Source of the DNA: Clostridium sp. BNL1100
Lineage (GTDB): Bacteria > Bacillota > Clostridia > Acetivibrionales > DSM-1351
Length of the DNA: 64,000 nt
Assembly (NCBI RefSeq): GCF_000244875.1
Contig: NC_016791.1
Location: 1,423,501-1,487,500 of the forward strand
Direction of reading: 5' to 3'
The position numbers and the translations under genes were made by a program. Below the pieces are notes generated by a model. It was not told the DNA's origin. It made no database searches and saw nothing but the letters and a program-made list of their open reading frames with translations. Shown piece by piece: positions 1 through 64,000 of the stretch (position 1 is its first letter; each line of letters starts with the position of its first letter).

Positions 1-231
1 ACTACTGGCTTCATATTCCTTATGTGAACAAACGTATTTTTTTATGGTCTTGTTGTAGTGCAGATTGCGGCAAAAAACACAGGACCTGAAGGATGAAATC
101 CTATGTCTGTAGTACAGGTTTGAACCAAATAGTAGTTTATAGTTTATCCTGTAAATTAAATCAACGGACAATAGCCCTGCTTTTCTAAGTATGCCAGTAA
201 AAGAATTTATTTTATCTTCTGTATATTCCAC
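1..231 (-). CDS. Partial hypothetical protein with CxxC motif
   Basis: An open frame of 77 codons runs off the left edge of the window on the minus strand. The start is a GTG at 231 preceded by a very good ribosome site (CGAGGTGG at 238-245, six bases away), which is the main reason to call it. The visible part contains a CVFC motif followed by further His and Cys residues (NLHY, YVCSHKE), which could bind a metal, but I recognise no family. It is divergent from dnaE. It could be a chance open frame; the missing 3' part would decide. Confidence 0.45.
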   Translation of the reverse strand, partial: MEYTEDKINSFTGILRKAGLLSVDLIYRINYKLLFGSNLYYRHRISSFRSCVFCRNLHYNKTIKKYVCSHKEYEASS

Positions 232-359
232 TTATTACCACCTCGCAGATACATTGTATCACTAAAATCCGATTAGGTCGCTATATTTCCCGAAACCCGT
301 ATGTACCAAGCTATTTGAAGGAATAATCAGACATATTGCGACTGATTAAAACATAAAAA

Positions 360-383
360 TTGTTTTATCTATTGTGGTATAAT
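360..383 (+). promoter_or_regulatory. Probable dnaE promoter (extended -10)
   Basis: TATAAT at 378-383 is preceded by TGG, giving an extended -10 element (TGnTATAAT). No good -35 lies at the usual 17-bp distance, which is common for extended -10 promoters. It is about 54 bases upstream of the dnaE start. Confidence 0.5.
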
Positions 384-436
384 TATTGTAGTTAGTTTGA
401 ATAAAATGTTTTTATATATAGTTTGGAGAGAATAGA

Positions 437-3400
437 ATGGGGAATTTTGTACACCTGCATGTACATACTGAATATAGTCTTCTTGACGGAGCAAATAGAA
501 TAAAAGACCTTATACAAAGGGTTAAAGAACTGGGCATGGACAGCGTAGCCATTACTGACCATGGAGTAATGTACGGAGTTGTAGAGTTTTATAAAGAAGC
601 TGTAAAAAATGGAATTAAGCCTATACTTGGTTGTGAGGTATATACTGCAAAAAGGAATATGAAGGACAAGCAGCCGGGAATTGACTCTAATTATGGCCAT
701 CTTGTTTTACTTGCAAAAAATCAGATAGGGTACAAAAATCTTATGAAAATAGTCTCACTGGGGTTTACCGAAGGGTATTATTACAAGCCCCGAGTAGACT
801 ATGAAACCTTGGAGAAATACTCAGAAGGAATTATAGCCCTGAGTGCATGTTTATCAGGGGATATTCCGTCTGCAATACTGAATAACGATTACGAAAAAGC
901 TGTGGAACTATCTAATAATTTAAATCGCATATTTGGACAAGGGAATTTTTACCTTGAGCTTCAGCATAATGGAATAAGCGAGCAAAATCTGGTTAACCAG
1001 CAGCTTATTAAGATGTCAGGGGAATTGGGAATACCTTTGGTTGCCACAAATGATGCACACTATCTCACAAAGGAAAATGCCAAATCTCATGAGATTCTAT
1101 TATGTATTCAAACAGGCAAAACAATTAACGATGATAACAGAATGCGGTTTAACACGGATGAGGTTTATGTAAAATCACCGGAGGAAATGTATGAGAACTT
1201 TAAAAATGTTAAGCAGGCTCTTGAAAATACGGTAAAAATTGCCGAAATGTGTAACGTTGAGCTGGAATTCGGAAAGCTGCACTTGCCAAGCTTTGACGTA
1301 GAGGATGGTTACACTCCTTATGAATATTTGAGAGAGCAGTGTTATAAAGGACTCAAATCAAGGTATGGCGAGAATTGTTCGGAAGAAATAATTCACAGAC
1401 TTGAATATGAGCTTTCAGTTATATCGCAGATGGGCTATGTAGACTACTTTCTCATTGTATGGGATTTTATAAGATATGCAAGAGATCAGGGTATAATGGT
1501 AGGACCGGGAAGAGGTTCCGCAGCAGGAAGTATAGTATCTTATGCCCTTGGAATAACCAGTATTGACCCTCTCAAGTATAACCTTTTGTTTGAAAGGTTT
1601 TTAAATCCTGAGAGAATCAGCATGCCTGATATAGATATTGACTTCTGTTACGAGCGCAGACAGGAAGTAATTGATTATGTAATCGGAAAGTATGGAAAGG
1701 ACAGGGTTTCTCAAATAATTACCTTTGGAACCATGGCTGCAAGGGCGGTTATAAGAGATGTTGGGAGAGCGTTGGATATTCCTTACGGGGACGTTGATGC
1801 TATAGCAAAAATGATACCGTTTCAAATTGGTATGAATATAGATAAGGCATTAGAGCTGAATCAGGAACTGAAAAAAAGGTATGAAACCGACGAGGAGACT
1901 CAGTTGCTTATTGACACAGCAAGAACCCTTGAAGGTCTTCCACGTCATGCATCCACACATGCTGCCGGAGTTGTTATTTCAAAGGAACCAATAGTAGAAT
2001 ATGTACCTCTCCAATTAAACGACAATAGTGTGACAACCCAGGTAACGGCAGTACCCCTTGAAGAGTTGGGACTCCTCAAAATGGACTTTCTTGGACTAAG
2101 AACCCTTACTGTAATTCGTGATGCAGTAGATTTGGTAGAACAAGGTCATGGCAGGAAAATAGACATTCAGCAAATCGATTATGATGACAAGGAAGTCTAT
2201 AAAATGATAGGAGAGGGCAGAACAGCTGGTGTATTTCAGCTGGAAAGTGCGGGAATGACTCAGTTTATGAAGGAACTCCAGCCAAACTCACTGGAAGATA
2301 TCATAGCGGGTATTTCTCTCTATAGACCGGGCCCTATGGATCAGATACCAAGATACATCAGAAATAAAAACAACCCAAAAGAGATAAAGTATCACCATCC
2401 GATGCTTGAAAGTATTCTTGATGTTACGTATGGTTGCATGGTTTATCAGGAACAGGTAATGCAGATAGTAAGAGAGCTGGGAGGCTACTCATTGGGCAGG
2501 TCTGACCTTGTAAGACGTGCCATGTCCAAAAAGAAGATATCCGTAATGGAACAGGAACGCAAGAACTTCATATACGGAATAACAGATGAGGAAGGTAACG
2601 AGATTGTAAAGGGTGCGGTAAAAAACGGTGTAGATGAGATTACAGCCAATAAGATATTTGATGAAATGATGGACTTTGCAAGCTATGCCTTTAACAAGTC
2701 CCATGCTGCTGCCTATGCTGTTGTGGCATATCAGACCGCATGGCTTAAATACTATTATCCCGTAGAGTTTATGGCAGCTTCCATTAACAGCTTTTTGGGC
2801 AGCAGTGACAAAGTATCCCAATACGTCAATGAGTGTAAAACCCTCAACATTCAGGTACTCCCACCGGATATCAATGAAAGCAACGTAAAATTTACAGTTG
2901 TAAATAAAAATATACGTTTCGGTTTGGCGGCAATTAAAAATGTAGGAGAAAATGCAATACAATCTGTTATTACAGAAAGACAACAGAACGGAGAATTTAA
3001 ATCTTTTCTGGATTTCTGTCAAAGAATAGAGGGGCGTGATATTAACAAAAGGTGTGTTGAAAGCCTTATAAAAAGCGGAGCCTTTGACTCGCTTAAAGTA
3101 TTTAGATCAAAGCTGATGGCAGTATATGAGAGACTTCTGGATGGAATTTCACAGAACCGTAAAAAGAATATGGACGGTCAGCTATCAATATTTGATATGA
3201 TGAGTGAACCACAGGAGCTTTTGCAGGAGGATTTTCCGGACATAAAGGAATACCCTGCAAATGTACTTCTTTCAATGGAAAAGGAGATGCTGGGGTTGTA
3301 CGTCTCAGGCCATCCGATAAGTGAATATCAAGATATATTGGAACGAAATGTAAACCTATACAGCAGTGAAATGTTTGTTGACGATGAAAATTCAAGTGAT

Positions 3401-3913
3401 ATGGAGTTAAACAGTAAAAAACTTCAGGACTCCATGAGAGTAACTGTAGGAGGTATAGTAGTATCCAAAAAGACCAAGTCAACAAAAAATAATAATTTAA
3501 TGGCTTTTGTAGGTCTTGAAGATTTGTTCGGTACTATGGAACTCATAGTTTTTCCTACAGTGTATGAAAAATTTTCTCAGCTTTTACAGCAGGAAAGTAT
3601 AATAATTGTAAACGGCAGACTTAGTGTAAGAGAGGACGAACAGCCTAAAATAATTGCAGAGGAAGTTCTGCCTATAAAAGGTCTTCAAGAGAAGGGATTG
3701 TATTTAACTTTGCCTGAACAGCTTCCAAAGGAGGATGGCGCAGCTTTGAGAGCACTTTTAAAATATTTTTCAGGTGCTACTCCAACTTACGTTGCAAAAA
3801 AAAATCAAAATTTTTTCAAAAAACTTGACAGGCAATACTGGATATATGTCAATAATGTAATAATGGAAGAATTAGTAAGCAGGCTAGGCGAAGAAAATGT
3901 GGTATTAAAATAA
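437..3913 (+). CDS. dnaE: DNA polymerase III alpha subunit DnaE
   Basis: Replicative DNA polymerase of the DnaE1-like class, 1158 residues, the usual length. The N-terminal PHP domain opens with HLHVHTEYSLLDG (residues 6-18) and has a TDHG motif. The catalytic palm carries PDIDIDF with Asp at about 398, 400 and 402. A C-terminal OB fold lies near residues 1000-1075. In Gram-positive bacteria DnaE works beside PolC, typically extending primers. The ATG at 437 follows GGAGAG. It has its own upstream promoter and is followed by the mtrB promoter, so the two need not be one operon. In many clostridia pfkA follows dnaE; here mtrB does. Confidence 0.97.
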   Translation: MGNFVHLHVHTEYSLLDGANRIKDLIQRVKELGMDSVAITDHGVMYGVVEFYKEAVKNGIKPILGCEVYTAKRNMKDKQPGIDSNYGHLVLLAKNQIGYKNLMKIVSLGFTEGYYYKPRVDYETLEKYSEGIIALSACLSGDIPSAILNNDYEKAVELSNNLNRIFGQGNFYLELQHNGISEQNLVNQQLIKMSGELGIPLVATNDAHYLTKENAKSHEILLCIQTGKTINDDNRMRFNTDEVYVKSPEEMYENFKNVKQALENTVKIAEMCNVELEFGKLHLPSFDVEDGYTPYEYLREQCYKGLKSRYGENCSEEIIHRLEYELSVISQMGYVDYFLIVWDFIRYARDQGIMVGPGRGSAAGSIVSYALGITSIDPLKYNLLFERFLNPERISMPDIDIDFCYERRQEVIDYVIGKYGKDRVSQIITFGTMAARAVIRDVGRALDIPYGDVDAIAKMIPFQIGMNIDKALELNQELKKRYETDEETQLLIDTARTLEGLPRHASTHAAGVVISKEPIVEYVPLQLNDNSVTTQVTAVPLEELGLLKMDFLGLRTLTVIRDAVDLVEQGHGRKIDIQQIDYDDKEVYKMIGEGRTAGVFQLESAGMTQFMKELQPNSLEDIIAGISLYRPGPMDQIPRYIRNKNNPKEIKYHHPMLESILDVTYGCMVYQEQVMQIVRELGGYSLGRSDLVRRAMSKKKISVMEQERKNFIYGITDEEGNEIVKGAVKNGVDEITANKIFDEMMDFASYAFNKSHAAAYAVVAYQTAWLKYYYPVEFMAASINSFLGSSDKVSQYVNECKTLNIQVLPPDINESNVKFTVVNKNIRFGLAAIKNVGENAIQSVITERQQNGEFKSFLDFCQRIEGRDINKRCVESLIKSGAFDSLKVFRSKLMAVYERLLDGISQNRKKNMDGQLSIFDMMSEPQELLQEDFPDIKEYPANVLLSMEKEMLGLYVSGHPISEYQDILERNVNLYSSEMFVDDENSSDMELNSKKLQDSMRVTVGGIVVSKKTKSTKNNNLMAFVGLEDLFGTMELIVFPTVYEKFSQLLQQESIIIVNGRLSVREDEQPKIIAEEVLPIKGLQEKGLYLTLPEQLPKEDGAALRALLKYFSGATPTYVAKKNQNFFKKLDRQYWIYVNNVIMEELVSRLGEENVVLK

Positions 3914-3931
3914 CGAAAAAGTAGCCAAATA

Positions 3932-3958
3932 TTGATTTTTTGTACAAAATAATATAAT
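3932..3958 (+). promoter_or_regulatory. Probable mtrB promoter
   Basis: TTGATT at 3932-3937 and TATAAT at 3953-3958 with a 15-bp spacer lie in the 67-base gap between dnaE and mtrB. The -10 is consensus; the spacing is slightly short. Confidence 0.45.
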
Positions 3959-3980
3959 ATAAGTGTCGAGGTGGTTATAT

Positions 3981-4214
3981 ATGGACAACCTGGAGGATAA
4001 GTTATCCGGTGAGTACGTTGCTATTAAGGCTGGGGAAAACGGGGTCACAATTATCGGGTTAACGCGTGGAAGGGATACAAAATTTCATCATACCGAGAAG
4101 TTGGATAAGGGCGAAGTTCTTTTGGCGCAATTTACAGAGAATACTTCTGCGATAAAAATAAGAGGCAAGGCCACTGTTTATTGCAGATATGGTACTATTC
4201 AAAGCGGTGAATAA
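3981..4214 (+). CDS. mtrB: trp RNA-binding attenuation protein TRAP (MtrB)
   Basis: A 77-residue homologue of Bacillus TRAP, which forms an 11-subunit ring that binds tryptophan and then wraps (G/U)AG triplet repeats in trp mRNA to stop transcription or translation. The family core is closely kept: [16 protein letters not shown], then EKLDKGEV, then [14 protein letters not shown]. The Lys of EKLDKG and the Lys and Arg of IKIRG match the RNA-contacting Lys37, Lys56 and Arg58 of B. subtilis TRAP. I start at ATG 3981, seven residues inside a longer GTG frame, because GAGGTGG at 3968-3974 is correctly spaced for it. No trp operon or anti-TRAP is in the window. Confidence 0.93.
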
Positions 4215-4234
4215 CAATTTGAAAGGTAGTGTAG

Positions 4235-4438
4235 ATGATAATGTGGACAGTGGTATATATGGCCCAAAGCAAAGATGTTGCTAATCAGCTTCAGGAGCTT
4301 TTGTCCAATGAGGGTATTCTTGTGAAACTGAGACCTATAAGTAAAAATCATGAAAACAATGACAATTATTATGAAGTTCTCGTTCCTGAAGCAGAGGTTG
4401 AAGAAGCACATAGCGTAATCATTGAAACGGGTTATTAA
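4235..4438 (+). CDS. Small DUF2007-like (putative signal transducing) protein
   Basis: A 67-residue protein 20 bases after mtrB and probably co-transcribed with it. The pattern WTVVYMAQSKDVANQLQELLSNEGILV...YEVLVPEAEVEEAHSVI resembles the small ferredoxin-like DUF2007 fold that is often annotated as a putative signal-transducing protein. No catalytic residues are evident. The start could be ATG 4235 or ATG 4241; both follow GAAAGGTAG. The function is unknown, and the family assignment is from pattern recognition only. Confidence 0.75.
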   Translation: MIMWTVVYMAQSKDVANQLQELLSNEGILVKLRPISKNHENNDNYYEVLVPEAEVEEAHSVIIETGY

Positions 4439-4452
4439 TAAAAATGAATGAT

Positions 4453-4482
4453 AGTAGCTCCGAGCTTTTGCCCGGAGCTACT
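4453..4482 (+). terminator. Stem-loop after mtrB pair
   Basis: A perfect 10-bp stem (AGTAGCTCCG at 4453-4462, CGGAGCTACT at 4473-4482) with a 10-base loop sits 15 bases after the small gene's stop. There is no clean T-run after it, so termination may be weak, or it may protect the transcript end. Confidence 0.55.
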
Positions 4483-4550
4483 ACTGCTTATCAGGCAAAA
4501 ATATTACTATTTGTAATATAATTATCATACTTTTTAAGGAGAATGATCGT

Positions 4551-4976
4551 ATGCTATATATAGATGTACCGTTAACAGTCAGGTATGCTGAAACAGACAG
4601 GATGGGTATTGTTCACCATTCAAATTATCCCGTATGGTTTGAAGTAGGTAGAACAGAATTTATCAAGGAAAGCGGAATATCTTATTCACGTGTGGAATCT
4701 TTGGGTATAATGTTGCCTCTATTGGAGTTGCATTGTAAATATATCAACTCATCTACATATGAGGATAATATAATAGTAAGGACAAGTATCAAAAGTTACT
4801 CAAAAGCCCGACTGAATTTTAAATATGAGGTATTTAAATCGGATAATATGGAAAATCCTATTACAACAGGAGAAACTTCTCATGTTTGGACCACCTGTGA
4901 TTTAAAGCCTATAAACTTGCAAAAACATTATCCCGAACTTTATGAAATAATTGAAAAAGCGGCAAGGGATGACTAA
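4551..4976 (+). CDS. Acyl-CoA thioester hydrolase, YbgC/4HBT family
   Basis: A 141-residue hotdog-fold thioesterase. The N-terminal stretch YAETDRMGIVHHSNYPVWFE is the 4-hydroxybenzoyl-CoA thioesterase signature; the Asp of ETD is the expected catalytic residue. Family members hydrolyse short acyl-CoA or acyl-ACP thioesters in the cytoplasm; the actual substrate cannot be told from sequence. ATG 4551 follows AAGGAG. It lies between a stem-loop and pgsA. It is next to a phospholipid gene, but no operon link is shown because about 100 non-coding bases intervene. Confidence 0.88.
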   Translation: MLYIDVPLTVRYAETDRMGIVHHSNYPVWFEVGRTEFIKESGISYSRVESLGIMLPLLELHCKYINSSTYEDNIIVRTSIKSYSKARLNFKYEVFKSDNMENPITTGETSHVWTTCDLKPINLQKHYPELYEIIEKAARDD

Positions 4977-5080
4977 AGTCATGTAAGTTGAAGAAATAAG
5001 AAGTTATTGCATTTAAATGACACATTATGATAAACTAGGTGTGCTATTTACTCTAATATTGGTAATCAGGTGGTGTACTG

Positions 5081-5644
5081 GTGAGAAAATATATTCCAAA
5101 CGCTTTAACATTATTAAGACTCATAATAGTGCCTTTTCTAGGTTACTTTATTTACTGTGAAAAATATACTACAGCCATTATTCTTTTCGCTTTTGGCGGG
5201 TTTACGGATGTACTTGACGGCTATATAGCCAGAAAGTATAATTTAATTACAAAATGGGGCAAGGTTTTTGACCCTTTGGCTGATAAGCTTATGCAGATAA
5301 CAGCATTAGTCTTTCTTGTACTACATAAATTTATACCTTTAGTTGTTTTGGTTATTGTTGTAATTAAGGAGTCTTTAATGCTAGTAGGCGGTATAATGGT
5401 GTATAAAAAAGGAAGAACGGTTATAGGAGCCAACTGGTATGGTAAGTTAGCCACAGTAATATTTTATTTTGCAATACTGGCAACTATTATACTTAAAATT
5501 GTAGCAGGCGACAGCGGTTATGCATTAAATGCCATCTATGTTGCAATAGGTTTGGCGGTAGCATGTACGTTGTTTGCACTAACAATGTATATAATTATTT
5601 ATTTTAGATTCTCCAAGGATTATAATGAGAAAAAAAACAAGTAA
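5081..5644 (+). CDS. pgsA: CDP-diacylglycerol-glycerol-3-phosphate 3-phosphatidyltransferase
   Basis: An integral membrane enzyme (187 residues) making phosphatidylglycerol phosphate from CDP-diacylglycerol and glycerol-3-phosphate, the committed step to phosphatidylglycerol and cardiolipin. The CDP-alcohol phosphotransferase motif is complete: Asp43, Asp46, Gly47, Ala50, Arg51, Gly60, Asp64 and Asp68. Several hydrophobic membrane segments follow. The GTG start at 5081 is preceded by CAGGTGG. A strong terminator follows directly. PgsA is favoured over other family members because the motif and length fit this subgroup and the gene stands alone. Confidence 0.93.
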   Translation: MRKYIPNALTLLRLIIVPFLGYFIYCEKYTTAIILFAFGGFTDVLDGYIARKYNLITKWGKVFDPLADKLMQITALVFLVLHKFIPLVVLVIVVIKESLMLVGGIMVYKKGRTVIGANWYGKLATVIFYFAILATIILKIVAGDSGYALNAIYVAIGLAVACTLFALTMYIIIYFRFSKDYNEKKNK

Positions 5645-5659
5645 TTGCATCTGTATGTT

Positions 5660-5686
5660 AAGGTACACATTTTGTGTACCTTTTTA
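5660..5686 (+). terminator. Intrinsic terminator after pgsA
   Basis: AAGGTACACA (5660-5669) pairs with TGTGTACCTT (5673-5682) around a TTT loop and runs into TTTTT. Confidence 0.85.
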
Positions 5687-5739
5687 AATAAAAGTGGTTT
5701 GTTTAAGATTCGCAGCAGTGTTTATCAACGGAGGATACA

Positions 5740-6618
5740 ATGTTCGGTTATATAATGCCGGAAAAACCGGAATTGAAAATAAAGGAATTTGACATATACA
5801 GGGCATATTATTGCGGTGTGTGTAAATCAATAGGAAAAAGGCACGGACAGATTAAAAGAATGACGCTGACTTATGATGCTGCTTTTCTGGCACTTCTTTT
5901 GGGCTCCGTACTTAAAATAAAAACAGGTCTCACCAAGGAAAGGTGCATTGTCCATCCATTAAAAAAATCATTTGTCACGCATAATGAAATTATTGATTAT
6001 TCTTCCGACATAAATATTATTTTAGCGTATAATAATATGAAAGATAAGTGGAATGATGACAAATCGAAAATAGCACTGGCAGGTATGGCAGCTTTTAAAA
6101 GAGCATATGGAAAGTTAGTTGTGGAATATCCGAAAAAGTGTGCTATAATTAACCAAAGACTAAGCGACTTGTCCAAATTAGAAAAGGAAAAATGTAATTC
6201 CATAGATGCTGCTTCTGAGCCTTTTGCAAAGCTTATGGAAGAGGTTTTGGACTACGAAAGACTAGATGATAAAACCAGACAAATTTTAAGATGGATGGGT
6301 TATAATATCGGGAAATGGATATATTTGGTTGATGCTTTTGACGATATGGAAGATGATCTAAAAAACTCCAGCTATAACCCATTTCTTACTCAGTTCAATT
6401 ATAAGGGCCAAAATTTAGCGGTTTTTAAGAATGATATTAAGAGTCAGGCGGAGTTTACGGTATTATATTGCTTACAGGAAGCATCCAAGGCGTTTGAATT
6501 GCTTAGTTTAAAAGAAAATAAAGGAATATTGGAGAACATATTATATATAGGTATGTTAAGTAAAACGGATAAAATTTTGTGCCAGAGGAGTTGTGGTAAA
6601 GGTGAAAAATCCATATGA
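5740..6618 (+). CDS. DUF5685 family protein
   Basis: A 292-residue cytoplasmic protein. The start [17 protein letters not shown] followed by [10 protein letters not shown], with a CxxC pair near residue 28, is the hallmark of the clostridial DUF5685 family, whose function is unknown. A mid-protein stretch [23 protein letters not shown] with clustered Asp residues recalls metal- or diphosphate-binding helices, but this is only a resemblance. It is preceded by GGAGG. Its end overlaps the start of the J-domain gene, so the two are translationally coupled and probably act together; this pairing recurs in clostridia. Confidence 0.85.
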
Positions 6619-7243
6619 AGTACTAGGAATAAGTGAGGGAGCATCAGAAGAAGAAATAAAAAAAGCATACAGAGAACAGGTAAAGAAATATCATCCGGAT
6701 CAATACCATGATAATCCTCTTTCCAAACTCGCTGAAGAAAAACTCAGAGAAGTAAATGAAGCTTATGAGTATCTTACGGGAAAAGGTCAGACCGCCAAAA
6801 CCAGTAATGGCTGGAGTGGGAGAAGCGGAGCACCAGGGGCTTCAGGTTTTGGAGGTGCAGCGGGCGGAAATGCAGGAGGAGACAACTTCCGACAAGTAAG
6901 AATGTATATAAATACAGGTAACATTGCAGCTGCGGAATCACTACTCGAAAGCATTCAAAACAGAAGCGCCGAATGGTTTTATCTTCGCGGACTGGTCTTT
7001 ATGAAAAAAGGTTGGTACAACGAAGCTATAATGAATATCAAGCAGGCTGTAAACATGGACCCTTCAAACTATGAATACAGGGACGCCCTTAACCGGATAA
7101 ATGTAAATAATAACATGTACCGGGGTAATGCTGCTAATCGTGGATATGGTGCAGGACCAAGCTTTTGCGATATGTGTACATGCTTATGGTGTTCTGATTC
7201 AATGTGTGAGTGCTGTGGGGGAGATTTAATTTCTTGCTGCTAA
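6602..7243 (+). CDS. J-domain protein with Cys-rich tail
   Basis: The N-terminus is a J domain ([21 protein letters not shown]) with the HPD motif at about residues 31-33, which stimulates DnaK ATPase. A Gly-rich linker follows, then a short TPR-like helical repeat ([24 protein letters not shown]), and a Cys-rich tail with nine cysteines in the last 26 residues, likely to bind zinc. It lacks the DnaJ zinc-finger and substrate domains, so it is a specialised co-chaperone, not DnaJ. I prefer GTG 6602 (11 bases from AGAGGAG) to GTG 6593, which is too close to that site. It overlaps the upstream DUF5685 gene. Confidence 0.88.
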
Positions 7244-7277
7244 TGCTCCAGATTTAAACTAAATTTATGAGGTAGAT

Positions 7278-7793
7278 ATGAATAACGCAACAAGAGCCAA
7301 AAAAATTACATTAAGCGGAATTCTTCTTGGGTTTACCGTCATATGTGTGTTTCTTGCATCTGTTTTGCCTACCAGCAGGCTTTCGTTATATGCAGTAAGT
7401 TCGCTTTTTACTTCAATAATAATAATCGAATTCGGCTCAAAAGCAGGATGGACTTTTTATGCTGCATCTGCTGTTTTGTCGGCGGTTTTGATTCCAAGAC
7501 TTGAAGTACTGCCATATATAGTGTTTTTCGGAGTTTACGGACTGCTAAAACTATATTTTGAAAGACGGCAAAGCAGAGTTTTGGAATATATATTAAAGTT
7601 GGTTTATTTTAATATATGTCTGCTTCTCGGGTTTGTATTTCTAAAGGAATTTATAATGGCAGGTGTTGAATTAACTGCACCTGTATATATAGTTGCAGCT
7701 TTGCTGGAAATAGTTTTTGTAGTGTATGACTATGTGTACACTTTGTTTATAAGGTTTTATTCGTCTACACTAAAACCAAAGCTTAAAATCTAA
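7278..7793 (+). CDS. Hypothetical polytopic membrane protein
   Basis: A 171-residue protein with about five hydrophobic segments, an N-terminal basic stretch (TRAKK) and a basic C-terminal tail (KPKLKI). The spacing of the helices is reminiscent of small substrate-binding (S) subunits of ECF transporters, but no diagnostic motif is seen. It begins 34 bases after the J-domain gene with GAGGTAG upstream of ATG 7278, so it may be the last gene of that operon; a terminator follows. The function is unknown. Confidence 0.75.
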   Translation: MNNATRAKKITLSGILLGFTVICVFLASVLPTSRLSLYAVSSLFTSIIIIEFGSKAGWTFYAASAVLSAVLIPRLEVLPYIVFFGVYGLLKLYFERRQSRVLEYILKLVYFNICLLLGFVFLKEFIMAGVELTAPVYIVAALLEIVFVVYDYVYTLFIRFYSSTLKPKLKI

Positions 7794-7844
7794 ATCAATG
7801 ATTTAGTCTTGATTTCCTTTAACTGAGAAATAATTTGTATAAAA

Positions 7845-7888
7845 GCACTGAGTATATTACAATATTTGTAAAGTATTCAGTGTTTTTT
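7845..7888 (+). terminator. Intrinsic terminator
   Basis: GCACTGAGTA (7845-7854) pairs with TATTCAGTG (7874-7882), with one G-T pair, followed by TTTTTT. Confidence 0.75.
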
Positions 7889-7916
7889 AATGCGTAAAAT
7901 CAAATGGAGGTTGTTT

Positions 7917-8207
7917 ATGTCGCCGGCTTTTTCGTATTCAATAGCAGTTTTTATAATAATATTTATTGCAGGTTTTGCAGTTAATCTGCTGAGACAGCAT
8001 TATATATTTCAGTTGCTGGGAATAGCCTTCTTTTTTACGTACATTATAATTAATACTGCGGTTTATATGGAAAGAACCTCTGAAACAACATTTCAAACAC
8101 TTTTTTTAAGGTCAATGCCATCTCTTTTTGGTATATCTGCCTGTCTTATAACCATGACTCTTGGTTTCTGGCTGTATCCCGTCCTGAGAAAAAAAATCAG
8201 ACATTGA
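7917..8207 (+). CDS. Small membrane protein
   Basis: A 96-residue protein with three hydrophobic segments and a basic C-terminus (RKKIRH). The start ATG 7917 is chosen over an in-frame ATG 27 bases earlier, because GGAGG at 7906-7910 serves 7917 and the earlier ATG lies against the terminator T-run. I recognise no family. It stands between a terminator and the XRE-cupin gene and appears monocistronic. Confidence 0.65.
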   Translation: MSPAFSYSIAVFIIIFIAGFAVNLLRQHYIFQLLGIAFFFTYIIINTAVYMERTSETTFQTLFLRSMPSLFGISACLITMTLGFWLYPVLRKKIRH

Positions 8208-8243
8208 AATAGATAAAATATAATAAACCTCCTTGGCTAAATA

Positions 8244-8252
8244 TGCTATAAT
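8244..8252 (+). promoter_or_regulatory. Extended -10 promoter of the XRE-cupin gene
   Basis: TGCTATAAT at 8244-8252 is a consensus extended -10 element about 66 bases before the start at 8318. No good -35 is seen at the expected distance. Confidence 0.45.
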
Positions 8253-8317
8253 AAGAATATTGTTGTTATTTTTTAGGTAATATTTACATTGTTATAACAC
8301 TCATGGAGGTTTTAAAT

Positions 8318-8866
8318 ATGAATGAAAAAGTCAAGGACATCGCTGTCAGAATAAAGGGACTCAGGCTTCTGGCAGGGTCTACAGAGGAAGAAGTTGCAGA
8401 GCAGCTGGGAGTTAAGCTTGCACAATATAAATTATACGAAAATGCTGAAGACGATATTCCTGTCAGCCTTTTATATGAGCTGGCAGAGATTTATAAGGTC
8501 AACATTACTGAAATTTTAACAGGAACATCACCAAAGCTTCATGATATATGCCACGTTAAAAAAGGTGAAGGTCTCAAAGTTGAAAGATACGACCAATACA
8601 GCTTTGAAAGTCTTGCTTACAAATATTCAAACAGAAAAATAGAACCTATGCTTGTTGTACTTGATCCCGGAAATAGTCCTGAAATGGTTTCTCATAAAGG
8701 ACAGGAGTTTAATTACTGTCTGGAAGGAAAAATGCAGGTGTTAATAGGGAAAGAGAAATTTGATTTGGAACCAGGGGATTCTTTATATTTTAACTCTTCA
8801 CTTCCTCACAAACAGATTGCCTTGGACGGTAAGGAAGCCAGATTCCTTACAATAATTTTACTTTAA
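8318..8866 (+). CDS. XRE-family transcriptional regulator with cupin domain
   Basis: A 182-residue DNA-binding regulator. Residues about 8-65 form an XRE helix-turn-helix (IKGLRLLAGSTEEEVAEQLGV...YKLYENAEDDIPVSLLYELAEIYKV). Residues about 110-180 form a cupin barrel (HKGQEFNYCLEGKMQVLIG and LEPGDSLYFNSSLPHK), likely a small-molecule sensor. ATG 8318 follows GGAGG at 8306-8310; an upstream ATG at 8303 overlaps that site and is rejected. It lies 43 bases before an acyl-CoA synthetase gene, a pairing seen in other clostridia, so it probably controls that gene in response to an acid or acyl-CoA (inference). Confidence 0.88.
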   Translation: MNEKVKDIAVRIKGLRLLAGSTEEEVAEQLGVKLAQYKLYENAEDDIPVSLLYELAEIYKVNITEILTGTSPKLHDICHVKKGEGLKVERYDQYSFESLAYKYSNRKIEPMLVVLDPGNSPEMVSHKGQEFNYCLEGKMQVLIGKEKFDLEPGDSLYFNSSLPHKQIALDGKEARFLTIILL

Positions 8867-8909
8867 TTTAAAAAAAAATATGGTTTAAATGTATTGGGAG
8901 GATATACGA

Positions 8910-10589
8910 ATGAGTTTGGAAACACGATATTTGAGTAAAACTGATTTTGAATCCTATGAGGATTTTAGAGAGAACTTTAAGCTAAACGTTCCATCTAACT
9001 TCAACTTTGCTTATGACATAATAGATGAGTATGCGAGACTGGAACCTGAGAGACTTGCGTTGGTGTGGTGCGATGACCACGGAAACGAAAAGAAGTTTAC
9101 TTTCGGAGAGTTGAAGTACTGGTCAGACAAGACTGCCAATTACCTGGTTGCCAACAGATTAGGCAAGGGAGACAAGGTAATGTTCATATTAAGAAGAAGA
9201 TATGAATTTTATTTCTTTGCATTCGCTGCCATGAAAATAGGCATTACCTTTATTCCGTCCACAAATCAGCTGATGAAGAAGGACATAGTATATAGAAACA
9301 ATGCAGCAGAAGTAAAGGCTATTATAGCATATAATGATTCGGCAATTATTGAACATGTTGAGAATTCAATGGAAGATTCCCCTACGGTTAAAAAGTATAT
9401 AATGGTTGGCGGAACCAAGGATAAATGGCTGGATTATGATAAGGACATAGAGGGCTTTTCTGATAGCTGGATAAGGCCTGCAGGAGAAATGAATACTCAA
9501 AATAAAGACTATATGATAATTTATTTTACGTCAGGCACTACCAGTATGCCTAAAATGTCAATACATGATTTTACATATCCGCTGGGACATATTGTTACTG
9601 CCAAGTATTGGCACAGGGTTGTTGAAAATGGGCTGCACCTGACAGTTGCCGATTCAGGTTGGGCAAAATTTGCATGGGGCAAGCTTTTTGGACAATGGAT
9701 ATGCGGTGCAGTACAATTTTTATATGATATGGATAGATTTGATCCTTGCAATCTGCTTGAGAAAATAGAAAAATATCAAATAAAGACTTTCTGTGCTCCG
9801 CCTACAATTTACAGGTTTATGCTTCAGCATGATATTACGAAATTTGATTTATCATCTATGACGCACTGTTCAACAGCAGGAGAACCTTTGAATCCTGAGA
9901 TTTTCAACAGGTTCAAAAAGCTGACGGGACATGAAATATTAAACGGATTCGGACAGACTGAAACTACCGTAATTGTAGCAAATTATGAATGGTTGCCGGT
10001 AGACCCCGGTGCCATGGGAATGCCGAATCCTGCCTACAACATTGATGTAGTGGATGAAGAAGGGAACTCCTGTCAGGTTGGAGTAGAAGGCGAATTGGTA
10101 ATAAGGGATGTTGATACCAATAAGCCCGCAGGTTTGTTCTGCGGATATTATAAAGACCCTGAATCAACGGCAAGAGTGTGGTATAATAACACATACCATA
10201 CGGGTGATGTTGTTTACAAGGACGAGCATGGTTACCTGTGGTTTGTAGGAAGAAATGATGATGTTATAAAAGCATCAGGCTACAGAATAAGTCCCTTTGA
10301 AGTAGAAAGTGCAGTAATTGAGCATCCGTCAGTTGTAGAATGTGCCGTTACCGGTGCGCCTGACAGTATAAGGGGTACGGTTGTAAAGGCGACAATTGTT
10401 CTTGCAAAAGGTTATCAGCCTTCAGATGAATTGAAAAAGGAAATTCAGAGTTATGTAAAGAAAGTTACAGCACCATACAAATATCCCAGAATAATAGAAT
10501 TTGTTGATGAATTACCAAAAACAATTAGTGGAAAAATAAAAAGAGCGCAGCTTCGTCAGGATGATCATAAAAAGTTTGAATCTTCATGA
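8910..10589 (+). CDS. AMP-dependent acyl-CoA synthetase (medium-chain/acetyl-CoA synthetase-like)
   Basis: A 559-residue adenylate-forming ligase that activates a carboxylic acid to acyl-AMP and then acyl-CoA. Visible motifs are the phosphate loop YFTSGTTSMPKM, the A5 motif GFGQTETT, the A7-A8 region YHTGDVV and GRNDDVIKASGYRISPFEVES, and the C-terminal catalytic lysine in PKTISGKIKRAQLR. Overall it resembles the ACSM/AcsA-type subgroup; the acid used is unknown. GGGAGGA at 8896-8902 points to ATG 8910, not to the ATG 21 bases earlier. It is probably co-regulated with the preceding XRE-cupin gene. Confidence 0.9.
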   Translation: MSLETRYLSKTDFESYEDFRENFKLNVPSNFNFAYDIIDEYARLEPERLALVWCDDHGNEKKFTFGELKYWSDKTANYLVANRLGKGDKVMFILRRRYEFYFFAFAAMKIGITFIPSTNQLMKKDIVYRNNAAEVKAIIAYNDSAIIEHVENSMEDSPTVKKYIMVGGTKDKWLDYDKDIEGFSDSWIRPAGEMNTQNKDYMIIYFTSGTTSMPKMSIHDFTYPLGHIVTAKYWHRVVENGLHLTVADSGWAKFAWGKLFGQWICGAVQFLYDMDRFDPCNLLEKIEKYQIKTFCAPPTIYRFMLQHDITKFDLSSMTHCSTAGEPLNPEIFNRFKKLTGHEILNGFGQTETTVIVANYEWLPVDPGAMGMPNPAYNIDVVDEEGNSCQVGVEGELVIRDVDTNKPAGLFCGYYKDPESTARVWYNNTYHTGDVVYKDEHGYLWFVGRNDDVIKASGYRISPFEVESAVIEHPSVVECAVTGAPDSIRGTVVKATIVLAKGYQPSDELKKEIQSYVKKVTAPYKYPRIIEFVDELPKTISGKIKRAQLRQDDHKKFESS

Positions 10590-10598
10590 TTCAAACTT
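10572..10598 (+). terminator. Stem-loop over the synthetase stop codon
   Basis: AAGTTTGAATC (10572-10582) pairs perfectly with GATTCAAACTT (10588-10598) around a 5-base loop that contains the start of the TGA stop. There is no T-run, so it is only a possible terminator or mRNA-end stabiliser. Confidence 0.45.
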
Positions 10599-10648
10599 CC
10601 AAATCATCATAGAAGCTGATGTTTCATATGAATTGGAAGGATTATCTT

Positions 10649-13027
10649 ATGAATGAAAAAACTCAAAGAGTACTTGAATTTTATAAAATTATTGATAAAT
10701 TAAAAGGCTTGACCGCATCTGAATTGGGGAGGGAGCTTGTTTTAGAGCTAACTCCTCAAACTGATTTAAGGGCGGTTGAAAAAATGCTGTCAGAGACCAA
10801 TGACGGTGTAAGTTGTGTATTGAAAAGGGGCTCACCTCCCCTTGGAGGAATAACTGATATCAGGATGACCCTTAAAAGGCTTGATATGGGAGGAGTGCTT
10901 AGTCCGGGGGAATTACTGCGCCTTGCAGGAGTACTAAGAGCCGCCAGAAGGCTAAAAGGATATATTAACGATAAACTGGACGAAAATAAAACCAATGTGG
11001 TCAATGAACTCATATCCTGTCTTGAGTCAAATCAGAGGTTGGAGCAGAAAATCGAGAACTGTATATTAAGCGAAGATGAGATTGCTGATAACGCAAGCCC
11101 TGCACTAAGCAGTATCAGACGCCAGATTAAGGAGCAGCAGGCGTCTATTAAGGATAAGCTGAACTCCATCATTCGTTCCACAAAATACCAGAAGTTTATT
11201 CAAGAATCTGTTGTAACCATGAGGGGGGACAGGTATGTAATCCCGGTAAAACAGGAGCATAAGGGAGATATACCCGGATTGGTGCATGATTCTTCTGCCA
11301 GCGGTGCCACATTGTTTATTGAGCCAATGGCGGTTGTTGAAGCGAACAACAGTATAAAACAGCTTAGGGTGAAGGAGCAAACGGAGATAGACAGGATACT
11401 TGCCGAGCTGTCTCAGGATGCTTCTCTGATATTGCCGCAATTAAATGCAAACATGAGTATAATGGCAAGGCTTGATTTTATTTTTGCAAAGGCAAAACTG
11501 GCAGTAGATTATAAATGTATTTGTCCTAGAATTAATGATACCGGCAAAATCATTATAAAAAAAGGAAGACATCCTCTTCTGGATCCTCAAAAAGTAATAC
11601 CAATTGATTTCTGGATCGGTGAAAAATTCAGTTCATTGATTGTTACCGGGCCTAATACAGGGGGCAAAACAGTATCCCTTAAAACAGTGGGACTGTTTAC
11701 TTTAATGGTACAGTCGGGGCTTCTGGTTCCTGCAAATGAGGGAACGGAGATGAGTGTGTTTGAAAAGATTTATGCAGACATTGGGGACGAGCAGAGCATT
11801 GAACAAAGCCTTAGTACATTTTCATCCCATATGAAGAATATTGTGGATATACTTAGCGGTGTCAACAACAAGTCGCTGATACTGCTGGATGAGCTAGGGG
11901 CAGGGACAGACCCCACAGAAGGGGCAGCTCTGGCTATGTCAATTCTTGAATCTCTGCACCAGATGGGTGCTACAACTCTGGCAACAACACACTATAGCGA
12001 ACTCAAGGTTTATGCTATTTCTACTACAGGAGTTGAAAATGCATCCTGCGAATTTGACGTGGAAACACTTAGACCTACCTACAGGCTTCTTATAGGTGTA
12101 CCCGGAAAGAGCAATGCATTTGCCATTTCTAAAAGACTTGGTCTGACAGATGACATAATAGAAAGGTCAAAGGAGTTTCTGTCTCAGGAGGACATAAGGT
12201 TTGAGGATATACTATTAAGTATAGAAAAGAACCGTAGCGAGGCCGAAAAAGAGAAAATGCGTGCCGAAAGCTACAGACAGGAAGCAGAACGACTTAAAAA
12301 GGATTTGGAGGATCAGAAAAGAAGATTAGCAGCACAGAAGGAAAGCGAACTTCGAAAGGCTCGTGAAGAAGCACGACGGATTCTAACAGATTCAAAACAT
12401 CAAGCAGACGAACTGGTTTCAGAAATGAAAAGACTGGCAAAGGAGCAGGAGGAGGCTGAAGTACGAAGACAAACAGAGGAGCTTCGTCAAAGACTTAACA
12501 AGAGTATAAACAATTTGGATGATTCTCTGGTTGAGTCCATAATGCCTAGACAGGGGCTAGTGAAACCGCCTAAAAATCTTAAACCAGGTGATACTGTATT
12601 AATAGTTAACCTTAACCAGAAAGGAACGATTTTATCACTACCGGATAAGAACGGGGAAGCACAGGTTCAGGCTGGAATTATGAAAATAAATGTTCATATT
12701 TCAAACCTCAAATTAGTAGATGAGCAGAAACAGCAGATACAAAGAACCGGAATGGGTAAAATAGGTGTTTCGAAAGCACAGAATATGTCAACTGAAATTG
12801 ATTTGCGTGGAATGATGCTCAGCGAGGCTGTTGACGTTGTTGATAAGTACCTCGATGATGCAAGTATTGCAGGTATGGGGGAAGTAACGCTTATACACGG
12901 GAAAGGCACCGGAGCTTTGAGAGCCGGACTCCATCAGCACCTGAAGCATAATCCTCATATAAAAAGCTTCAGACTTGGTAAACTGGGTGAGGGCGAAAAC
13001 GGTGTTACAGTTGTGGAACTTAATTAA
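10649..13027 (+). CDS. mutS2: MutS2 endonuclease/ribosome-rescue ATPase
   Basis: A 792-residue MutS2. The ABC-type ATPase has Walker A GPNTGGKT near residue 333, the LDELGAGTDPTEGAALA block and the THY motif. A long charged coiled-coil insert lies at about 515-635, and a C-terminal Smr nuclease domain starts with DLRGMMLSEA near 717 and contains IHGKGTGALR. There is no N-terminal mismatch-recognition domain, which separates it from MutS. MutS2 suppresses recombination in some bacteria and in B. subtilis acts on collided ribosomes. ATG 10649 follows GGAAGG; the frame extends to an ATG at 10619 that lacks a site. Confidence 0.95.
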   Translation: MNEKTQRVLEFYKIIDKLKGLTASELGRELVLELTPQTDLRAVEKMLSETNDGVSCVLKRGSPPLGGITDIRMTLKRLDMGGVLSPGELLRLAGVLRAARRLKGYINDKLDENKTNVVNELISCLESNQRLEQKIENCILSEDEIADNASPALSSIRRQIKEQQASIKDKLNSIIRSTKYQKFIQESVVTMRGDRYVIPVKQEHKGDIPGLVHDSSASGATLFIEPMAVVEANNSIKQLRVKEQTEIDRILAELSQDASLILPQLNANMSIMARLDFIFAKAKLAVDYKCICPRINDTGKIIIKKGRHPLLDPQKVIPIDFWIGEKFSSLIVTGPNTGGKTVSLKTVGLFTLMVQSGLLVPANEGTEMSVFEKIYADIGDEQSIEQSLSTFSSHMKNIVDILSGVNNKSLILLDELGAGTDPTEGAALAMSILESLHQMGATTLATTHYSELKVYAISTTGVENASCEFDVETLRPTYRLLIGVPGKSNAFAISKRLGLTDDIIERSKEFLSQEDIRFEDILLSIEKNRSEAEKEKMRAESYRQEAERLKKDLEDQKRRLAAQKESELRKAREEARRILTDSKHQADELVSEMKRLAKEQEEAEVRRQTEELRQRLNKSINNLDDSLVESIMPRQGLVKPPKNLKPGDTVLIVNLNQKGTILSLPDKNGEAQVQAGIMKINVHISNLKLVDEQKQQIQRTGMGKIGVSKAQNMSTEIDLRGMMLSEAVDVVDKYLDDASIAGMGEVTLIHGKGTGALRAGLHQHLKHNPHIKSFRLGKLGEGENGVTVVELN

Positions 13028-13051
13028 CTTACGCCCAAAACATGCAAAAGG

Positions 13052-13080
13052 TTGACAATTTAGATATGGTAAATTAGAAT
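13052..13080 (+). promoter_or_regulatory. Sigma-A promoter of typA
   Basis: A consensus TTGACA at 13052-13057 and TAGAAT at 13075-13080 are separated by exactly 17 bp, about 100 bases before typA. Confidence 0.75.
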
Positions 13081-13182
13081 AATTAGTGGCCTTTTACTTT
13101 ATATTAGATATATTGTTTAATATGGATTAAAAAGAAGATTAATTATAGATAATAAATTAGGAAGTAGTGAAGGAGAATTTTT

Positions 13183-15000
13183 GTGGATATCAGACAGGAA
13201 ATAAAGAACATAGCAATAATAGCGCACGTTGACCATGGAAAGACTACTCTGGTTGATGCCATGCTTAGACAGAGCGGTATTTTCAGAGAAAACGAGGCTG
13301 TTGCTGAAAGAGTAATGGATTCCAATGACCTTGAAAAGGAAAGAGGTATTACAATACTTGCAAAGAATACTGCTGTCAACTATAACGGAACTAAAATCAA
13401 TATTGTTGATACTCCCGGACATGCCGACTTCGGTGGAGAAGTTGAACGTGTACTAAAAATGGTTGATGGTGTTTTACTATTAGTTGATGCATTTGAAGGT
13501 GCAATGCCCCAGACAAGGTTTGTACTTAAAAAAGCATTACAACTGGACTTAAAGCCAATTGTTGTTGTAAATAAGATTGACAGACCGGAAGCAAGACCAG
13601 AGGAAGTGGTTGACGAAGTTTTGGAATTGTTTATCGAATTGGGAGCCGACGATGACCAGTTGGAATTCCCGGTTATTTATGCTTCTTCAAGGGAAGGTTT
13701 TGCAGTTTGCGACCTTGGCGGGGAAAGAAGAGATTTAAAACCGCTATTTGATGTAATCATAGACAAGGTTCCTTCACCTCAGGGTGAACTGGATGGAACT
13801 CTTCAGTTGTTAGTTTCAAACATAGACTATGATGAGTATGTAGGAAGAATAGCTATAGGAAGAGTTGAGAGAGGTTCAGTAAAACTTGGCCAGCCCGCAA
13901 TAATTTGTAAGAAGGAAGGAAATCAGCTTAACGCTAGAATAACAAAGCTATATTGCTATGAAGGTCTCAAGAGAATTGAAACTGCAGAAGCAAAGCTGGG
14001 GGATATAGTTGCGGTTTCCGGCGTAGGTGATGTTACAATCGGTGACACTATATGTGAAATAGGTGCACCGGACCCGTTGCCTTTTGTTGCTATTGACGAA
14101 CCTACTTTGTCAATGACATTCAGCGTAAATAACAGTCCGTTTGCAGGAAGAGAAGGTACTTTTGTTACTTCAAGGCATTTGAGAGACAGACTCTTCAAAG
14201 AATTGGAAACAAATGTAAGTTTAAGAGTTGAGGAAACTGATTCTGCTGATGCTTTTGTTGTATCAGGAAGAGGAGAACTTCATCTTTCAATATTGGTTGA
14301 AACAATGAGAAGACAGGGATATGAATTCCAGGTTTCAAAGCCATCGGTTATTAACAAGGAAATAGACGGCGTGTTAATGGAGCCTATAGAATACTTAATG
14401 ATAGATGTTCCTGAAGAATTCATGGGAACAGTAATGGAAAAACTCGGACAAAGAAAATCCGAGATGGTTAATATGACATCTGCAAACCAAGGTTATATGA
14501 GACTTGAATTCAGGATTCCAGCAAGAGGTTTGATCGGATACAGGTCTGAATTGCTTACTGATACAAAGGGAAATGGAATTATGAACCACGTATTCCATGG
14601 ATATGAACCATATAAGGGCGAAATCCCTACAAGGTCAAGAGGTTCACTGATCGCTTGGGAAGATGGCGAAGCTGTTACTTACGGCTTGTACAACGCTCAG
14701 GAAAGAGGAACTCTTTTCATAACACCGGGAACAAAGGTTTACGAAGGTATGATTGTAGGTGAGAATGCCAGATATGATGACTTGGTTGTAAATGTATGTA
14801 AGAAGAAGCATGTTACAAATATGAGAGCTTCCGGTTCAGATGAGGCATTGAGGTTGACACCTCCTACAAATTTAAGCTTAGAGCAGGCTTTGGAATTTAT
14901 TGCCGAGGATGAACTTGTAGAGATGACTCCAAAGAGTATCCGTTTAAGAAAAAAAGTACTGGATACAGAATCAAGAGCTAAGATAAGAAGTAAAATGTAA
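13183..15000 (+). CDS. typA: Ribosome-associated GTPase TypA/BipA
   Basis: A 605-residue translational GTPase related to EF-G and LepA that binds the 70S ribosome and helps assembly and growth under stress. G1 is AHVDHGKTTLVDAML (from residue 13), switch II is DTPGHADFGGEVERVL, and NKID gives guanine specificity. The later EF-G-like domains and the BipA-specific C-terminal domain (RGSLIAWEDGEAVTYGL, VNVCKKKHVTNMRASG) are intact. The GTG start at 13183 follows AAGGAG. It has its own promoter. Length and motifs match the family, with nothing missing. Confidence 0.96.
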   Translation: MDIRQEIKNIAIIAHVDHGKTTLVDAMLRQSGIFRENEAVAERVMDSNDLEKERGITILAKNTAVNYNGTKINIVDTPGHADFGGEVERVLKMVDGVLLLVDAFEGAMPQTRFVLKKALQLDLKPIVVVNKIDRPEARPEEVVDEVLELFIELGADDDQLEFPVIYASSREGFAVCDLGGERRDLKPLFDVIIDKVPSPQGELDGTLQLLVSNIDYDEYVGRIAIGRVERGSVKLGQPAIICKKEGNQLNARITKLYCYEGLKRIETAEAKLGDIVAVSGVGDVTIGDTICEIGAPDPLPFVAIDEPTLSMTFSVNNSPFAGREGTFVTSRHLRDRLFKELETNVSLRVEETDSADAFVVSGRGELHLSILVETMRRQGYEFQVSKPSVINKEIDGVLMEPIEYLMIDVPEEFMGTVMEKLGQRKSEMVNMTSANQGYMRLEFRIPARGLIGYRSELLTDTKGNGIMNHVFHGYEPYKGEIPTRSRGSLIAWEDGEAVTYGLYNAQERGTLFITPGTKVYEGMIVGENARYDDLVVNVCKKKHVTNMRASGSDEALRLTPPTNLSLEQALEFIAEDELVEMTPKSIRLRKKVLDTESRAKIRSKM

Positions 15001-15012
15001 TTACCGGGAATA

Positions 15013-15041
15013 TGGACAAAATTTAAAAAGAATATTATAGT
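15013..15041 (+). promoter_or_regulatory. Probable mltG promoter
   Basis: TGGACA at 15013-15018 and TATAGT at 15036-15041 have a 17-bp spacer and lie about 48 bases upstream of mltG. Confidence 0.5.
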
Positions 15042-15088
15042 ATTTATTATAAAAGCTTTTGAATTTTTAGAATGGAGTCACATATTTG

Positions 15089-16363
15089 ATGGATAGAAGA
15101 TTAAAAGTGTCATTAACAGGGATACTGACTGTGATTGTCGGGATATTGCTATCAATCCCAAACATCATGAATTATTTCGGAACTCTGTTAAAAGGCTTTG
15201 ATGCTAAGTTTGGTCTGCTTAACGCAGCGTTTACGGCAGTAGGACTTACATTGGTTCTTTTTGGATTATTTATAATATCAGCCGGATTAAGGAAGATGTC
15301 CTTCTGGCTGACCATTTTTATTGTTTTTGTATTTATTTTTACAGTGGGAGCTGTTATAACTTTTAGAAGTACGGTTTCCACGGATACATCTGAAACAGTA
15401 ACCAAGGAAGTCAAAATAAAGGCTGATGCCGAAGGCGCAAAGATGGTTGATATACCTATGGGATCAGATACCAAGACTATTGCCGGAATACTTGCAAATG
15501 AAGGTATTATCAGCAAGCCTCAGATTTTTACAATTGTGTCAAAAATTAACGGGTTTGACGGCAAGTATCAGGCAGGTACCCACGTTCTGAAATCGGGATT
15601 GGAATTCAACACAATAATGACAATTCTTACCGGAAAGCCGGAAAGTAAAAAAGTAACCATACCAGAGGGCTTGAGCTACAGACAGATTGTGAATACCTTT
15701 GTTAAAAAGGAACTTGCTACTATAGACAAATTTGATTATGCAATGAAGTATCAAAAGTACGATTATGATTTTGTAAAAGATATAAAAGACAGTAATAACC
15801 GTGAATTCAAATTAGAAGGGTATTTATTTCCCGATACATATGAATTTGCAATGAACGCCAGTGAAAAGACAATAATAAACGTAATGCTTGAAAACTTTAA
15901 AAACAAGATAACAAAAGAGCATTATAAGCGTGCCAAGGAATTAGGTATGTCAATGGACGAAGTTATTACTCTTGCTTCCATTATTGAAAGAGAAGCAAAT
16001 AATACCAAAGACAGAAGGCTGGTATCGGCAGTATTTCATAGACGTTTAAAAAGCAGGGATTTGAATAAGTTACAGTCCTGTGCTACTATACAGTATGTTT
16101 TCCTAAATAAAGAAGGAAAAGTACATGAGAAGCTTACCTACGAGGATACTAAAATTACAAGTCCATATAATACGTATATTCATCCGGGTCTTCCACCGGG
16201 ACCAATCTGTTCACCGGGTATGGATTCCATAAACGCAGCATTATATCCCGATGAAGATACGGACTACATGTTCTTCATCGCAGGGCCGGACGGTTCTACT
16301 AAGTTCTCCAAGACATATCAGGAGCATTTAAAGGCGATGAAGCAATATGGATTGGCAAAATAA
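15089..16363 (+). CDS. mltG: Endolytic murein transglycosylase MltG (YrrL/YceG)
   Basis: A membrane-anchored lytic transglycosylase that cuts nascent glycan strands and so limits their length. Two hydrophobic segments occupy the first ~90 residues, then a LysM-like subdomain, then the YceG catalytic domain with LEGYLFPDTYEF, ASIIEREANN (catalytic Glu expected here) and YNTYIHPGLPPGPICSPG. It differs from Gram-negative MltG in having two N-terminal membrane segments. ATG 15089 is favoured; a TTG three bases earlier is possible. It is followed by the trmR-like and U32 genes, as in the B. subtilis yrrL-yrrM-yrrO block. Confidence 0.93.
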   Translation: MDRRLKVSLTGILTVIVGILLSIPNIMNYFGTLLKGFDAKFGLLNAAFTAVGLTLVLFGLFIISAGLRKMSFWLTIFIVFVFIFTVGAVITFRSTVSTDTSETVTKEVKIKADAEGAKMVDIPMGSDTKTIAGILANEGIISKPQIFTIVSKINGFDGKYQAGTHVLKSGLEFNTIMTILTGKPESKKVTIPEGLSYRQIVNTFVKKELATIDKFDYAMKYQKYDYDFVKDIKDSNNREFKLEGYLFPDTYEFAMNASEKTIINVMLENFKNKITKEHYKRAKELGMSMDEVITLASIIEREANNTKDRRLVSAVFHRRLKSRDLNKLQSCATIQYVFLNKEGKVHEKLTYEDTKITSPYNTYIHPGLPPGPICSPGMDSINAALYPDEDTDYMFFIAGPDGSTKFSKTYQEHLKAMKQYGLAK

Positions 16364-16408
16364 TTACACAAAAATTAATTAGGCTGGCTTAAATGCCGGA
16401 AATATATA

Positions 16409-16441
16409 AAATAAAGATGGCAGCAGCCATCTTTATTTTTA
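16409..16441 (+). terminator. Intrinsic terminator after mltG
   Basis: AAATAAAGATGG (16409-16420) and CCATCTTTATTT (16427-16438) form a perfect 12-bp stem around CAGCAG, running into T residues. It occupies the 5' part of a longer possible methyltransferase frame, which argues for that gene's later start. Confidence 0.8.
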
Positions 16442-16467
16442 ACGTTGTAGCTGATTGGAGCAATGAC

Positions 16468-17109
16468 ATGATTAATTACGAATACATTACTCAATATATA
16501 AGAAAGACAATTAAACCAAATACCGGTCTTTTAGCGGAGCTTGAAGAATATGCTTCAAAAAATCATGTACCAATAATTCAGCCTGAGGTCGCAGCACTTT
16601 TGAAGGTTATTGGTAGTATGAAGCGTCCCGCAAGAATTCTGGAAGTTGGGACAGCCATAGGATATTCTTCTATATTATTTTCAGGATTTTTACAACAAAA
16701 GGGTATAATAGATACCATAGAGCGAAATGAAGAAATGATTGAGGTGGCCAGAAAAAATATTAAGCGTGCCGGACTTCAGGGTACTATAAATGTAATTGCA
16801 GGAGATGCTTTAGAGGTTCTGACCTGCCTTGATAAAAGCTATGATATGATTTTCATTGATGCAGCAAAAGGACAGTACGGTGAGTTTTTTGAACATTGTA
16901 AGAGGATGCTTGCTTCAGACGGAATTATTGTTTCCGACAATGTTCTATATAAGGGTATGACTGCAAGTGATGAGCTTGTGGTAAGAAGAAAGAGAACCAT
17001 AGTAAACAGAATGAGAAGTTTCCTAAAGGAGCTTTGCGAGGATGAGTCATTTGAAACAGGTATAATTCCTATTGGAGACGGAGTAGCACTTAGCTATAAT
17101 AAACAGTAA
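16468..17109 (+). CDS. trmR: SAM O-methyltransferase, TrmR-like (tRNA ho5U34 methyltransferase)
   Basis: A 213-residue class I SAM methyltransferase of the COMT-like family. The SAM-binding motif is ILEVGTAIGYSSI, the acidic residue in DTIERNEEMIEVA binds ribose, and FIDAAKGQYGEF is the metal-binding Asp region. Its place after mltG and before a U32 protein matches B. subtilis YrrM (TrmR), which methylates 5-hydroxyuridine at tRNA position 34 to 5-methoxyuridine. The name rests on context as well as family, since related enzymes methylate catechols. ATG 16468 follows TTGGAG; a longer frame from 16393 would run through a terminator and is rejected. Confidence 0.85.
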   Translation: MINYEYITQYIRKTIKPNTGLLAELEEYASKNHVPIIQPEVAALLKVIGSMKRPARILEVGTAIGYSSILFSGFLQQKGIIDTIERNEEMIEVARKNIKRAGLQGTINVIAGDALEVLTCLDKSYDMIFIDAAKGQYGEFFEHCKRMLASDGIIVSDNVLYKGMTASDELVVRRKRTIVNRMRSFLKELCEDESFETGIIPIGDGVALSYNKQ

Positions 17110-17129
17110 ACAACGTTGTGGGAGGATTT

Positions 17130-18350
17130 ATGAATAAAGTTGAGCTTCTGGCTCCGGCCGGAAATCTTGAAAAGCTTAAAATGGCAATTATGTATGGTGC
17201 TGACGCAGTATATATTGGCGGACAGAAGTTTGGTTTAAGGGCATCTGCTGACAATTTCTCACTTGAGGATATCAAGGAGGGACTTTCCTTTGCACACCAG
17301 CGTGATTGTAAGGTTTATGTCACTGTTAATATAATTCCTCATAATGAGGACCTTGAGGGATTGCCTGAATATATAAAGCAGCTTGATGAACTGGGAATTG
17401 ATGCGGTTATAGTTTCTGATCCTGGAATTTTTGATATTGTACGTGAGAACGCTCCTGACATGGAGATTCATATAAGTACTCAGGCTAACAATACCAATTA
17501 CTCCAGTGCTATGTTCTGGTACAGGCATGGTGCGAAAAGAATTGTTACTGCAAGGGAGCTTTCTCTTCAAGAAATAAGTGAAATCAGGTCGAAAACACCT
17601 GACGACTTGGATTTAGAGGCATTTATCCATGGTGCGATGTGCATTTCATACTCAGGAAGATGCCTGCTCAGCAGCTATATGGCAGGACGTGATTCCAACA
17701 GAGGAGCATGTTCTCACCCTTGCAGATGGAAGTATCATCTGGTTGAAGAAAAGCGTCCCGGAGAGTATTATCCGGTTTATGAGGATGAAAAGGGAACATA
17801 TATATATAATTCAAAGGATTTGTGTATGATTGAGCATATCCCTGAATTGGTTAAAGCAGGTATTTATAGCTTCAAGATTGAAGGCAGAATGAAAAGCTCA
17901 TTTTATGTGGCAACAGTTGTAAGTGCTTACAGACAGGCTATCGATGCGTATTTGGCCGACCCTGACAATTACAGGTTTGACCCTGAATGGCTGAAAGAAC
18001 TGTCTAAAGCCAGTCACAGAGAATATACCACCGGATTTTATTTTAATAAGACTACAGGTGCCGATCAGATATACAATACCAGCTCCTATATTAGAGAATA
18101 CGACTTTGTTGGTATGGTACTGGAATATGACAAAACAACCGGTATTGCAAAGATTGAGCAGAGAAACCGTATGATTGTGGGAGATGAAATAGAAGTGGTA
18201 AGCCCACGTAAAGGCTATTTTACCCAAACTATTAAAGAAATGCATAATGAGGATGGTGAAAGCATCAGAACTGCGCCTCATGCACAGATGATTGTATATA
18301 TGCCTATTAATGAGGAAGTGGGGCCTTATACGATTTTGAGGAGGAAGTAG
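17130..18350 (+). CDS. U32 family protein, TrhP-like (tRNA U34 hydroxylation)
   Basis: A 406-residue member of the peptidase U32 family. It opens with VELLAPAGNLEKLKMAIMYGADAVYIGG and has the U32 signature (HGAMCISYSGRCLLSSYMAGRDSNRGACSHPCRW), where the cysteines are expected to hold an iron-sulfur cluster, and IEGRMKS. In B. subtilis YrrN and YrrO (TrhP1/TrhP2) use prephenate to make 5-hydroxyuridine-34, the substrate of TrmR encoded just upstream. The length matches the longer paralogue YrrO; no YrrN-like gene is present here. GGGAGG before ATG 17130 fixes the start. A terminator follows. Confidence 0.88.
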   Translation: MNKVELLAPAGNLEKLKMAIMYGADAVYIGGQKFGLRASADNFSLEDIKEGLSFAHQRDCKVYVTVNIIPHNEDLEGLPEYIKQLDELGIDAVIVSDPGIFDIVRENAPDMEIHISTQANNTNYSSAMFWYRHGAKRIVTARELSLQEISEIRSKTPDDLDLEAFIHGAMCISYSGRCLLSSYMAGRDSNRGACSHPCRWKYHLVEEKRPGEYYPVYEDEKGTYIYNSKDLCMIEHIPELVKAGIYSFKIEGRMKSSFYVATVVSAYRQAIDAYLADPDNYRFDPEWLKELSKASHREYTTGFYFNKTTGADQIYNTSSYIREYDFVGMVLEYDKTTGIAKIEQRNRMIVGDEIEVVSPRKGYFTQTIKEMHNEDGESIRTAPHAQMIVYMPINEEVGPYTILRRK

Positions 18351-18381
18351 ACGTTAGCTTTAAAAATAAATATATAAATAT

Positions 18382-18417
18382 AAAAAAGAAGAATGCCATT
18401 TGGTATTCTTCTTTTTT
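18382..18417 (+). terminator. Bidirectional intrinsic terminator
   Basis: AAAGAAGAATGCC and GGTATTCTTCTTT pair with one G-T, flanked by A-rich and T-rich runs, so it could work on both strands: for the U32 gene, and for any minus-strand transcript from the cas upstream region. Confidence 0.8.
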
Positions 18418-18434
18418 ATATAATACATTATCTT

Positions 18435-18446
18435 ATTTCAATCCAC
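18435..18446 (-). repeat. Antisense CRISPR-repeat fragment
   Basis: ATTTCAATCCAC is the exact reverse complement of the last 12 bases of the array's repeat. It stands alone about 8.3 kb from the array, between the U32 terminator and the cas promoter. The rest of the 32-base repeat is not recognisable beside it. Confidence 0.5.
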
Positions 18447-18535
18447 AAACACTTGACCTTTAAATGTAAAAAATTAATCAAATATTTGACTATATAAAAA
18501 ATTATATCAACTGATAAAAAATAAGTCAAAATTAA

Positions 18536-18564
18536 TTGACAAATAATACCAAAAAGAGTATATT
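18536..18564 (+). promoter_or_regulatory. Sigma-A promoter of the cas operon
   Basis: TTGACA (18536-18541) and TATATT (18559-18564) are separated by 17 bp. The -35 is one arm of an inverted repeat (GTCAA at 18525-18529, TTGAC at 18536-18540) and a second one (TATCA/TGATA, 18505-18516) lies just upstream; these could be operators, though the region is AT-rich. The 5' leader would be about 115 bases. The 336-base gap before cas3 holds this promoter, the repeat fragment, the terminator, and no gene. Confidence 0.65.
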
Positions 18565-18686
18565 CAAGATAATGTAGTATATAATGGAAATTGAAATTTG
18601 GATTATATTTTTAGTTTAGTAATATTATTATCTGATTTTATTTAAAAAAGTTCAACAGTTAAGTTAGCAAAGAAAAGAGGAAAACT

Positions 18687-21098
18687 ATGTTCATAGCTCA
18701 TATCAGAGAAGACGGAACAGAACAAAGTGTAAGGGAGCACTTGGAAAATGTATCTTTACTATGTGCAAAGGCTTGTAAAAAAATTTCACTGGAGAATACG
18801 GGAAGATTAATCGGACTTCTCCATGATATGGGAAAGGAAACTATAGAATTTAAAAATTATATCAAATATAGTTTTCTGCATCCCGAAGATAAGTCAATGA
18901 AAGGAAAGATTGACCACGCTACCGCAGGTGCTAAATTTATTTACAAAACTTATTATTGCTCAAAAGATCCTTATGAAAAGCTTACTGCACAAATTATATG
19001 TCTTGTAATTTGCTCACATCATGGGGGGTTAATCGATTGTATTGATTTAGAGTTGAGAGATAAATTTACCTCAAGAATCAATAGAGATGATTTGCAAATA
19101 AATTATGATGAAGCTATAAATAATTTTTTCGAGGATTGCCGTGAAATGAATGAAATCCAAAGATTGTTAATGGAAGCCGTTCAGGAGATAAAAGATATTT
19201 TAACTAGAATCAGATTGGTATATGATAAAAAACCTTTTGGTAAATTTTCAATGGGACTAATAGTTAAGCTTTTATTCAGTTGTCTTATTGATGCCGACCG
19301 ATATGATACATATAGCTTTATGGTATCAAAAGACATAACGGATAACGAAAACGATATATTTAAAAACTGTTTGTGGACAGGACTTTCAGAGCATTTAAAT
19401 AAAAAGCTGGAAGGCTTACCGAAGCTATCTCATATAGATTTGTTACGAAATGAAATATCACAATCTTGTAAAAGTTTTGCCAAAAATAAAACAGGTATAT
19501 ATAAGCTCTTAGTACCTACTGGTGGAGGAAAAACGCTATCAAGCCTTAGATACGCCTTAGAACATGCCCGAAAATTTAAGAAAGACAGAATTGTTTACAT
19601 AATACCATTTACCACTATAATAGACCAGAATTCTAAAGAAATTAAGGATTTTTTGGATAGAGAGGACATTATTTTAGAGCATCATTCTAATCTGATAATA
19701 GACAATGAAAATGAAGATTATAAGCTTTTGACCGAAAGATGGGACAGTCCTATAATTCTGTCAACAATGGTACAGTTTCTAAATACTCTTTTTAACGGGG
19801 GAACTCAAAGTGTCAGAAGATTGCACAATCTTGTAAACTCAATAATTATCTTTGACGAAATCCAAGCCATACCAATCAAATGTATTAGCATGTTTAACTA
19901 TGCTATAAATTTTTTGTCTAAAATTTGCAATACAACGGTGATTCTTTGTACAGCTACTCAACCTATGCTTTCAATGACTGATAGACCATTATTTATTGAG
20001 GAAAATACAGATATTATCTCTAACGTAGGTGAAAAATTCAGAGATTTTAAAAGAACAAAGGTTATACCAAAAATAAAGTCCGGAGGTTATAGTATACAAG
20101 ACCTGAAGGATTTTTCTTCAGGTTTAATGGAACAGGTAAACAGCACTTTAATTATACTTAATACAAAGAAAGCAGCCAAAGAATTGTTTAAAGGAATTAA
20201 TGAAGAGAATTCAAAGTTATCAAAAGATAAAAGAGCTTTGGTATTTCATTTGAGTACGAATATGTGTCCCGCCCACAGAATAGAATCGCTTGATAAGATA
20301 AGAAAAGTCCTTGGCAAGAAGAAAGTAATTTGTGTCAGTACTCAGCTGATTGAAGCAGGAGTAAACATTTCATTTGAGTGTGTTGTACGTTCTCTGGCAG
20401 GATTGGACAGTATCGCCCAGGCAGCCGGAAGATGTAACCGACACGCTGAGAGCAGTTGTGGAAATGTTTATGTTATAAATATGGACGCCGGTAGTGAAAA
20501 TGTCAGCAGGCTTTTGGAGATAAAAACAGGTCGGGATAAAACATTGCGGTTTTTTGAAGAGTTTAAACAGAATCCCGAAGCTTTTGATAGCGACTTACTC
20601 TCGCCGAAAGCTATTGATAAATATTTTGAGTACTATTTCAATGAATTGAAATTACAAATGAATTACACTCTTCCAAAGCCATATGCCGATAAAACTATGT
20701 TTGATTTACTCTCGGAGAATAAGCAAGCTGTACAAGACTATATTGACAGAAATCAAGTAAAACCTGACTTAATGCTGTACAATTCCTTCAAGACGGCGGG
20801 TGATTATTTCAAGGTTATAGACCAAAATACAGTTGGTGTAATTGTTCCATATGGAAAGGGAGAAGAGTTAATAACAAATATTAATGGTAAATGCAATATT
20901 AAGGACTTAAAAAAATATTTAAAGGAGGCTCAGCAGTACTCGGTTAATTTATACGATCAGGAATATAGAAATTTGAACGACTTGGGAGCTTTTATACAGT
21001 TGAATAACGGAGGGGTGATTACACTTAGAAAGGAATTTTATGACGAACAAGTAGGCATAACAGATGAGAACCAACAAATGGAATTTTTAAATTATTGA
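18687..21098 (+). CDS. cas3: Type I CRISPR helicase-nuclease Cas3
   Basis: An 803-residue effector nuclease recruited by Cascade to unwind and degrade the non-target strand. The N-terminal HD nuclease domain has LLHDMGK near residues 42-48 and a later SHHGG. The SF2 helicase follows with Walker A PTGGGKT near 277, DEIQ box [10 protein letters not shown] near 388, and motifs [14 protein letters not shown] and [13 protein letters not shown] 18687 follows AAGAGGA. It is the first gene of a seven-gene I-C operon, and its stop is directly followed by cas5c, so translation is likely coupled. All key motifs are intact, implying an active interference system. Confidence 0.95.
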
Positions 21099-21108
21099 GG
21101 TGAAAATG

Positions 21109-21846
21109 ATGGAAAGAGCAAACAGCGTGGAATTTAAGGTTAGTGGAAGGTATGCACTTTTCAGTGACCCGATAAACAGGATTGGAGGTGAAAAAATTTC
21201 ATACCAAATACCTACCTATCAGGCTATAAAGGGTATTTTGGAGAGCGTTTACTGGAAACCAACATTTATTTGGTATATTGATGAACTTAGAGTTATGAAA
21301 TATATTAAAACCCAGTCACAGGGTATACGACCTATCAATTATACAGGCGGGAATACTCTATCAATCTATTCATATCTTACTGACGTGGAATATCAGGTTA
21401 AAGCTCATTTTGAGTGGAACTATAACCGTAAGGATTTAGGTAAGGACAGAAATGAAAATAAGCATTTCATAGTCGCTAACAGAATGATTGAAAGAGGCGG
21501 AAGACGTGACATTTTCCTTGGTACACGGGAATGTCAGGGGTATGTGGAGCCATGCAAATTTGGAGAGGGTAAAGGAGATTATGACAATTACGGAGAGATA
21601 TCTTTCGGAATAATGTTTCACGGGTTTGATTACCCTGACGAGGCATATGATGAATCAGGCAGGGACAAGCTTGTGGCAAGGCTATGGTATACGAAAATGG
21701 AAGACGGATATATAAAATTCATCAGACCTGAAAATTGTGAGATAAAGCGTGAGATAAAAACTATGAAAATGAAAGAATTTAAAAATAGTAATTTTAGCGG
21801 TCTTAAAGAATTTGAAGAGGGAGGTGAAATACTTGGGTTGGATTAA
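21109..21846 (+). CDS. cas5c: Cas5c (Cas5d) crRNA-processing Cascade subunit
   Basis: In type I-C systems, which lack Cas6, Cas5c cuts the pre-crRNA within the repeat and stays on the crRNA 5' handle. The protein starts [47 protein letters not shown], the typical RAMP fold opening, and has a [11 protein letters not shown] segment where the catalytic region of the family lies. I favour ATG 21109 (245 residues) because AGGTG is best spaced for it; ATG 21106 and GTG 21100 are alternatives. The 3' end overlaps cas8c by 14 bases. Confidence 0.92.
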
Positions 21847-23770
21847 TAAACTTTATGATACATATGAAAATTGTATAAGTGAAGTTGGAAAACCCCGAAC
21901 CGATAAAAAAACTCCTTTGCTGCCTGTTGGACATTCTACACAAAATGCACAAATTGGGGTTGTTATTGATATTGAAGGAAATTTTCGCCGTGCCAGAATT
22001 TTGGATAAGAATGAGCAGGTTACTATAATTCCCGTAACAGAAGACTCTGCAACAAGAAGCAGTGGAATCTCGCCACATCCCTTATGCGACAAGCTTCCAT
22101 ATGTTGCAGGAGATTTTTCTCAATATGTAAATAAGGAAAAGGGTAAAGATTTTTTTAATAAATATATCGAACAGCTTGAAGACTGGTGTAGTTCAGAGGA
22201 TAAAAATAAAAAGGTTTGTGCTGTCTTTGATTATTTAAAAAAGAAGCAGCTTATTGCAGACTTGGTCGAACAAAAAGTATTGTACTGTGATGAAAGCGGT
22301 AATTTAAAAAAAGACATAAAGCTCGGAACAGTTTCTCAAATAGATGCATTTATAAGATTCGTAGTTGAGGATACAGGAAATTCAAGTAGTGAGACAGCTG
22401 TTTGGCTGGATAATGAGGTTTATAAAAGCTATATTAAATACTACCTTAAAAAGCAGAATGGGGCAGATATATGTTATATAAAAGGGGAGAAGATTCCATA
22501 CTCGGAAAAGCATCCTTCTAAAGTAAGAAATTCAGGAGATAAGGCAAAGTTAATATCAGCTAATGATGAAAGCGGGTTTACATACCGGGGTAGGTTCTCT
22601 GACAAAAAACAAGTGATAATTGTTAGCTATGAAGTTTCTCAAAAAGCACACAATGCACTTCGCTGGCTTATTGACATTCAGGGTTATAGGTTTGGAAATC
22701 CTAAGGATGGGGAAGAGGTAATTGTGGCATGGGGTACAAATAATCAAAAGGTTCCTCCCTTATTAGAGGATACCGATGATATTTTTGGGGAAGAAGGGGA
22801 TTCACTGACCATAGTATCTACCCAGAAGGAATATGCACGTAGGCTTAACAAGGCAATTTCAGGATACGGGTGTGAGCTTGACACCAATGCAGATATAGTA
22901 ATAATGGGACTTAATTCTGCGACAACCGGAAGGCTGTCTATAACATATTTCAGAGAGTTAAAAGGACCAGACTTTCTGAACAGGATTGAAAAGTGGCACA
23001 ACACGTGTAGCTGGAGGCACAGCTATAAAAGGATTCAGGATGGGACTGATGAAAAAGGAAAGAACAAGTATAAAACAATAGAATTTATTGGGGCCCCGGC
23101 TCCAAAAGAAATTGTCAGGGCTGCATTTGGTATCGAAAGAAATGAAAGGCTTGAGGTTGATGACAAATTAATGAAATCAACAATAGAAAGGTTGCTACCA
23201 TGTATTATTGATGGTGCCAGATTACCTTACGATATTGTTAATTCAGCCGTGAATAGGGCATCTAATCCAATTTCCATGAACCCGTTTAATTGGGAAAAGT
23301 CACTAAGCATTGCATGTTCATTAGTTAAAAAATATAGAAATGATAAATATCAAAAGGAGGAATGGGATATGGCACTTGATGAAAATCAAAATGACAGGAG
23401 CTACCTTTTTGGAAGATTACTTGCAATCGCACAGGAAATTGAATCGTGGGCTATCAGTACTACAGGAGAAAGAAGGGAAACTAATGCAGAGAGGCTTATG
23501 CATCAATTCAAGCTCCACCCTTATAAAACCTGGGGAACAATAACTAACAAGCTCAGACCTTATATAGCAAGGCTGGGTGAGAAAGGTAAAAAATATGTAG
23601 AGCTAAAGACTAAAGTTAACTCAATGATTTCATATGAAGATTTTACTAGTTCTGAACCTTTAAAGGACAGCTATATATTAGGCTATTACTGCCAGAGACA
23701 GGTATTTATTGATGAAATGAACAGGAAAATTGCAGAGAAAAATGAAAAGAAACTTGAAAATTTAAATTAA
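21833..23770 (+). CDS. cas8c: Cas8c (Csd1) large Cascade subunit
   Basis: The large subunit (645 residues) of the type I-C Cascade complex, which recognises the PAM and helps recruit Cas3. The start [13 protein letters not shown] and the central block ([25 protein letters not shown]) are typical of Csd1. I start at TTG 21833 because GAGGGAGGTG lies eight bases upstream and the resulting N-terminus matches the family; a longer frame from 21812 would cover the ribosome site. The start lies inside the end of cas5c, so translation is coupled. In type I-C operons an internal start in this gene often makes a Cas11-like small subunit; I see AAGGAGG before an ATG near 23370, a reasonable candidate. 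Confidence 0.93.
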
Positions 23771-23783
23771 AGGAGTTGTTAAT

Positions 23784-24641
23784 ATGAGTACTTTAAAAAA
23801 CAAGATTGATTTTGCAGTGATTATTTCGGTTAAAAACGCCAACCCAAACGGTGACCCACTGAATGGAAACCGTCCTAGAGAAAATTATGACGGATATGGA
23901 GAAATATCAGATGTGTGCATCAAAAGGAAAATAAGAAATCGTCTACAGGACACGAATAAAGAGATTTTTGTTCAATCAGACGAAAGAAGAACAGATGGCT
24001 TCAGAAGTTTGAAAGATAGAGCAGACGGTTGTCAGGAATTAAAAAAATTGATTAAGGATAAGGAGAAATATGCTGAGTATGCCTGTTCAAAATGGATTGA
24101 TGTAAGGAGCTTTGGTCAGGTATTTGCATTTAAGGCAGGTGAGGATAATTCTGTTTCTATAGGAATAAGGGGCCCCGTATCAATACATTCAGGTGTCAGT
24201 GCTTCACCAATAGAAATATCAAGTATGCAGATTACAAAAAGCGTAAATGGAGAAACCGGAAAAGATCCTGACAAAAAGAGTGCAGATACAATGGGTATGA
24301 AGCATAGAGTTGATTTTGGTGTGTATGTGATTTATGGAAGTATTAATACCCAATTAGCTTCTAAAACAGGGTTTAGTGAAGAAGATAGTGAACTTATAAA
24401 AGAAGCGTTAAGAACATTATTTGAAAATGATTGCTCGTCTGCAAGACCTGACGGAAGTATGGAGGTACATAAGCTTTATTGGTGGAAGCATAATTGTGAA
24501 ATAGGGCAATACTCTTCTGCAAAGGTACATAGAACCTTAAACATCAAGGCGAATGTTGATGTTCCAAAATGCATTAATGATTATTCTATTTATTCAAATG
24601 ATTTAGAGGGATTGGAACTAAAAGTTTATGACGGAATATAA
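23784..24641 (+). CDS. cas7c: Cas7c (Csd2) Cascade backbone subunit
   Basis: A 285-residue RAMP protein that polymerises along the crRNA to form the Cascade backbone. The opening IDFAVIISVKNANPNGDPLNGNRPRENYDGYGEISDVCIKRKIRNRLQD is the conserved Csd2 start, and RVDFGVYVIYGSIN lies in the central fold. ATG 23784 follows AAAGGAG, a strong site suited to a subunit needed in many copies. It ends inside the start of cas4 (14-base overlap). Length and motifs are normal. Confidence 0.95.
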   Translation: MSTLKNKIDFAVIISVKNANPNGDPLNGNRPRENYDGYGEISDVCIKRKIRNRLQDTNKEIFVQSDERRTDGFRSLKDRADGCQELKKLIKDKEKYAEYACSKWIDVRSFGQVFAFKAGEDNSVSIGIRGPVSIHSGVSASPIEISSMQITKSVNGETGKDPDKKSADTMGMKHRVDFGVYVIYGSINTQLASKTGFSEEDSELIKEALRTLFENDCSSARPDGSMEVHKLYWWKHNCEIGQYSSAKVHRTLNIKANVDVPKCINDYSIYSNDLEGLELKVYDGI

Positions 24642-25296
24642 CGAAGAAGACTTTCTGCTATTATCAGGTATTCAGCACTTTGCTTTTTGCAGGAGGCAAT
24701 GGGCGTTAATACATATTGAACAGCAGTGGCAGGAAAATCTGAGGACGGTTGAAGGGAATATACTGCATGAAAAGGCTCATGACGACGGATTCTCAGAAAA
24801 ACGCGGAGACGTAATTATTTCAAGAGGTATGGCTGTTTTTTCAAAAACCCTTGGAGTCAGCGGTGTATGTGATATTGTGGAACTGCATAAATGTGCCGAT
24901 GGTGTGAACATATTTGGCAGAGACGGGTTGTACAGGCCTGTTCCCATAGAGTACAAGAGGGGTAAGCCAAAGGAAAATGATGCTGATATTCTTCAATTGT
25001 GCGGACAGGCTATGTGCCTTGAAGAAATGCTTTTGTGTGAAATCAAGGAAGCATACATGTTCTACGGAGAGACTAAACACAGGCTGAAAATTATACTTGA
25101 TAATGCTTTACGTGAGCGGGTCAGAGATGTTATTCAAGAAATGCATGAATTGTTTGAGCGAAAATATACCCCAAAAGTAAAACCTTCTAAAAGCTGCAAA
25201 GCCTGTTCATTGGCAGATATTTGCATGCCAAGACTATGTAAAAATACTTCTGTATCAAAATATATTAGAGATAGTTTGAAGGAGGCGGAGCAATGA
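24628..25296 (+). CDS. cas4: Cas4 adaptation exonuclease
   Basis: A 222-residue RecB-like nuclease with an iron-sulfur cluster; with Cas1-Cas2 it trims prespacers and selects those next to a PAM. Cys21 (HFAFCRRQW) and a C-terminal group CKACSLADICMPRLC near residues 190-204 are the cluster ligands. The nuclease core shows the QxxxY-type block ILQLCGQAMCLEEM and EYKRGK. The gene overlaps cas7c by 14 bases and cas1 by four (ATGA), so it is translated as part of the operon. Confidence 0.94.
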   Translation: MTEYNEEDFLLLSGIQHFAFCRRQWALIHIEQQWQENLRTVEGNILHEKAHDDGFSEKRGDVIISRGMAVFSKTLGVSGVCDIVELHKCADGVNIFGRDGLYRPVPIEYKRGKPKENDADILQLCGQAMCLEEMLLCEIKEAYMFYGETKHRLKIILDNALRERVRDVIQEMHELFERKYTPKVKPSKSCKACSLADICMPRLCKNTSVSKYIRDSLKEAEQ

Positions 25297-26324
25297 GAAA
25301 ACTCTTAAATACTGTTTATATTACCTCTCCTGACAGCTATCTTTCCTTAGATGGAGAGAACCTTGTTGTACTAAAAAGAGATAAAGAGGCTGCACGATTG
25401 CCGCTGCACAATCTGGAAAGCATTATTGCTTTTGGATATACCGGAGCAAGTCCGGCACTGATGGGTGCATGTGCAAAACGAAATACTTCTCTTAGTTTTA
25501 TGACCCAAAGCGGAAAATTTCTGTCAAGGGTCGTTGGAGAGGTAAGGGGAAATGTAACTTTAAGAAAAGCACAGTACAGATTATCTGATAATATGGAAGA
25601 AAGCACGAAGATAGCCAGAAACTTTATCTTTGGGAAGATTTATAACGGCAGGTGGGTTATTGAACGTGCCACCAGAGATTATTCGGAGAGGCTTGACGTC
25701 AATAAGCTTAAAAGGGTGTCAGAAGGATTGGCAAAAGCCTTGAATCTTGTATTGAACTGTGGAAATTTGGATGAACTCCGCGGCTTTGAGGGAGAGTCTG
25801 CAACACAGTATTTTAGTGTGTTTGATGACTTAATACTTCAACAGAAAGAAAATTTCTTCTTTCACGGAAGAAATAAACGTCCTCCTCTTGATAATGTTAA
25901 TGCAATGCTGTCATTTGTTTACACTCTGCTGGCACATGATACAGCGGCGGCACTGGAAACTGTCGGTCTTGACCCTTATGTAGGCTTTATGCATAGGGAC
26001 AGACCCGGAAGAATATCTCTGGCACTGGATTTAATGGAGGAACTGAGATGTGTTTATGCTGACAGGTTTGTAATTTCTCTTATTAATAAAAGGGTAGTCA
26101 ACTTCAATGGTTTTACGCAGAAAGAGGACGGGGCAGTAATAATGGATGATGATACTCGCAGAACAATTTTACAAGCGTGGCAGAGCAGAAAACAAGAGAA
26201 AATTACTCACCCCTTCTTACAGGAAAAACTGGAATGGGGACTTGTACCTTATGCTCAAGCAATGCTGCTGGCAAGGTTTATCCGAGGAGATTTGGACGAG
26301 TATCCTCCATTTTTATGGAAGTAG
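25293..26324 (+). CDS. cas1: Cas1 integrase
   Basis: A 343-residue type I-C Cas1, the metal-dependent integrase that inserts new spacers at the leader end. The N-terminal beta domain (NTVYITSPDSYLSLDGENLVVLKRD) and the helical catalytic domain (PPLDNVNAMLSFVYTLLAHDTAAALETVGLDPYVGFMHRDRPGRISLALDLMEELR) are intact, including the His and Asp residues expected at the active site. GGAGG lies before ATG 25293; the stop is next to cas2. A complete cas1-cas2-cas4 set suggests the locus can still acquire spacers. Confidence 0.96.
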   Translation: MRKLLNTVYITSPDSYLSLDGENLVVLKRDKEAARLPLHNLESIIAFGYTGASPALMGACAKRNTSLSFMTQSGKFLSRVVGEVRGNVTLRKAQYRLSDNMEESTKIARNFIFGKIYNGRWVIERATRDYSERLDVNKLKRVSEGLAKALNLVLNCGNLDELRGFEGESATQYFSVFDDLILQQKENFFFHGRNKRPPLDNVNAMLSFVYTLLAHDTAAALETVGLDPYVGFMHRDRPGRISLALDLMEELRCVYADRFVISLINKRVVNFNGFTQKEDGAVIMDDDTRRTILQAWQSRKQEKITHPFLQEKLEWGLVPYAQAMLLARFIRGDLDEYPPFLWK

Positions 26325-26333
26325 GTGAATTGT

Positions 26334-26624
26334 ATGATGGTACTTATTACATATGATGTTAATACAGAATCTGAGGGCGGAAAAAAGAGATTACGACGTG
26401 TTGCGAAGCAATGTGTCAACTATGGTCAACGGGTTCAGAATTCTGTTTTTGAATGTGTTATGGATGCCGCAAAGTGCAGGGAAGTTAAGAACAAGTTGGA
26501 AAAAATAATTGACAAGGAAAAGGATAGTTTGAGATTCTATTATCTAGGTAACAATTATCAAAACAAAGTAGAGCATATTGGTACAAAAGAATCTTTTGAT
26601 GTCGAAGGTACATTAATTATATAG
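26334..26624 (+). CDS. cas2: Cas2 adaptation protein
   Basis: A 96-residue ferredoxin-like protein that dimerises and bridges Cas1 dimers in the integration complex. It starts MVLITYDVNTESEGGKKRLRRVAKQC, with the conserved beta1 Asp, and contains QNSVFECVMD. ATG 26334 and ATG 26337 are both possible after AGGTGA; I use the first. It is the last gene of the operon, and the conserved leader begins immediately after its stop. Confidence 0.94.
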   Translation: MMVLITYDVNTESEGGKKRLRRVAKQCVNYGQRVQNSVFECVMDAAKCREVKNKLEKIIDKEKDSLRFYYLGNNYQNKVEHIGTKESFDVEGTLII

Positions 26625-26795
26625 TGTGCGAATGTGAAGCAAACATTAAAACACGGGGATATTCGCACCGAAAAAACAGTACTTTTTTAGGTTATTTTAC
26701 TTACTTATATTTACCTTCATTTACGAATAGATTTTTAATGCTTATTTTTTGTGCAACATTAACAAGTAGGTTTAATTATTTTGTTTATTTTTGCT
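26625..26795 (+). promoter_or_regulatory. CRISPR leader
   Basis: An AT-rich leader lies between cas2 and the first repeat. Its start has an inverted repeat, GTGCGAAT (26626-26633) and ATTCGCAC (26661-26668), a layout known from type I-C leaders next to cas2. The last part is T-rich. It is expected to hold the array promoter and the site where new spacers are inserted, at 26796. Confidence 0.8.
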
Positions 26796-28220
26796 GTCGC
26801 TCCTCTCGTAGGAGCGTGGATTGAAATCGTAGTTGCTTGAAGGTATGAACAGTTTTACTTTGAGTCGCTCCTCTCGTAGGAGCGTGGATTGAAATTGACA
26901 TAATGCGAGACATTAGAGACGAACTTGGAGTCGCTCCTCTCGTAGGAGCGTGGATTGAAATCATCTCATCCTCCGATTTAGCAAACATTAGCCCGTCGCT
27001 CCTCTCGTAGGAGCGTGGATTGAAATACCTGTGAAGAATAGTGCCAATATGCCTGTAACAAGTCGCTCCTCTCGTAGGAGCGTGGATTGAAATAGAAATT
27101 ATGTAAGCGGTATTGGACACCCCAGAGTCGCTCCTCTCGTAGGAGCGTGGATTGAAATCAGAACGTATAACAGTTCCATCATCATATATACTGTCGCTCC
27201 TCTCGTAGGAGCGTGGATTGAAATCACTTACTACTTTTGCAATTGTACTCATATGTAAAGTCGCTCCTCTCGTAGGAGCGTGGATTGAAATCAGTTATAA
27301 CTTACAACTGACAACATAACAACAATGTCGCTCCTCTCGTAGGAGCGTGGATTGAAATCTCAATTAATTCAGCCATTTACACTCCCTCCCCTGGTCGCTC
27401 CTCTCGTAGGAGCGTGGATTGAAATTGTACATTTATACCTATATACCTTTTTAAAAAAAAGTCGCTCCTCTCGTAGGAGCGTGGATTGAAATGTCATTTG
27501 TAGCGCCTTTTGCAATTTGGCTTTTAGTCGCTCCTCTCGTAGGAGCGTGGATTGAAATAAATACTTGCGCATTACCCTGGATCACACCCACAGTCGCTCC
27601 TCTCGTAGGAGCGTGGATTGAAATTCGCCTTTTGACTGTTTTAGATAGCTTTGCAATACGTCGCTCCTCTCGTAGGGGCGTGGATTGAAATATCTCTATG
27701 GATCCTGAAGACTTTGAGTATTATCTGTCGCTCCTCTCGTAGGAGCGTGGATTGAAATAAACTGAACTCTGAATCTCTAGCTCTGGCCAAAGTCGCTCCT
27801 CTCGTAGGAGCGTGGATTGAAATAAGTTGTCGGAGTGTTTGTTATAGCAATGCTTGCGTCGCTCCTCTCGTAGGAGCGTGGATTGAAATTTAACTTCGAT
27901 AATTAGCAGGTTATCGTTATCATCGTAGCTCCTCTCGTAGGAGCGTGGATTGAAATTTTACTATAAATAGCTACATAATGATAATTATTGTCGCTTCTCT
28001 CGTAGGAGCGTGGATTGAAATCCTCATCAACAAACGCTTGTGCTGCATCAAATAAGTCGCTCCTCTCGTAGGAGCGTGGATTGAAATACCATAACCCCAA
28101 TATGTTGATATTTAATCAAATAGTCGCTCCTTTCGCAGGAGCGTGGATTGAAATTCCATCGATTTTGTGCTTTTTAAACAGATTTGCAGTCGCTCCTCTA
28201 GTGGGCTAAATCCGAAATTA
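26796..28220 (+). CRISPR. Type I-C CRISPR array, 21 intact repeats plus one decayed, 21 spacers
   Basis: Repeats are 32 bases, beginning GTCGCTCC and ending GTGGATTGAAAT, with an inner palindrome GCTCCT/AGGAGC that forms the crRNA hairpin. Spacers are 33-36 bases. Repeats start at 26796, 26864, 26930, 26995, 27062, 27127, 27193, 27260, 27327, 27394, 27461, 27527, 27593, 27660, 27727, 27792, 27858, 27925, 27990, 28056, 28123 and 28189. Variants are at 27660 (A to G in the stem), 27925 (position 3), 27990 (position 7) and 28123 (two loop changes). The last one, 28189-28220, keeps only its first 11 bases intact. Decay at the right end and the leader at the left fix the orientation as plus strand. 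Confidence 0.98.
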
Positions 28221-28335
28221 CGACTATAGAACTTATTAGCTTACAGAATATACCATAAAATTATAAGGATAGTACAAATTTTTTTTTATATTGCAAAGTA
28301 AAGGTAAACTAAATTTGTATATAGTAGGTGAGTAT

Positions 28336-28650
28336 ATGAAAGTACCGGATATTTAGAACGCAGTAAAAATACCAAACGAAGCTGAAAAATTAAACCCTGG
28401 AGCATGGGTTGAACATAACAAAACAGCAGGTATGTGTGCATATAGAATACAATGATTATGACCATTTAATTCAGTTGTGATGCAATTTCGTTTCCTACAG
28501 GACCAACTTATATTGAAAAAAACTTGTTGATGTCATATTAAGAAGAGGTTTAATGAACTAACTATCCTAAAATGGAAACCACTTTTTGAGATTAAGCATT
28601 ATTTTGATAATAAAATTAATGGTGATATTTATAAATTGTTAAAAGTGTAA
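28336..28650 (+). pseudogene. Decayed HD-domain phosphohydrolase
   Basis: The 5' part reads MKVPDI-stop, then NAVKIPNEAEKLNPGAWVEH, matching the start of a family of small HD-domain phosphohydrolases (EAEKLNPGPWVEH). The 3' part, in another frame, reads KWKPLFEIKHYFDNKINGDIYKLLKV, which matches the family's end. The middle, with the HD catalytic residues, is mostly missing, and stops and frame changes separate the parts. It is a relic with an internal deletion just after the array; the family match is from memory of the motif. Confidence 0.65.
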
Positions 28651-28688
28651 TTCCATTTTTGAGTAGAAGTGAAAGGAGTGCATCTTTG

Positions 28689-29144
28689 ATGCCTAATAAT
28701 ATCATTAAATTACAACCCCAAGATTACTTTAAATGCAGCAACATATGGGATATGAATCGTAATTCTGAAAATGCCAAGAAGTGGTATGATGAATTAGTAA
28801 AAGGTATAAGAATAATTTTTGTTTATACAGAAAATGGTGAATTTATTGGAGAGGGGGCCTTGGTCTTACACAACAGTGATCCGGATTATACTATTCCGGG
28901 TAAACGAGTATACCTTTCTCGCATGGTAGTCAAAACCAAATATCGTAATCGAGGTATTGGGGGTATTATTCTTGATTTTCTTATTAACTATGCCAAAGTC
29001 CTTGGATTTGAGGAAATTTCTTTAGGGGTTGATATTGATAATATAGTTGCTAAACACCTTTATGAAAAAAAGGGTTTTACAAATATAATCTTTGAAGGAG
29101 AAGATGAGCTCGGCAAATATATAAAAATTCTAAAAAAGATATAA
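28689..29144 (+). CDS. GNAT family N-acetyltransferase
   Basis: A 151-residue GNAT. The acetyl-CoA pyrophosphate-binding loop is RNRGIGGIILDFL, followed by the usual ISLGVDIDNIVAKHLYEKKGF. The substrate is unknown. AAGGAG at 28673-28678 serves ATG 28689; the frame extends upstream without a site. It stands between the HD-domain relic and a penicillin-binding protein gene. Confidence 0.88.
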   Translation: MPNNIIKLQPQDYFKCSNIWDMNRNSENAKKWYDELVKGIRIIFVYTENGEFIGEGALVLHNSDPDYTIPGKRVYLSRMVVKTKYRNRGIGGIILDFLINYAKVLGFEEISLGVDIDNIVAKHLYEKKGFTNIIFEGEDELGKYIKILKKI

Positions 29145-29237
29145 TTCAATTTGAGGAATATCCATAAGTTGTATAACCTTCCCTTTAAAATGGAAATAAT
29201 TAGTACAAATAATCATTTTCAATTAAAGGGGTTTATT

Positions 29238-30893
29238 ATGACAAAAAGAATTAAAACGATACTATTTATATTTATGGCAACATTTGCTTTACTGGTGACA
29301 AGACTATTTTATATACAGGTTGTTGTTGGTCCCGGCTATTCAAAGGAAGCTTCCAGTCAAAGAGTGAACAACGTTAATATAGAAAATTCAAGAGGCGATT
29401 TTTTGGACAAGAATGGAATAAAGCTTACAGGAAGAACACCAAAAGTAACTGTAGTTCTGAAACCTTCTCTTCTTCGTGGACAGAATGAAGCCGTTGATAA
29501 TATATGCCGGATACTGGGGCTTGATCCCGAAAAAACAAAAGAATCTTTGCAAAGAAAGAATACCCCCATAATAATGGAAGTTGACAGTGAAACAAAGGAT
29601 GTTCTTTCCCAGCTTAATTATGAAGGAATATCTTTTGTAAATACATTAAGCAGATACAACACTGATACCAGGGCAAAACATTTGCTTGGTTACTTGAATA
29701 AGGTTGACCAGGTGGGAAGTTTTGGTCTGGAAAAAATATATGAAAAAACATTGAATTATGGCAAAACAGACTCAATAGGTGTAATAACAGACGGAGGTAA
29801 TAATTTACTGGGTGGTCTCGGATACAGAATAATTGAAGAAAACAGTGAGAATAAAAAGCTGGATATCAGGCTTACCTTAGATTACCATATACAGAGTATT
29901 ATTGAAAAAGTTCTGGATGAAAAGGGATTAACAGGCGCTATTGTAGTAGAAGATGTGGCAACGGGAGATATTGTAGGTATGTGCAGTAAACCGGATTTTG
30001 ACCCCAACGATATTGAAAACTATCTGCTCAATAACAAAAAGCCTTTATTTAACAGAGCTGTTGCCCAGTACAATATCGGTTCAGTTTTCAAGTTGATTGA
30101 TTTGGCTGCCGTATTTGAAAAAGACCAGGATTACAACATGGTATTCAACTGTCCGGGATATATACAAATAGGAGATACAGAGTTTAAATGCTCTTCATAT
30201 AATACCGGAGGCCATGGAACAATAGATATAAACAGTGCACTTGCAAAATCATGCAATGCTTATTTTATTAATATGTCCTTGGAACTGGGTGCTGAACCAA
30301 TAATCTCAATGTGTGAAAAACTAGGTCTTGGAAAATTTACAGGACTGTCTAAACAGGGCATTGAAGAAGCAAAGGGGGTAATTCCCGCCATAACGGATCT
30401 TCAAAATCCCGGTGATGTTGCAAATGTATCTATTGGGCAGGGACAAACTATGGCAACTCCGGTTCAGATAGCTGATATGATAGCTACTATTGCTAACGGT
30501 GGCATAAAAAACAATGTTAATGTAGTTGATTGTATAGTAAACGAAGAAGGTAACAAAGTAAGGGATTTGAAGGAAACAGATCAAAAAAGAGTACTGTCAA
30601 AGGCCACCAGTGACAGGATTAAAAACTTAATGGAAGGTGTTGTAAACACCGGTACAGGGAAAAAGGCCAGTATTGATGAGTATGGGGGCGCAGGAGGCAA
30701 AACGGGAAGTGCTGAAACAGGTCAATATGTAGACGGCCAAAAAGTAGTTCAGGCATGGTTCGCAGGATATTTTCCGGCAAAATCTCCAAAATATTCGGTA
30801 GCTGTTTTTATCGAGGATGGAAGAAGCGGAGGAGAATCAGCAGCACCTATATTTGCAGAGATTGGAAAAGAGATTATGAAAAAAGGACTATAA
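29238..30893 (+). CDS. Penicillin-binding protein, transpeptidase (class B-like)
   Basis: A 551-residue peptidoglycan transpeptidase with one N-terminal membrane segment (TILFIFMATFALLVTRLFYIQVV), an N-terminal dimerisation-type domain, and the penicillin-binding domain. The catalytic triad motifs are SVFK near residue 281, SCN near 337 and KTG near 487. It is shorter than most FtsI/SpoVD proteins and has no C-terminal PASTA domains, so it is perhaps a sporulation- or elongation-related class B protein. AAAGGGG before ATG 29238 sets the start; upstream in-frame codons lack a site. A bidirectional terminator separates it from the minus-strand lysin gene. Confidence 0.9.
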   Translation: MTKRIKTILFIFMATFALLVTRLFYIQVVVGPGYSKEASSQRVNNVNIENSRGDFLDKNGIKLTGRTPKVTVVLKPSLLRGQNEAVDNICRILGLDPEKTKESLQRKNTPIIMEVDSETKDVLSQLNYEGISFVNTLSRYNTDTRAKHLLGYLNKVDQVGSFGLEKIYEKTLNYGKTDSIGVITDGGNNLLGGLGYRIIEENSENKKLDIRLTLDYHIQSIIEKVLDEKGLTGAIVVEDVATGDIVGMCSKPDFDPNDIENYLLNNKKPLFNRAVAQYNIGSVFKLIDLAAVFEKDQDYNMVFNCPGYIQIGDTEFKCSSYNTGGHGTIDINSALAKSCNAYFINMSLELGAEPIISMCEKLGLGKFTGLSKQGIEEAKGVIPAITDLQNPGDVANVSIGQGQTMATPVQIADMIATIANGGIKNNVNVVDCIVNEEGNKVRDLKETDQKRVLSKATSDRIKNLMEGVVNTGTGKKASIDEYGGAGGKTGSAETGQYVDGQKVVQAWFAGYFPAKSPKYSVAVFIEDGRSGGESAAPIFAEIGKEIMKKGL

Positions 30894-30908
30894 CAGAATA
30901 TATTATAA

Positions 30909-30951
30909 AAAATGGTTTCACAACTTATAAATGAGAATGTGAAACCATTTT
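30909..30951. terminator. Bidirectional terminator
   Basis: AAAATGGTTTCACA (30909-30922) pairs perfectly over 14 bp with TGTGAAACCATTTT (30938-30951). It lies between convergent genes (PBP and endolysin) and can serve both. Confidence 0.8.
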
Positions 30952-30982
30952 AACGTAAGGGCTTGCTGGCAGTAAGCAGTTT

Positions 30983-31687
30983 TTATTTGGCCTTACATCC
31001 AAGCACCTTTACTATGTTCATTATAAAACTGTCAAAATATTTTATTTCTTTAAGCTTTGGGAGCCAGTATTCTGGATTGCTTTGGGTTCTCTTAATTATA
31101 TCTTCTGCATTTGTAAAATCGTGTCCCAAAATTTCCTGACATACCTGTAAAACCTCTTTTGCCTTATACTTTGTATTCGGACCCGGAATTCCGTCATTCA
31201 CAAGTCCTGTCATAGACTGAAAATCTTTGATATTCATAGTACAATTTACCCCCTTCAGACAGCTGTTCCTGATTGCTATTTTTTGATCCTCACTTATCCC
31301 TATATGCTCAATCAATTGAACATGCCAAGGCTCATAGGACATGGGCTTTACCAAACCATACTTTTTTAGCTGACTGTTGGTAAGTTCTTCAAACCAGCCA
31401 TTCATATCCATTGCAATACAGAAGCAATGATTTGATTTTCCATAAGCAGCTGCAAGACATCTTCTGTTACTTCCCGTACCGATATACACTGAGCCGTCAT
31501 TTAATTGATAGCTACCCTTATTCTGAGCCAAAACCAGTTTGGCTGTGGCTTTTTGACATTCCAGAGAGCGATACCCTGCTGAACACTCGGCGTCTTTTTG
31601 AAAATCATTGCATACTCGGTTTACTGCGTCTAGCAGTTTAGGAAATATGTAAGCCTGATCAGGATGTTTGAATTTTACACTATGCAT
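30983..31687 (-). CDS. M15-family peptidase, endolysin-like (VanY-type)
   Basis: A 234-residue peptidoglycan-cleaving metallopeptidase. Zinc ligands of the M15/VanY family are expected at His87 (KSNH), Asp94 (AMDMNG) and His122 in EPWH, with Glu119 as the catalytic base; SAGYRSLE is the usual upstream motif. The C-terminal part carries a FQSMTGLVNDGIPGPNTKYKA stretch that resembles a peptidoglycan-binding domain. There is no signal peptide, as in phage endolysins that leave through a holin. The gene overlaps the holin-like gene by eight bases, so the two form a lysis cassette. A cell-wall remodelling role in the host is the alternative. Confidence 0.82.
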   Translation of the reverse strand: MHSVKFKHPDQAYIFPKLLDAVNRVCNDFQKDAECSAGYRSLECQKATAKLVLAQNKGSYQLNDGSVYIGTGSNRRCLAAAYGKSNHCFCIAMDMNGWFEELTNSQLKKYGLVKPMSYEPWHVQLIEHIGISEDQKIAIRNSCLKGVNCTMNIKDFQSMTGLVNDGIPGPNTKYKAKEVLQVCQEILGHDFTNAEDIIKRTQSNPEYWLPKLKEIKYFDSFIMNIVKVLGCKAK

Positions 31688-31976
31688 CTTTAACCAACTC
31701 CTCCCTTATTTCATTTATTCTGAGATGAGCTTGTTTAGCACTTTCCTCAACACGGGCCAATCTATCTGCATGGTTGTTTACAGTATTGTTAAGGCACCTT
31801 ATTTCAAGCAGTGTAGTATCACTGCTCCGCTTAATATAATCAATATCTGCCTTAAGCTGCCCGGCCTCAATACCGCTTTGCTTGGATTCACCTTTAATCC
31901 TCGCCTGCATTGTAATATAACCGAAAATAATCCCGCAAACAGCCGCAACGCATGTAATTAAAATGTTTAATTGCAT
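31680..31976 (-). CDS. Holin-like small membrane protein (XhlA-like)
   Basis: A 98-residue protein with one N-terminal membrane segment (LNILITCVAAVCGIIFGYI) followed by a charged coiled coil (DADRLARVEESAKQAHLRINEIREE-type heptads). This is the layout of XhlA-like accessory holins of Gram-positive phages, although XhlA itself has its membrane part at the C-terminus, so the orientation is reversed here. GAGGGGGTG lies before ATG 31976. It is followed immediately by the endolysin gene. The role in releasing particles is inferred from the pairing. Confidence 0.65.
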   Translation of the reverse strand: MQLNILITCVAAVCGIIFGYITMQARIKGESKQSGIEAGQLKADIDYIKRSSDTTLLEIRCLNNTVNNHADRLARVEESAKQAHLRINEIREELVKDA

Positions 31977-32005
31977 CTGCACCCCCTCTTTCTTTTTTTA
32001 TATAA

Positions 32006-32035
32006 AAAGGACTACCTATTTATAAGTAATCCTTT
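32006..32035 (-). terminator. Stem-loop upstream of the lysis pair
   Basis: On the minus strand a 10-bp stem with one G-T pair (arms 32026-32035 and 32006-32015) ends in TTTTTAT. It lies between the sigma-like genes and the holin-like gene and may be a weak terminator or attenuator. The remaining gap, 32040-32290, shows nothing I can name. Confidence 0.4.
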
Positions 32036-32294
32036 CGGTTAATATTACAATCATATCTTATAAAAATTTTTACAACCTACCCGATTTGATGGATTTAATA
32101 AATAGTTTATGAAAATAAGTTTATGGAAATATTAGTTTGGCTATGAATATAGCCGGAGTGGATGACAGATTTTTGCACAGGACATTTTAGTATATGTTTT
32201 CTGCAAAAGGACTGCAATTATTTCCATGGCAGCTACATATTATAGAATTAAAAACTGAATGGATATAAACAAATTGTTCTTTCCGTAAAAAAGA

Positions 32295-32513
32295 TTATAA
32301 CTGATAATGTATTATACTCATTAGTTCAATTTTAAGTGTTTGAATAGCATCCTCTCTTGGAAGCATGATATATCTGGATAAATATTCAATATCAGCATTG
32401 AAATAATCCAAAATCTTATCCATACATTCTTTATCACCTTGTTGAGCCTTTTTAACCATCTCTAAAAATCCATTAGATTTTTCCGCAATAACTCCAATCC
32501 CTTCTTTTTCCAT
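32295..32513 (-). CDS. Sigma region 2-like small protein (RsoA/YvrHa-like)
   Basis: A 72-residue helical protein. The pattern MVKKAQQGDKECMDKILDYF followed by REDAIQTLKIEL resembles the start of sigma-70 region 2 and the small HTH_16/YvrHa group. In B. subtilis RsoA (YvrHa) supplies the -10/core-binding half of a two-part sigma factor with SigO (YvrI). A strong GGGGGTGA site precedes ATG 32513. The gene overlaps the preceding region-4 gene by 52 bases in another frame, so the two are co-translated, as expected for partners. The role is inferred. Confidence 0.6.
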   Translation of the reverse strand: MEKEGIGVIAEKSNGFLEMVKKAQQGDKECMDKILDYFNADIEYLSRYIMLPREDAIQTLKIELMSIIHYQL

Positions 32514-32812
32514 TTGTTCACCCCCTGTTGAGTCATATGTAATTCGAGTGCAACTTCTTTTTCTGTCATTTCATCAATTATTGTTTTTTCTAAAATGAAT
32601 CTGCACTTTTCCCATGGTATGGTGTCCAATAGTTCTTTTACATATAGTTTTGAAAGTATTTCTGTTTCAAACCCACAGTTATACGCCTGATTTTCAAAAA
32701 TTATCTGACATTCTTTAGCTTGTTGAACACGCGCTTTATACTGTATTCTCCATGCTGCTCTTCTCAGTAGTTTTCTGCAATTTTCCACCGAGATGTCATC
32801 GTTTGTATACAT
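32462..32812 (-). CDS. Sigma region 4-like protein (SigO/YvrI- or Xpf-like)
   Basis: A 116-residue protein whose C-terminal half is a helix-turn-helix of sigma-70 region 4 type (ILEKTIIDEMTEKEVALELHMTQQGVNKWKKKGLELLRKNL). The region 2 part is not present in this chain, but the downstream overlapping gene looks like it. Related proteins (Xpf of PBSX, YvrI) drive late phage-like genes. GGAGG precedes ATG 32812. It is transcribed away from the giant HYR-CBM3 gene. It may control the lysis pair, the eCIS, or both; the sequence alone does not say which. Confidence 0.65.
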   Translation of the reverse strand: MYTNDDISVENCRKLLRRAAWRIQYKARVQQAKECQIIFENQAYNCGFETEILSKLYVKELLDTIPWEKCRFILEKTIIDEMTEKEVALELHMTQQGVNKWKKKGLELLRKNLMDF

Positions 32813-32971
32813 AAATATACCTCCGAAGTATGATGGTTTTTGTAATTCAATAATCCGTCTTTTAACAGTGTTTTACTTGTGTGAATTCTTTTTTGCTAGT
32901 GATGTCTTCCCGTGGTGTTTCACTAATATAGTAATATTTTCGGTACATATAACAACCATAATTTAAAAAAA

Positions 32972-32997
32972 TTACAATTACTTACATAAAATTGTAA
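32972..32997. promoter_or_regulatory. Inverted repeat in divergent intergenic region
   Basis: TTACAATT (32972-32979) and AATTGTAA (32990-32997) are perfect 8-base arms around 10 bases, between the divergent sigma-like and HYR-CBM3 genes. A TTTTTT run follows, so it could be an operator or a weak terminator. Confidence 0.35.
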
Positions 32998-33063
32998 CTA
33001 GTTTTTTAAAAAAAGTTGTAAAGAGTGGGGAGAAATTGCCTTTATATAAGAAGGAGGTTTAAT

Positions 33064-33090
33064 TTGAAAGGTTGTATTCTGACTTTTTAA
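33064..33090 (+). other. Possible 8-codon leader peptide with perfect Shine-Dalgarno
   Basis: AAGGAGG at 33051-33057 is followed six bases later by TTG 33064 and a short frame MKGCILTF ending at TAA 33088-33090. A second site, GGGGGTG, with ATG 33117 leads only to a two-codon frame. Both lie in the 370-base region upstream of the giant gene, which also holds an inverted repeat at 32972-32997. Confidence 0.3.
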
Positions 33091-33182
33091 TAAAAAAAAA
33101 GGGGGTGTTGGTTTTTATGTATTTGTAGGATGTCTTAGATTATATTTTGAAAAATACAAAATAAGCAATTGGAGGAATTCAG

Positions 33183-36100
33183 ATGAAAGAAAAAAAATCG
33201 CCTTTTGCGGCGAAGAGTAAGAGCATTAGCATGCTACACAAGTGGGTGTGCTGCATCCTGCTTGGGGTACTGTCATTCTCGTTGGCAGTAGTATTAAGTG
33301 ATGGGCAGGCATATTCTGCTGATACCTCAGGGTCTGCTTTATATGCAGTTTCTCCGCTCCGTCAACAGATGATGTTATCACAGCCTTCGCCGGCAGTAAC
33401 CGGAGGACGAGGATTTATGATGCCTCTGACAGTTGTAGCGAAGGATGCTGAAGGAAAGCCTCTTGCCGGTATTCCGGTTACTTTTGAAGTATCCGATAGT
33501 AAAATAGTAATTGCACAAATGAGAGGCTACGAAAGCAGGTTTATTACTGCTACGACGGATGCAAATGGTATGGCATCTTGTGTAAATACATATACAGGCT
33601 ATGTAGGCGAGGGCTACCAACTGTATTCACTAATCACAGGGTCAATAGAAAATCTGCAGGTTAAGGCAAGTGTCCCCGGATTGAATACTATAACCTTTAC
33701 AGTTCAGGTAGGGACATATAGGGCAAACCTTGTAGATAACACTCCTCCGCTAATGTCTGTAAGTGCAAAGGATGACACCGGTGCTGAATATATAGCTGGA
33801 AAGTGGACTAATCATACGGTTACTGTAACCTATGAAGCTAAAGATACAATGTCTGCTATAAAAAGCTGTACACCGGAGCAGGTTTTTTCAGACGATGGTG
33901 CAAACATGACATCTACAGGTACTGCGGTTGATAGTGCAAACAATACTTCAACTCTGACATTTAGTCCCATATGTGTTGATAAATCTCCTCCTTCTACCAA
34001 TGCCACATTACCAAATGCAGAAGCATTTGGATGGTACAACAAAAATGTTCCAATTAGCTTTGGTGGGACGGATTCCTATTCCGGTGTTGAATCAATTTAT
34101 TACAGGATTGGCAACGGTGAGGAAATAAAACTTCCCGGCCCGAGTGCAACAGCAGTTGTTGAATTAGAAGGATCTCAGGAAATCTACTTTTATGCGGTTG
34201 ACAAAGCCGGCAATATTGAAAGTACTAAAACAGTATATACCAAATTAGATAAGTCTCCTCCCGAAGTAGCATGTAGTGTCAGTCCCGAAAGTTACGAAAA
34301 TGGCTGGAATGACACTAATGTTACTGTTACTCTTAAAGCAACGGATATATATTCAAATGTTAAAGAAATTCATTACAAAATCGGTGAAACAGGCACAGAG
34401 AATATAGTTCAGGGAACCCAGAAATCCTTCATGATAAATACCGAGGGCATTACTGATGTAATCTACTGGGCTATTGATAGAGTAGGGAATAGCAGTACTC
34501 AACAATGTACCCAAGTAAAGATTGATAAAACAAATCCAGCGGTGTACCCGCCTAAAGATATAACTGTTGAAGCAACTGCAGTAAAAACTCCTTTGAACAT
34601 AGGTATTGCAACGGTTGAAGATATGTCAGATGTTGAACTGACAAACGATGCACCTGTAGACGGATTCCCTGTAGGAGTAACTTTCGTAACATGGAAAGCA
34701 AGGGATAAAGTGGGAAATATGACTTCTGCTGTACAGACGATTACTGTGAAAGATACCATAGCACCTGTGCTTACGGTACAAGGTGATATAGTTGTCGAAG
34801 CCACCGGGGTAGGAACCAAGGTTTCGCTTCCTCCTGCAAAAGCAACGGACATATTCCCTGTAGCTATTTCAAACGATTCTCCTGAAGAATTTCCTGTAGG
34901 AGAGACGCTTGTTACATGGACTGCAGAGGATGCAAATAAAAATATTACTAAAGCGACTGAAAAAGTAATAGTAATTGATTCTACAAAACCAGTTCTTACT
35001 GTTCCTGATAATATGACGATAGAAGCAATTGGAAGAAGAACACCTGTAAATATAGGTCAAGCATTGGCTACAGATATATTTAAAGTGGATATAACTAATA
35101 ATGCTCCTATTGACTATCCGGTGGGAAAAGCCACGGTTACATGGAAGGCAACAGATGCCAATGGTAATGTGACCACCAAAGACCAGATAATAACCGTTCA
35201 GGATACAAAAGCACCGGATCTGGTTATTCCGGAAGACATAACAATTGAAGCAACAGACAGAAAAATGGTGTTGGACATCGGTCAAGCAACGGCAACAGAT
35301 ATATTCAATGTCACAGTTTCAAGTAATGCTCCTGAATACTATACTATAGGGACAACACATGTAATATGGAAAGCTGTTGATGAAAATGGCAATGTTACAA
35401 CTAAAGTTCAGAATATAACTGTAACAGACAAAACCAAACCGGTCATAACAAGACCAGCAGATATTAAAGTAGAAGCTACGGGAATTTTGACACCAGTACA
35501 GATACAAGTACCAGAAGCATACGACATATTCCCTATTGTAATTTCCAGCAATTGCCCTGAGACTAAGCTGTTTCCTATAGGAACTACAATTATCAAATGG
35601 AAGGTAATTGATGAAAATGGAAACGAAAGCATTATTGAACAGCGCATTACAGTAGTAGACACAACAAAGCCGCTATTGACAGTACCAAAAGACGTAAAAG
35701 TTGAGGCAACGGGAATAAGAACTCCTGTAAACATAGGTCAAGCCATAGCAAGTGATATATTCAGTGTAGATATAAAAAATAACGCACCAAATGACTATCC
35801 AATTGGTACAACCAAAGTAATATGGACTGCAACTGACGCAAATGGCAATATAACTATCGGCTATCAGAACGTAACCGTAGAAGATACAACAAAACCTGTT
35901 CTTTCAGTGCCCGGGGACAAAAAGGTGGAAGCAACTGCCATAAGAACACCCGTAGACCCTGGTATAGCTACAGCAAAAGATATTTTCCCGGTTACAATAA
36001 AAAATGATGCTCCGGCGGATTATCCTATTGGAACCACACCTATCACATGGACAGCAACGGATGAAAATCAAAATGCAGATACAAAGGTTCAGAATATTAC

Positions 36101-39100
36101 TATTGTTGATACAACAAAGCCTTTGTTAATTATTCCTGATGATATAACAATTGAGGCAACGCAGGTAAGAACACCAGTAGACATAGGCAAAGCAGAAGCC
36201 AAGGATATATTCCCAGTAGAAATAAAGAACAATGCTCCTGCAGATTTCCCGGTGGGAATTACCAAAGTTATCTGGACAGCAACAGATGCTAACGGAAATC
36301 AAAGCGAAGCTTTACAGAACGTAATTGTAAAGGATACTACAAAACCTGTTTTGACAATTCCAAATGATATTACATTGGAGGCTACTGCTAAACTCACCCC
36401 TGTTGATATCGGAAAGGCCGATGCAAAAGACATATTCCCTGTTGAAATTAAAAATAATGCACCTGAGGCTTATCCTCTTGGTACAACAGTGGTAACCTGG
36501 ACTGCAACTGATGCAAACGGAAACGCAATAACTAAAACACAAAATATAACCATTACAGACAAGACATGTCCAATTCTTGAAGTGCCGGAGGACATAACTA
36601 AAGAGGCTACCGCAATTTTAACACCAGCAGACATTGGTCAAGCCATAGCAACTGACATATTTGATCCAAGTACAAAAAATGATGCTCCACAAGCTTATCC
36701 TCTGGGAACAACAGTAGTAACCTGGACAGCCACTGATACAAACGGAAATACTACAACTAAAACACAAAGAATAAGAATTGTTGATACTACACCGCCGGAA
36801 CTTAATATCCCAGGTGATATAACCAAGGAAGCAACAGCTATATTGACTCCTGTGGATATTGGACAGGCATCAGCAAAGGATATATTCGACGTAAAGGTTG
36901 CAAATAATATACCGGAAGCCTATCCGGTAGGAACAACAGAAGTAACCTGGACAGCAACCGATGCCAACGGAAATTCTACAACTAAAGTACAGAAAATAAC
37001 AATAACAGACACTACCAAGCCTACATTAAAGGTTCCAGAAGATATAAAAACAGAAGCAACAGCAATAAATACACCTGTTGATGTTGGGATTGCAGAAGCA
37101 ACTGACATTTTCGAGGTAAACGTAAAGAATGATGCTCCTGAAACCTTCCCAATCGGGACAACAGAAGTTACATGGACAGCTACCGATGCAAATGGAAACG
37201 TAACAACAGCGGTACAAAAAGTAACAATACAGGATACAACAAAGCCGTTGCTTTTAATCCCTGACGATATAACAACCGAAGCAACAGCAGTAAATACACC
37301 AGTAGCAGTAGGAGATCCAAAAGCAACTGACATTTTCAAGGTAGAAGTAAAGAATAATGCTCCAGAAGCCTTCCCAATCGGATTAACAGAAGTTACCTGG
37401 ACAGCTACCGATGAAAACGGAAATGTAACAACAGCGGTACAAAAAGTAACAATACAGGATACAACAAAGCCGTTGCTTTTAATCCCTGACGATATAACAA
37501 CCGAAGCAACAGCAGTAAATACACCAGTAGTAATAGGAACTGCAGAAGCAACTGACATTTTCAAGGTAGAAGTAAAGAATAATGCTCCAGAAGCCTTCCC
37601 AATCGGATTAACAGAAGTGACCTGGACAGCTACCGATGAAAACGGAAATGTAACAACAGCGGTACAAAAAGTAACAATACAGGATACAACAAAGCCATTA
37701 CTTCTAATACCCGACGATATAACAACCGAAGCAACAGCAGTAAATACACCGGTAGCAGTAGGAGATGCAACAGCAACAGACATTTTCAAGGTAGAAGTAA
37801 AGAGTGATGCTCCGGAAACCTTCCCAATCGGAACAACAGAAGTTACCTGGACAGCTACCGATGAAAATGGAAATGTAACAACAGCGGTACAAAAAGTAAC
37901 AATACAGGATACAACAAAGCCATTGCTTTTAAAACCTGATGATATAACAACCGAAGCAACTGCAGTAAATACACCTGTTATTATTGCTGAAGCAACAGCA
38001 ACAGACATTTTCAAGGTAGAAGTAAAGAGTGATGCTCCTGAAACCTTCCCAATCGGATTAACAGAAGTTACCTGGACAGCTACCGATGAAAATGGAAATG
38101 TAACAACAGCGGTACAAAAAGTAACAGTACAGGATACAACAAAACCTGAATTGGTTATACCAAAAGACATAACAACCGAAGCAACTGCGGTAAATACACC
38201 AGTAACAGTAGGAACTGCAGAAGCAACAGACATTTTCAAGGTAGAAGTAAAAAGTGATGCTCCTGAAACCTTCCCAATCGGATTAACAGAAGTTACCTGG
38301 ACAGCTACCGATGAAAACGGAAATGAAGCTACAGCCGTACAAAAAGTAACAATACAGGATACAACAAAACCTGAACTGGTTATACCAAAAGACATAACAA
38401 CCGAAGCAACTGCGGTAAATACACCAGTAGTAATCGGAACTGCAGAAGCAACTGACATTTTCAAGGTAGAAGTAAAGAGTGATGCTCCGGAAGCCTTCCC
38501 AATCGGAACAACAGAAGTAACCTGGACAGCTACCGATGAAAACGGAAATGCAGCAACAGCGGTACAAAAAGTAACAATACAGGATACAACAAAGCCTGTG
38601 ATAAGCGTTCCACAAGACATAACAACCGAAGCAACTGCAGTAAACACACCAGTACCAATAGGAACTGCAGAAGCAACAGACATTTTCAAGGTAGAAGTAA
38701 AGAATAATGCTCCAGAAGCCTTCCCAATCGGAACAACAGAAGTAACTTGGACAGCTACCGATGAAAACGGAAATGCAGCAACAGCGGTACAAAAAGTAAC
38801 AATACAGGATACAACCAAGCCTGTAATGAGCGTTCCACAAGAAATAACAACTGAGGCAACGGCAATAAAAACACCTGTTGAAATTGGAAAAGCAACAGCC
38901 TATGACATTTTCCACGTGGATATTACAAACGACGGTTTGTTGGATTATCCGATAAATACGACGAAAGTAACCTGGACAGCAACCGATGCAAATGGAAATG
39001 TTACTACAGGTTATCAGAATGTAACAATCATAGATACTACTAAGCCTAAATTGACCGTTCCTGAGAACATAACCGTGGAAGCTACAGCGGTAAGGACCCC

Positions 39101-39953
39101 TGTAAGCATTGGACGAGCCACTGCAACTGATATATTCCCGATAATGTTGATGAATGATGCACCTAAAGACTATCCGATAGGAAAAACAATCGTAACTTGG
39201 ATGGCAAGAGATATTAACGGTAACGAATCACAGGCTGAGCAGTATATTACAGTAAAGGATACAACACCACCTGTGCTGAAAATACCAGCAGACATTACAG
39301 TTGCTGCGACAGGCTCACGAACAAAGGTGTTAATTGGAACGGCAACAGCAACTGATATATTCGGTGCAAATGTAACAAATGATGCTCCGGCAGATTTCCC
39401 TGTAGGAAAAACAGCCGTAACATGGACTGCAACAGATGCTAACGGTAATATTACCAAAGCTGTACAGTACATAAACGTTGTTCAAAAATATGTAATAAAA
39501 TCATTTAATGCAAATACGAATACAACTTCAAACGCCATTGAACCGAAGATACTACTTGAGAACACCGGGGACACACAGCTGAAACTATCTGATTTAAAAA
39601 TAAGATATTATTTTACATCAGAAGGGGACAAATATCAGCTATACTGGTGTGATTATGCACAAATTGCGGGAACTGCCGGAAGTCGTAACGTAACCTCATG
39701 TGTAAAGGGAAGCTTTGCAAAATTAAGTGGAACACAATGTGATCACTACCTTGAAATAAGTTTTTCTAACAGTACGGAAGTTCTTAAACCGGGAGAAAAA
39801 GTTGTAGTTCAGGGAAGATTTGCAAAGATAGACTGGTCAAGTTACACACAAACCAATGACTACTCATTTAACCCAACAGCTAGAGATTACACTGAAACAT
39901 CAAAAATAACCGTATACTCCTCTGGAAACCTAATTGGAGGAATAGAACCATAA
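33183..39953 (+). CDS. Giant secreted HYR-repeat protein with C-terminal CBM3
   Basis: A 2256-residue exported protein. A signal peptide (WVCCILLGVLSFSLAVVLS, cleaved near QAYSA) is followed by an Ig-like (Big_1-type) domain to about residue 175, three Ig-like domains with DxxSPP/DKTNP junctions, then 22 HYR repeats of about 75 residues (about 452-2100) and a family 3 carbohydrate-binding module (about 2103-2256: LKIRYYFTSEGD, YWCDYA, FAKIDWSSY). The CBM3 should bind cellulose. There is no dockerin, SLH or sortase motif. The HYR array is a likely stalk. ATG 33183 follows TTGGAGGAA. It precedes the eCIS payload, but a functional link is not shown. Confidence 0.9.
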   Translation: MKEKKSPFAAKSKSISMLHKWVCCILLGVLSFSLAVVLSDGQAYSADTSGSALYAVSPLRQQMMLSQPSPAVTGGRGFMMPLTVVAKDAEGKPLAGIPVTFEVSDSKIVIAQMRGYESRFITATTDANGMASCVNTYTGYVGEGYQLYSLITGSIENLQVKASVPGLNTITFTVQVGTYRANLVDNTPPLMSVSAKDDTGAEYIAGKWTNHTVTVTYEAKDTMSAIKSCTPEQVFSDDGANMTSTGTAVDSANNTSTLTFSPICVDKSPPSTNATLPNAEAFGWYNKNVPISFGGTDSYSGVESIYYRIGNGEEIKLPGPSATAVVELEGSQEIYFYAVDKAGNIESTKTVYTKLDKSPPEVACSVSPESYENGWNDTNVTVTLKATDIYSNVKEIHYKIGETGTENIVQGTQKSFMINTEGITDVIYWAIDRVGNSSTQQCTQVKIDKTNPAVYPPKDITVEATAVKTPLNIGIATVEDMSDVELTNDAPVDGFPVGVTFVTWKARDKVGNMTSAVQTITVKDTIAPVLTVQGDIVVEATGVGTKVSLPPAKATDIFPVAISNDSPEEFPVGETLVTWTAEDANKNITKATEKVIVIDSTKPVLTVPDNMTIEAIGRRTPVNIGQALATDIFKVDITNNAPIDYPVGKATVTWKATDANGNVTTKDQIITVQDTKAPDLVIPEDITIEATDRKMVLDIGQATATDIFNVTVSSNAPEYYTIGTTHVIWKAVDENGNVTTKVQNITVTDKTKPVITRPADIKVEATGILTPVQIQVPEAYDIFPIVISSNCPETKLFPIGTTIIKWKVIDENGNESIIEQRITVVDTTKPLLTVPKDVKVEATGIRTPVNIGQAIASDIFSVDIKNNAPNDYPIGTTKVIWTATDANGNITIGYQNVTVEDTTKPVLSVPGDKKVEATAIRTPVDPGIATAKDIFPVTIKNDAPADYPIGTTPITWTATDENQNADTKVQNITIVDTTKPLLIIPDDITIEATQVRTPVDIGKAEAKDIFPVEIKNNAPADFPVGITKVIWTATDANGNQSEALQNVIVKDTTKPVLTIPNDITLEATAKLTPVDIGKADAKDIFPVEIKNNAPEAYPLGTTVVTWTATDANGNAITKTQNITITDKTCPILEVPEDITKEATAILTPADIGQAIATDIFDPSTKNDAPQAYPLGTTVVTWTATDTNGNTTTKTQRIRIVDTTPPELNIPGDITKEATAILTPVDIGQASAKDIFDVKVANNIPEAYPVGTTEVTWTATDANGNSTTKVQKITITDTTKPTLKVPEDIKTEATAINTPVDVGIAEATDIFEVNVKNDAPETFPIGTTEVTWTATDANGNVTTAVQKVTIQDTTKPLLLIPDDITTEATAVNTPVAVGDPKATDIFKVEVKNNAPEAFPIGLTEVTWTATDENGNVTTAVQKVTIQDTTKPLLLIPDDITTEATAVNTPVVIGTAEATDIFKVEVKNNAPEAFPIGLTEVTWTATDENGNVTTAVQKVTIQDTTKPLLLIPDDITTEATAVNTPVAVGDATATDIFKVEVKSDAPETFPIGTTEVTWTATDENGNVTTAVQKVTIQDTTKPLLLKPDDITTEATAVNTPVIIAEATATDIFKVEVKSDAPETFPIGLTEVTWTATDENGNVTTAVQKVTVQDTTKPELVIPKDITTEATAVNTPVTVGTAEATDIFKVEVKSDAPETFPIGLTEVTWTATDENGNEATAVQKVTIQDTTKPELVIPKDITTEATAVNTPVVIGTAEATDIFKVEVKSDAPEAFPIGTTEVTWTATDENGNAATAVQKVTIQDTTKPVISVPQDITTEATAVNTPVPIGTAEATDIFKVEVKNNAPEAFPIGTTEVTWTATDENGNAATAVQKVTIQDTTKPVMSVPQEITTEATAIKTPVEIGKATAYDIFHVDITNDGLLDYPINTTKVTWTATDANGNVTTGYQNVTIIDTTKPKLTVPENITVEATAVRTPVSIGRATATDIFPIMLMNDAPKDYPIGKTIVTWMARDINGNESQAEQYITVKDTTPPVLKIPADITVAATGSRTKVLIGTATATDIFGANVTNDAPADFPVGKTAVTWTATDANGNITKAVQYINVVQKYVIKSFNANTNTTSNAIEPKILLENTGDTQLKLSDLKIRYYFTSEGDKYQLYWCDYAQIAGTAGSRNVTSCVKGSFAKLSGTQCDHYLEISFSNSTEVLKPGEKVVVQGRFAKIDWSSYTQTNDYSFNPTARDYTETSKITVYSSGNLIGGIEP
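37020..38820 (+). repeat. Eight near-identical 225-bp tandem units
   Basis: Within the HYR gene, units 12-19 repeat every 225 bases with very little change (for example the block starting TACAGGATACAACAAAGCC), while outer units differ much more. This points to recent duplication or conversion inside the gene and means repeat number may vary between strains and be misassembled. Confidence 0.9.
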
Positions 39954-39968
39954 AATCGGTTCAAATCA

Positions 39969-40006
39969 TTACAAGCTGCAATCCGTAAAAGGATTGCAGC
40001 TTGTAA
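39969..40006 (+). terminator. Perfect 16-bp stem-loop between HYR-CBM3 and payload genes
   Basis: TTACAAGCTGCAATCC (39969-39984) and GGATTGCAGCTTGTAA (39991-40006) pair without mismatch around GTAAAA. No T-run follows, so it may be a Rho-independent terminator of reduced strength or a processing site. It ends 15 bases before the payload's ribosome site. Confidence 0.6.
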
Positions 40007-40038
40007 CAATTAAAAGTAGCAAGGGAGGAAAACGGCTG

Positions 40039-43000
40039 ATGAGTCCAGTTATAACGGCGCAAAAACAAAAAGAGAAGACAACCGGCGTAAAAAGAAATAA
40101 CATACAGGGTCAAGCCGGGAGCCGCAAGCCGGTTGCCGGAAAAGCGGATGCGGTTGAAATAATACATCGACTCAAAAAGGATCCGGATTCGTTAAAACGT
40201 GACGATGTAGTAGTACTACAGAGCACAATAGGAAATAAAGCTCTGGGAAAAATGCTAACAGATTTGAAGACAAAGAAGGAGCAAAAGAAGGAAGAACAGG
40301 GAAAAGATAAGGTTGGTGCCGTAAAATCCCTGAATGGAACAGCTGAAAAAACAAAGGTTCCTTATATAAAAGTTGAGGAAAAGCCTCAAAAAGCTCCTGA
40401 AGTTAGTAAGAATACAGAAAAGCAACATACTAAGAATGATAATGTTGCTACTGATAAGAATAAAATAGTGCAAAGTCAAAAAAAGAATGAAAATAGCCCC
40501 GTTTTGGCTAAACCTGAAAAAGGGACTGTTAAAAAACAAGGTGATGAGGCTCGAACCCAAAATATTGAACCCACCATATCCTCAAAGCCAAAACAGAAAC
40601 CAAAAAAAACTGATATTGAAAACAAAAGTCAAGAGAATTCTTCTCCAAAGAAAAAAGATAAAGTTCAGGAAACAAGCGCACCTGCAAAAAGTGAATCATC
40701 TACTTCAAATAAAATAAACTCAGGCTTTGGCGGAACTGTAAAGAGTCAGAATGAAGCACCGACGAAGAAGGCTCCCGTTAAAGCACCTGTAATTAAAATA
40801 AATTCAGAGGACCCGGGTAAAATACTAAATTCACTTGGAACTGTTCCTCCAACTGAAATAGTAAATGCTTTCTCACAGGCATCATCAGTGTCTGAGACTG
40901 CTTTTGAAAAACAAAAGACAAAAACTCAGGCTAAAATTCCGGTAATACCAACTCCAACAGGAATTCCTGCTAAAAAGGGCCCGGCAAAGGTTGTAACCAA
41001 GGTTAAGGAGTTAGCTCATTCTGCAATTTCCTCATTCAAGAGTGAGAAATCAGGCGGTAAAACATCTGAAGGAATGCCGGAGAATATTAAGATTCGTGAA
41101 GGCGATGACATTGATGCTGATGAAGTAAGGCAGCAAGCAAAAGAATATGCAAAAAATGCTCCGGAAATAGGAATGACAGGAGAAGCCGACCCTAATCAGA
41201 TGGAAGGCTTTATGAATGAAGCATCCCAGAATGCCGGAAATGCAAAACAGGCTGAATTAAACCAAACAAAGCAGGATTTTGGAGAAAACGGCATTGCACC
41301 TCAGGAAGACCCGACAACAATAAAAGCAGATAAAGCCATAGGAGGAGTACTTCCGCTTGGAATTGATATAAACAAGCAAGCTCCTATATCTCCAGAAGTA
41401 GCTTCAAGGGTAAATCCTCAATTGAATGCACAGCTTAAAAGCTTTATGCAGGGTAAAGAAAATGAATTCCAAAAGGGCAAGACCCAGTTTGACTCAGGAG
41501 TTTCCAATGCAAAAGCAAACGCAGATGCTCAGATAGAAAACCACAAAGCGGAAGCAAGACATAGTCAGTTAAAGGAGCAGGAAAATGCAAAGGCCGAAGT
41601 AGGCGGCTTAAGAGACCAGTGGAAGAATGAGATAAACACTGCAACAGAAGGATATGAAAAAGATGCCGGTGCAGAGACAGAAAAGAAGAAAAAAGAAGTA
41701 GGAAAAATAAAGGACGAAAAAGAAGGCGAAGTAAAAAAGACCCTTAAAGATGCTGAAAAGGATGCTGACAAGGAATGCAAAACAGCCAAGAAAGATGCTG
41801 ATGAAGAGAAAAAGAAGCAAGAAGAAAAACCTAAGAGTCTTGCTGGAAAAATATGGGGAGGAATTAAAAAAGTAGGTAAAGCTATTGTAGACGGTATATC
41901 AAAGGCTGTCAGCTTTATATTTGACAAACTCCGTCAGGCGGTAAAAACAATATTTGAAAAAGCAAAACAGCTGGCAGTCGGAATAATAGAAGCAGGCCGC
42001 AGGTTGATAGTAAGTGCTATAAAGGGCTTGGGAACTGTCCTTAAAGGACTGGTAAAAACCCTTCTTGCTAAATTCCCGGGAATAGCGAATAGAATATGCA
42101 ATTTGATAGATAAAGCCTTAAATAAAGCAGTTGCAGCAGTCAACAAAGCAGCAGCGCTTCTGAAAAAGGGAGTAACTGCAGCACTGAACTTTATGGCAAA
42201 AGCAGTAGATGGCTTATTTGCCGGTTTACAAAAGTTATACAAGGCAGTCATGGCGGGAATAAAGAAGTTCCTCACCATGGACTTCAAGAAGATATTTGGA
42301 GCAATCCTTGAGGCAGCAGAAATAGCTGCAGAAATAGCCCTTGCCTTTGCAACAGGCGGAGGAAGCGTGCTGATTCAGATAGTAAAATGGCTTGCGACTA
42401 CACTTCCACAACTGCTACGTACAGCAGGTTCGGTAATGAACTTTGTAAATACAATAAAAAGTATAAAACTCAAGGATGTATTAAAGCTACTGTCAGCAGC
42501 AGGAATAGCAGGATTCCTTACAAAGGGATTGTTCGGAGAATTAACAGGCCTGCCTAAGGAAAGTAAGGACGAAAAAGGTGAAAAAGAACCTTCATCAGGA
42601 CGTGCAGAAAAGGGACTGGTCAAAGTCCTTCATACACTATCATCTGTATTCAATGTATTTAAAGGAGTATACAACAAGATTGCAGGTGGAGTAGGAAAGA
42701 TACTAGGAGTAATTAATATAGCCACAAAACCATGGTTTGCAACCTTCAGTGCAATATATGCCGGGGCAGTAAAAGCAATGGATGTGGTGGGAAATCCTGT
42801 AGAGGCCCTCAGCGAAGGCGCCGGGAAACTAAAGGAGTCAGTCGGGAGCTTCTTTGGCAGTGTAAAGGGAAAGCTTAAGGAAATAGCAGGAAGCATTAAG
42901 TCAAAGGTAGCAATACTGGGACAGCCTGCACAGTTAATGAAGTTAATAGCCAATAAGGCTGTGGACATGGTACTGAACTTCATTATCTCGCATCCGCCAT

Positions 43001-44397
43001 CAGCACTAATAAAAGCAGTATTCAAAGGAATAGAAGCCATAGCAGGAAAATCCATAGTAGAGCTGGTGAGACAGTACATACCATTTGCAGACAAGTTGTT
43101 TGACAAAATTGCGGGGTCAGGCCCGGTACAAAGTCTGATGAAGCCACTGCAAGGACCTATAAACAATGTAAGTGGAATGGTAGACGAGGTAACCGATGGA
43201 GCTACCGGAATGGTAAACAATGCCGAGAAGTCAGCCACGTCTACTCTGGGCAGCGGAGCAAAACTTGTGACAGCAATGGGCATAGGTAAAGCGGGTGGCA
43301 GCAAAGCAAACAGCAAAGGCGACGCCAAGGGAGAAAGCAAAGGAGGAGGACCAAAAGGCGGAGGCGACTTCCTGGGCATATTGTTATCGGGAATACATAC
43401 AAAACTCTACGCAATAGGATTAAGAAACATCGCCAAACTTGGCAAAAACCTTGCAAGCAAAGTGGCAGGCGGAGCAAAAGCCATTATAGGGAAGATGCTT
43501 ACTCCGAAGGTCAAATTCAAGCTTGGGAATGAAAGCCATGAACTGTGGGTGGAAAAAGGCAAGAATAAGAATGTTGTAATGATGGCGAGTACACCAGAAG
43601 AAATTCAGAAAAATAGTAAAGTTAGCAGGATTTTAAGTGAAAATAATAGAACTAAGGAAAAAGTAAAAGATTTACAGAGCCAAAATAACCAACAGGTATT
43701 GAACGAAGATTCTAAGACTTTAGGGAAAGAACTACAAAAAGCTGCTGAGGTAGTAAGTGGGGCTAAGAGTAAGGCAGATCCTTCTGCTGAAGATATACTA
43801 AGTGGGAAAGCAAAAGTACCAACTAAGACTAAAGATTTTGATAAATGGTTTGATGACCTTACTATTGATGAACTAGATAAGCTTTGGGAAGATAGTAAAA
43901 GCAAAAAAACTATTAAAGATAAATTACGGGCAGGAAATAATCACGAATGGTACAAAGTTTCTCAAGCAAATAAAGCTAAAAGATGGGGACTTACTATACA
44001 GGAAATAAAGTACGGAGCTGTTACAAAAATAAACCAAAAAGAATCTAACGATTTATGGTTTCTTGATATAAAGGTCCCAGATGAAACAAAGGAAAGTAAT
44101 AATGAATTACGAGATAAAGATATGATAAGCGGTAGGCATGGTGATGGCAAGAAGGGAGAAAAGTCAACTCATACAAGTGAAGAGAATTCGGCTAGTTCTT
44201 TAGCACATAAAGAACTAGATGATTTATTTGGTAAATGTGAAACAAAGGAGGAGTACCTGCAGAAATTGAATAAATGGGCAGATGCCCATCTTGCCTTAAC
44301 CCAAAAAGATAAGGGTATAGACGATACTAGTAACATTATTAAAAAAGGAAGAGCTGTATTGCCAGAAGGTATAAGATTAATAAAAGAGGATGAATAA
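40039..44397 (+). CDS. Modular eCIS payload / polymorphic toxin-like protein
   Basis: A 1452-residue protein without signal peptide. The N-terminus has a short motif VVVLQSTIGNKALGKML, like those at the start of eCIS-associated cargo proteins, followed by a long Lys/Pro/Glu-rich disordered part to about residue 330. Coiled coil and charged helices run to ~600, then hydrophobic and amphipathic helices (~610-1120). A boundary motif (FKLGNESHELWVEKG, VVMMAS) ends near 1183. The last ~268 residues are a separate, more AT-rich tip with His-rich motifs (NNHEWYKVSQA, GRHGDG, SLAHKELDDLF, WADAHL), a likely toxin or nuclease domain. GGGAGG precedes ATG 40039. The gene downstream is a probable immunity gene. 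The enzyme type is not known. Confidence 0.7.
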   Translation: MSPVITAQKQKEKTTGVKRNNIQGQAGSRKPVAGKADAVEIIHRLKKDPDSLKRDDVVVLQSTIGNKALGKMLTDLKTKKEQKKEEQGKDKVGAVKSLNGTAEKTKVPYIKVEEKPQKAPEVSKNTEKQHTKNDNVATDKNKIVQSQKKNENSPVLAKPEKGTVKKQGDEARTQNIEPTISSKPKQKPKKTDIENKSQENSSPKKKDKVQETSAPAKSESSTSNKINSGFGGTVKSQNEAPTKKAPVKAPVIKINSEDPGKILNSLGTVPPTEIVNAFSQASSVSETAFEKQKTKTQAKIPVIPTPTGIPAKKGPAKVVTKVKELAHSAISSFKSEKSGGKTSEGMPENIKIREGDDIDADEVRQQAKEYAKNAPEIGMTGEADPNQMEGFMNEASQNAGNAKQAELNQTKQDFGENGIAPQEDPTTIKADKAIGGVLPLGIDINKQAPISPEVASRVNPQLNAQLKSFMQGKENEFQKGKTQFDSGVSNAKANADAQIENHKAEARHSQLKEQENAKAEVGGLRDQWKNEINTATEGYEKDAGAETEKKKKEVGKIKDEKEGEVKKTLKDAEKDADKECKTAKKDADEEKKKQEEKPKSLAGKIWGGIKKVGKAIVDGISKAVSFIFDKLRQAVKTIFEKAKQLAVGIIEAGRRLIVSAIKGLGTVLKGLVKTLLAKFPGIANRICNLIDKALNKAVAAVNKAAALLKKGVTAALNFMAKAVDGLFAGLQKLYKAVMAGIKKFLTMDFKKIFGAILEAAEIAAEIALAFATGGGSVLIQIVKWLATTLPQLLRTAGSVMNFVNTIKSIKLKDVLKLLSAAGIAGFLTKGLFGELTGLPKESKDEKGEKEPSSGRAEKGLVKVLHTLSSVFNVFKGVYNKIAGGVGKILGVINIATKPWFATFSAIYAGAVKAMDVVGNPVEALSEGAGKLKESVGSFFGSVKGKLKEIAGSIKSKVAILGQPAQLMKLIANKAVDMVLNFIISHPPSALIKAVFKGIEAIAGKSIVELVRQYIPFADKLFDKIAGSGPVQSLMKPLQGPINNVSGMVDEVTDGATGMVNNAEKSATSTLGSGAKLVTAMGIGKAGGSKANSKGDAKGESKGGGPKGGGDFLGILLSGIHTKLYAIGLRNIAKLGKNLASKVAGGAKAIIGKMLTPKVKFKLGNESHELWVEKGKNKNVVMMASTPEEIQKNSKVSRILSENNRTKEKVKDLQSQNNQQVLNEDSKTLGKELQKAAEVVSGAKSKADPSAEDILSGKAKVPTKTKDFDKWFDDLTIDELDKLWEDSKSKKTIKDKLRAGNNHEWYKVSQANKAKRWGLTIQEIKYGAVTKINQKESNDLWFLDIKVPDETKESNNELRDKDMISGRHGDGKKGEKSTHTSEENSASSLAHKELDDLFGKCETKEEYLQKLNKWADAHLALTQKDKGIDDTSNIIKKGRAVLPEGIRLIKEDE

Positions 44398-44484
44398 AAA
44401 ATTCTAGTAAGCGGTAAAATGTAGATGTAACCAAGTTTTTGAAAAGTTAAACATTTATTAAATTATTTCTAATTGGAGGGTAAT

Positions 44485-45168
44485 ATGGGGGAAATAGAGG
44501 AAGAATTAAAAGATTTACCAAAGGAATGGGTTGAATTATTGAACTTTATGCCTAGTATTAAAGCACAGTTTATTAGGGATAAAAAGTTAAATAGAGATGA
44601 AATGATATCACCATATTTCTTTTCGTATTTTATTGATGATTATAAGAGATGTGAACCTTTTTTTCTTTGCTTTGAAAGTGGAAAGGAGGTATTTGACAAT
44701 TTTTATGAATTGTATGGGAAAGAAGAACCTATAATAACAGAGGACAAGACTTTGAATCAGGATGAATTATCCCAATTACTTACCAAGCATATATATGGAA
44801 TGAATTACCTATTAGAGATTGGTGGCGAAGAAACATATGATATCCATGAAATGAAAATTAAGGAACTTAGTGAAGAGGATTTTTTGAATCAATATGACTC
44901 AGACGATATTGAAAATGAAGATATCAAAGGATGTTGTTCTCAAGTTATGCGTCTCAATATATTGCCAGATGAAAATATAAATCCGATTGTTGAATTTGAA
45001 GAAGCGTTATACGAATTAACGTTAGATTATAACCTTATATTTTATATTTTATGGCCACTTGGAAAAGTTGATGATGTAGAAAATCCATATAAGCCATATG
45101 TTGAACTATGGAAAAAGGAAATCAAACCTTACATAATAAACAAAAATCTATTAGTTGCGGTAAGATAG
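44485..45168 (+). CDS. Probable immunity protein for the payload tip
   Basis: A 227-residue, very acidic protein with no signal peptide or membrane segment. It lies 87 bases after the toxin-like gene, is as AT-rich as the tip domain, and has no recognised family, all as expected for a cognate immunity protein. ATG 44485 follows GGAGGG. The assignment is from position and composition only; it could be another accessory factor. Confidence 0.55.
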   Translation: MGEIEEELKDLPKEWVELLNFMPSIKAQFIRDKKLNRDEMISPYFFSYFIDDYKRCEPFFLCFESGKEVFDNFYELYGKEEPIITEDKTLNQDELSQLLTKHIYGMNYLLEIGGEETYDIHEMKIKELSEEDFLNQYDSDDIENEDIKGCCSQVMRLNILPDENINPIVEFEEALYELTLDYNLIFYILWPLGKVDDVENPYKPYVELWKKEIKPYIINKNLLVAVR

Positions 45169-45394
45169 AAACAATATCTTTACATGATTTTATAATCATA
45201 CGAGGCTTTCAAAGAAATGGTTGATAATTTTTCTGTAAAAAGCTTTTAGTCTGATTAAATTAGAGGTATGAAGGTTTATAGAAGCGTTCATATCTCTTTT
45301 GCTTTTATGGTATAAACAAGAATTATATAAATTCGGGGGTGTTTATAGGCAATCTAAGTTCAGGTGAAAATATGCATTAATAACGTATACAAAC

Positions 45395-45430
45395 AAGGGC
45401 AGTTATCTATATTGAGGTAGCTGCCTTTCT
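45395..45430 (+). terminator. Probable terminator after immunity gene
   Basis: AAGGGCAGTTA (45395-45405) pairs with TAGCTGCCTTT (45418-45428), with G-T pairs, followed by a short T-rich stretch. The gap 45169-45568 shows no other feature. Confidence 0.5.
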
Positions 45431-45568
45431 TTATGCTTTTAAGAGTAATATAATGCAATAATAATAAACCAATATTGGATTACCCGAAAGTGTATTTTTG
45501 ACAAGCAAGAGCACAAGTACTGTGAAAGATTGTTACAGATAATTGCATATGTAACCTGATAGAGTTGT

Positions 45569-46242
45569 AAATAAGGCGGTAGCAGCAGTCAACAAAGCAG
45601 CAGCGCTTCTGAAAAAGGGAGTAACTGCAGCACTGAACTTTATGGCAAAAGCAGTAGATGGCTTATTTGCCGGTTTACAAAAGTTATACAAGGCAGTCAT
45701 GGCGGGAATAAAGAAGTTCCTCACCATGGACTTCAAGAAGATATTTGGAGCAATCCTTGAGGCCGCAGAAATAGCTGCAGAAATAGCCCTTGCCTTTGCA
45801 ACAGGCGGAGGAAGCGTGCTGATTCAGATAGTAAAATGGCTTGCCACTACACTTCTACAACTGCTACGTACAGCAGGTTCGGTAATGAACTTTGTAAATA
45901 CAATAAAAAGCATAAAACTCAAGGATATATTAAAGCTACTGTCAGCAGCAGGAATAGCAGGCAACATAGGTAGCAATACTGGGACAGCCTGCACAGTTAA
46001 TGAAGTTAATAGCCAATAAGGCTGTGGACATGGTACTGAACTTCATTATCTCGCATCCGCCATCAGCACTAATAAAAGCAGTATTCAAAGGAATAGAAGC
46101 CATAGCAGGAAAATCCATAGTAGAGCTGGTGAGACAGTACATACCATTTGCAGACAAGTTGTTTGACAAAATTGCCGGGTCAGGCCCTGTACAAAGTCTG
46201 ATGAAGCCACTGCAAGGACCTATCGCAAATCCACCGATTTAA
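45569..46242 (+). pseudogene. Truncated, internally deleted copy of payload core
   Basis: Bases 45569 to about 45960 are nearly identical to 42120-42512 of the payload gene, and about 45967 to 46222 match 42906-43162; the 390 bases between are deleted and the reading frame changes at the junction. No start region, N-terminus or toxin tip is present. Two short frames (45642-46019 and 46000-46242) are what is left. It is followed by a strong terminator. It looks like the remnant of a second payload gene or of a recombination event. Confidence 0.9.
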
Positions 46243-46291
46243 GGCTATAGCACAATAAACAATATTTATTGTGCTATAGCCTTATTTTTTT
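46241..46291 (+). terminator. Strong intrinsic terminator
   Basis: A 19-bp perfect stem (46241-46259 with 46265-46283) around CAATA, then A and TTTTTTT. It insulates the eCIS genes from the payload remnant. Confidence 0.9.
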
Positions 46292-46367
46292 GGTTGTTAA
46301 ACAAAAAACTTTTTTTACTTATAAAGTGAGAAGTTATCAATCAAAAAACAAGAAGGAGAACTCCCTC

Positions 46368-46589
46368 ATGGAAGAACTCAAGACCATAATAGAACTCTTG
46401 AAAAAGATCAGGGCGAAAAACAGTGTAGTATTTAATTCCTGTCAGGATGAAAAATTAATGCAGGATATTGAATACGGGAATTTATACCAGGAGTACTGGA
46501 CAGCTGACTTCAGACTCAAAAATGTCATTGGGCTCCTTGAAGCGGTAGAGAAGGAATTAATTAATGACAAGAGGGCAGATAAAAAATAA
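46368..46589 (+). CDS. Small hypothetical protein
   Basis: A 73-residue, charged, helical protein (EELKTIIELLKKIRAKNSVVFNS...LLEAVEKELINDKR). AAGGAG at 46353-46358 fixes ATG 46368; the frame is open further upstream, but the terminator lies there. I recognise no family. It sits just before the eCIS ATPase and could be a small accessory factor of the particle or an unrelated gene. Confidence 0.6.
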   Translation: MEELKTIIELLKKIRAKNSVVFNSCQDEKLMQDIEYGNLYQEYWTADFRLKNVIGLLEAVEKELINDKRADKK

Positions 46590-46690
46590 TTTTCAATAAT
46601 AGTTGTAAATTACATGGTAAATTTTCCGTATATAGTGAACGGATTAAATCCAAAGCAAAGTAAAGCATATCTTTGATGAAAGGCCAAAAA

Positions 46691-48925
46691 ATGATAAGTT
46701 CAGAAAACAATGCAAAAGGCATCCCCGGAAATCAGGGAGATATGGAAAGTATACAGAAATCAATCGCATATGTTTCAAGTCGAGAATACCTGTCGGATGA
46801 ATTAAGGCGTCTGGATTTAGTATTCAGACGATATATCCGGGATGATACAGAAGAGGGCAGTACAACATCATATGCAGGTGTGGTTTTGTCAAAAGAGGAA
46901 ATATGTGATCTTTTGGAAGAAGGAAATACATTTGGACAGGAAACCTTGATAGAGGACAAGATTAGCGAACTGGACGATCAAATTACCAAAAGGCTTGAAG
47001 CAACCAGAGCATGCGGAAGACACATTTCACTACCGTACATATCAAAATTACTCAACCTGAGTCTGTTTGAAGAAAAATGTCTTGTTGCCTGCATAGCCCC
47101 TGAGATAGATCCAAAATATGAAAAGGTATACGGGTATTTTGAAAATGATACTTCAATAAAAACTCCAAGCATTAACCTATTGATGAAGATATTTATATCA
47201 TCAGAGGATGAAAGAATTGAAGCTAGAAAAGTCTTCAGTCTACAAGCACCTTTGGTCAGGCTTTTGCTTGAAAGCGGAAATGATTTATCAGATAGCTGTA
47301 TCCCTTTGATATCACGTCATCTGAAGTTGGATGATTGGGTTGTCAATTATTTACTGGATATAAATATACTTGATTCACGGTTAATACATGTGGCTGAACT
47401 GATTCAAACACGGCAAACAGAAAACATCAGCATTAATACTGAAAACGTCAGAATGCTGCGTTTTATCGACTATTACAGGAATGGAAGGACAAGAAGAAAC
47501 CAAATACTTTACTTCTATGGCCCTGACGGAGCCGGCAAAAAAGAGTACGTACTATCAGTATGTGAGCGTCTGGGGTTACCTCTTATTGTAGCGGATTTAG
47601 AAAAGATATTAAGCTCTGATTTACCTTTTGATGAAATTCTCCGTCTATTGGGAAGGCAGATTAGAATAAGCGATGGTATTCTCTGCCTTGAAAACTTTCA
47701 GCTATTGGTTTCAGAAGAAAGAAGCCAGCAGATAAGAATCAACAGAATCCTACAAATGCTCCATGAGTTTTCTGAAACAACATTCATTCTCGGAAGAACT
47801 CAGTGGCATTTAACAAATACTGACAGCAGGTTTGCCTATGTTGCAGTGGAATACCCGTATCCTTCCGCAACAGAAAGAAAAAAATACTGGCAGGAACTTA
47901 GTAGAAAATATCAGTTGGATGCAAATTTAAACCTCAATAATTTTTCTGAAGTTTTCCGTTTTACACCGGGTCAGATTGAAAATGTTCTTAGATTAGGTGA
48001 AAACTATTCAGTATGGAATGGAGCCAGCGATGGAAGGATTGAGACAAATGACCTTACAAATGCCTGCTATACTCAATCAAACAGAAAACTTGGTGAATTA
48101 GCAAAAAAGATAGATACACTTTACACAATGGATATGCTTGTTTTGCCCGAAGATCAAATGTTGCAAATGAAAGAAATATGCAGGCAGGTAAAATACCGTT
48201 CGATCGTTTACGAAAAATGGGGATTTGAAAAGCGTCTCGCACTAGGAAAAGGATTGAATATTATGTTCTCAGGTCCCCCGGGCAGTGGGAAAACAATGGC
48301 TGCAGAGGTAATAGCAAATGAAATAGGCCTTGAAATATACAAGATTGACGTCTCAAGAGTTGTAAGCAAGTATATCGGAGAAACGGAAAAAAATCTTGGA
48401 GAAATATTTCATGAGGCCGAGACCTCAAATGTCATACTGTTTTTCGACGAAGCCGATGCTCTGTTCGGAAAACGTTCCGAAGTCAAAGATTCTCATGACC
48501 GATATGCAAATGTTGAAATAGGCTATCTGCTTCAAAGAATGGAAGAATACAAAGGAATAGTTATTCTGGCAACAAACTTGAATCAGAACATTGATGAAGC
48601 TTTCTTGAGAAGATTGCACTTCAACATAGCATTCCCATTTCCTGATAAGGAGCAACGTAAGCTTATATGGTTGAGTATATTTCCGTCCGGGGCTCCGGTA
48701 GAGGACAAGCTGGATTACGATTTTCTGGCAGAGAAATTTGTTATGGCAGGGGGAAATATCAAAAATATAGCATTAAATGCAGCTTTTTATGCTGCCCATG
48801 CAGGGTGCCCCATAGGGATAAAGCAAATAATGCAGGCGGCAAAAAGAGAATACAAAAAAATGGGTAAAACCTTTTTGAAATCAGATTTTGACCCATATTA
48901 TCAACTGATTGAGGTGGTGAAATAA
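46691..48925 (+). CDS. eCIS AAA+ ATPase (Pvc15/Afp15-like)
   Basis: A 744-residue AAA+ protein. It has an N-terminal degenerate ATPase-like half (GPDGAGKKEYVL near 276) and a full C-terminal AAA module with Walker A GPPGSGKT near 527, Walker B ILFFDEAD near 583 and sensor ATNLNQNIDEAFLRRLH. Such an ATPase is a hallmark of extracellular contractile injection systems and is thought to help load or fold cargo or assemble the particle; it is absent from ordinary phages. ATG 46691 follows AAAGG; upstream TTG/ATG codons are weaker starts. The next gene starts directly at its stop. Confidence 0.88.
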   Translation: MISSENNAKGIPGNQGDMESIQKSIAYVSSREYLSDELRRLDLVFRRYIRDDTEEGSTTSYAGVVLSKEEICDLLEEGNTFGQETLIEDKISELDDQITKRLEATRACGRHISLPYISKLLNLSLFEEKCLVACIAPEIDPKYEKVYGYFENDTSIKTPSINLLMKIFISSEDERIEARKVFSLQAPLVRLLLESGNDLSDSCIPLISRHLKLDDWVVNYLLDINILDSRLIHVAELIQTRQTENISINTENVRMLRFIDYYRNGRTRRNQILYFYGPDGAGKKEYVLSVCERLGLPLIVADLEKILSSDLPFDEILRLLGRQIRISDGILCLENFQLLVSEERSQQIRINRILQMLHEFSETTFILGRTQWHLTNTDSRFAYVAVEYPYPSATERKKYWQELSRKYQLDANLNLNNFSEVFRFTPGQIENVLRLGENYSVWNGASDGRIETNDLTNACYTQSNRKLGELAKKIDTLYTMDMLVLPEDQMLQMKEICRQVKYRSIVYEKWGFEKRLALGKGLNIMFSGPPGSGKTMAAEVIANEIGLEIYKIDVSRVVSKYIGETEKNLGEIFHEAETSNVILFFDEADALFGKRSEVKDSHDRYANVEIGYLLQRMEEYKGIVILATNLNQNIDEAFLRRLHFNIAFPFPDKEQRKLIWLSIFPSGAPVEDKLDYDFLAEKFVMAGGNIKNIALNAAFYAAHAGCPIGIKQIMQAAKREYKKMGKTFLKSDFDPYYQLIEVVK

Positions 48926-49534
48926 ATGGCTGTGGAAACCCGTACAGTAATCAGAGATGTCAGTGCAAGCCTAAAGGCTTTGATTAAAGCAAATGTTCCA
49001 GAATTAAATGATGACAGTTACATAACATTCGGTTCACCAAGCGATGTAGACTCAGCAAACATGACTCTTTCATTATGCTTGTATTACCTTACCGAAAGCC
49101 ATAGCATGAGAAACAGTGAGAGAGAACGTATACCAGGGACAAACCAGTTATTTGACCCTCCCTCCTATCTTGACCTGTATTATCTTATGACCCCATATGC
49201 AAAGGACAGGGATACAGAACTTTTGATTTTGGGAAAACTATTTCAACTGTTTCATGAACATGCTGTGCTCAGTGGAGATGATCTTAAAGGAAACCTGGTC
49301 GTATGCGGAAACGAACAAATAAGGATATCCTACAATAATTTATCACTGCAAGATATCAAACAGTTATGGGAGGTATTCCCGGGAAAACCGGCAAAATTAA
49401 GCCTGTCTTATCTGGTATCTGCGGTAAGAATGCCGGCTGAAAAGATTATTACATTCCCATTAATTACAGAGCAACCAACACCAAAATATTATGATTTAAA
49501 AACCCATACCGAATTATCTAAAAAGAATACATGA
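48926..49534 (+). CDS. DUF4255 tail terminator/cap protein (Pvc16-like)
   Basis: A 202-residue DUF4255 protein (ALIKANVPELNDDSYITFGSP, LCLYYLTESHSMRN, DLYYLMTPYA). In PVC and Afp particles the Pvc16/Afp16 protein caps the end of the sheath-tube and ends polymerisation. It has no gap to the ATPase gene (GAGGTGG precedes ATG 48926), so the two are coupled. Its length is normal for the family. Confidence 0.9.
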   Translation: MAVETRTVIRDVSASLKALIKANVPELNDDSYITFGSPSDVDSANMTLSLCLYYLTESHSMRNSERERIPGTNQLFDPPSYLDLYYLMTPYAKDRDTELLILGKLFQLFHEHAVLSGDDLKGNLVVCGNEQIRISYNNLSLQDIKQLWEVFPGKPAKLSLSYLVSAVRMPAEKIITFPLITEQPTPKYYDLKTHTELSKKNT

Positions 49535-49657
49535 TGATTCAACCAGAGATTATACAAATTAACGAATATGATTTCGCATATTTAAAAATATAGCGAGGGC
49601 ATATAGGTCTATTCAACAGAAGGACCATAAAAACAGTTATAACAAGGAGGACTTGAA

Positions 49658-51202
49658 ATGCCAAATTATTTATCACCAGGAGTTTATGTAGAAGAAGTTT
49701 CCAGCGGAGTGAAGCCGATAGAAGGCGTAGGTACAGCGGTGGGTGCTTTTATCGGAATTGCTGAGAAAGGTGTCATTGGTAAAGCTATTCTGGTTACTAA
49801 TTGGAGCCAGTATGTCAGTGAGTTTGGAGGATTTATCCCCAATGCATACCTTGCTTATGCCGTGTACAATTTCTTTGCGGAAGGAGGAACATCCTGCTAT
49901 GTTGTAAGAGCCGCATCAGAAGATGCAAAGAAGTCTTTTAGTATTGTAAAGGATGACCAGGGAGCAAACTTATTCGAAATCAGTGCCCGTTCTGAAGGAA
50001 ACTGGGGTAACAGAATTTCCTTTCAAATAAGCAGTTCAACAAACGGACAGATTAACGGCTTTAAACTTAATATCAAGTATACTGAGCAGAGTTCATTCAG
50101 CGATGAGTATGTAGGAGAAGATGTTGTAGGCGAACTTGTTGAAACATTTGACAATTTACTTATAACCAACTTTGAAGAGAAAATCAATGAGGTATCATCA
50201 TTTATCACCGTAACACCATTGGTGGATCTTAAAAAAGTTGATAACATGGACAAGGTTCCAATGTTTACAGAAGGGGATGAATTCACCGAATTGGGAAATG
50301 GCGTTGATGGAATATCATACGTAGAGTACATTGACAGTCAAAACCAAAAGTTGGGAATCAATGCATTTACACCTATAGACGAAATTAATATACTTGCAGC
50401 TCCTGACGTTGCAGATATGGAGGCTAACAGAAGCATTATTCTTGCAATGCTAAATTACTGCAAGAACAGAAAAGACTGCTTCTTCGTTATTGATCCTCCA
50501 CACGGCTTGACACCTCAGGAAGTAAAGGACTTCAAAGAGGGTGCAGGAGACTATGCAGGTAACTCATTTAACTCTTCTTATGGAGCATTGTATTATCCAT
50601 GGGTATTTATCAACGACCCGCTTACAGGCAAGAAAAAACTTATTCCACCTTCAGGTTCAGTTGTAGGTACATATGCATATGTTGATTCAGCAAGAGGAGT
50701 ACACAAAGCTCCTGCCGGAACTACCGACGGATACCTTGACACAGTAGTAGGTGTTGAAAAGATAGTAACTAAAGGTGAACAGGAACTTCTCAATCCTATA
50801 GGTATAAACGTAATCCGTTCTTTACCTGAGGGAATTTGTATCTGGGGTGCCAGAACTCTCTCATCTGATTCAGAATGGCGCTATATAAATATCAGACGTT
50901 TGATGATGTATATCGAAGAATCAGTTGACAAGGCAAGCCAATGGGTAGTTTTTGAACCAAATGAGCCAACTCTCTGGGGCAAGGTAAAGAGGAACATATC
51001 AGCTTTCCTGACAAGAGTGTGGCGAGACGGAGCACTCTATGGTTCCACCCAGGAAGAAGCCTTCTTCGTTAAAGTAGACGAGGAAAACAATCCTCCGGCA
51101 TCAAGAGATGCAGGTCAATTGGTAATAGAAGTCGGTGTAGCTCCTGTTAAACCGGCAGAATTTGTAATAATTAAAGTCAGCCAAAAGACGCTGTCAAAAT
51201 AA
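49658..51202 (+). CDS. Contractile sheath protein
   Basis: A 514-residue phage tail sheath homologue that forms the contracting outer cylinder. The N-terminus PNYLSPGVYVEEVSSGVKPIEGVGTAVGAFIGIA is a classic sheath start; the C-terminal domain (GICIWGARTLSSDSEWRYINIRRLMMYIEESVDKASQWVVFEPNEPTLWGKVKRNISAFL) is the conserved interlocking part. Only one sheath gene is seen, compared with three in PVC. An AAGGAGG site precedes ATG 49658, as expected for an abundant protein. A 123-base gap upstream may carry a promoter; I cannot identify it. Confidence 0.95.
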   Translation: MPNYLSPGVYVEEVSSGVKPIEGVGTAVGAFIGIAEKGVIGKAILVTNWSQYVSEFGGFIPNAYLAYAVYNFFAEGGTSCYVVRAASEDAKKSFSIVKDDQGANLFEISARSEGNWGNRISFQISSSTNGQINGFKLNIKYTEQSSFSDEYVGEDVVGELVETFDNLLITNFEEKINEVSSFITVTPLVDLKKVDNMDKVPMFTEGDEFTELGNGVDGISYVEYIDSQNQKLGINAFTPIDEINILAAPDVADMEANRSIILAMLNYCKNRKDCFFVIDPPHGLTPQEVKDFKEGAGDYAGNSFNSSYGALYYPWVFINDPLTGKKKLIPPSGSVVGTYAYVDSARGVHKAPAGTTDGYLDTVVGVEKIVTKGEQELLNPIGINVIRSLPEGICIWGARTLSSDSEWRYINIRRLMMYIEESVDKASQWVVFEPNEPTLWGKVKRNISAFLTRVWRDGALYGSTQEEAFFVKVDEENNPPASRDAGQLVIEVGVAPVKPAEFVIIKVSQKTLSK

Positions 51203-51224
51203 CATCCAGAGAGGAGATTAACCA

Positions 51225-51668
51225 ATGGCAACAGGAAAGAGAAATGATCCATACAGAAATTTTAGATTCAGAGTAGTAATTGACGGTATTCAGATAGCAG
51301 CGTTTTCTGATGCAACAATTCCTGATATATCTACAGAAGCAGTAGAATACAGAGAGGGAACAGATGCACCTCATTCAAGAAAACTTTCAGGTCTTACAAA
51401 GTTCGGTAATGTAACCTTAAAGAGAGGTCTTACAGATACTATGGACCTGTACAACTGGCGTAAAGCAGTTGTACAAAAAGGTGCACTTAACAACAGAAGA
51501 AGCTTATCAATAATATTGGTAGATGAAGAAGGCAATGACAAAGCTCAATGGGATATCATTGAAGCATGGCCAATTAAATATGATGTTAGTGCATTAAGTG
51601 CAAAGGGAAATGAAGTTAGTATTGAAAACATTGAACTGGCACATGAAGGCGTATCAAGAGTTAAGTAA
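51225..51668 (+). CDS. Inner tube protein 1 (Pvc1/gp19-like)
   Basis: A 147-residue tube-forming protein of the gp19/Hcp-like fold (GKRNDPYRNFRFRVVIDGIQIAAFSDATIPDIS; VTLKRGLTDTMDLYNWRKAV; DIIEAWPIKYDVSALSAKG). It forms the rigid tube that is driven out by sheath contraction and through which cargo may be carried. It follows the sheath gene by 22 bases with GAGGAG upstream. A 205-base gap with a large stem-loop follows. Confidence 0.92.
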   Translation: MATGKRNDPYRNFRFRVVIDGIQIAAFSDATIPDISTEAVEYREGTDAPHSRKLSGLTKFGNVTLKRGLTDTMDLYNWRKAVVQKGALNNRRSLSIILVDEEGNDKAQWDIIEAWPIKYDVSALSAKGNEVSIENIELAHEGVSRVK

Positions 51669-51791
51669 GCTTAATCATTAGTCGGATTATTATTGAATTG
51701 ATAACATACTGCAAAATTAAATATTAGTATAAACGGTCAAATTTCAATAACTATCCTTTTATTGTGTATTTTGAGGAACAAAATGATGGTG

Positions 51792-51833
51792 AAGGTCGCT
51801 TCAACCCGGTTTTCAGGGTTGAAGCCGTACCTT
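51792..51833 (+). other. Stem-loop between tube and tail-assembly genes
   Basis: AAGGT, one unpaired base, then GCTTCAACCC (to 51807) pairs with GGGTTGAAGC (51816-51825), a short bulge, and ACCTT (51829-51833). It has no T-run. It divides the highly expressed sheath/tube genes from low-copy downstream ones and could slow RNA decay or cause partial termination. Confidence 0.6.
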
Positions 51834-51873
51834 ACATCAGTTAAAGGTAATAATCAAAAGAGAGGAATGTAGA

Positions 51874-52242
51874 ATGGATATTTTACAAACAGAATTTAAT
51901 TTTACACTGCCCAAAGGTTACGTTGACGATACAGGAACGGTACATAAGCAGGGAAACATGAGACTTGCTACTGCCGCAGATGAAATAATGCCCCTTCGTG
52001 ATGCCCGTGTACAGCAGAACCCGGCCTATTTATCAGTAATTCTGCTTTCACGTGTAGTAACAAATTTAGGTACGCTTAAAATGATAACTCCCAGAGTTAT
52101 AGAGGAGTTGTATACTTCCGACTTTTCCTATTTGCAGGAATTATACAACAGAATCAACCAGAATGGCTCTAATACTATAAAAACTAAATGTCCCAAATGT
52201 GATCACGCTTTTGAGGTTGAGGCTGAGATTCTGGGGGAATAA
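51874..52242 (+). CDS. Tail assembly protein (gp41-like, half zinc-ribbon)
   Basis: A 122-residue protein (LQTEFNFTLPKGYVDDTGTVHKQGNMRLATAADEIMPLRD...NPAYLSVILLSRVVTNLG) of the tail-assembly group found in eCIS and related phages between tube genes. The C-terminus has one CPKCDHAFEVE half zinc-ribbon. AGAGGAATG precedes ATG 51874. Its stop TAA lies directly before the DUF6760 frame, which is in the -1 frame; GGGGG at 52233-52237 precedes the stop. By position it resembles phage tail-assembly chaperones. Confidence 0.85.
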   Translation: MDILQTEFNFTLPKGYVDDTGTVHKQGNMRLATAADEIMPLRDARVQQNPAYLSVILLSRVVTNLGTLKMITPRVIEELYTSDFSYLQELYNRINQNGSNTIKTKCPKCDHAFEVEAEILGE

Positions 52243-52424
52243 CCGGCTACCCTCTCGACCGCCTCTACGAGGAGGTAGCCTTTTTGTCCTACTACCTGCA
52301 CTGGGATTACAAAACTGTGCTGGGTTTGGAGCATTTTGAGAGAGAACGCTGGTGCAGGGAAGTTAGTGAAATAAACAAGAAGCTCAACGGAGATGAGGGC
52401 AAGAAAGATTTCTTTGAGGTTTAG
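52239..52424 (+). CDS. DUF6760-like frame without a normal start
   Basis: 61 codons reading TGYPLDRLYEEVAF then LSYYLHWDYKTVLGLEHFERERWCREVSEIN match the small DUF6760 group found in eCIS clusters. No ATG, GTG or TTG lies upstream in frame after a TGA at 52224; the codon where a start is expected is ATA (52239), overlapping the previous stop. So it is made by -1 frameshifting at GGGGG (52233-52237), or from an ATA start, or from TTG 52284 without its conserved N-terminus. A hairpin (52245-52280) starts five bases after the slip site. Confidence 0.75.
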   Translation: MTGYPLDRLYEEVAFLSYYLHWDYKTVLGLEHFERERWCREVSEINKKLNGDEGKKDFFEV

Positions 52425-52433
52425 GAGGATACC

Positions 52434-52907
52434 ATGGCAAATATAGTAAATTTGGTAGAAAGAAGAAACTGGGTTCCCGGATACAGAAAAGATCCATACC
52501 TTACATTTAACTTTGTAGTAGAGATAGATGGTATTGCAGTTGCAGGATTTACTGATGTTTCAGGGTTGAGTATTGAAACTCAGGTGGAGCGTAAAACCTT
52601 CGGAGGAGAAAACCACAAAGAGTACACATTCTTAACTCAGACTAAATACAGTGATATAACTTTGAAACACGGAATTACGAATGACGACTATTTATGGAAC
52701 TGGTATCGGAGAGTAATTAATGGCAGGATAACCAGAAAAAACGGTTCAATTTGCTTGCTGGACCATTCGGGTAATCCGAAATTGTGGTGGGACTTTCTGG
52801 AGGCATGTCCTATTAAGTGGGAGGGTCCGGCATTTAGTGCCACAAGCAGTTCTATAGCTGCAGAAACACTGGTATTGACTCATAATGGAATAAACATGCA
52901 TAAATAG
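52434..52907 (+). CDS. Inner tube protein 2 (Pvc5-like)
   Basis: A second tube-fold protein, 157 residues (KDPYLTFNFVVEIDGIAVAGFTDVSGLSIETQVERKTFGG; TLKHGITNDDYLWNWYRRVING; DFLEACPIKWEGPAFSATSS). In PVC a minor tube paralogue joins the main tube to the baseplate hub, which suits this position. It follows DUF6760 by nine bases (TAGGAGG overlaps the stop), so it is co-translated. Confidence 0.9.
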   Translation: MANIVNLVERRNWVPGYRKDPYLTFNFVVEIDGIAVAGFTDVSGLSIETQVERKTFGGENHKEYTFLTQTKYSDITLKHGITNDDYLWNWYRRVINGRITRKNGSICLLDHSGNPKLWWDFLEACPIKWEGPAFSATSSSIAAETLVLTHNGINMHK

Positions 52908-52933
52908 AAAATACAGGGTTGGGACGTAAGTAT

Positions 52934-54235
52934 ATGATTAAAACAAATAAGTTAAACAAATTTAATACGTCCTTTGCACAAAATATACTGAGCAAATACG
53001 GTATCGGAAGGTGGAAAGGTCAATTTACCAGACTGATTTTCAGAAACAGCTCCGATATGGTTTTAGAATCCGGTGAAGGAAAAGAGCCCTTTAATTATAC
53101 TGAAATAAAAAGGTACAACACTTTACTAAAAGTTTATAAATATATAAACAATAATTCAACAAAAATAACACTACCAGGCACAACACGGACTGTCAGTTTT
53201 AAACCTTCATATAATAAATACGACAATATCATAAGTATTACAGCGCCAACGGAAATTAAGCTATATTCTAAAACCGAACCGACAAAACTCATTCAGAAAG
53301 TTCTATTGAATACCAATAATCAGGAACAAAAATACTTTTTTCATAGGCTCACTGAAAAAACAGGATCAGAACCATTAGACGATTTTACAGATGTAAAAAC
53401 AGGAACTGCCAGCTATAACAAATATTTTTACCATATTACAGATATTCAAAACAAAGAAAACGTTATCAATAATAAAACAACCGATACAAAGCTGATTGAT
53501 ACTGAAAGGGTAGTTATAAAAGAACCACGTGAGAATACAACAAATCAAAATATTCTTGAGAAAGAAATAATATATAAGAAGGATTACGAGAAACAAACAG
53601 TAGTACAGGAAGTGGATCAAAAGCCAGTAGTATCCGGCAACAAATATGTCGGGCAGAATAAACTAAACACATTGATTTACAATCTGTTTCCGGCAACAAA
53701 ATCTTTGACAGACAGGTTCTCTGGAACCATTGAAGACAGAACTATAAGCCAAACTACTATAATAAATAAGCTTATCACAAAGGAAAAGTACCAACATCCG
53801 GAACCAGGGGAATTGAATTCAGAGAGGTTTAATGTAAAGAATGATATTCCCACACAGAATATAATTCACAGTACACAAAAACAACAAATCAATCGTAATA
53901 TCCTTCGTGAGCATGAAATAATAGAAACAGACTTAGATGAGTACGAGAAATTTGTTCATTTTTTACCTCAAAAGAATGATAAAATTACTGATTTGGTTTT
54001 TTACAGGCCTCAGTTAAAGGAGAAAGATAAAAAAGAACAGGAAATAAAAGAAATTTTGCCAATGGATGTTATGCATGCAGAAAAAAATGTTTACGCTAAA
54101 GCAACCTCCCCGTCAAAGCCGGATAAAAAACTGCAAACCATAGGAAATGAGGAAGTAAAAGTACTTGCAGACAAAGTTTTTCAAATACTTGAGAAGAGGT
54201 TGACAATACAAAAAGATAGGAGGGGTCTTAGGTAA
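52934..54235 (+). CDS. Uncharacterised hydrophilic eCIS protein
   Basis: A 433-residue protein, rich in Lys, Asn, Thr and Gln, mostly disordered by appearance, with a short N-terminal basic part (IKTNKLNKFNTSFAQNILSKYGIGRWKGQF). No domain is recognised. It lies between the second tube and the LysM protein; its stop overlaps the next ATG by one base (TAATG). PVC has only the tiny pvc6 here. It may be a scaffold, a cargo, or a ruler for the tube; none of this is shown by sequence. ATG 52934 is preferred to TTG 52919. Confidence 0.75.
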   Translation: MIKTNKLNKFNTSFAQNILSKYGIGRWKGQFTRLIFRNSSDMVLESGEGKEPFNYTEIKRYNTLLKVYKYINNNSTKITLPGTTRTVSFKPSYNKYDNIISITAPTEIKLYSKTEPTKLIQKVLLNTNNQEQKYFFHRLTEKTGSEPLDDFTDVKTGTASYNKYFYHITDIQNKENVINNKTTDTKLIDTERVVIKEPRENTTNQNILEKEIIYKKDYEKQTVVQEVDQKPVVSGNKYVGQNKLNTLIYNLFPATKSLTDRFSGTIEDRTISQTTIINKLITKEKYQHPEPGELNSERFNVKNDIPTQNIIHSTQKQQINRNILREHEIIETDLDEYEKFVHFLPQKNDKITDLVFYRPQLKEKDKKEQEIKEILPMDVMHAEKNVYAKATSPSKPDKKLQTIGNEEVKVLADKVFQILEKRLTIQKDRRGLR

Positions 54236-54849
54236 TGGCAGAAAAAGCACAAATAATCCCGCTGGATTTACCCGGCGCCGAACCAATATCAGTAATGTTT
54301 AACCCAAACGAATACACCGTATCCTTCGAAGGAAAATACACGGGAGAAAATGATAAAAAGCAGTTTCAGATAGCAGAAACACCTGAATTTAAAATCTCAT
54401 TGTTTTATGACACCTATGAAAAGCGAAGAGACGTAAGGCGTGAAACAATGAAAATAACAGATCTCCTTGACCCGAAAGTAGCCGGAAAAAGTACAAAAAA
54501 GCCACCAACATGTTTGTTTGTTTGGGGCGGTTACTCATATCGAGGGGTTATCAGCAAGATAGAACAAAAATATACAATGTTTCTGGAAAACGGAACTCCT
54601 GTAAGGTCATTGCTGGATATAACACTCATATCAGACGAACCCCAAAAGAAGGTTGAACTTGCTCAGGGCAAGGAAGCCTGCAGAAAGCTGTGGATAGTCA
54701 AGAGCGGAGACAGACTGGATATAATCGCGAATGAAGCACTCAAAGATCCTTTAAAGTGGCGTACAATTGCTGCTGCAAACGGAATAGTCAATCCAATCGG
54801 TTTCCCAGGAAAAAATGATTTCGGAAGGACTCTGGTTATACCGGATTAA
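54235..54849 (+). CDS. LysM tube-associated protein (Pvc7-like)
   Basis: A 204-residue protein with the contractile-injection tube-associated N-terminal fold (IPLDLPGAEPISVMFNPNEYTVSFEGKYTG; DVRRETMKITDLL) and a C-terminal LysM domain (LWIVKSGDRLDIIANEALKDPLKWRTIAAANGIVNP). In phages and PVC this protein (gp53/Pvc7 type) glues the hub to the tube. ATG 54235 overlaps the preceding stop. It is normal in length. Confidence 0.92.
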   Translation: MAEKAQIIPLDLPGAEPISVMFNPNEYTVSFEGKYTGENDKKQFQIAETPEFKISLFYDTYEKRRDVRRETMKITDLLDPKVAGKSTKKPPTCLFVWGGYSYRGVISKIEQKYTMFLENGTPVRSLLDITLISDEPQKKVELAQGKEACRKLWIVKSGDRLDIIANEALKDPLKWRTIAAANGIVNPIGFPGKNDFGRTLVIPD

Positions 54850-54860
54850 GAGGTGGAACT

Positions 54861-55907
54861 ATGGGTACTACAAAAGTTGCAAATTATAAAATTAAGCTCA
54901 ATGGATCGGATTTAGCTGCTGACTTATTTAACGCTATAGAAACTGTGACAATTGAGGATGAAATAAACCTGCCGGCTCTGTTCAGAATACAAATGAATAT
55001 GGTGGACAGTGGTAACGGTAAATGGCGGGGGATTGATTTAAAAACCTTCAAACCCGGAGATAAGTTATCAATTTTGATGGGACTTGACAAGCCTGAATTA
55101 ATGATAAGTGGAGAAATAACCTCTTTGGAACTGTTAGTTGCCGATCACAGCTTGGTTGAAATAAGAGGCTACGACATGCTTCACAGGTTACGTATGGGAA
55201 CAAGAAACAAGGTTTTTACCAAGAAAAAGGACAGTGATATAGCCAGTGAAATTGCTCGGGAACATGGACTCACTCCTCAGGTAGACGATACAAAAACTAT
55301 TTATCCGTATGTTTTTCAGAACAATATCAGCAATTATGATTTCCTGATGAAAAGAGCTGCATATCTGGATTATGAGCTTTATGCCGAGGACAAAAAATTA
55401 TACTTTGTTAAGTCCCGGGCTCCTAAAGCCCCTGAACTTCCTGATTTTAATTACAAAAGGGATTATGAGGAACTGAATCTTGAACTCAGAGCATTAACAA
55501 AGGGAAGTGAAGTCAAAGTAAGAGGTTGGAACGTTAAGGAAAAGAAAGAAATAGAAGCCCTGGCGAAAAAAGGGGACGAAACGACAAAAATGGGTGGAAA
55601 AGAATCGGGCTATGAAATTACTGAAAAAAGTATTGAAAAAGCTCCGGTGTCCTTCTGGGTAGAAAACCTCATTGATGTCAGTGAAGGTAAAGCGGCAGCT
55701 GCGGCAGCGTATAACAGCCTTCTTCGAGAATTTATAACCGGCGAGGGAAAATGCTATGGTAATCCTCTGGTCAGGGCCGGGAAATCCGTAAAAATTTTGG
55801 GGATAGATGAGCGCTTCACAGGAGTCTACTATATTATTTCAACTATCCATAACATAGATAAACAGGGCTATATGACTAAATTTAAGGTAAAGAGGACCGG
55901 AATATGA
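54861..55907 (+). CDS. Baseplate hub protein, gpD/VgrG N-terminal-like
   Basis: A 348-residue late control D-type hub (KIKLNGSDLAADLFNAIETVTIEDEINLPALFRIQMNMVD; MLHRLRMGTRNKVFTKKKDSDIASEIAREHGL). It equals the N-terminal part of VgrG or Pvc8 (gp27-like ring) and is followed by a separate spike gene, so the VgrG function is divided into two polypeptides. The stop overlaps the spike start by four bases (ATGA). GAGGTGG precedes ATG 54861. Confidence 0.9.
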   Translation: MGTTKVANYKIKLNGSDLAADLFNAIETVTIEDEINLPALFRIQMNMVDSGNGKWRGIDLKTFKPGDKLSILMGLDKPELMISGEITSLELLVADHSLVEIRGYDMLHRLRMGTRNKVFTKKKDSDIASEIAREHGLTPQVDDTKTIYPYVFQNNISNYDFLMKRAAYLDYELYAEDKKLYFVKSRAPKAPELPDFNYKRDYEELNLELRALTKGSEVKVRGWNVKEKKEIEALAKKGDETTKMGGKESGYEITEKSIEKAPVSFWVENLIDVSEGKAAAAAAYNSLLREFITGEGKCYGNPLVRAGKSVKILGIDERFTGVYYIISTIHNIDKQGYMTKFKVKRTGI

Positions 55908-56626
55908 GTGAAGGTATCAGCATTTCAAATTTTACTGAATATGTTCAAAAAGATGAAAAGGTTTTAGGTGTAATGATTGGGGTTGTCATAAAGAATGACT
56001 CCGCAAATGATTCCGAAAAGCCGGGGCCGGGACTTGTAAAGGTACAGATTCCATTGCTTGGAATGAAAGAGTCAAATTGGGCCAGAATTGCATCCTTTAT
56101 GGCCGGAAAAGAGAGAGGGGCTTTTTTCCTTCCAGAAGTAGGTGACGAGGTACTTGTTGCATTTGAAAACGGAGACGTCAACAAGCCCTTTATTATTGGA
56201 GCTTTATGGAATGGAAAAGACACACCTCCTGAAAAAAACAGTGATGGAAAAAATAATATCAGAGTTATAAAGTCTCGCAGCGGACATATATTCGAGTTTT
56301 CTGATAAAAGCGGCGAAGAAAGAATTTTATTGAAATCATCAAAAGGCCATATAGTACAAATTGATGATAAAAGTGGAGCTGAGAGTATACAAATTATAGA
56401 TAAATCAGGTAGTAATAAACTGACTATCAGTACAAAAGACAATAAAATAACTATAAATTCAGGTAAAGATATTGAATTTTCAGCACCTAACGGAAAACTT
56501 TCAATAAATGCAAAAGATGTAGAAATTAAATCCTCGGCAGCTACAAAAATAGAAGCTTCAGCCGCAATGGACATAAAGGCATCCTCTAATATGACAATTA
56601 AAGGAGCCACTGTTAACATAAACTGA
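55904..56626 (+). CDS. Spike protein, gpV/gp5 OB-fold (VgrG C-terminal-like)
   Basis: A 240-residue spike. An OB-fold (VLGVMIGVVIKNDSANDSEKPGPGLVKVQIPLLG, ARIASFMAGKERGAFFLPEVGDEVLVAFENGDVNKPFIIGALWNG) is followed by beta-helical repeats (ESIQIIDKSGSNKLTISTKDNKITINSGKDIEFSAPNGKLSINAKDVEIKSS) that taper into the membrane-piercing needle. It lies between the hub and the PAAR tip gene, the natural order. It is normal in length. Confidence 0.92.
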   Translation: MSEGISISNFTEYVQKDEKVLGVMIGVVIKNDSANDSEKPGPGLVKVQIPLLGMKESNWARIASFMAGKERGAFFLPEVGDEVLVAFENGDVNKPFIIGALWNGKDTPPEKNSDGKNNIRVIKSRSGHIFEFSDKSGEERILLKSSKGHIVQIDDKSGAESIQIIDKSGSNKLTISTKDNKITINSGKDIEFSAPNGKLSINAKDVEIKSSAATKIEASAAMDIKASSNMTIKGATVNIN

Positions 56627-56672
56627 TTAAAAGTTCTAATCTTTTATTATTATACAAAAGGAGAGAATGTGT

Positions 56673-57068
56673 ATGGGACAACCAGCGGCAAAGCAAGGTG
56701 ATCGCATAATAGCAACGGATACGCATATAGAATTGGTTCCGGTAGGATCAAGCACAGTGCCGACACCGATACCGAATCCCTTTACCGGCATTATAGACGG
56801 GAGCCTTAGCAGTAATGTGAATATTATGGGGAAGCCGGCTGCAACAGTAGATTCAACAGCTACAAATACACCATCTCATTCCCCGAAATCGGGGCCTTTC
56901 CAAAAAGCACCAAAAAATAAGGGCAAAATCTCAGTGGGTAGTGCCACTGTTAAAATAAATGGAAAAATGGCAGCCAGAAACGGAGATACGGCTATTACAT
57001 GCAATGATCCTGCGGACCTTCCGGTGGGGAAGGTAGTAGCTGCAGGTACTGTAATTATCGGAGGCTGA
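56673..57068 (+). CDS. PAAR-domain spike tip
   Basis: A 131-residue PAAR protein (GQPAAKQGDRIIATDTHIELVPVGSSTVPTPIPNPFTG; VGSATVKINGKMAARNGDTAITCNDP), which caps the spike with a sharp metal-bound tip and may carry effectors. The start is ATG 56673: AAAGGAG at 56657-56663 is nine bases from it, while ATG 56667 is only three away. There is no C-terminal toxin extension, so cargo must be carried elsewhere. Confidence 0.92.
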   Translation: MGQPAAKQGDRIIATDTHIELVPVGSSTVPTPIPNPFTGIIDGSLSSNVNIMGKPAATVDSTATNTPSHSPKSGPFQKAPKNKGKISVGSATVKINGKMAARNGDTAITCNDPADLPVGKVVAAGTVIIGG

Positions 57069-57132
57069 ATTAAAAAATACTTTTTAGCCTGATGTCACGC
57101 TTAGCCGGGCACATTGGGGAATTGGAGGGTAT

Positions 57133-57528
57133 ATGGAAGTAATAGATTTTTTAGGAAAAGGATTAAAATATCCTGTTTCAGCAAAAAAATCAAAGCTGCG
57201 TACTTCTGTCGGTGAGGAATCTATAAAGGAGTCAATAATGCTTATCCTGGGAACTTCCAGAGGCGAGAGGGTTATGAGACCGGATTTTGGATGCAGACTA
57301 AATGACATGCTGTTTTCATCCAACGAACTTGGAACTGCTACATTAATCCAGACCTATGTTGAGGAGGCTTTACTTAATTGGGAACCTAGAATAGAAGTAC
57401 AGAGCGTAACAGCTACTATGAACCAGACAGAGCCGACTATAGAAATCAATATAGAATACATCATAAAGTCCAGTAATTGTAAAGCAAACCTTGTTTATCC
57501 ATTCTATCTTGAAAGTGTGGGAAGATAA
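57133..57528 (+). CDS. Baseplate wedge protein gp25/W-like (Pvc9-like)
   Basis: A 131-residue gp25 homologue (SVGEESIKESIMLILGTSRGERVMRPDFGCRLNDMLF; the EPRI motif as WEPRIEVQSV), which anchors the first sheath ring to the baseplate. GGAGGG precedes ATG 57133; the stop shares a base with the next ATG (TAATG). It is intact. Confidence 0.95.
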   Translation: MEVIDFLGKGLKYPVSAKKSKLRTSVGEESIKESIMLILGTSRGERVMRPDFGCRLNDMLFSSNELGTATLIQTYVEEALLNWEPRIEVQSVTATMNQTEPTIEINIEYIIKSSNCKANLVYPFYLESVGR

Positions 57529-60500
57529 TGACAGATATGATACCGAAAATTGATAATCGAAGCCAACAAGATTTGGTTAGTGAAATAAGACGCTTGATAC
57601 TTTATTATTGCCCTGAATTTGGAAGTGTTGATGACATTGCGGCAGATAAAGAGCTTGATGCACTTGTAAATATATTTTCCAATATGATGGGACATGTCAA
57701 TTATTCATTAAATCAGGCATTGGATAAGAATTTTACCGCTTTTTTAAACCTGATAGGAGTTAGTCCTACTTCTCCAATACCGTCAAAAGCACCCTTGGTT
57801 TTCAAGCTTAAAGATGACTGGGACAAGGATGGATTTATACCTGCAGGTGCTAAAATTTCAGCTCAGCCTGAGAACAAAGAAGAAGTTGTATTTGAAACTC
57901 AAAATGATTTGACCGTAATTAGACCAGGCTTAATCAGAGTATTGAGTATAGATCCGTCAGAAGACAGATGGAGCAATTTGGATTTTTTATTAGCTGAAAA
58001 TAATAGTGGTATTGAGGCAGAACTGTTTAGAGGAGAATCACCAATAATACACCGCATATACATAGGTCATTCAAGATTATTCAGTATAGAAGATGCTGTA
58101 GTAAATGTGAAATTACAACTCAATGGTGACAGCAGCGATATATACAGCCTTCAGTGGTATTACTTTGACGACAAAGGAGATCCGCAGCCCCTGAAGCTTG
58201 AAAATGGGAGCAGACAGACTCTTTTACAAACTGGAGGAATTTCATTCTCAGGTATAAAGGGAATTTCTCAAAAAGAAATTTCAGGGTACAAGAAAGACAA
58301 TTCCTTTAATTGCTGGAAAAACCATTGGATTTACGCAGAGTTAAAGTCAGCCCTGAGGGATACAAATCTTTTACCTGATGTTGAGGATATAAAAATAAGT
58401 GTTGATACTTTTGGAAATGGGCTTGCTCCCGGTGTAGCAGTCTTTAATTACGCACCGATTGATTTAACAAAGGATTTTTACCCATTTGGAGAAAGACCCA
58501 TATTCAACGACACATTTTACTTTGCTTGTAAAGAGGCTTTTTCAAAAAAAGATGCGGACATAACTTTAGGTATTAATCTTTCAGATGCAAAAAGTATACC
58601 TGATACTAAAAATATTTTACTTGCATGGGAATATTGGAATGGAACTAAATGGAATGGATTTGCAAAAACCGGAATGTCAGATAATTCAGGCAGCAGTATC
58701 TTTATCAAGGAAGGCTTGATTTATTCGGATACTACCTATGCCTTAACAAAAAGCGGAAAAATAAAGTTTAAATGCCCCGAAATACAATCACACAGCATAA
58801 ACGGTGAGGAAAATTACTGGATACGTGTAAGAATAATCGGAGGCAACTACGGTGAAGATGGAAGGGTTTCATATGTACCCAAGCCTGTATTGTTAAATAA
58901 TGAGGAAATTTCTATTACAGAGGCTGAGTACATTGAACCTACATTCATACCACCGTCAATAAGGGAATTACTGATTGATTATACCTATTCATCTCCGGAG
59001 GTATTCCCGGAGAATGTAATCACAGAGAATAACTTTATTATGGGAGAAAAAACTAAGGAATGTCTTGCCTCAGGAAAAACCTTTAAACTGTTCTCTTCGT
59101 GCATAGATAATGAACCTGCCTTATATCTGGGCTTTAACAGAGACATAAGTAATTTACCTGTTTCTTTGTTTTTCCCGCTTACAGGAGACCAGAAAGGTAA
59201 AAAGCCGGTTGTTGCATGGGAATATTCAAATGGAAGGAAATGGTTAGCCCTAAGTGTTAACGATGCAGTAAGGGATTTTACAAGGAGAGAGATTCAACAG
59301 CTTGTCATTCCCGGGGATATTGAAAAAATACCCCTTTTCGGGTCAGAAATGTTCTGGTTGCGAGCAAGACTTGAGAGCGCAAATCAAGTTGGCGGAGATT
59401 ACATAGTTTATCCCAGATTAAGTGCAATTTATTCAAATGCAGTGTGGGCATTCAACTCAAATACAATACAAAATGAAATACTGGGTTCAAGTAACGGGGA
59501 ACCAAACCAGACATTCCAATTTTCACGTACTCCGGTATTAAACGGTCAGGTAGTAAGGGTAACGGAAACACTGGGACAGGGGGATGCGATAATATGGGAG
59601 GAAGTTCAGACTTTTTCACTGTCAGGCCCGGACAGCAGGCACTATATGCTTGATAACAACAGCGGAGTTATTACCTTCGGAGATGGTAATAATGGCATGA
59701 TTCCTCCTGCCGGAAAAGAGAACATACAGTGTAATTACAAATACGGTGGTGGCTCTTGTGGAAACGTTGAAGCAGATTCGATAAAAAAGCTGTGGGACAG
59801 TTATCCGGGTATCGATTCAGCCACAAACCCCGTAGCAGCTGATGGAGGCTTTGATCAGGAAGAGGTTGAGGAAACCAAAAAACGAGGACCACACACATTA
59901 AAAAGTATGGACAGGGGAATAACCTGTGAAGATGTGGAATGGCTTGTTCGTGAGGCTGCACCTCAGATAGCTATTGTAAAATGCTTTCCAACAATGGACC
60001 AGAACCTGGATTTTTGCCCTGGGAAAGCAACAGTAATCGTAGTTCCAGATTATGATGCTCCAAAGCCTAATCCAAGTCAGGAGCTACTAAATGAAATAGA
60101 AAAATATCTTGCTCAACGAATCCCAACTATTTTAAATAATCCTGACAGTCCGCGCCTTGACATAATAGGGCCTGACTACATAAGAATCGGAATAGAGGCG
60201 TCCGTTAAATATACAAAACCTGAATCAGCAAAAATTATAGAGGGTAATATTATAGAAAATCTAAGGGAGTTCTTGAATCCTTTAAGAGGCGGGCAAGAAA
60301 AAACCGGTTGGACACTTGGAAAAAATCTGTATATATCCGAGGTTTGTTCAATAATAAAAAATACACACGGAGTGGACTACATTACAGACATCTCAGTTAA
60401 AGCTTCGGTTCAATGTTATACCCTTAATATTGAATTATTAAAAGAAGTACCCTTCAGGCCTGCTATTTCTTACCCATCATATTGTGCCGTAAAAAGCAAA

Positions 60501-61142
60501 GATAACCGAATAATATTTGCACTGGCACAAAAGCTCGAGGCAAACAAGGATGTTCGAACCCTTCTTGTAAAAGGATTCCGAGAAGGCGACAGAATTATGC
60601 TTACCTGTGTAAATTGCCCTCCAAAGGAACTGATCGTGGAATCAGTAGAAGGCGATACTCTGCAATGCAGGACTTTTGACGGAGAACCCCTTGAGGTTGA
60701 TTATCCTGTTGGCAGTGATATAGAAGCTGAGGCTACGCAGGATTTGTTCATAAGATCCTTTATATTAAATGAAATAAAAGCCCAGAGTGAAACCTTTAAT
60801 ATAAAGATAGCCGTTCCTGAAGCCAGAGATGTAGTCTTTTTAAGCAGAAATGATGAATATGTCAATACAACACCTCTTAGAATAAGCGAAGTTTTGGAGG
60901 GTGACGTATTTTTAGAGGAAGATGAGCTGGTATACAGTGGAGAGCACTTCATAAATAAAAAGTCAGAAATAAAATTTCCATATCTTCTTAACAGGGATAC
61001 AAATGTTATACATGATTCCATCAATCCCGCTGAAGAGTGTCGGATTGGAGAACTTTTAAAAGAAGACAGAAGATATCTTGAGAAAATCAGTGACGCACCC
61101 TTAGGAACAAAATGTGATCATTGCTTTCCTAATAAGGATTAG
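57528..61142 (+). CDS. Large baseplate J-like protein (gp6 type, Pvc12-like)
   Basis: A 1204-residue baseplate wedge subunit. It has a bacteriophage J-like N-terminus (NMMGHVNYSLNQALDKNFTAFLNLIGVSPTSPIPSKAPLVF), long beta-rich insertions, and a J-core at about residues 770-980 (RGITCEDVEWLVREAAPQIAIVKCFPTMD; LREFLNPLRGGQEKTGWTLGKNLYISEVCSIIKNTHGVDYI). It is longer than most phage gpJ proteins, as in Pvc12. Together with the next, short J protein it probably forms the wedge heterodimer. Adjacent genes overlap by a single base. Confidence 0.9.
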   Translation: MTDMIPKIDNRSQQDLVSEIRRLILYYCPEFGSVDDIAADKELDALVNIFSNMMGHVNYSLNQALDKNFTAFLNLIGVSPTSPIPSKAPLVFKLKDDWDKDGFIPAGAKISAQPENKEEVVFETQNDLTVIRPGLIRVLSIDPSEDRWSNLDFLLAENNSGIEAELFRGESPIIHRIYIGHSRLFSIEDAVVNVKLQLNGDSSDIYSLQWYYFDDKGDPQPLKLENGSRQTLLQTGGISFSGIKGISQKEISGYKKDNSFNCWKNHWIYAELKSALRDTNLLPDVEDIKISVDTFGNGLAPGVAVFNYAPIDLTKDFYPFGERPIFNDTFYFACKEAFSKKDADITLGINLSDAKSIPDTKNILLAWEYWNGTKWNGFAKTGMSDNSGSSIFIKEGLIYSDTTYALTKSGKIKFKCPEIQSHSINGEENYWIRVRIIGGNYGEDGRVSYVPKPVLLNNEEISITEAEYIEPTFIPPSIRELLIDYTYSSPEVFPENVITENNFIMGEKTKECLASGKTFKLFSSCIDNEPALYLGFNRDISNLPVSLFFPLTGDQKGKKPVVAWEYSNGRKWLALSVNDAVRDFTRREIQQLVIPGDIEKIPLFGSEMFWLRARLESANQVGGDYIVYPRLSAIYSNAVWAFNSNTIQNEILGSSNGEPNQTFQFSRTPVLNGQVVRVTETLGQGDAIIWEEVQTFSLSGPDSRHYMLDNNSGVITFGDGNNGMIPPAGKENIQCNYKYGGGSCGNVEADSIKKLWDSYPGIDSATNPVAADGGFDQEEVEETKKRGPHTLKSMDRGITCEDVEWLVREAAPQIAIVKCFPTMDQNLDFCPGKATVIVVPDYDAPKPNPSQELLNEIEKYLAQRIPTILNNPDSPRLDIIGPDYIRIGIEASVKYTKPESAKIIEGNIIENLREFLNPLRGGQEKTGWTLGKNLYISEVCSIIKNTHGVDYITDISVKASVQCYTLNIELLKEVPFRPAISYPSYCAVKSKDNRIIFALAQKLEANKDVRTLLVKGFREGDRIMLTCVNCPPKELIVESVEGDTLQCRTFDGEPLEVDYPVGSDIEAEATQDLFIRSFILNEIKAQSETFNIKIAVPEARDVVFLSRNDEYVNTTPLRISEVLEGDVFLEEDELVYSGEHFINKKSEIKFPYLLNRDTNVIHDSINPAEECRIGELLKEDRRYLEKISDAPLGTKCDHCFPNKD

Positions 61143-61195
61143 ATTTTAAATTAAGGTCTTATCCTAAGAAAAATATATGAAAGGAGGTACATAAA

Positions 61196-62065
61196 ATGTC
61201 ACTGCCAATACAAAAATTGGACGAAATTACATTTGAAGATCTTGTTAAAGAAGCAAAATCGTTAATACCGATGTATGCCCCTGAATGGACAAACCATAAC
61301 CCGTCCGACCCGGGTATCACACTGGTGGAATTATTTGCATGGCTTTGTGAAATGATTATTTACCGAATTGATCAGGTACCGGAAAAAAACAATCTGCGTT
61401 TTCTAAAACTACTGGGGACACAGCTTGAGAATGGGGAGGAACTAACTTCGGGAATCCGACGTGGTGTGCAGCAACTGACTCAATGTACCAGAGCAGTTAC
61501 TACCGAGGATTTTGAGTTTCTTGCATTAAAGGCACTTATGGAAAAGCCTGAAATAAAAGAAAGCTACCCTGATTTGATTGCAAGAACAATCTGTCTGCCA
61601 AACCGAGATATGGAAAACAACAAAACAGATGAAGCCGGTCAGTTTGGTCATATATCTTTAATTCTAATCATGTCAACAAAAAATCAGAATGATCTGACTA
61701 AAGAAACATATGACATCAAGCAGTATATTAAAAAATACCTGTTGGAAAGAAAAGTACTTACCAACAGAGTACATGTAGTTGATCCTGATTATCAGGAAAT
61801 AAGAATCAACATGCAGGTTGTTGCAAAAGATAAAAAAATGGGTGATACGGTAAGAGAGGTTATAGAAAAATACATTGATCCTATTACAGGCGGCGAAAAT
61901 AAAAATGGATGGCCGCTGGGAAGAAATCTTTATGCATCTGACCTCTATTATATTGTGGAAGGGATGAAGGGGATTGACCATGTAAAACATATGGAACTGG
62001 ATGCTCCTCTTCTTAAACCTTATCAATTAATACGATTGAAAGAATTAAGCATCGAGGTGGAATAA
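61196..62065 (+). CDS. Short baseplate J-like protein (Pvc11-like)
   Basis: A 289-residue J-type wedge protein. WTNHNPSDPGITLVELFAWLCEMIIYRIDQVPEKNNLRFLKLLG is the standard N-terminal motif and GGENKNGWPLGRNLYASDLYYIVEGMKGIDHVKHM matches the C-terminal part of gpJ and of the 1204-residue neighbour. The middle is compact. AAAGGAGG precedes ATG 61196. The stop shares a base with the next ATG. Confidence 0.9.
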   Translation: MSLPIQKLDEITFEDLVKEAKSLIPMYAPEWTNHNPSDPGITLVELFAWLCEMIIYRIDQVPEKNNLRFLKLLGTQLENGEELTSGIRRGVQQLTQCTRAVTTEDFEFLALKALMEKPEIKESYPDLIARTICLPNRDMENNKTDEAGQFGHISLILIMSTKNQNDLTKETYDIKQYIKKYLLERKVLTNRVHVVDPDYQEIRINMQVVAKDKKMGDTVREVIEKYIDPITGGENKNGWPLGRNLYASDLYYIVEGMKGIDHVKHMELDAPLLKPYQLIRLKELSIEVE

Positions 62066-62802
62066 TGAGTAATTACGAAAGCAGTAAATATACCCAGTAC
62101 CTCCCCCGAATTTTTCAAAAGGGAAATAATGAAGACGGAGATTTTCTGGGACGGCTGTTAAAATCCTTTGAACAGATTCTTTCCGGAAAAACGGAGATGC
62201 AGGAAACACTGGGAATTGAGGAGATTTTAGATAATTTTGATATGTATTTAGACCCGGATCAAACGCCTCCGCAGTTTCTTGAATGGCTTGCAGGTTGGGT
62301 TGCTCTGGACTTGGAAGACGGAATCGAATTTTTCGGAGCAGATGATACTATCGGAAAAAATGTCGATCAAGTTCAGATACTACCACTACCGGAAAAACGT
62401 TCTTCCGTCAACAGACAAATGATTGGGGCTATTGTTCAGCTATACAAAAAACGAGGAACCTGTGATGGTCTGCTGGAGTACCTGCAACTGTATACAGGAG
62501 AGGAGACCACTATTTCAATAAATGAATTCCAGGATACGGCAAGAATCGGGGAATCCAGAGAAATAGGTCATAATACCATGGTCGGCAGCTCTTCAACCAG
62601 TTTCTTTTGTGTAAACGCAATGATTCCGGCACACAGCAAAACTATGCTGGAAAATAAGGTTGGTCTTATACGAAGAGTAATAGAGGATGAGAAGCCGTTT
62701 TATACAAATTACAGGCTTAACGTAGAAATACCGGAAATGCGGGTCGGGGTTTATTCCAGGGTAGGAAAAGAGACTTTGCTGGGCGGTATGATTGATGAGT
62801 AG
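62065..62802 (+). CDS. Tail protein I-like baseplate component
   Basis: A 245-residue phage tail protein P2 gpI-type protein (YLPRIFQKGNNEDGDFLGRLLKSFEQIL; DQTPPQFLEWLAGWVALDLE; QLYKKRGTCDGLLEYLQLYTG). In phages gpI links the baseplate wedge with the fibres. It overlaps the previous gene by one base (TAATG). Confidence 0.9.
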   Translation: MSNYESSKYTQYLPRIFQKGNNEDGDFLGRLLKSFEQILSGKTEMQETLGIEEILDNFDMYLDPDQTPPQFLEWLAGWVALDLEDGIEFFGADDTIGKNVDQVQILPLPEKRSSVNRQMIGAIVQLYKKRGTCDGLLEYLQLYTGEETTISINEFQDTARIGESREIGHNTMVGSSSTSFFCVNAMIPAHSKTMLENKVGLIRRVIEDEKPFYTNYRLNVEIPEMRVGVYSRVGKETLLGGMIDE

Positions 62803-62850
62803 GACTTTAAAAAAGAAATAACATTTTGAATATCCGGAGGAAGTGGCAAA

Positions 62851-64000
62851 ATGGGAAAAGAATTGAAAAGAATGCGCTATTTTGACGGACTGTTTTTGAA
62901 TGCAGAAGACTATAAACTGGATCAGGATTACCAGAAAAGAATTCAGCAGCTACACAACCGATATCTGCATACTTGGGGAATAATTGCAGGATTAACGGTT
63001 GTACCGTCAGAAAACTGTTCAGTAAAGGTACAGGAAGGAATAGCAATCAATGAGGTTGTAGCAGAAGTTACCGGAGAGAGTACAAGTCAGTATATCTACA
63101 TATATGACGGACATCCGGACAGCATTATTGATTTGTCCCAATACCGTGCCAATGACGAAAGTATTTATATTTTTGTTAGCTATGACGAGGTAGAACAGGA
63201 CAAGGAAAACCTCGAAAAGGGAAAAGGCGAGGCAATACACATCTGGGAGAGAGGACGTATCTGGCACAGTACGGAAAAACCGACTGACGAGAAAAAGTAC
63301 ATAATTCTGGCCAGAGTGGAAATCGGGCTGGCTAGTAGCCAGGACACAAACCCCTTAATTATCAATGAGGATGGCAGTGAAGATGATACCCAAATTGAAA
63401 GTAAAAAAGTTATTAGTTTAATCTCATACTTTGATGATGCAGAAGAAAAAATTCCTCTTAGAAGGTATGCCGGGCCTGCCGGAGAAGTGTTATCCCTGCA
63501 AAAAATCATATTCAAATTGAATGATGATGTAGCCGGAATGCCATTTGTAAGAGCCTTGGAAGAGGACAAGAAAAAGGGAATCGGTCTTGAGGTTAATTCC
63601 ACGTTTGCAAATTTCACGGGATCAGTCAACATTAAGGGGGACTTAGAAGTACATGGAAACCTTACAAACATGGGGGCAGTTGAAAATGAACTTGAAGTTT
63701 CAAACACATTCGTACAGGTAAACAGTAAATCTGAGGACGATAGCACATGGAAATTGCAGGATGGCGGACTGGAAGTATTCAGGGATTACGCTGATGGAAA
63801 ATCGTTGGATGCACGGATTGTGTGGTCGGAATTGGATAAATGCTGGAAAATGGGTTATGCAGGAGATCTATGGAATATAGCCTATGGCCCGGTTTGGGAA
63901 AAACTAATAAAAAACGACATTGTGGATGAATTGCACAGACATTCAAAAATCAGTTTTGAAGGCGGAGTAGCCCTTGAGTCAGATGACAAAGGAAATCTTT
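62851..64000 (+). CDS. Fibre- or baseplate-associated protein, cut by window end
   Basis: A partial gene with 383 codons visible. The start KRMRYFDGLFLNAEDYKLDQDYQKRIQQLHNRYLHTWGIIAGLTVV is a motif common in eCIS clusters next to tail protein I. The middle part (NFTGSVNIKGDLEVHGNLTNMGAVENELEVSN) shows beta-repeat fibre character. It is likely to be in the outer baseplate or a receptor-binding structure. ATG 62851 follows GGAGGAAG. The end is beyond 64000, as are other expected genes (tape measure, further fibres). Confidence 0.75.
   Translation, partial: MGKELKRMRYFDGLFLNAEDYKLDQDYQKRIQQLHNRYLHTWGIIAGLTVVPSENCSVKVQEGIAINEVVAEVTGESTSQYIYIYDGHPDSIIDLSQYRANDESIYIFVSYDEVEQDKENLEKGKGEAIHIWERGRIWHSTEKPTDEKKYIILARVEIGLASSQDTNPLIINEDGSEDDTQIESKKVISLISYFDDAEEKIPLRRYAGPAGEVLSLQKIIFKLNDDVAGMPFVRALEEDKKKGIGLEVNSTFANFTGSVNIKGDLEVHGNLTNMGAVENELEVSNTFVQVNSKSEDDSTWKLQDGGLEVFRDYADGKSLDARIVWSELDKCWKMGYAGDLWNIAYGPVWEKLIKNDIVDELHRHSKISFEGGVALESDDKGNL

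Follow-up and report, generated by a model that had tools for sequence, protein, structure and literature searches.

In Clostridium sp. BNL1100, a tail assembly chaperone gene and the DUF6760 frame that follows it meet at a junction which we regard, with high confidence, as a programmed -1 ribosomal frameshift site that would yield two forms of the chaperone. The junction lies in a stretch of 64,000 nucleotides (contig NC_016791.1, positions 1,423,501 to 1,487,500; hereafter, the window, numbered from its first letter). Judging from the homologous sequences, the same signal appears to recur in injection machines that resemble phage tails and occur in bacteria of several phyla; there, the second part has its own entry as a protein of unknown function. 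By its working, the device is of a known kind, the frameshift of phage chaperones; the injection system is a new setting for it.

Results

The chaperone-DUF6760 junction of the window

The upstream open reading frame (positions 51874-52242, plus strand) encodes a protein of 122 amino acids with a C-terminal CPKC zinc-ribbon-like motif; this protein matches the tail assembly chaperone family phrog_508 (E 1.9e-9), as do all 10 of its 10 aligned homologues. Its last codons are CTG GGG GAA TAA and contain a run of five G (52233-52237). The candidate slippery heptamer G_GGG_GAA, with GGG in the P site and GAA in the A site (52237-52239), occupies positions 52233-52239 and adjoins the stop codon TAA (52240-52242); the overlapping codon of the -1 frame is thus ATA (52239-52241). 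Starting at 52236, the -1 frame translates as GITGYPLDRLYEEVAFLSYYLHW... and ends with the codon TAG at 52422-52424; this DUF6760 extension (52236-52424, plus strand) matches PF20546 with E 5.8e-15 in the genome search and with E 8.8e-16 when the peptide was used as the query. A sequence-only reading of the window had already described the run of five G before the stop codon and a DUF6760 frame in the -1 register that lacks a usual start codon. A base-level check agrees with the former, and the latter is borne out, as the first usual start codon of this frame, TTG at 52284, is inside the conserved domain.

In the pathway that we propose, in which we infer the slipping, its frequency and the roles of the two forms in assembly, most ribosomes would stop at TAA and release the 122-aa chaperone, while a fraction would move back by one base on G_GGG_GAA, with the help of a downstream hairpin, and would make a 183-aa fusion that includes DUF6760; the efficiency of slipping would set the ratio of the short form to the long form. 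The heptamer is not a strict X_XXY_YYZ sequence, and re-pairing of the A-site tRNA with GGA needs a G-U pair in the middle position. Tandem slippage on GGG GAA would produce the tryptic junction peptide CDHAFEVEAEILGEITGYPLDR; a slip that occurs before GAA is decoded would produce CDHAFEVEAEILGGITGYPLDR.

Operon context

The families encoded together in the operon (PF17482, PF06841 twice, PF14065, PF19266, PF05954, PF04717 and PF04965) identify it, by sequence matches, as a probable eCIS/Pvc-type contractile injection system. A Pvc16-like gene at 48926 (Pfam) is followed by the tail sheath gene (49658-51202, plus strand; PF17482 with E 3.2e-19, and PF04984) and by a tail tube gene (51225-51668, plus strand; PF06841, E 1e-45). 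Downstream of the junction are a second tail tube gene (52434-52907, plus strand; PF06841, E 1.9e-44) and the genes of a CIS tube protein (54235), a hub (54861), a spike base (55904) and gp25 (57133), all by Pfam matches. The order around the junction is therefore sheath, tube, chaperone, DUF6760 and second tube gene.

Sample of related junctions

Related junctions were collected through whole-genome searches with PF20546, in which every tally counts the centre genome. Positive genomes numbered 18 of 60 in the set of the own genome and its relatives, 6 of 299 in the phylum set, 12 of 198 in a set centred on an actinomycete, 22 of 193 in one centred on a myxobacterium, 1 of 4 in a small set, and 6 of the 6 genomes behind fetched loci. 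A scan of contigs yielded 11 loci, and 18 of 34 matching plasmid records were fetched. We tabulated 91 loci in total and removed 11 repeats, for which identity of the junction was checked, together with L018 (a decayed copy with TAG between two parts in the same frame), L058 (Actinomycetota, overlapping ATG) and L083 (a form with a single open reading frame), which left 77 distinct junctions; L011, another decayed copy, is outside the table. The IMG/VR set supplied 12 further loci, among which L100 and L102, as well as L104 and L105, are seemingly identical at the junction. Ruminiclostridium species are close relatives, and R. papyrosolvens C7 has a DUF6760 peptide with 98% identity to the one encoded here.

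Conservation of the frame and of the slip site

In all 77 distinct homologous junctions, DUF6760 occupies the -1 frame relative to the upstream gene. A slip heptamer was defined as X_XXY_YYZ or GGGGGA in the zero-frame phase within the last 12 codons; by this definition, 72 of the 77 junctions contain one, compared to approximately 3.3 expected from the rate (330/7549) in other stretches of this length taken from the same frames. Heptamers in the wrong phase are present at 8/77 and 3/77 junctions. The -1 frameshift proposed by the sequence-only reading is thus supported across related loci. The 72 junctions include one haloarchaeal locus (L038), which was counted as slip-positive, despite its ATG, for in-phase A_AAC_CCA and G_GGA_AAC; when this locus is left out, the count is 71/76.

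The most frequent heptamer is GGGGGAA (45), followed by GGGGGAG (8), GGGGGGA (7), AAATTTT (3), TTTTTTA (3), GGGCCCT (3), TTTTTTG (2) and AAACCCA (1). The G-run type, to which the window belongs, accounts for 60 of the 77 junctions and is found in Bacillota (19), Myxococcota (14), Actinomycetota (21), and cyanobacterial (4) and proteobacterial (2) loci. Relatives also have A_AAT_TTT, T_TTT_TTA/G and G_GGC_CCT, which are strict tandem-slip heptamers and indicate that the signal is exchanged in evolution but remains of the same type. In the tree of chaperone and DUF6760, the A_AAT_TTT loci form one group (support 99/89), which belongs to a larger supported one of six loci that includes L032, L036 and L003; many deeper branches of this tree are poorly supported. 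The locus L003 (minus strand) carries in-phase A_AAT_TTT, T_TTT_TTG and G_GGG_GAA in a row, has no stop in the -1 frame between these sites, and is likely to be an intermediate in the turnover of slip sites.

In the IMG/VR contigs, an in-phase heptamer was found in 10 of the 12 further loci, and none was found in L104 and L105. The frameshift device is therefore not universal, given the 5 of 77 junctions and 2 of 12 IMG/VR loci that have no slip site.

Hairpin downstream of the slip site

A hairpin located 5 nt downstream of the A-site codon GAA (52245-52280, plus strand; -18.8 kcal/mol), a spacing inside the 5-9 nt expected of such structures, is the likely stimulator of frameshifting, and it folds as the sequence-only reading had described: 52245-52251 pairs with 52274-52280, and an inner stem is formed by 52253-52257 and 52268-52272. 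None of 200 dinucleotide shuffles was as stable, and 4 of 200 synonymous recodings folded equally well or better. For this latter comparison, the stretch after the slip site was recoded 200 times with local codon usage, and a locus was scored as passing at rank 10 or better. Passing loci make up 43 of the 60 in the G-run class, the window included (Myxococcota 14/14, Bacillota 15/19, Cyanobacteria 3/4, Actinomycetota 9/21, proteobacterial 2/2), with group mean z values from -1.7 to -3.1, and 5 of the 12 loci with other slip sites. Outside Actinomycetota, the valine of the stem is encoded by GTA in 33 of 37 valine codons; the background, which includes shadow reading frames, is 355 of 3113 valine codons in Myxococcota loci. 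At one position of the stem, 33 of 48 distinct sequences have a C-G pair and 9 have T-A, and several Actinomycetota have a different, shifted stem. The hairpin is well supported for the class of the window, and weaker elsewhere.

We also considered GAGG at 52219-52222 (plus strand), 10 nt before the heptamer and at a class-wide peak of duplex energy, as a possible internal Shine-Dalgarno-like stimulator. This candidate is not supported in the window: there, 74 of 100 synonymous recodings were equally good, and the signal ranked 10 or better of 100 in only 17 of the 60 G-run loci. A search of Rfam over positions 51600-53000 gave nothing above the gathering score.

Alternative explanations of the junction

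Under translational coupling, ribosomes that end at TAA would begin anew at the overlapping ATA, and DUF6760 would be a protein of its own; for the window, we consider this quite improbable. The overlap geometry is present, relatives with a TGA stop have ATGA or GTGA overlaps that are annotated as starts, and five Actinomycetota/Myxococcota junctions (L057, L059, L061, L062 and L079) have no slip site and only an ATG, GTG or TTG that overlaps the stop codon, so that coupling probably does work in those lineages. Against this explanation stands the observation that the type of stop fixes the overlapping codon: among the 60 G-run loci, TAA or TAG goes with ATA, GTA or CTA (35 loci), and TGA goes with ATG, GTG or CTG (25 loci). 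The overlap itself makes the apparent start a by-product of the stop that is used, whereas the slip site is kept across phyla; this also accounts for the GTG and ATG "starts" annotated in Streptomyces plasmids and makes an ATA start unlikely in the window. The sequence-only reading had offered an ancestral ATGA overlap mutated to ATAA, with initiation at ATA, as its alternative, and had pointed to homologues with ATG at this codon as a check. PF20546 matches were found in 8 of 10 same-genus genomes, at 9 places; the codon is ATA, never ATG, at all 9, and the G-run is kept, and the -1 frameshift reading thereby withstands the refuting condition that the sequence-only reading had named. ATA is set by the TAA stop and is probably not a start. 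Furthermore, 41 of the 77 loci have no ATG, GTG or TTG in the region 13-22 codons before the conserved HW motif, where a start would preserve the conserved N-terminal motif, and each of these 41 carries a slip site. Neither the phase of the heptamer (72 versus 8 and 3) nor the hairpin would be required for a separate start. In 27 of the 60 G-run loci, ATG, GTG or TTG is present besides the slip site, and re-initiation may provide a second route there. In the G-run loci L027 and L084, the stop is 8 codons further downstream, within the domain.

We attach almost no weight to either of the two remaining explanations. A formerly continuous gene could have been disrupted by a frame-changing mutation or a sequencing error, and copies of the junction that have decayed and contain internal stops do exist (L011 and L018, in the related genomes G053 and G039, respectively); still, both frames stay intact, and the frame relation and the slip site recur in 72 of 77 junctions from several phyla, a conservation that refutes gene decay. 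RNA polymerase could slip on the G-run, which is a homopolymer of five bases, and generate mRNA of changed length that encodes the fusion in one frame. Five bases are short for transcriptional slippage, the heptamers A_AAT_TTT and G_GGC_CCT of other lineages fit the re-pairing of two adjacent tRNAs and not slippage on a run, and the hairpin is at the distance expected for a ribosome, which all speaks against this explanation.

Among the Actinomycetota, L057, L058, L059, L061 and L062 have an overlapping ATG or GTG; all but L058 are in the count, without a slip site, and in these four re-initiation seems to replace frameshifting. A haloarchaeal junction on a Haloferax plasmid (L038), in which DUF6760 follows sheath and tube genes, has an ATGA overlap together with the in-phase G_GGA_AAC.

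Protein identities

Pfam has no family that matches the 122-aa chaperone above the cut-off, and its match to PF12322 is weak (E 0.084). A structure model of the chaperone (mean pLDDT 69) had no match in the PDB at E <= 0.001; in BFVD, it gave only weak matches to baseplate proteins (top E 2.8e-3), which are not evidence of a family.

DUF6760 weakly resembles, by profile and sequence comparison, the frameshift-made E' part of P2 gpE+E'. Of 14 DUF6760 members, 4 match phrog_1756 (best E 0.0018) and 5 match phrog_10636 (best E 1.3e-5), the families that are matched by P2 E' itself with E 1.4e-28 and 2.2e-5, respectively; the window's own DUF6760 matches neither. An hhalign comparison of DUF6760 with P2 E' gave E 8.6e-5 and a probability of 60. 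PF06528 was matched weakly by 3 of the 14 members (best 0.032, none over the cut-off), and phrog_634, "baseplate hub assembly catalyst", by 1 of the 14 (E 0.0078). A tblastn search with both parts against 50,697 phage records found no match at E <= 0.1.

The myxobacterial locus L083 (787-1656) contains, after a tube-like gene, one open reading frame of 289 aa with chaperone-like and DUF6760-like parts (PF12322, E 3.3e-5; PF20546, E 4.5e-5; both just below the cut-offs). This natural fusion supports a functional joined form.

Discussion

The closest parallel by position is phage P2, in which the sheath gene FI and the tube gene FII are followed by E and E+E' with an annotated -1 site, in the same order as here; together with the phrog_508 match, this equal place in the operon agrees with the parallel to phage tail assembly chaperones that was drawn in the sequence-only reading. 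P2 E' and DUF6760 have phrog_1756 and phrog_10636 in common. The systems differ in other respects: P2 gpE belongs to phrog_103/phrog_166, whereas the window chaperone belongs to phrog_508; the next gene encodes the tape measure in P2, but a second tube protein here; and the P2 site is TTTTTTG, in contrast to G_GGG_GAA in the window, although some of the relatives studied here have T_TTT_TTG or T_TTT_TTA. P2 is reported to have no hairpin downstream of its site TTTTTTG (PMC3091744), unlike the window. With the frameshifts of actinobacteriophage chaperones, the likeness is one of heptamer (GGGGGAA), -1 direction and chaperone function, as described in the PRFect paper (PMC10885494); those sites are in phages, whereas ours is in an injection-system operon. 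In that paper, GGGGGAA is the sequence of all "the thousand" fivetwo motifs in the SEA-PHAGES data, and their re-pairing is attributed to G-U (PMC10885494). A corynephage example is described as combining GGGGGAA with a predicted pseudoknot (PMC5506516).

The pair gpG/gpGT of phage lambda resembles the window pair in its working. Lambda slips on G_GGA_AAG. Its short chaperone and -1 extended form are made in a ratio that matters in tail assembly, and the haloarchaeal virus HCTV-1 has the site G_GGA_AAC, which is also in phase at the Haloferax junction, both according to a review (PMC5009743). For a phage chaperone cluster, a reporter study gives a value of 7% (PMC3711429).

T4-like hub and chaperone proteins are a more distant comparison, through the weak matches to PF12322, phrog_634 and a BFVD baseplate protein. 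The PF12322 and phrog_634 matches presumably correspond to T4 gp26 and gp51. A mechanism other than frameshifting is reportedly suggested for T4-like chaperones by the title of a paper. Our literature search, which covered neither subscription papers nor preprints, found no mention of DUF6760; among titles and the beginnings of abstracts, none dealt with frameshifting in such a system, and an earlier mention of frameshifting in injection systems is possible.

By analogy with lambda gpG/gpGT and P2 gpE/gpE+E', we would expect a core or ruler component to be bound by the short form, and tube subunits to be brought in by the long form through its DUF6760 part. In this reading, DUF6760 is the likely T-like domain, and the same analogy would give the pair a role in the control of length or assembly. 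We lean slightly toward a broader proposal, namely, that in many bacterial phyla, and perhaps in haloarchaea, contractile injection systems have their assembly or length controlled by a ratio of two chaperone forms set by frameshifting, with DUF6760 in most lineages being mainly the frameshift-made end of a chaperone. The frameshift at the junction would give DUF6760 a likely identity and mode of expression, a recoding device of phage tails would appear to persist in injection machines, and the setting of injection-system assembly and length becomes testable. If such a system were rebuilt in another host with the two frames split into separate genes, the natural products would be altered.

Annotation misreads such junctions. 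In the Rhodococcus locus L039, the annotated start of DUF6760 is inside the conserved domain; in the Brasilonema locus L044, no DUF6760 gene is listed in the PLSDB gene table, which is incomplete, so that this case is indicative only. Both are as expected if the pipeline finds no start codon.

Other features of the operon lie outside the junction. An open reading frame of 438 aa, which starts with TTG and has a high content of Asn, Lys and Thr, is present at 52919-54235, between the genes of the second tube protein and the CIS tube protein. Another, strong hairpin is located at 51787-51840, downstream of the first tube gene and upstream of the chaperone gene; the segment 51780-51850 folds with -29.1 kcal/mol (z -5.5), none of 200 shuffles is as stable, and no T run follows the hairpin, which could adjust the ratio of the tube protein to the products of the downstream genes.
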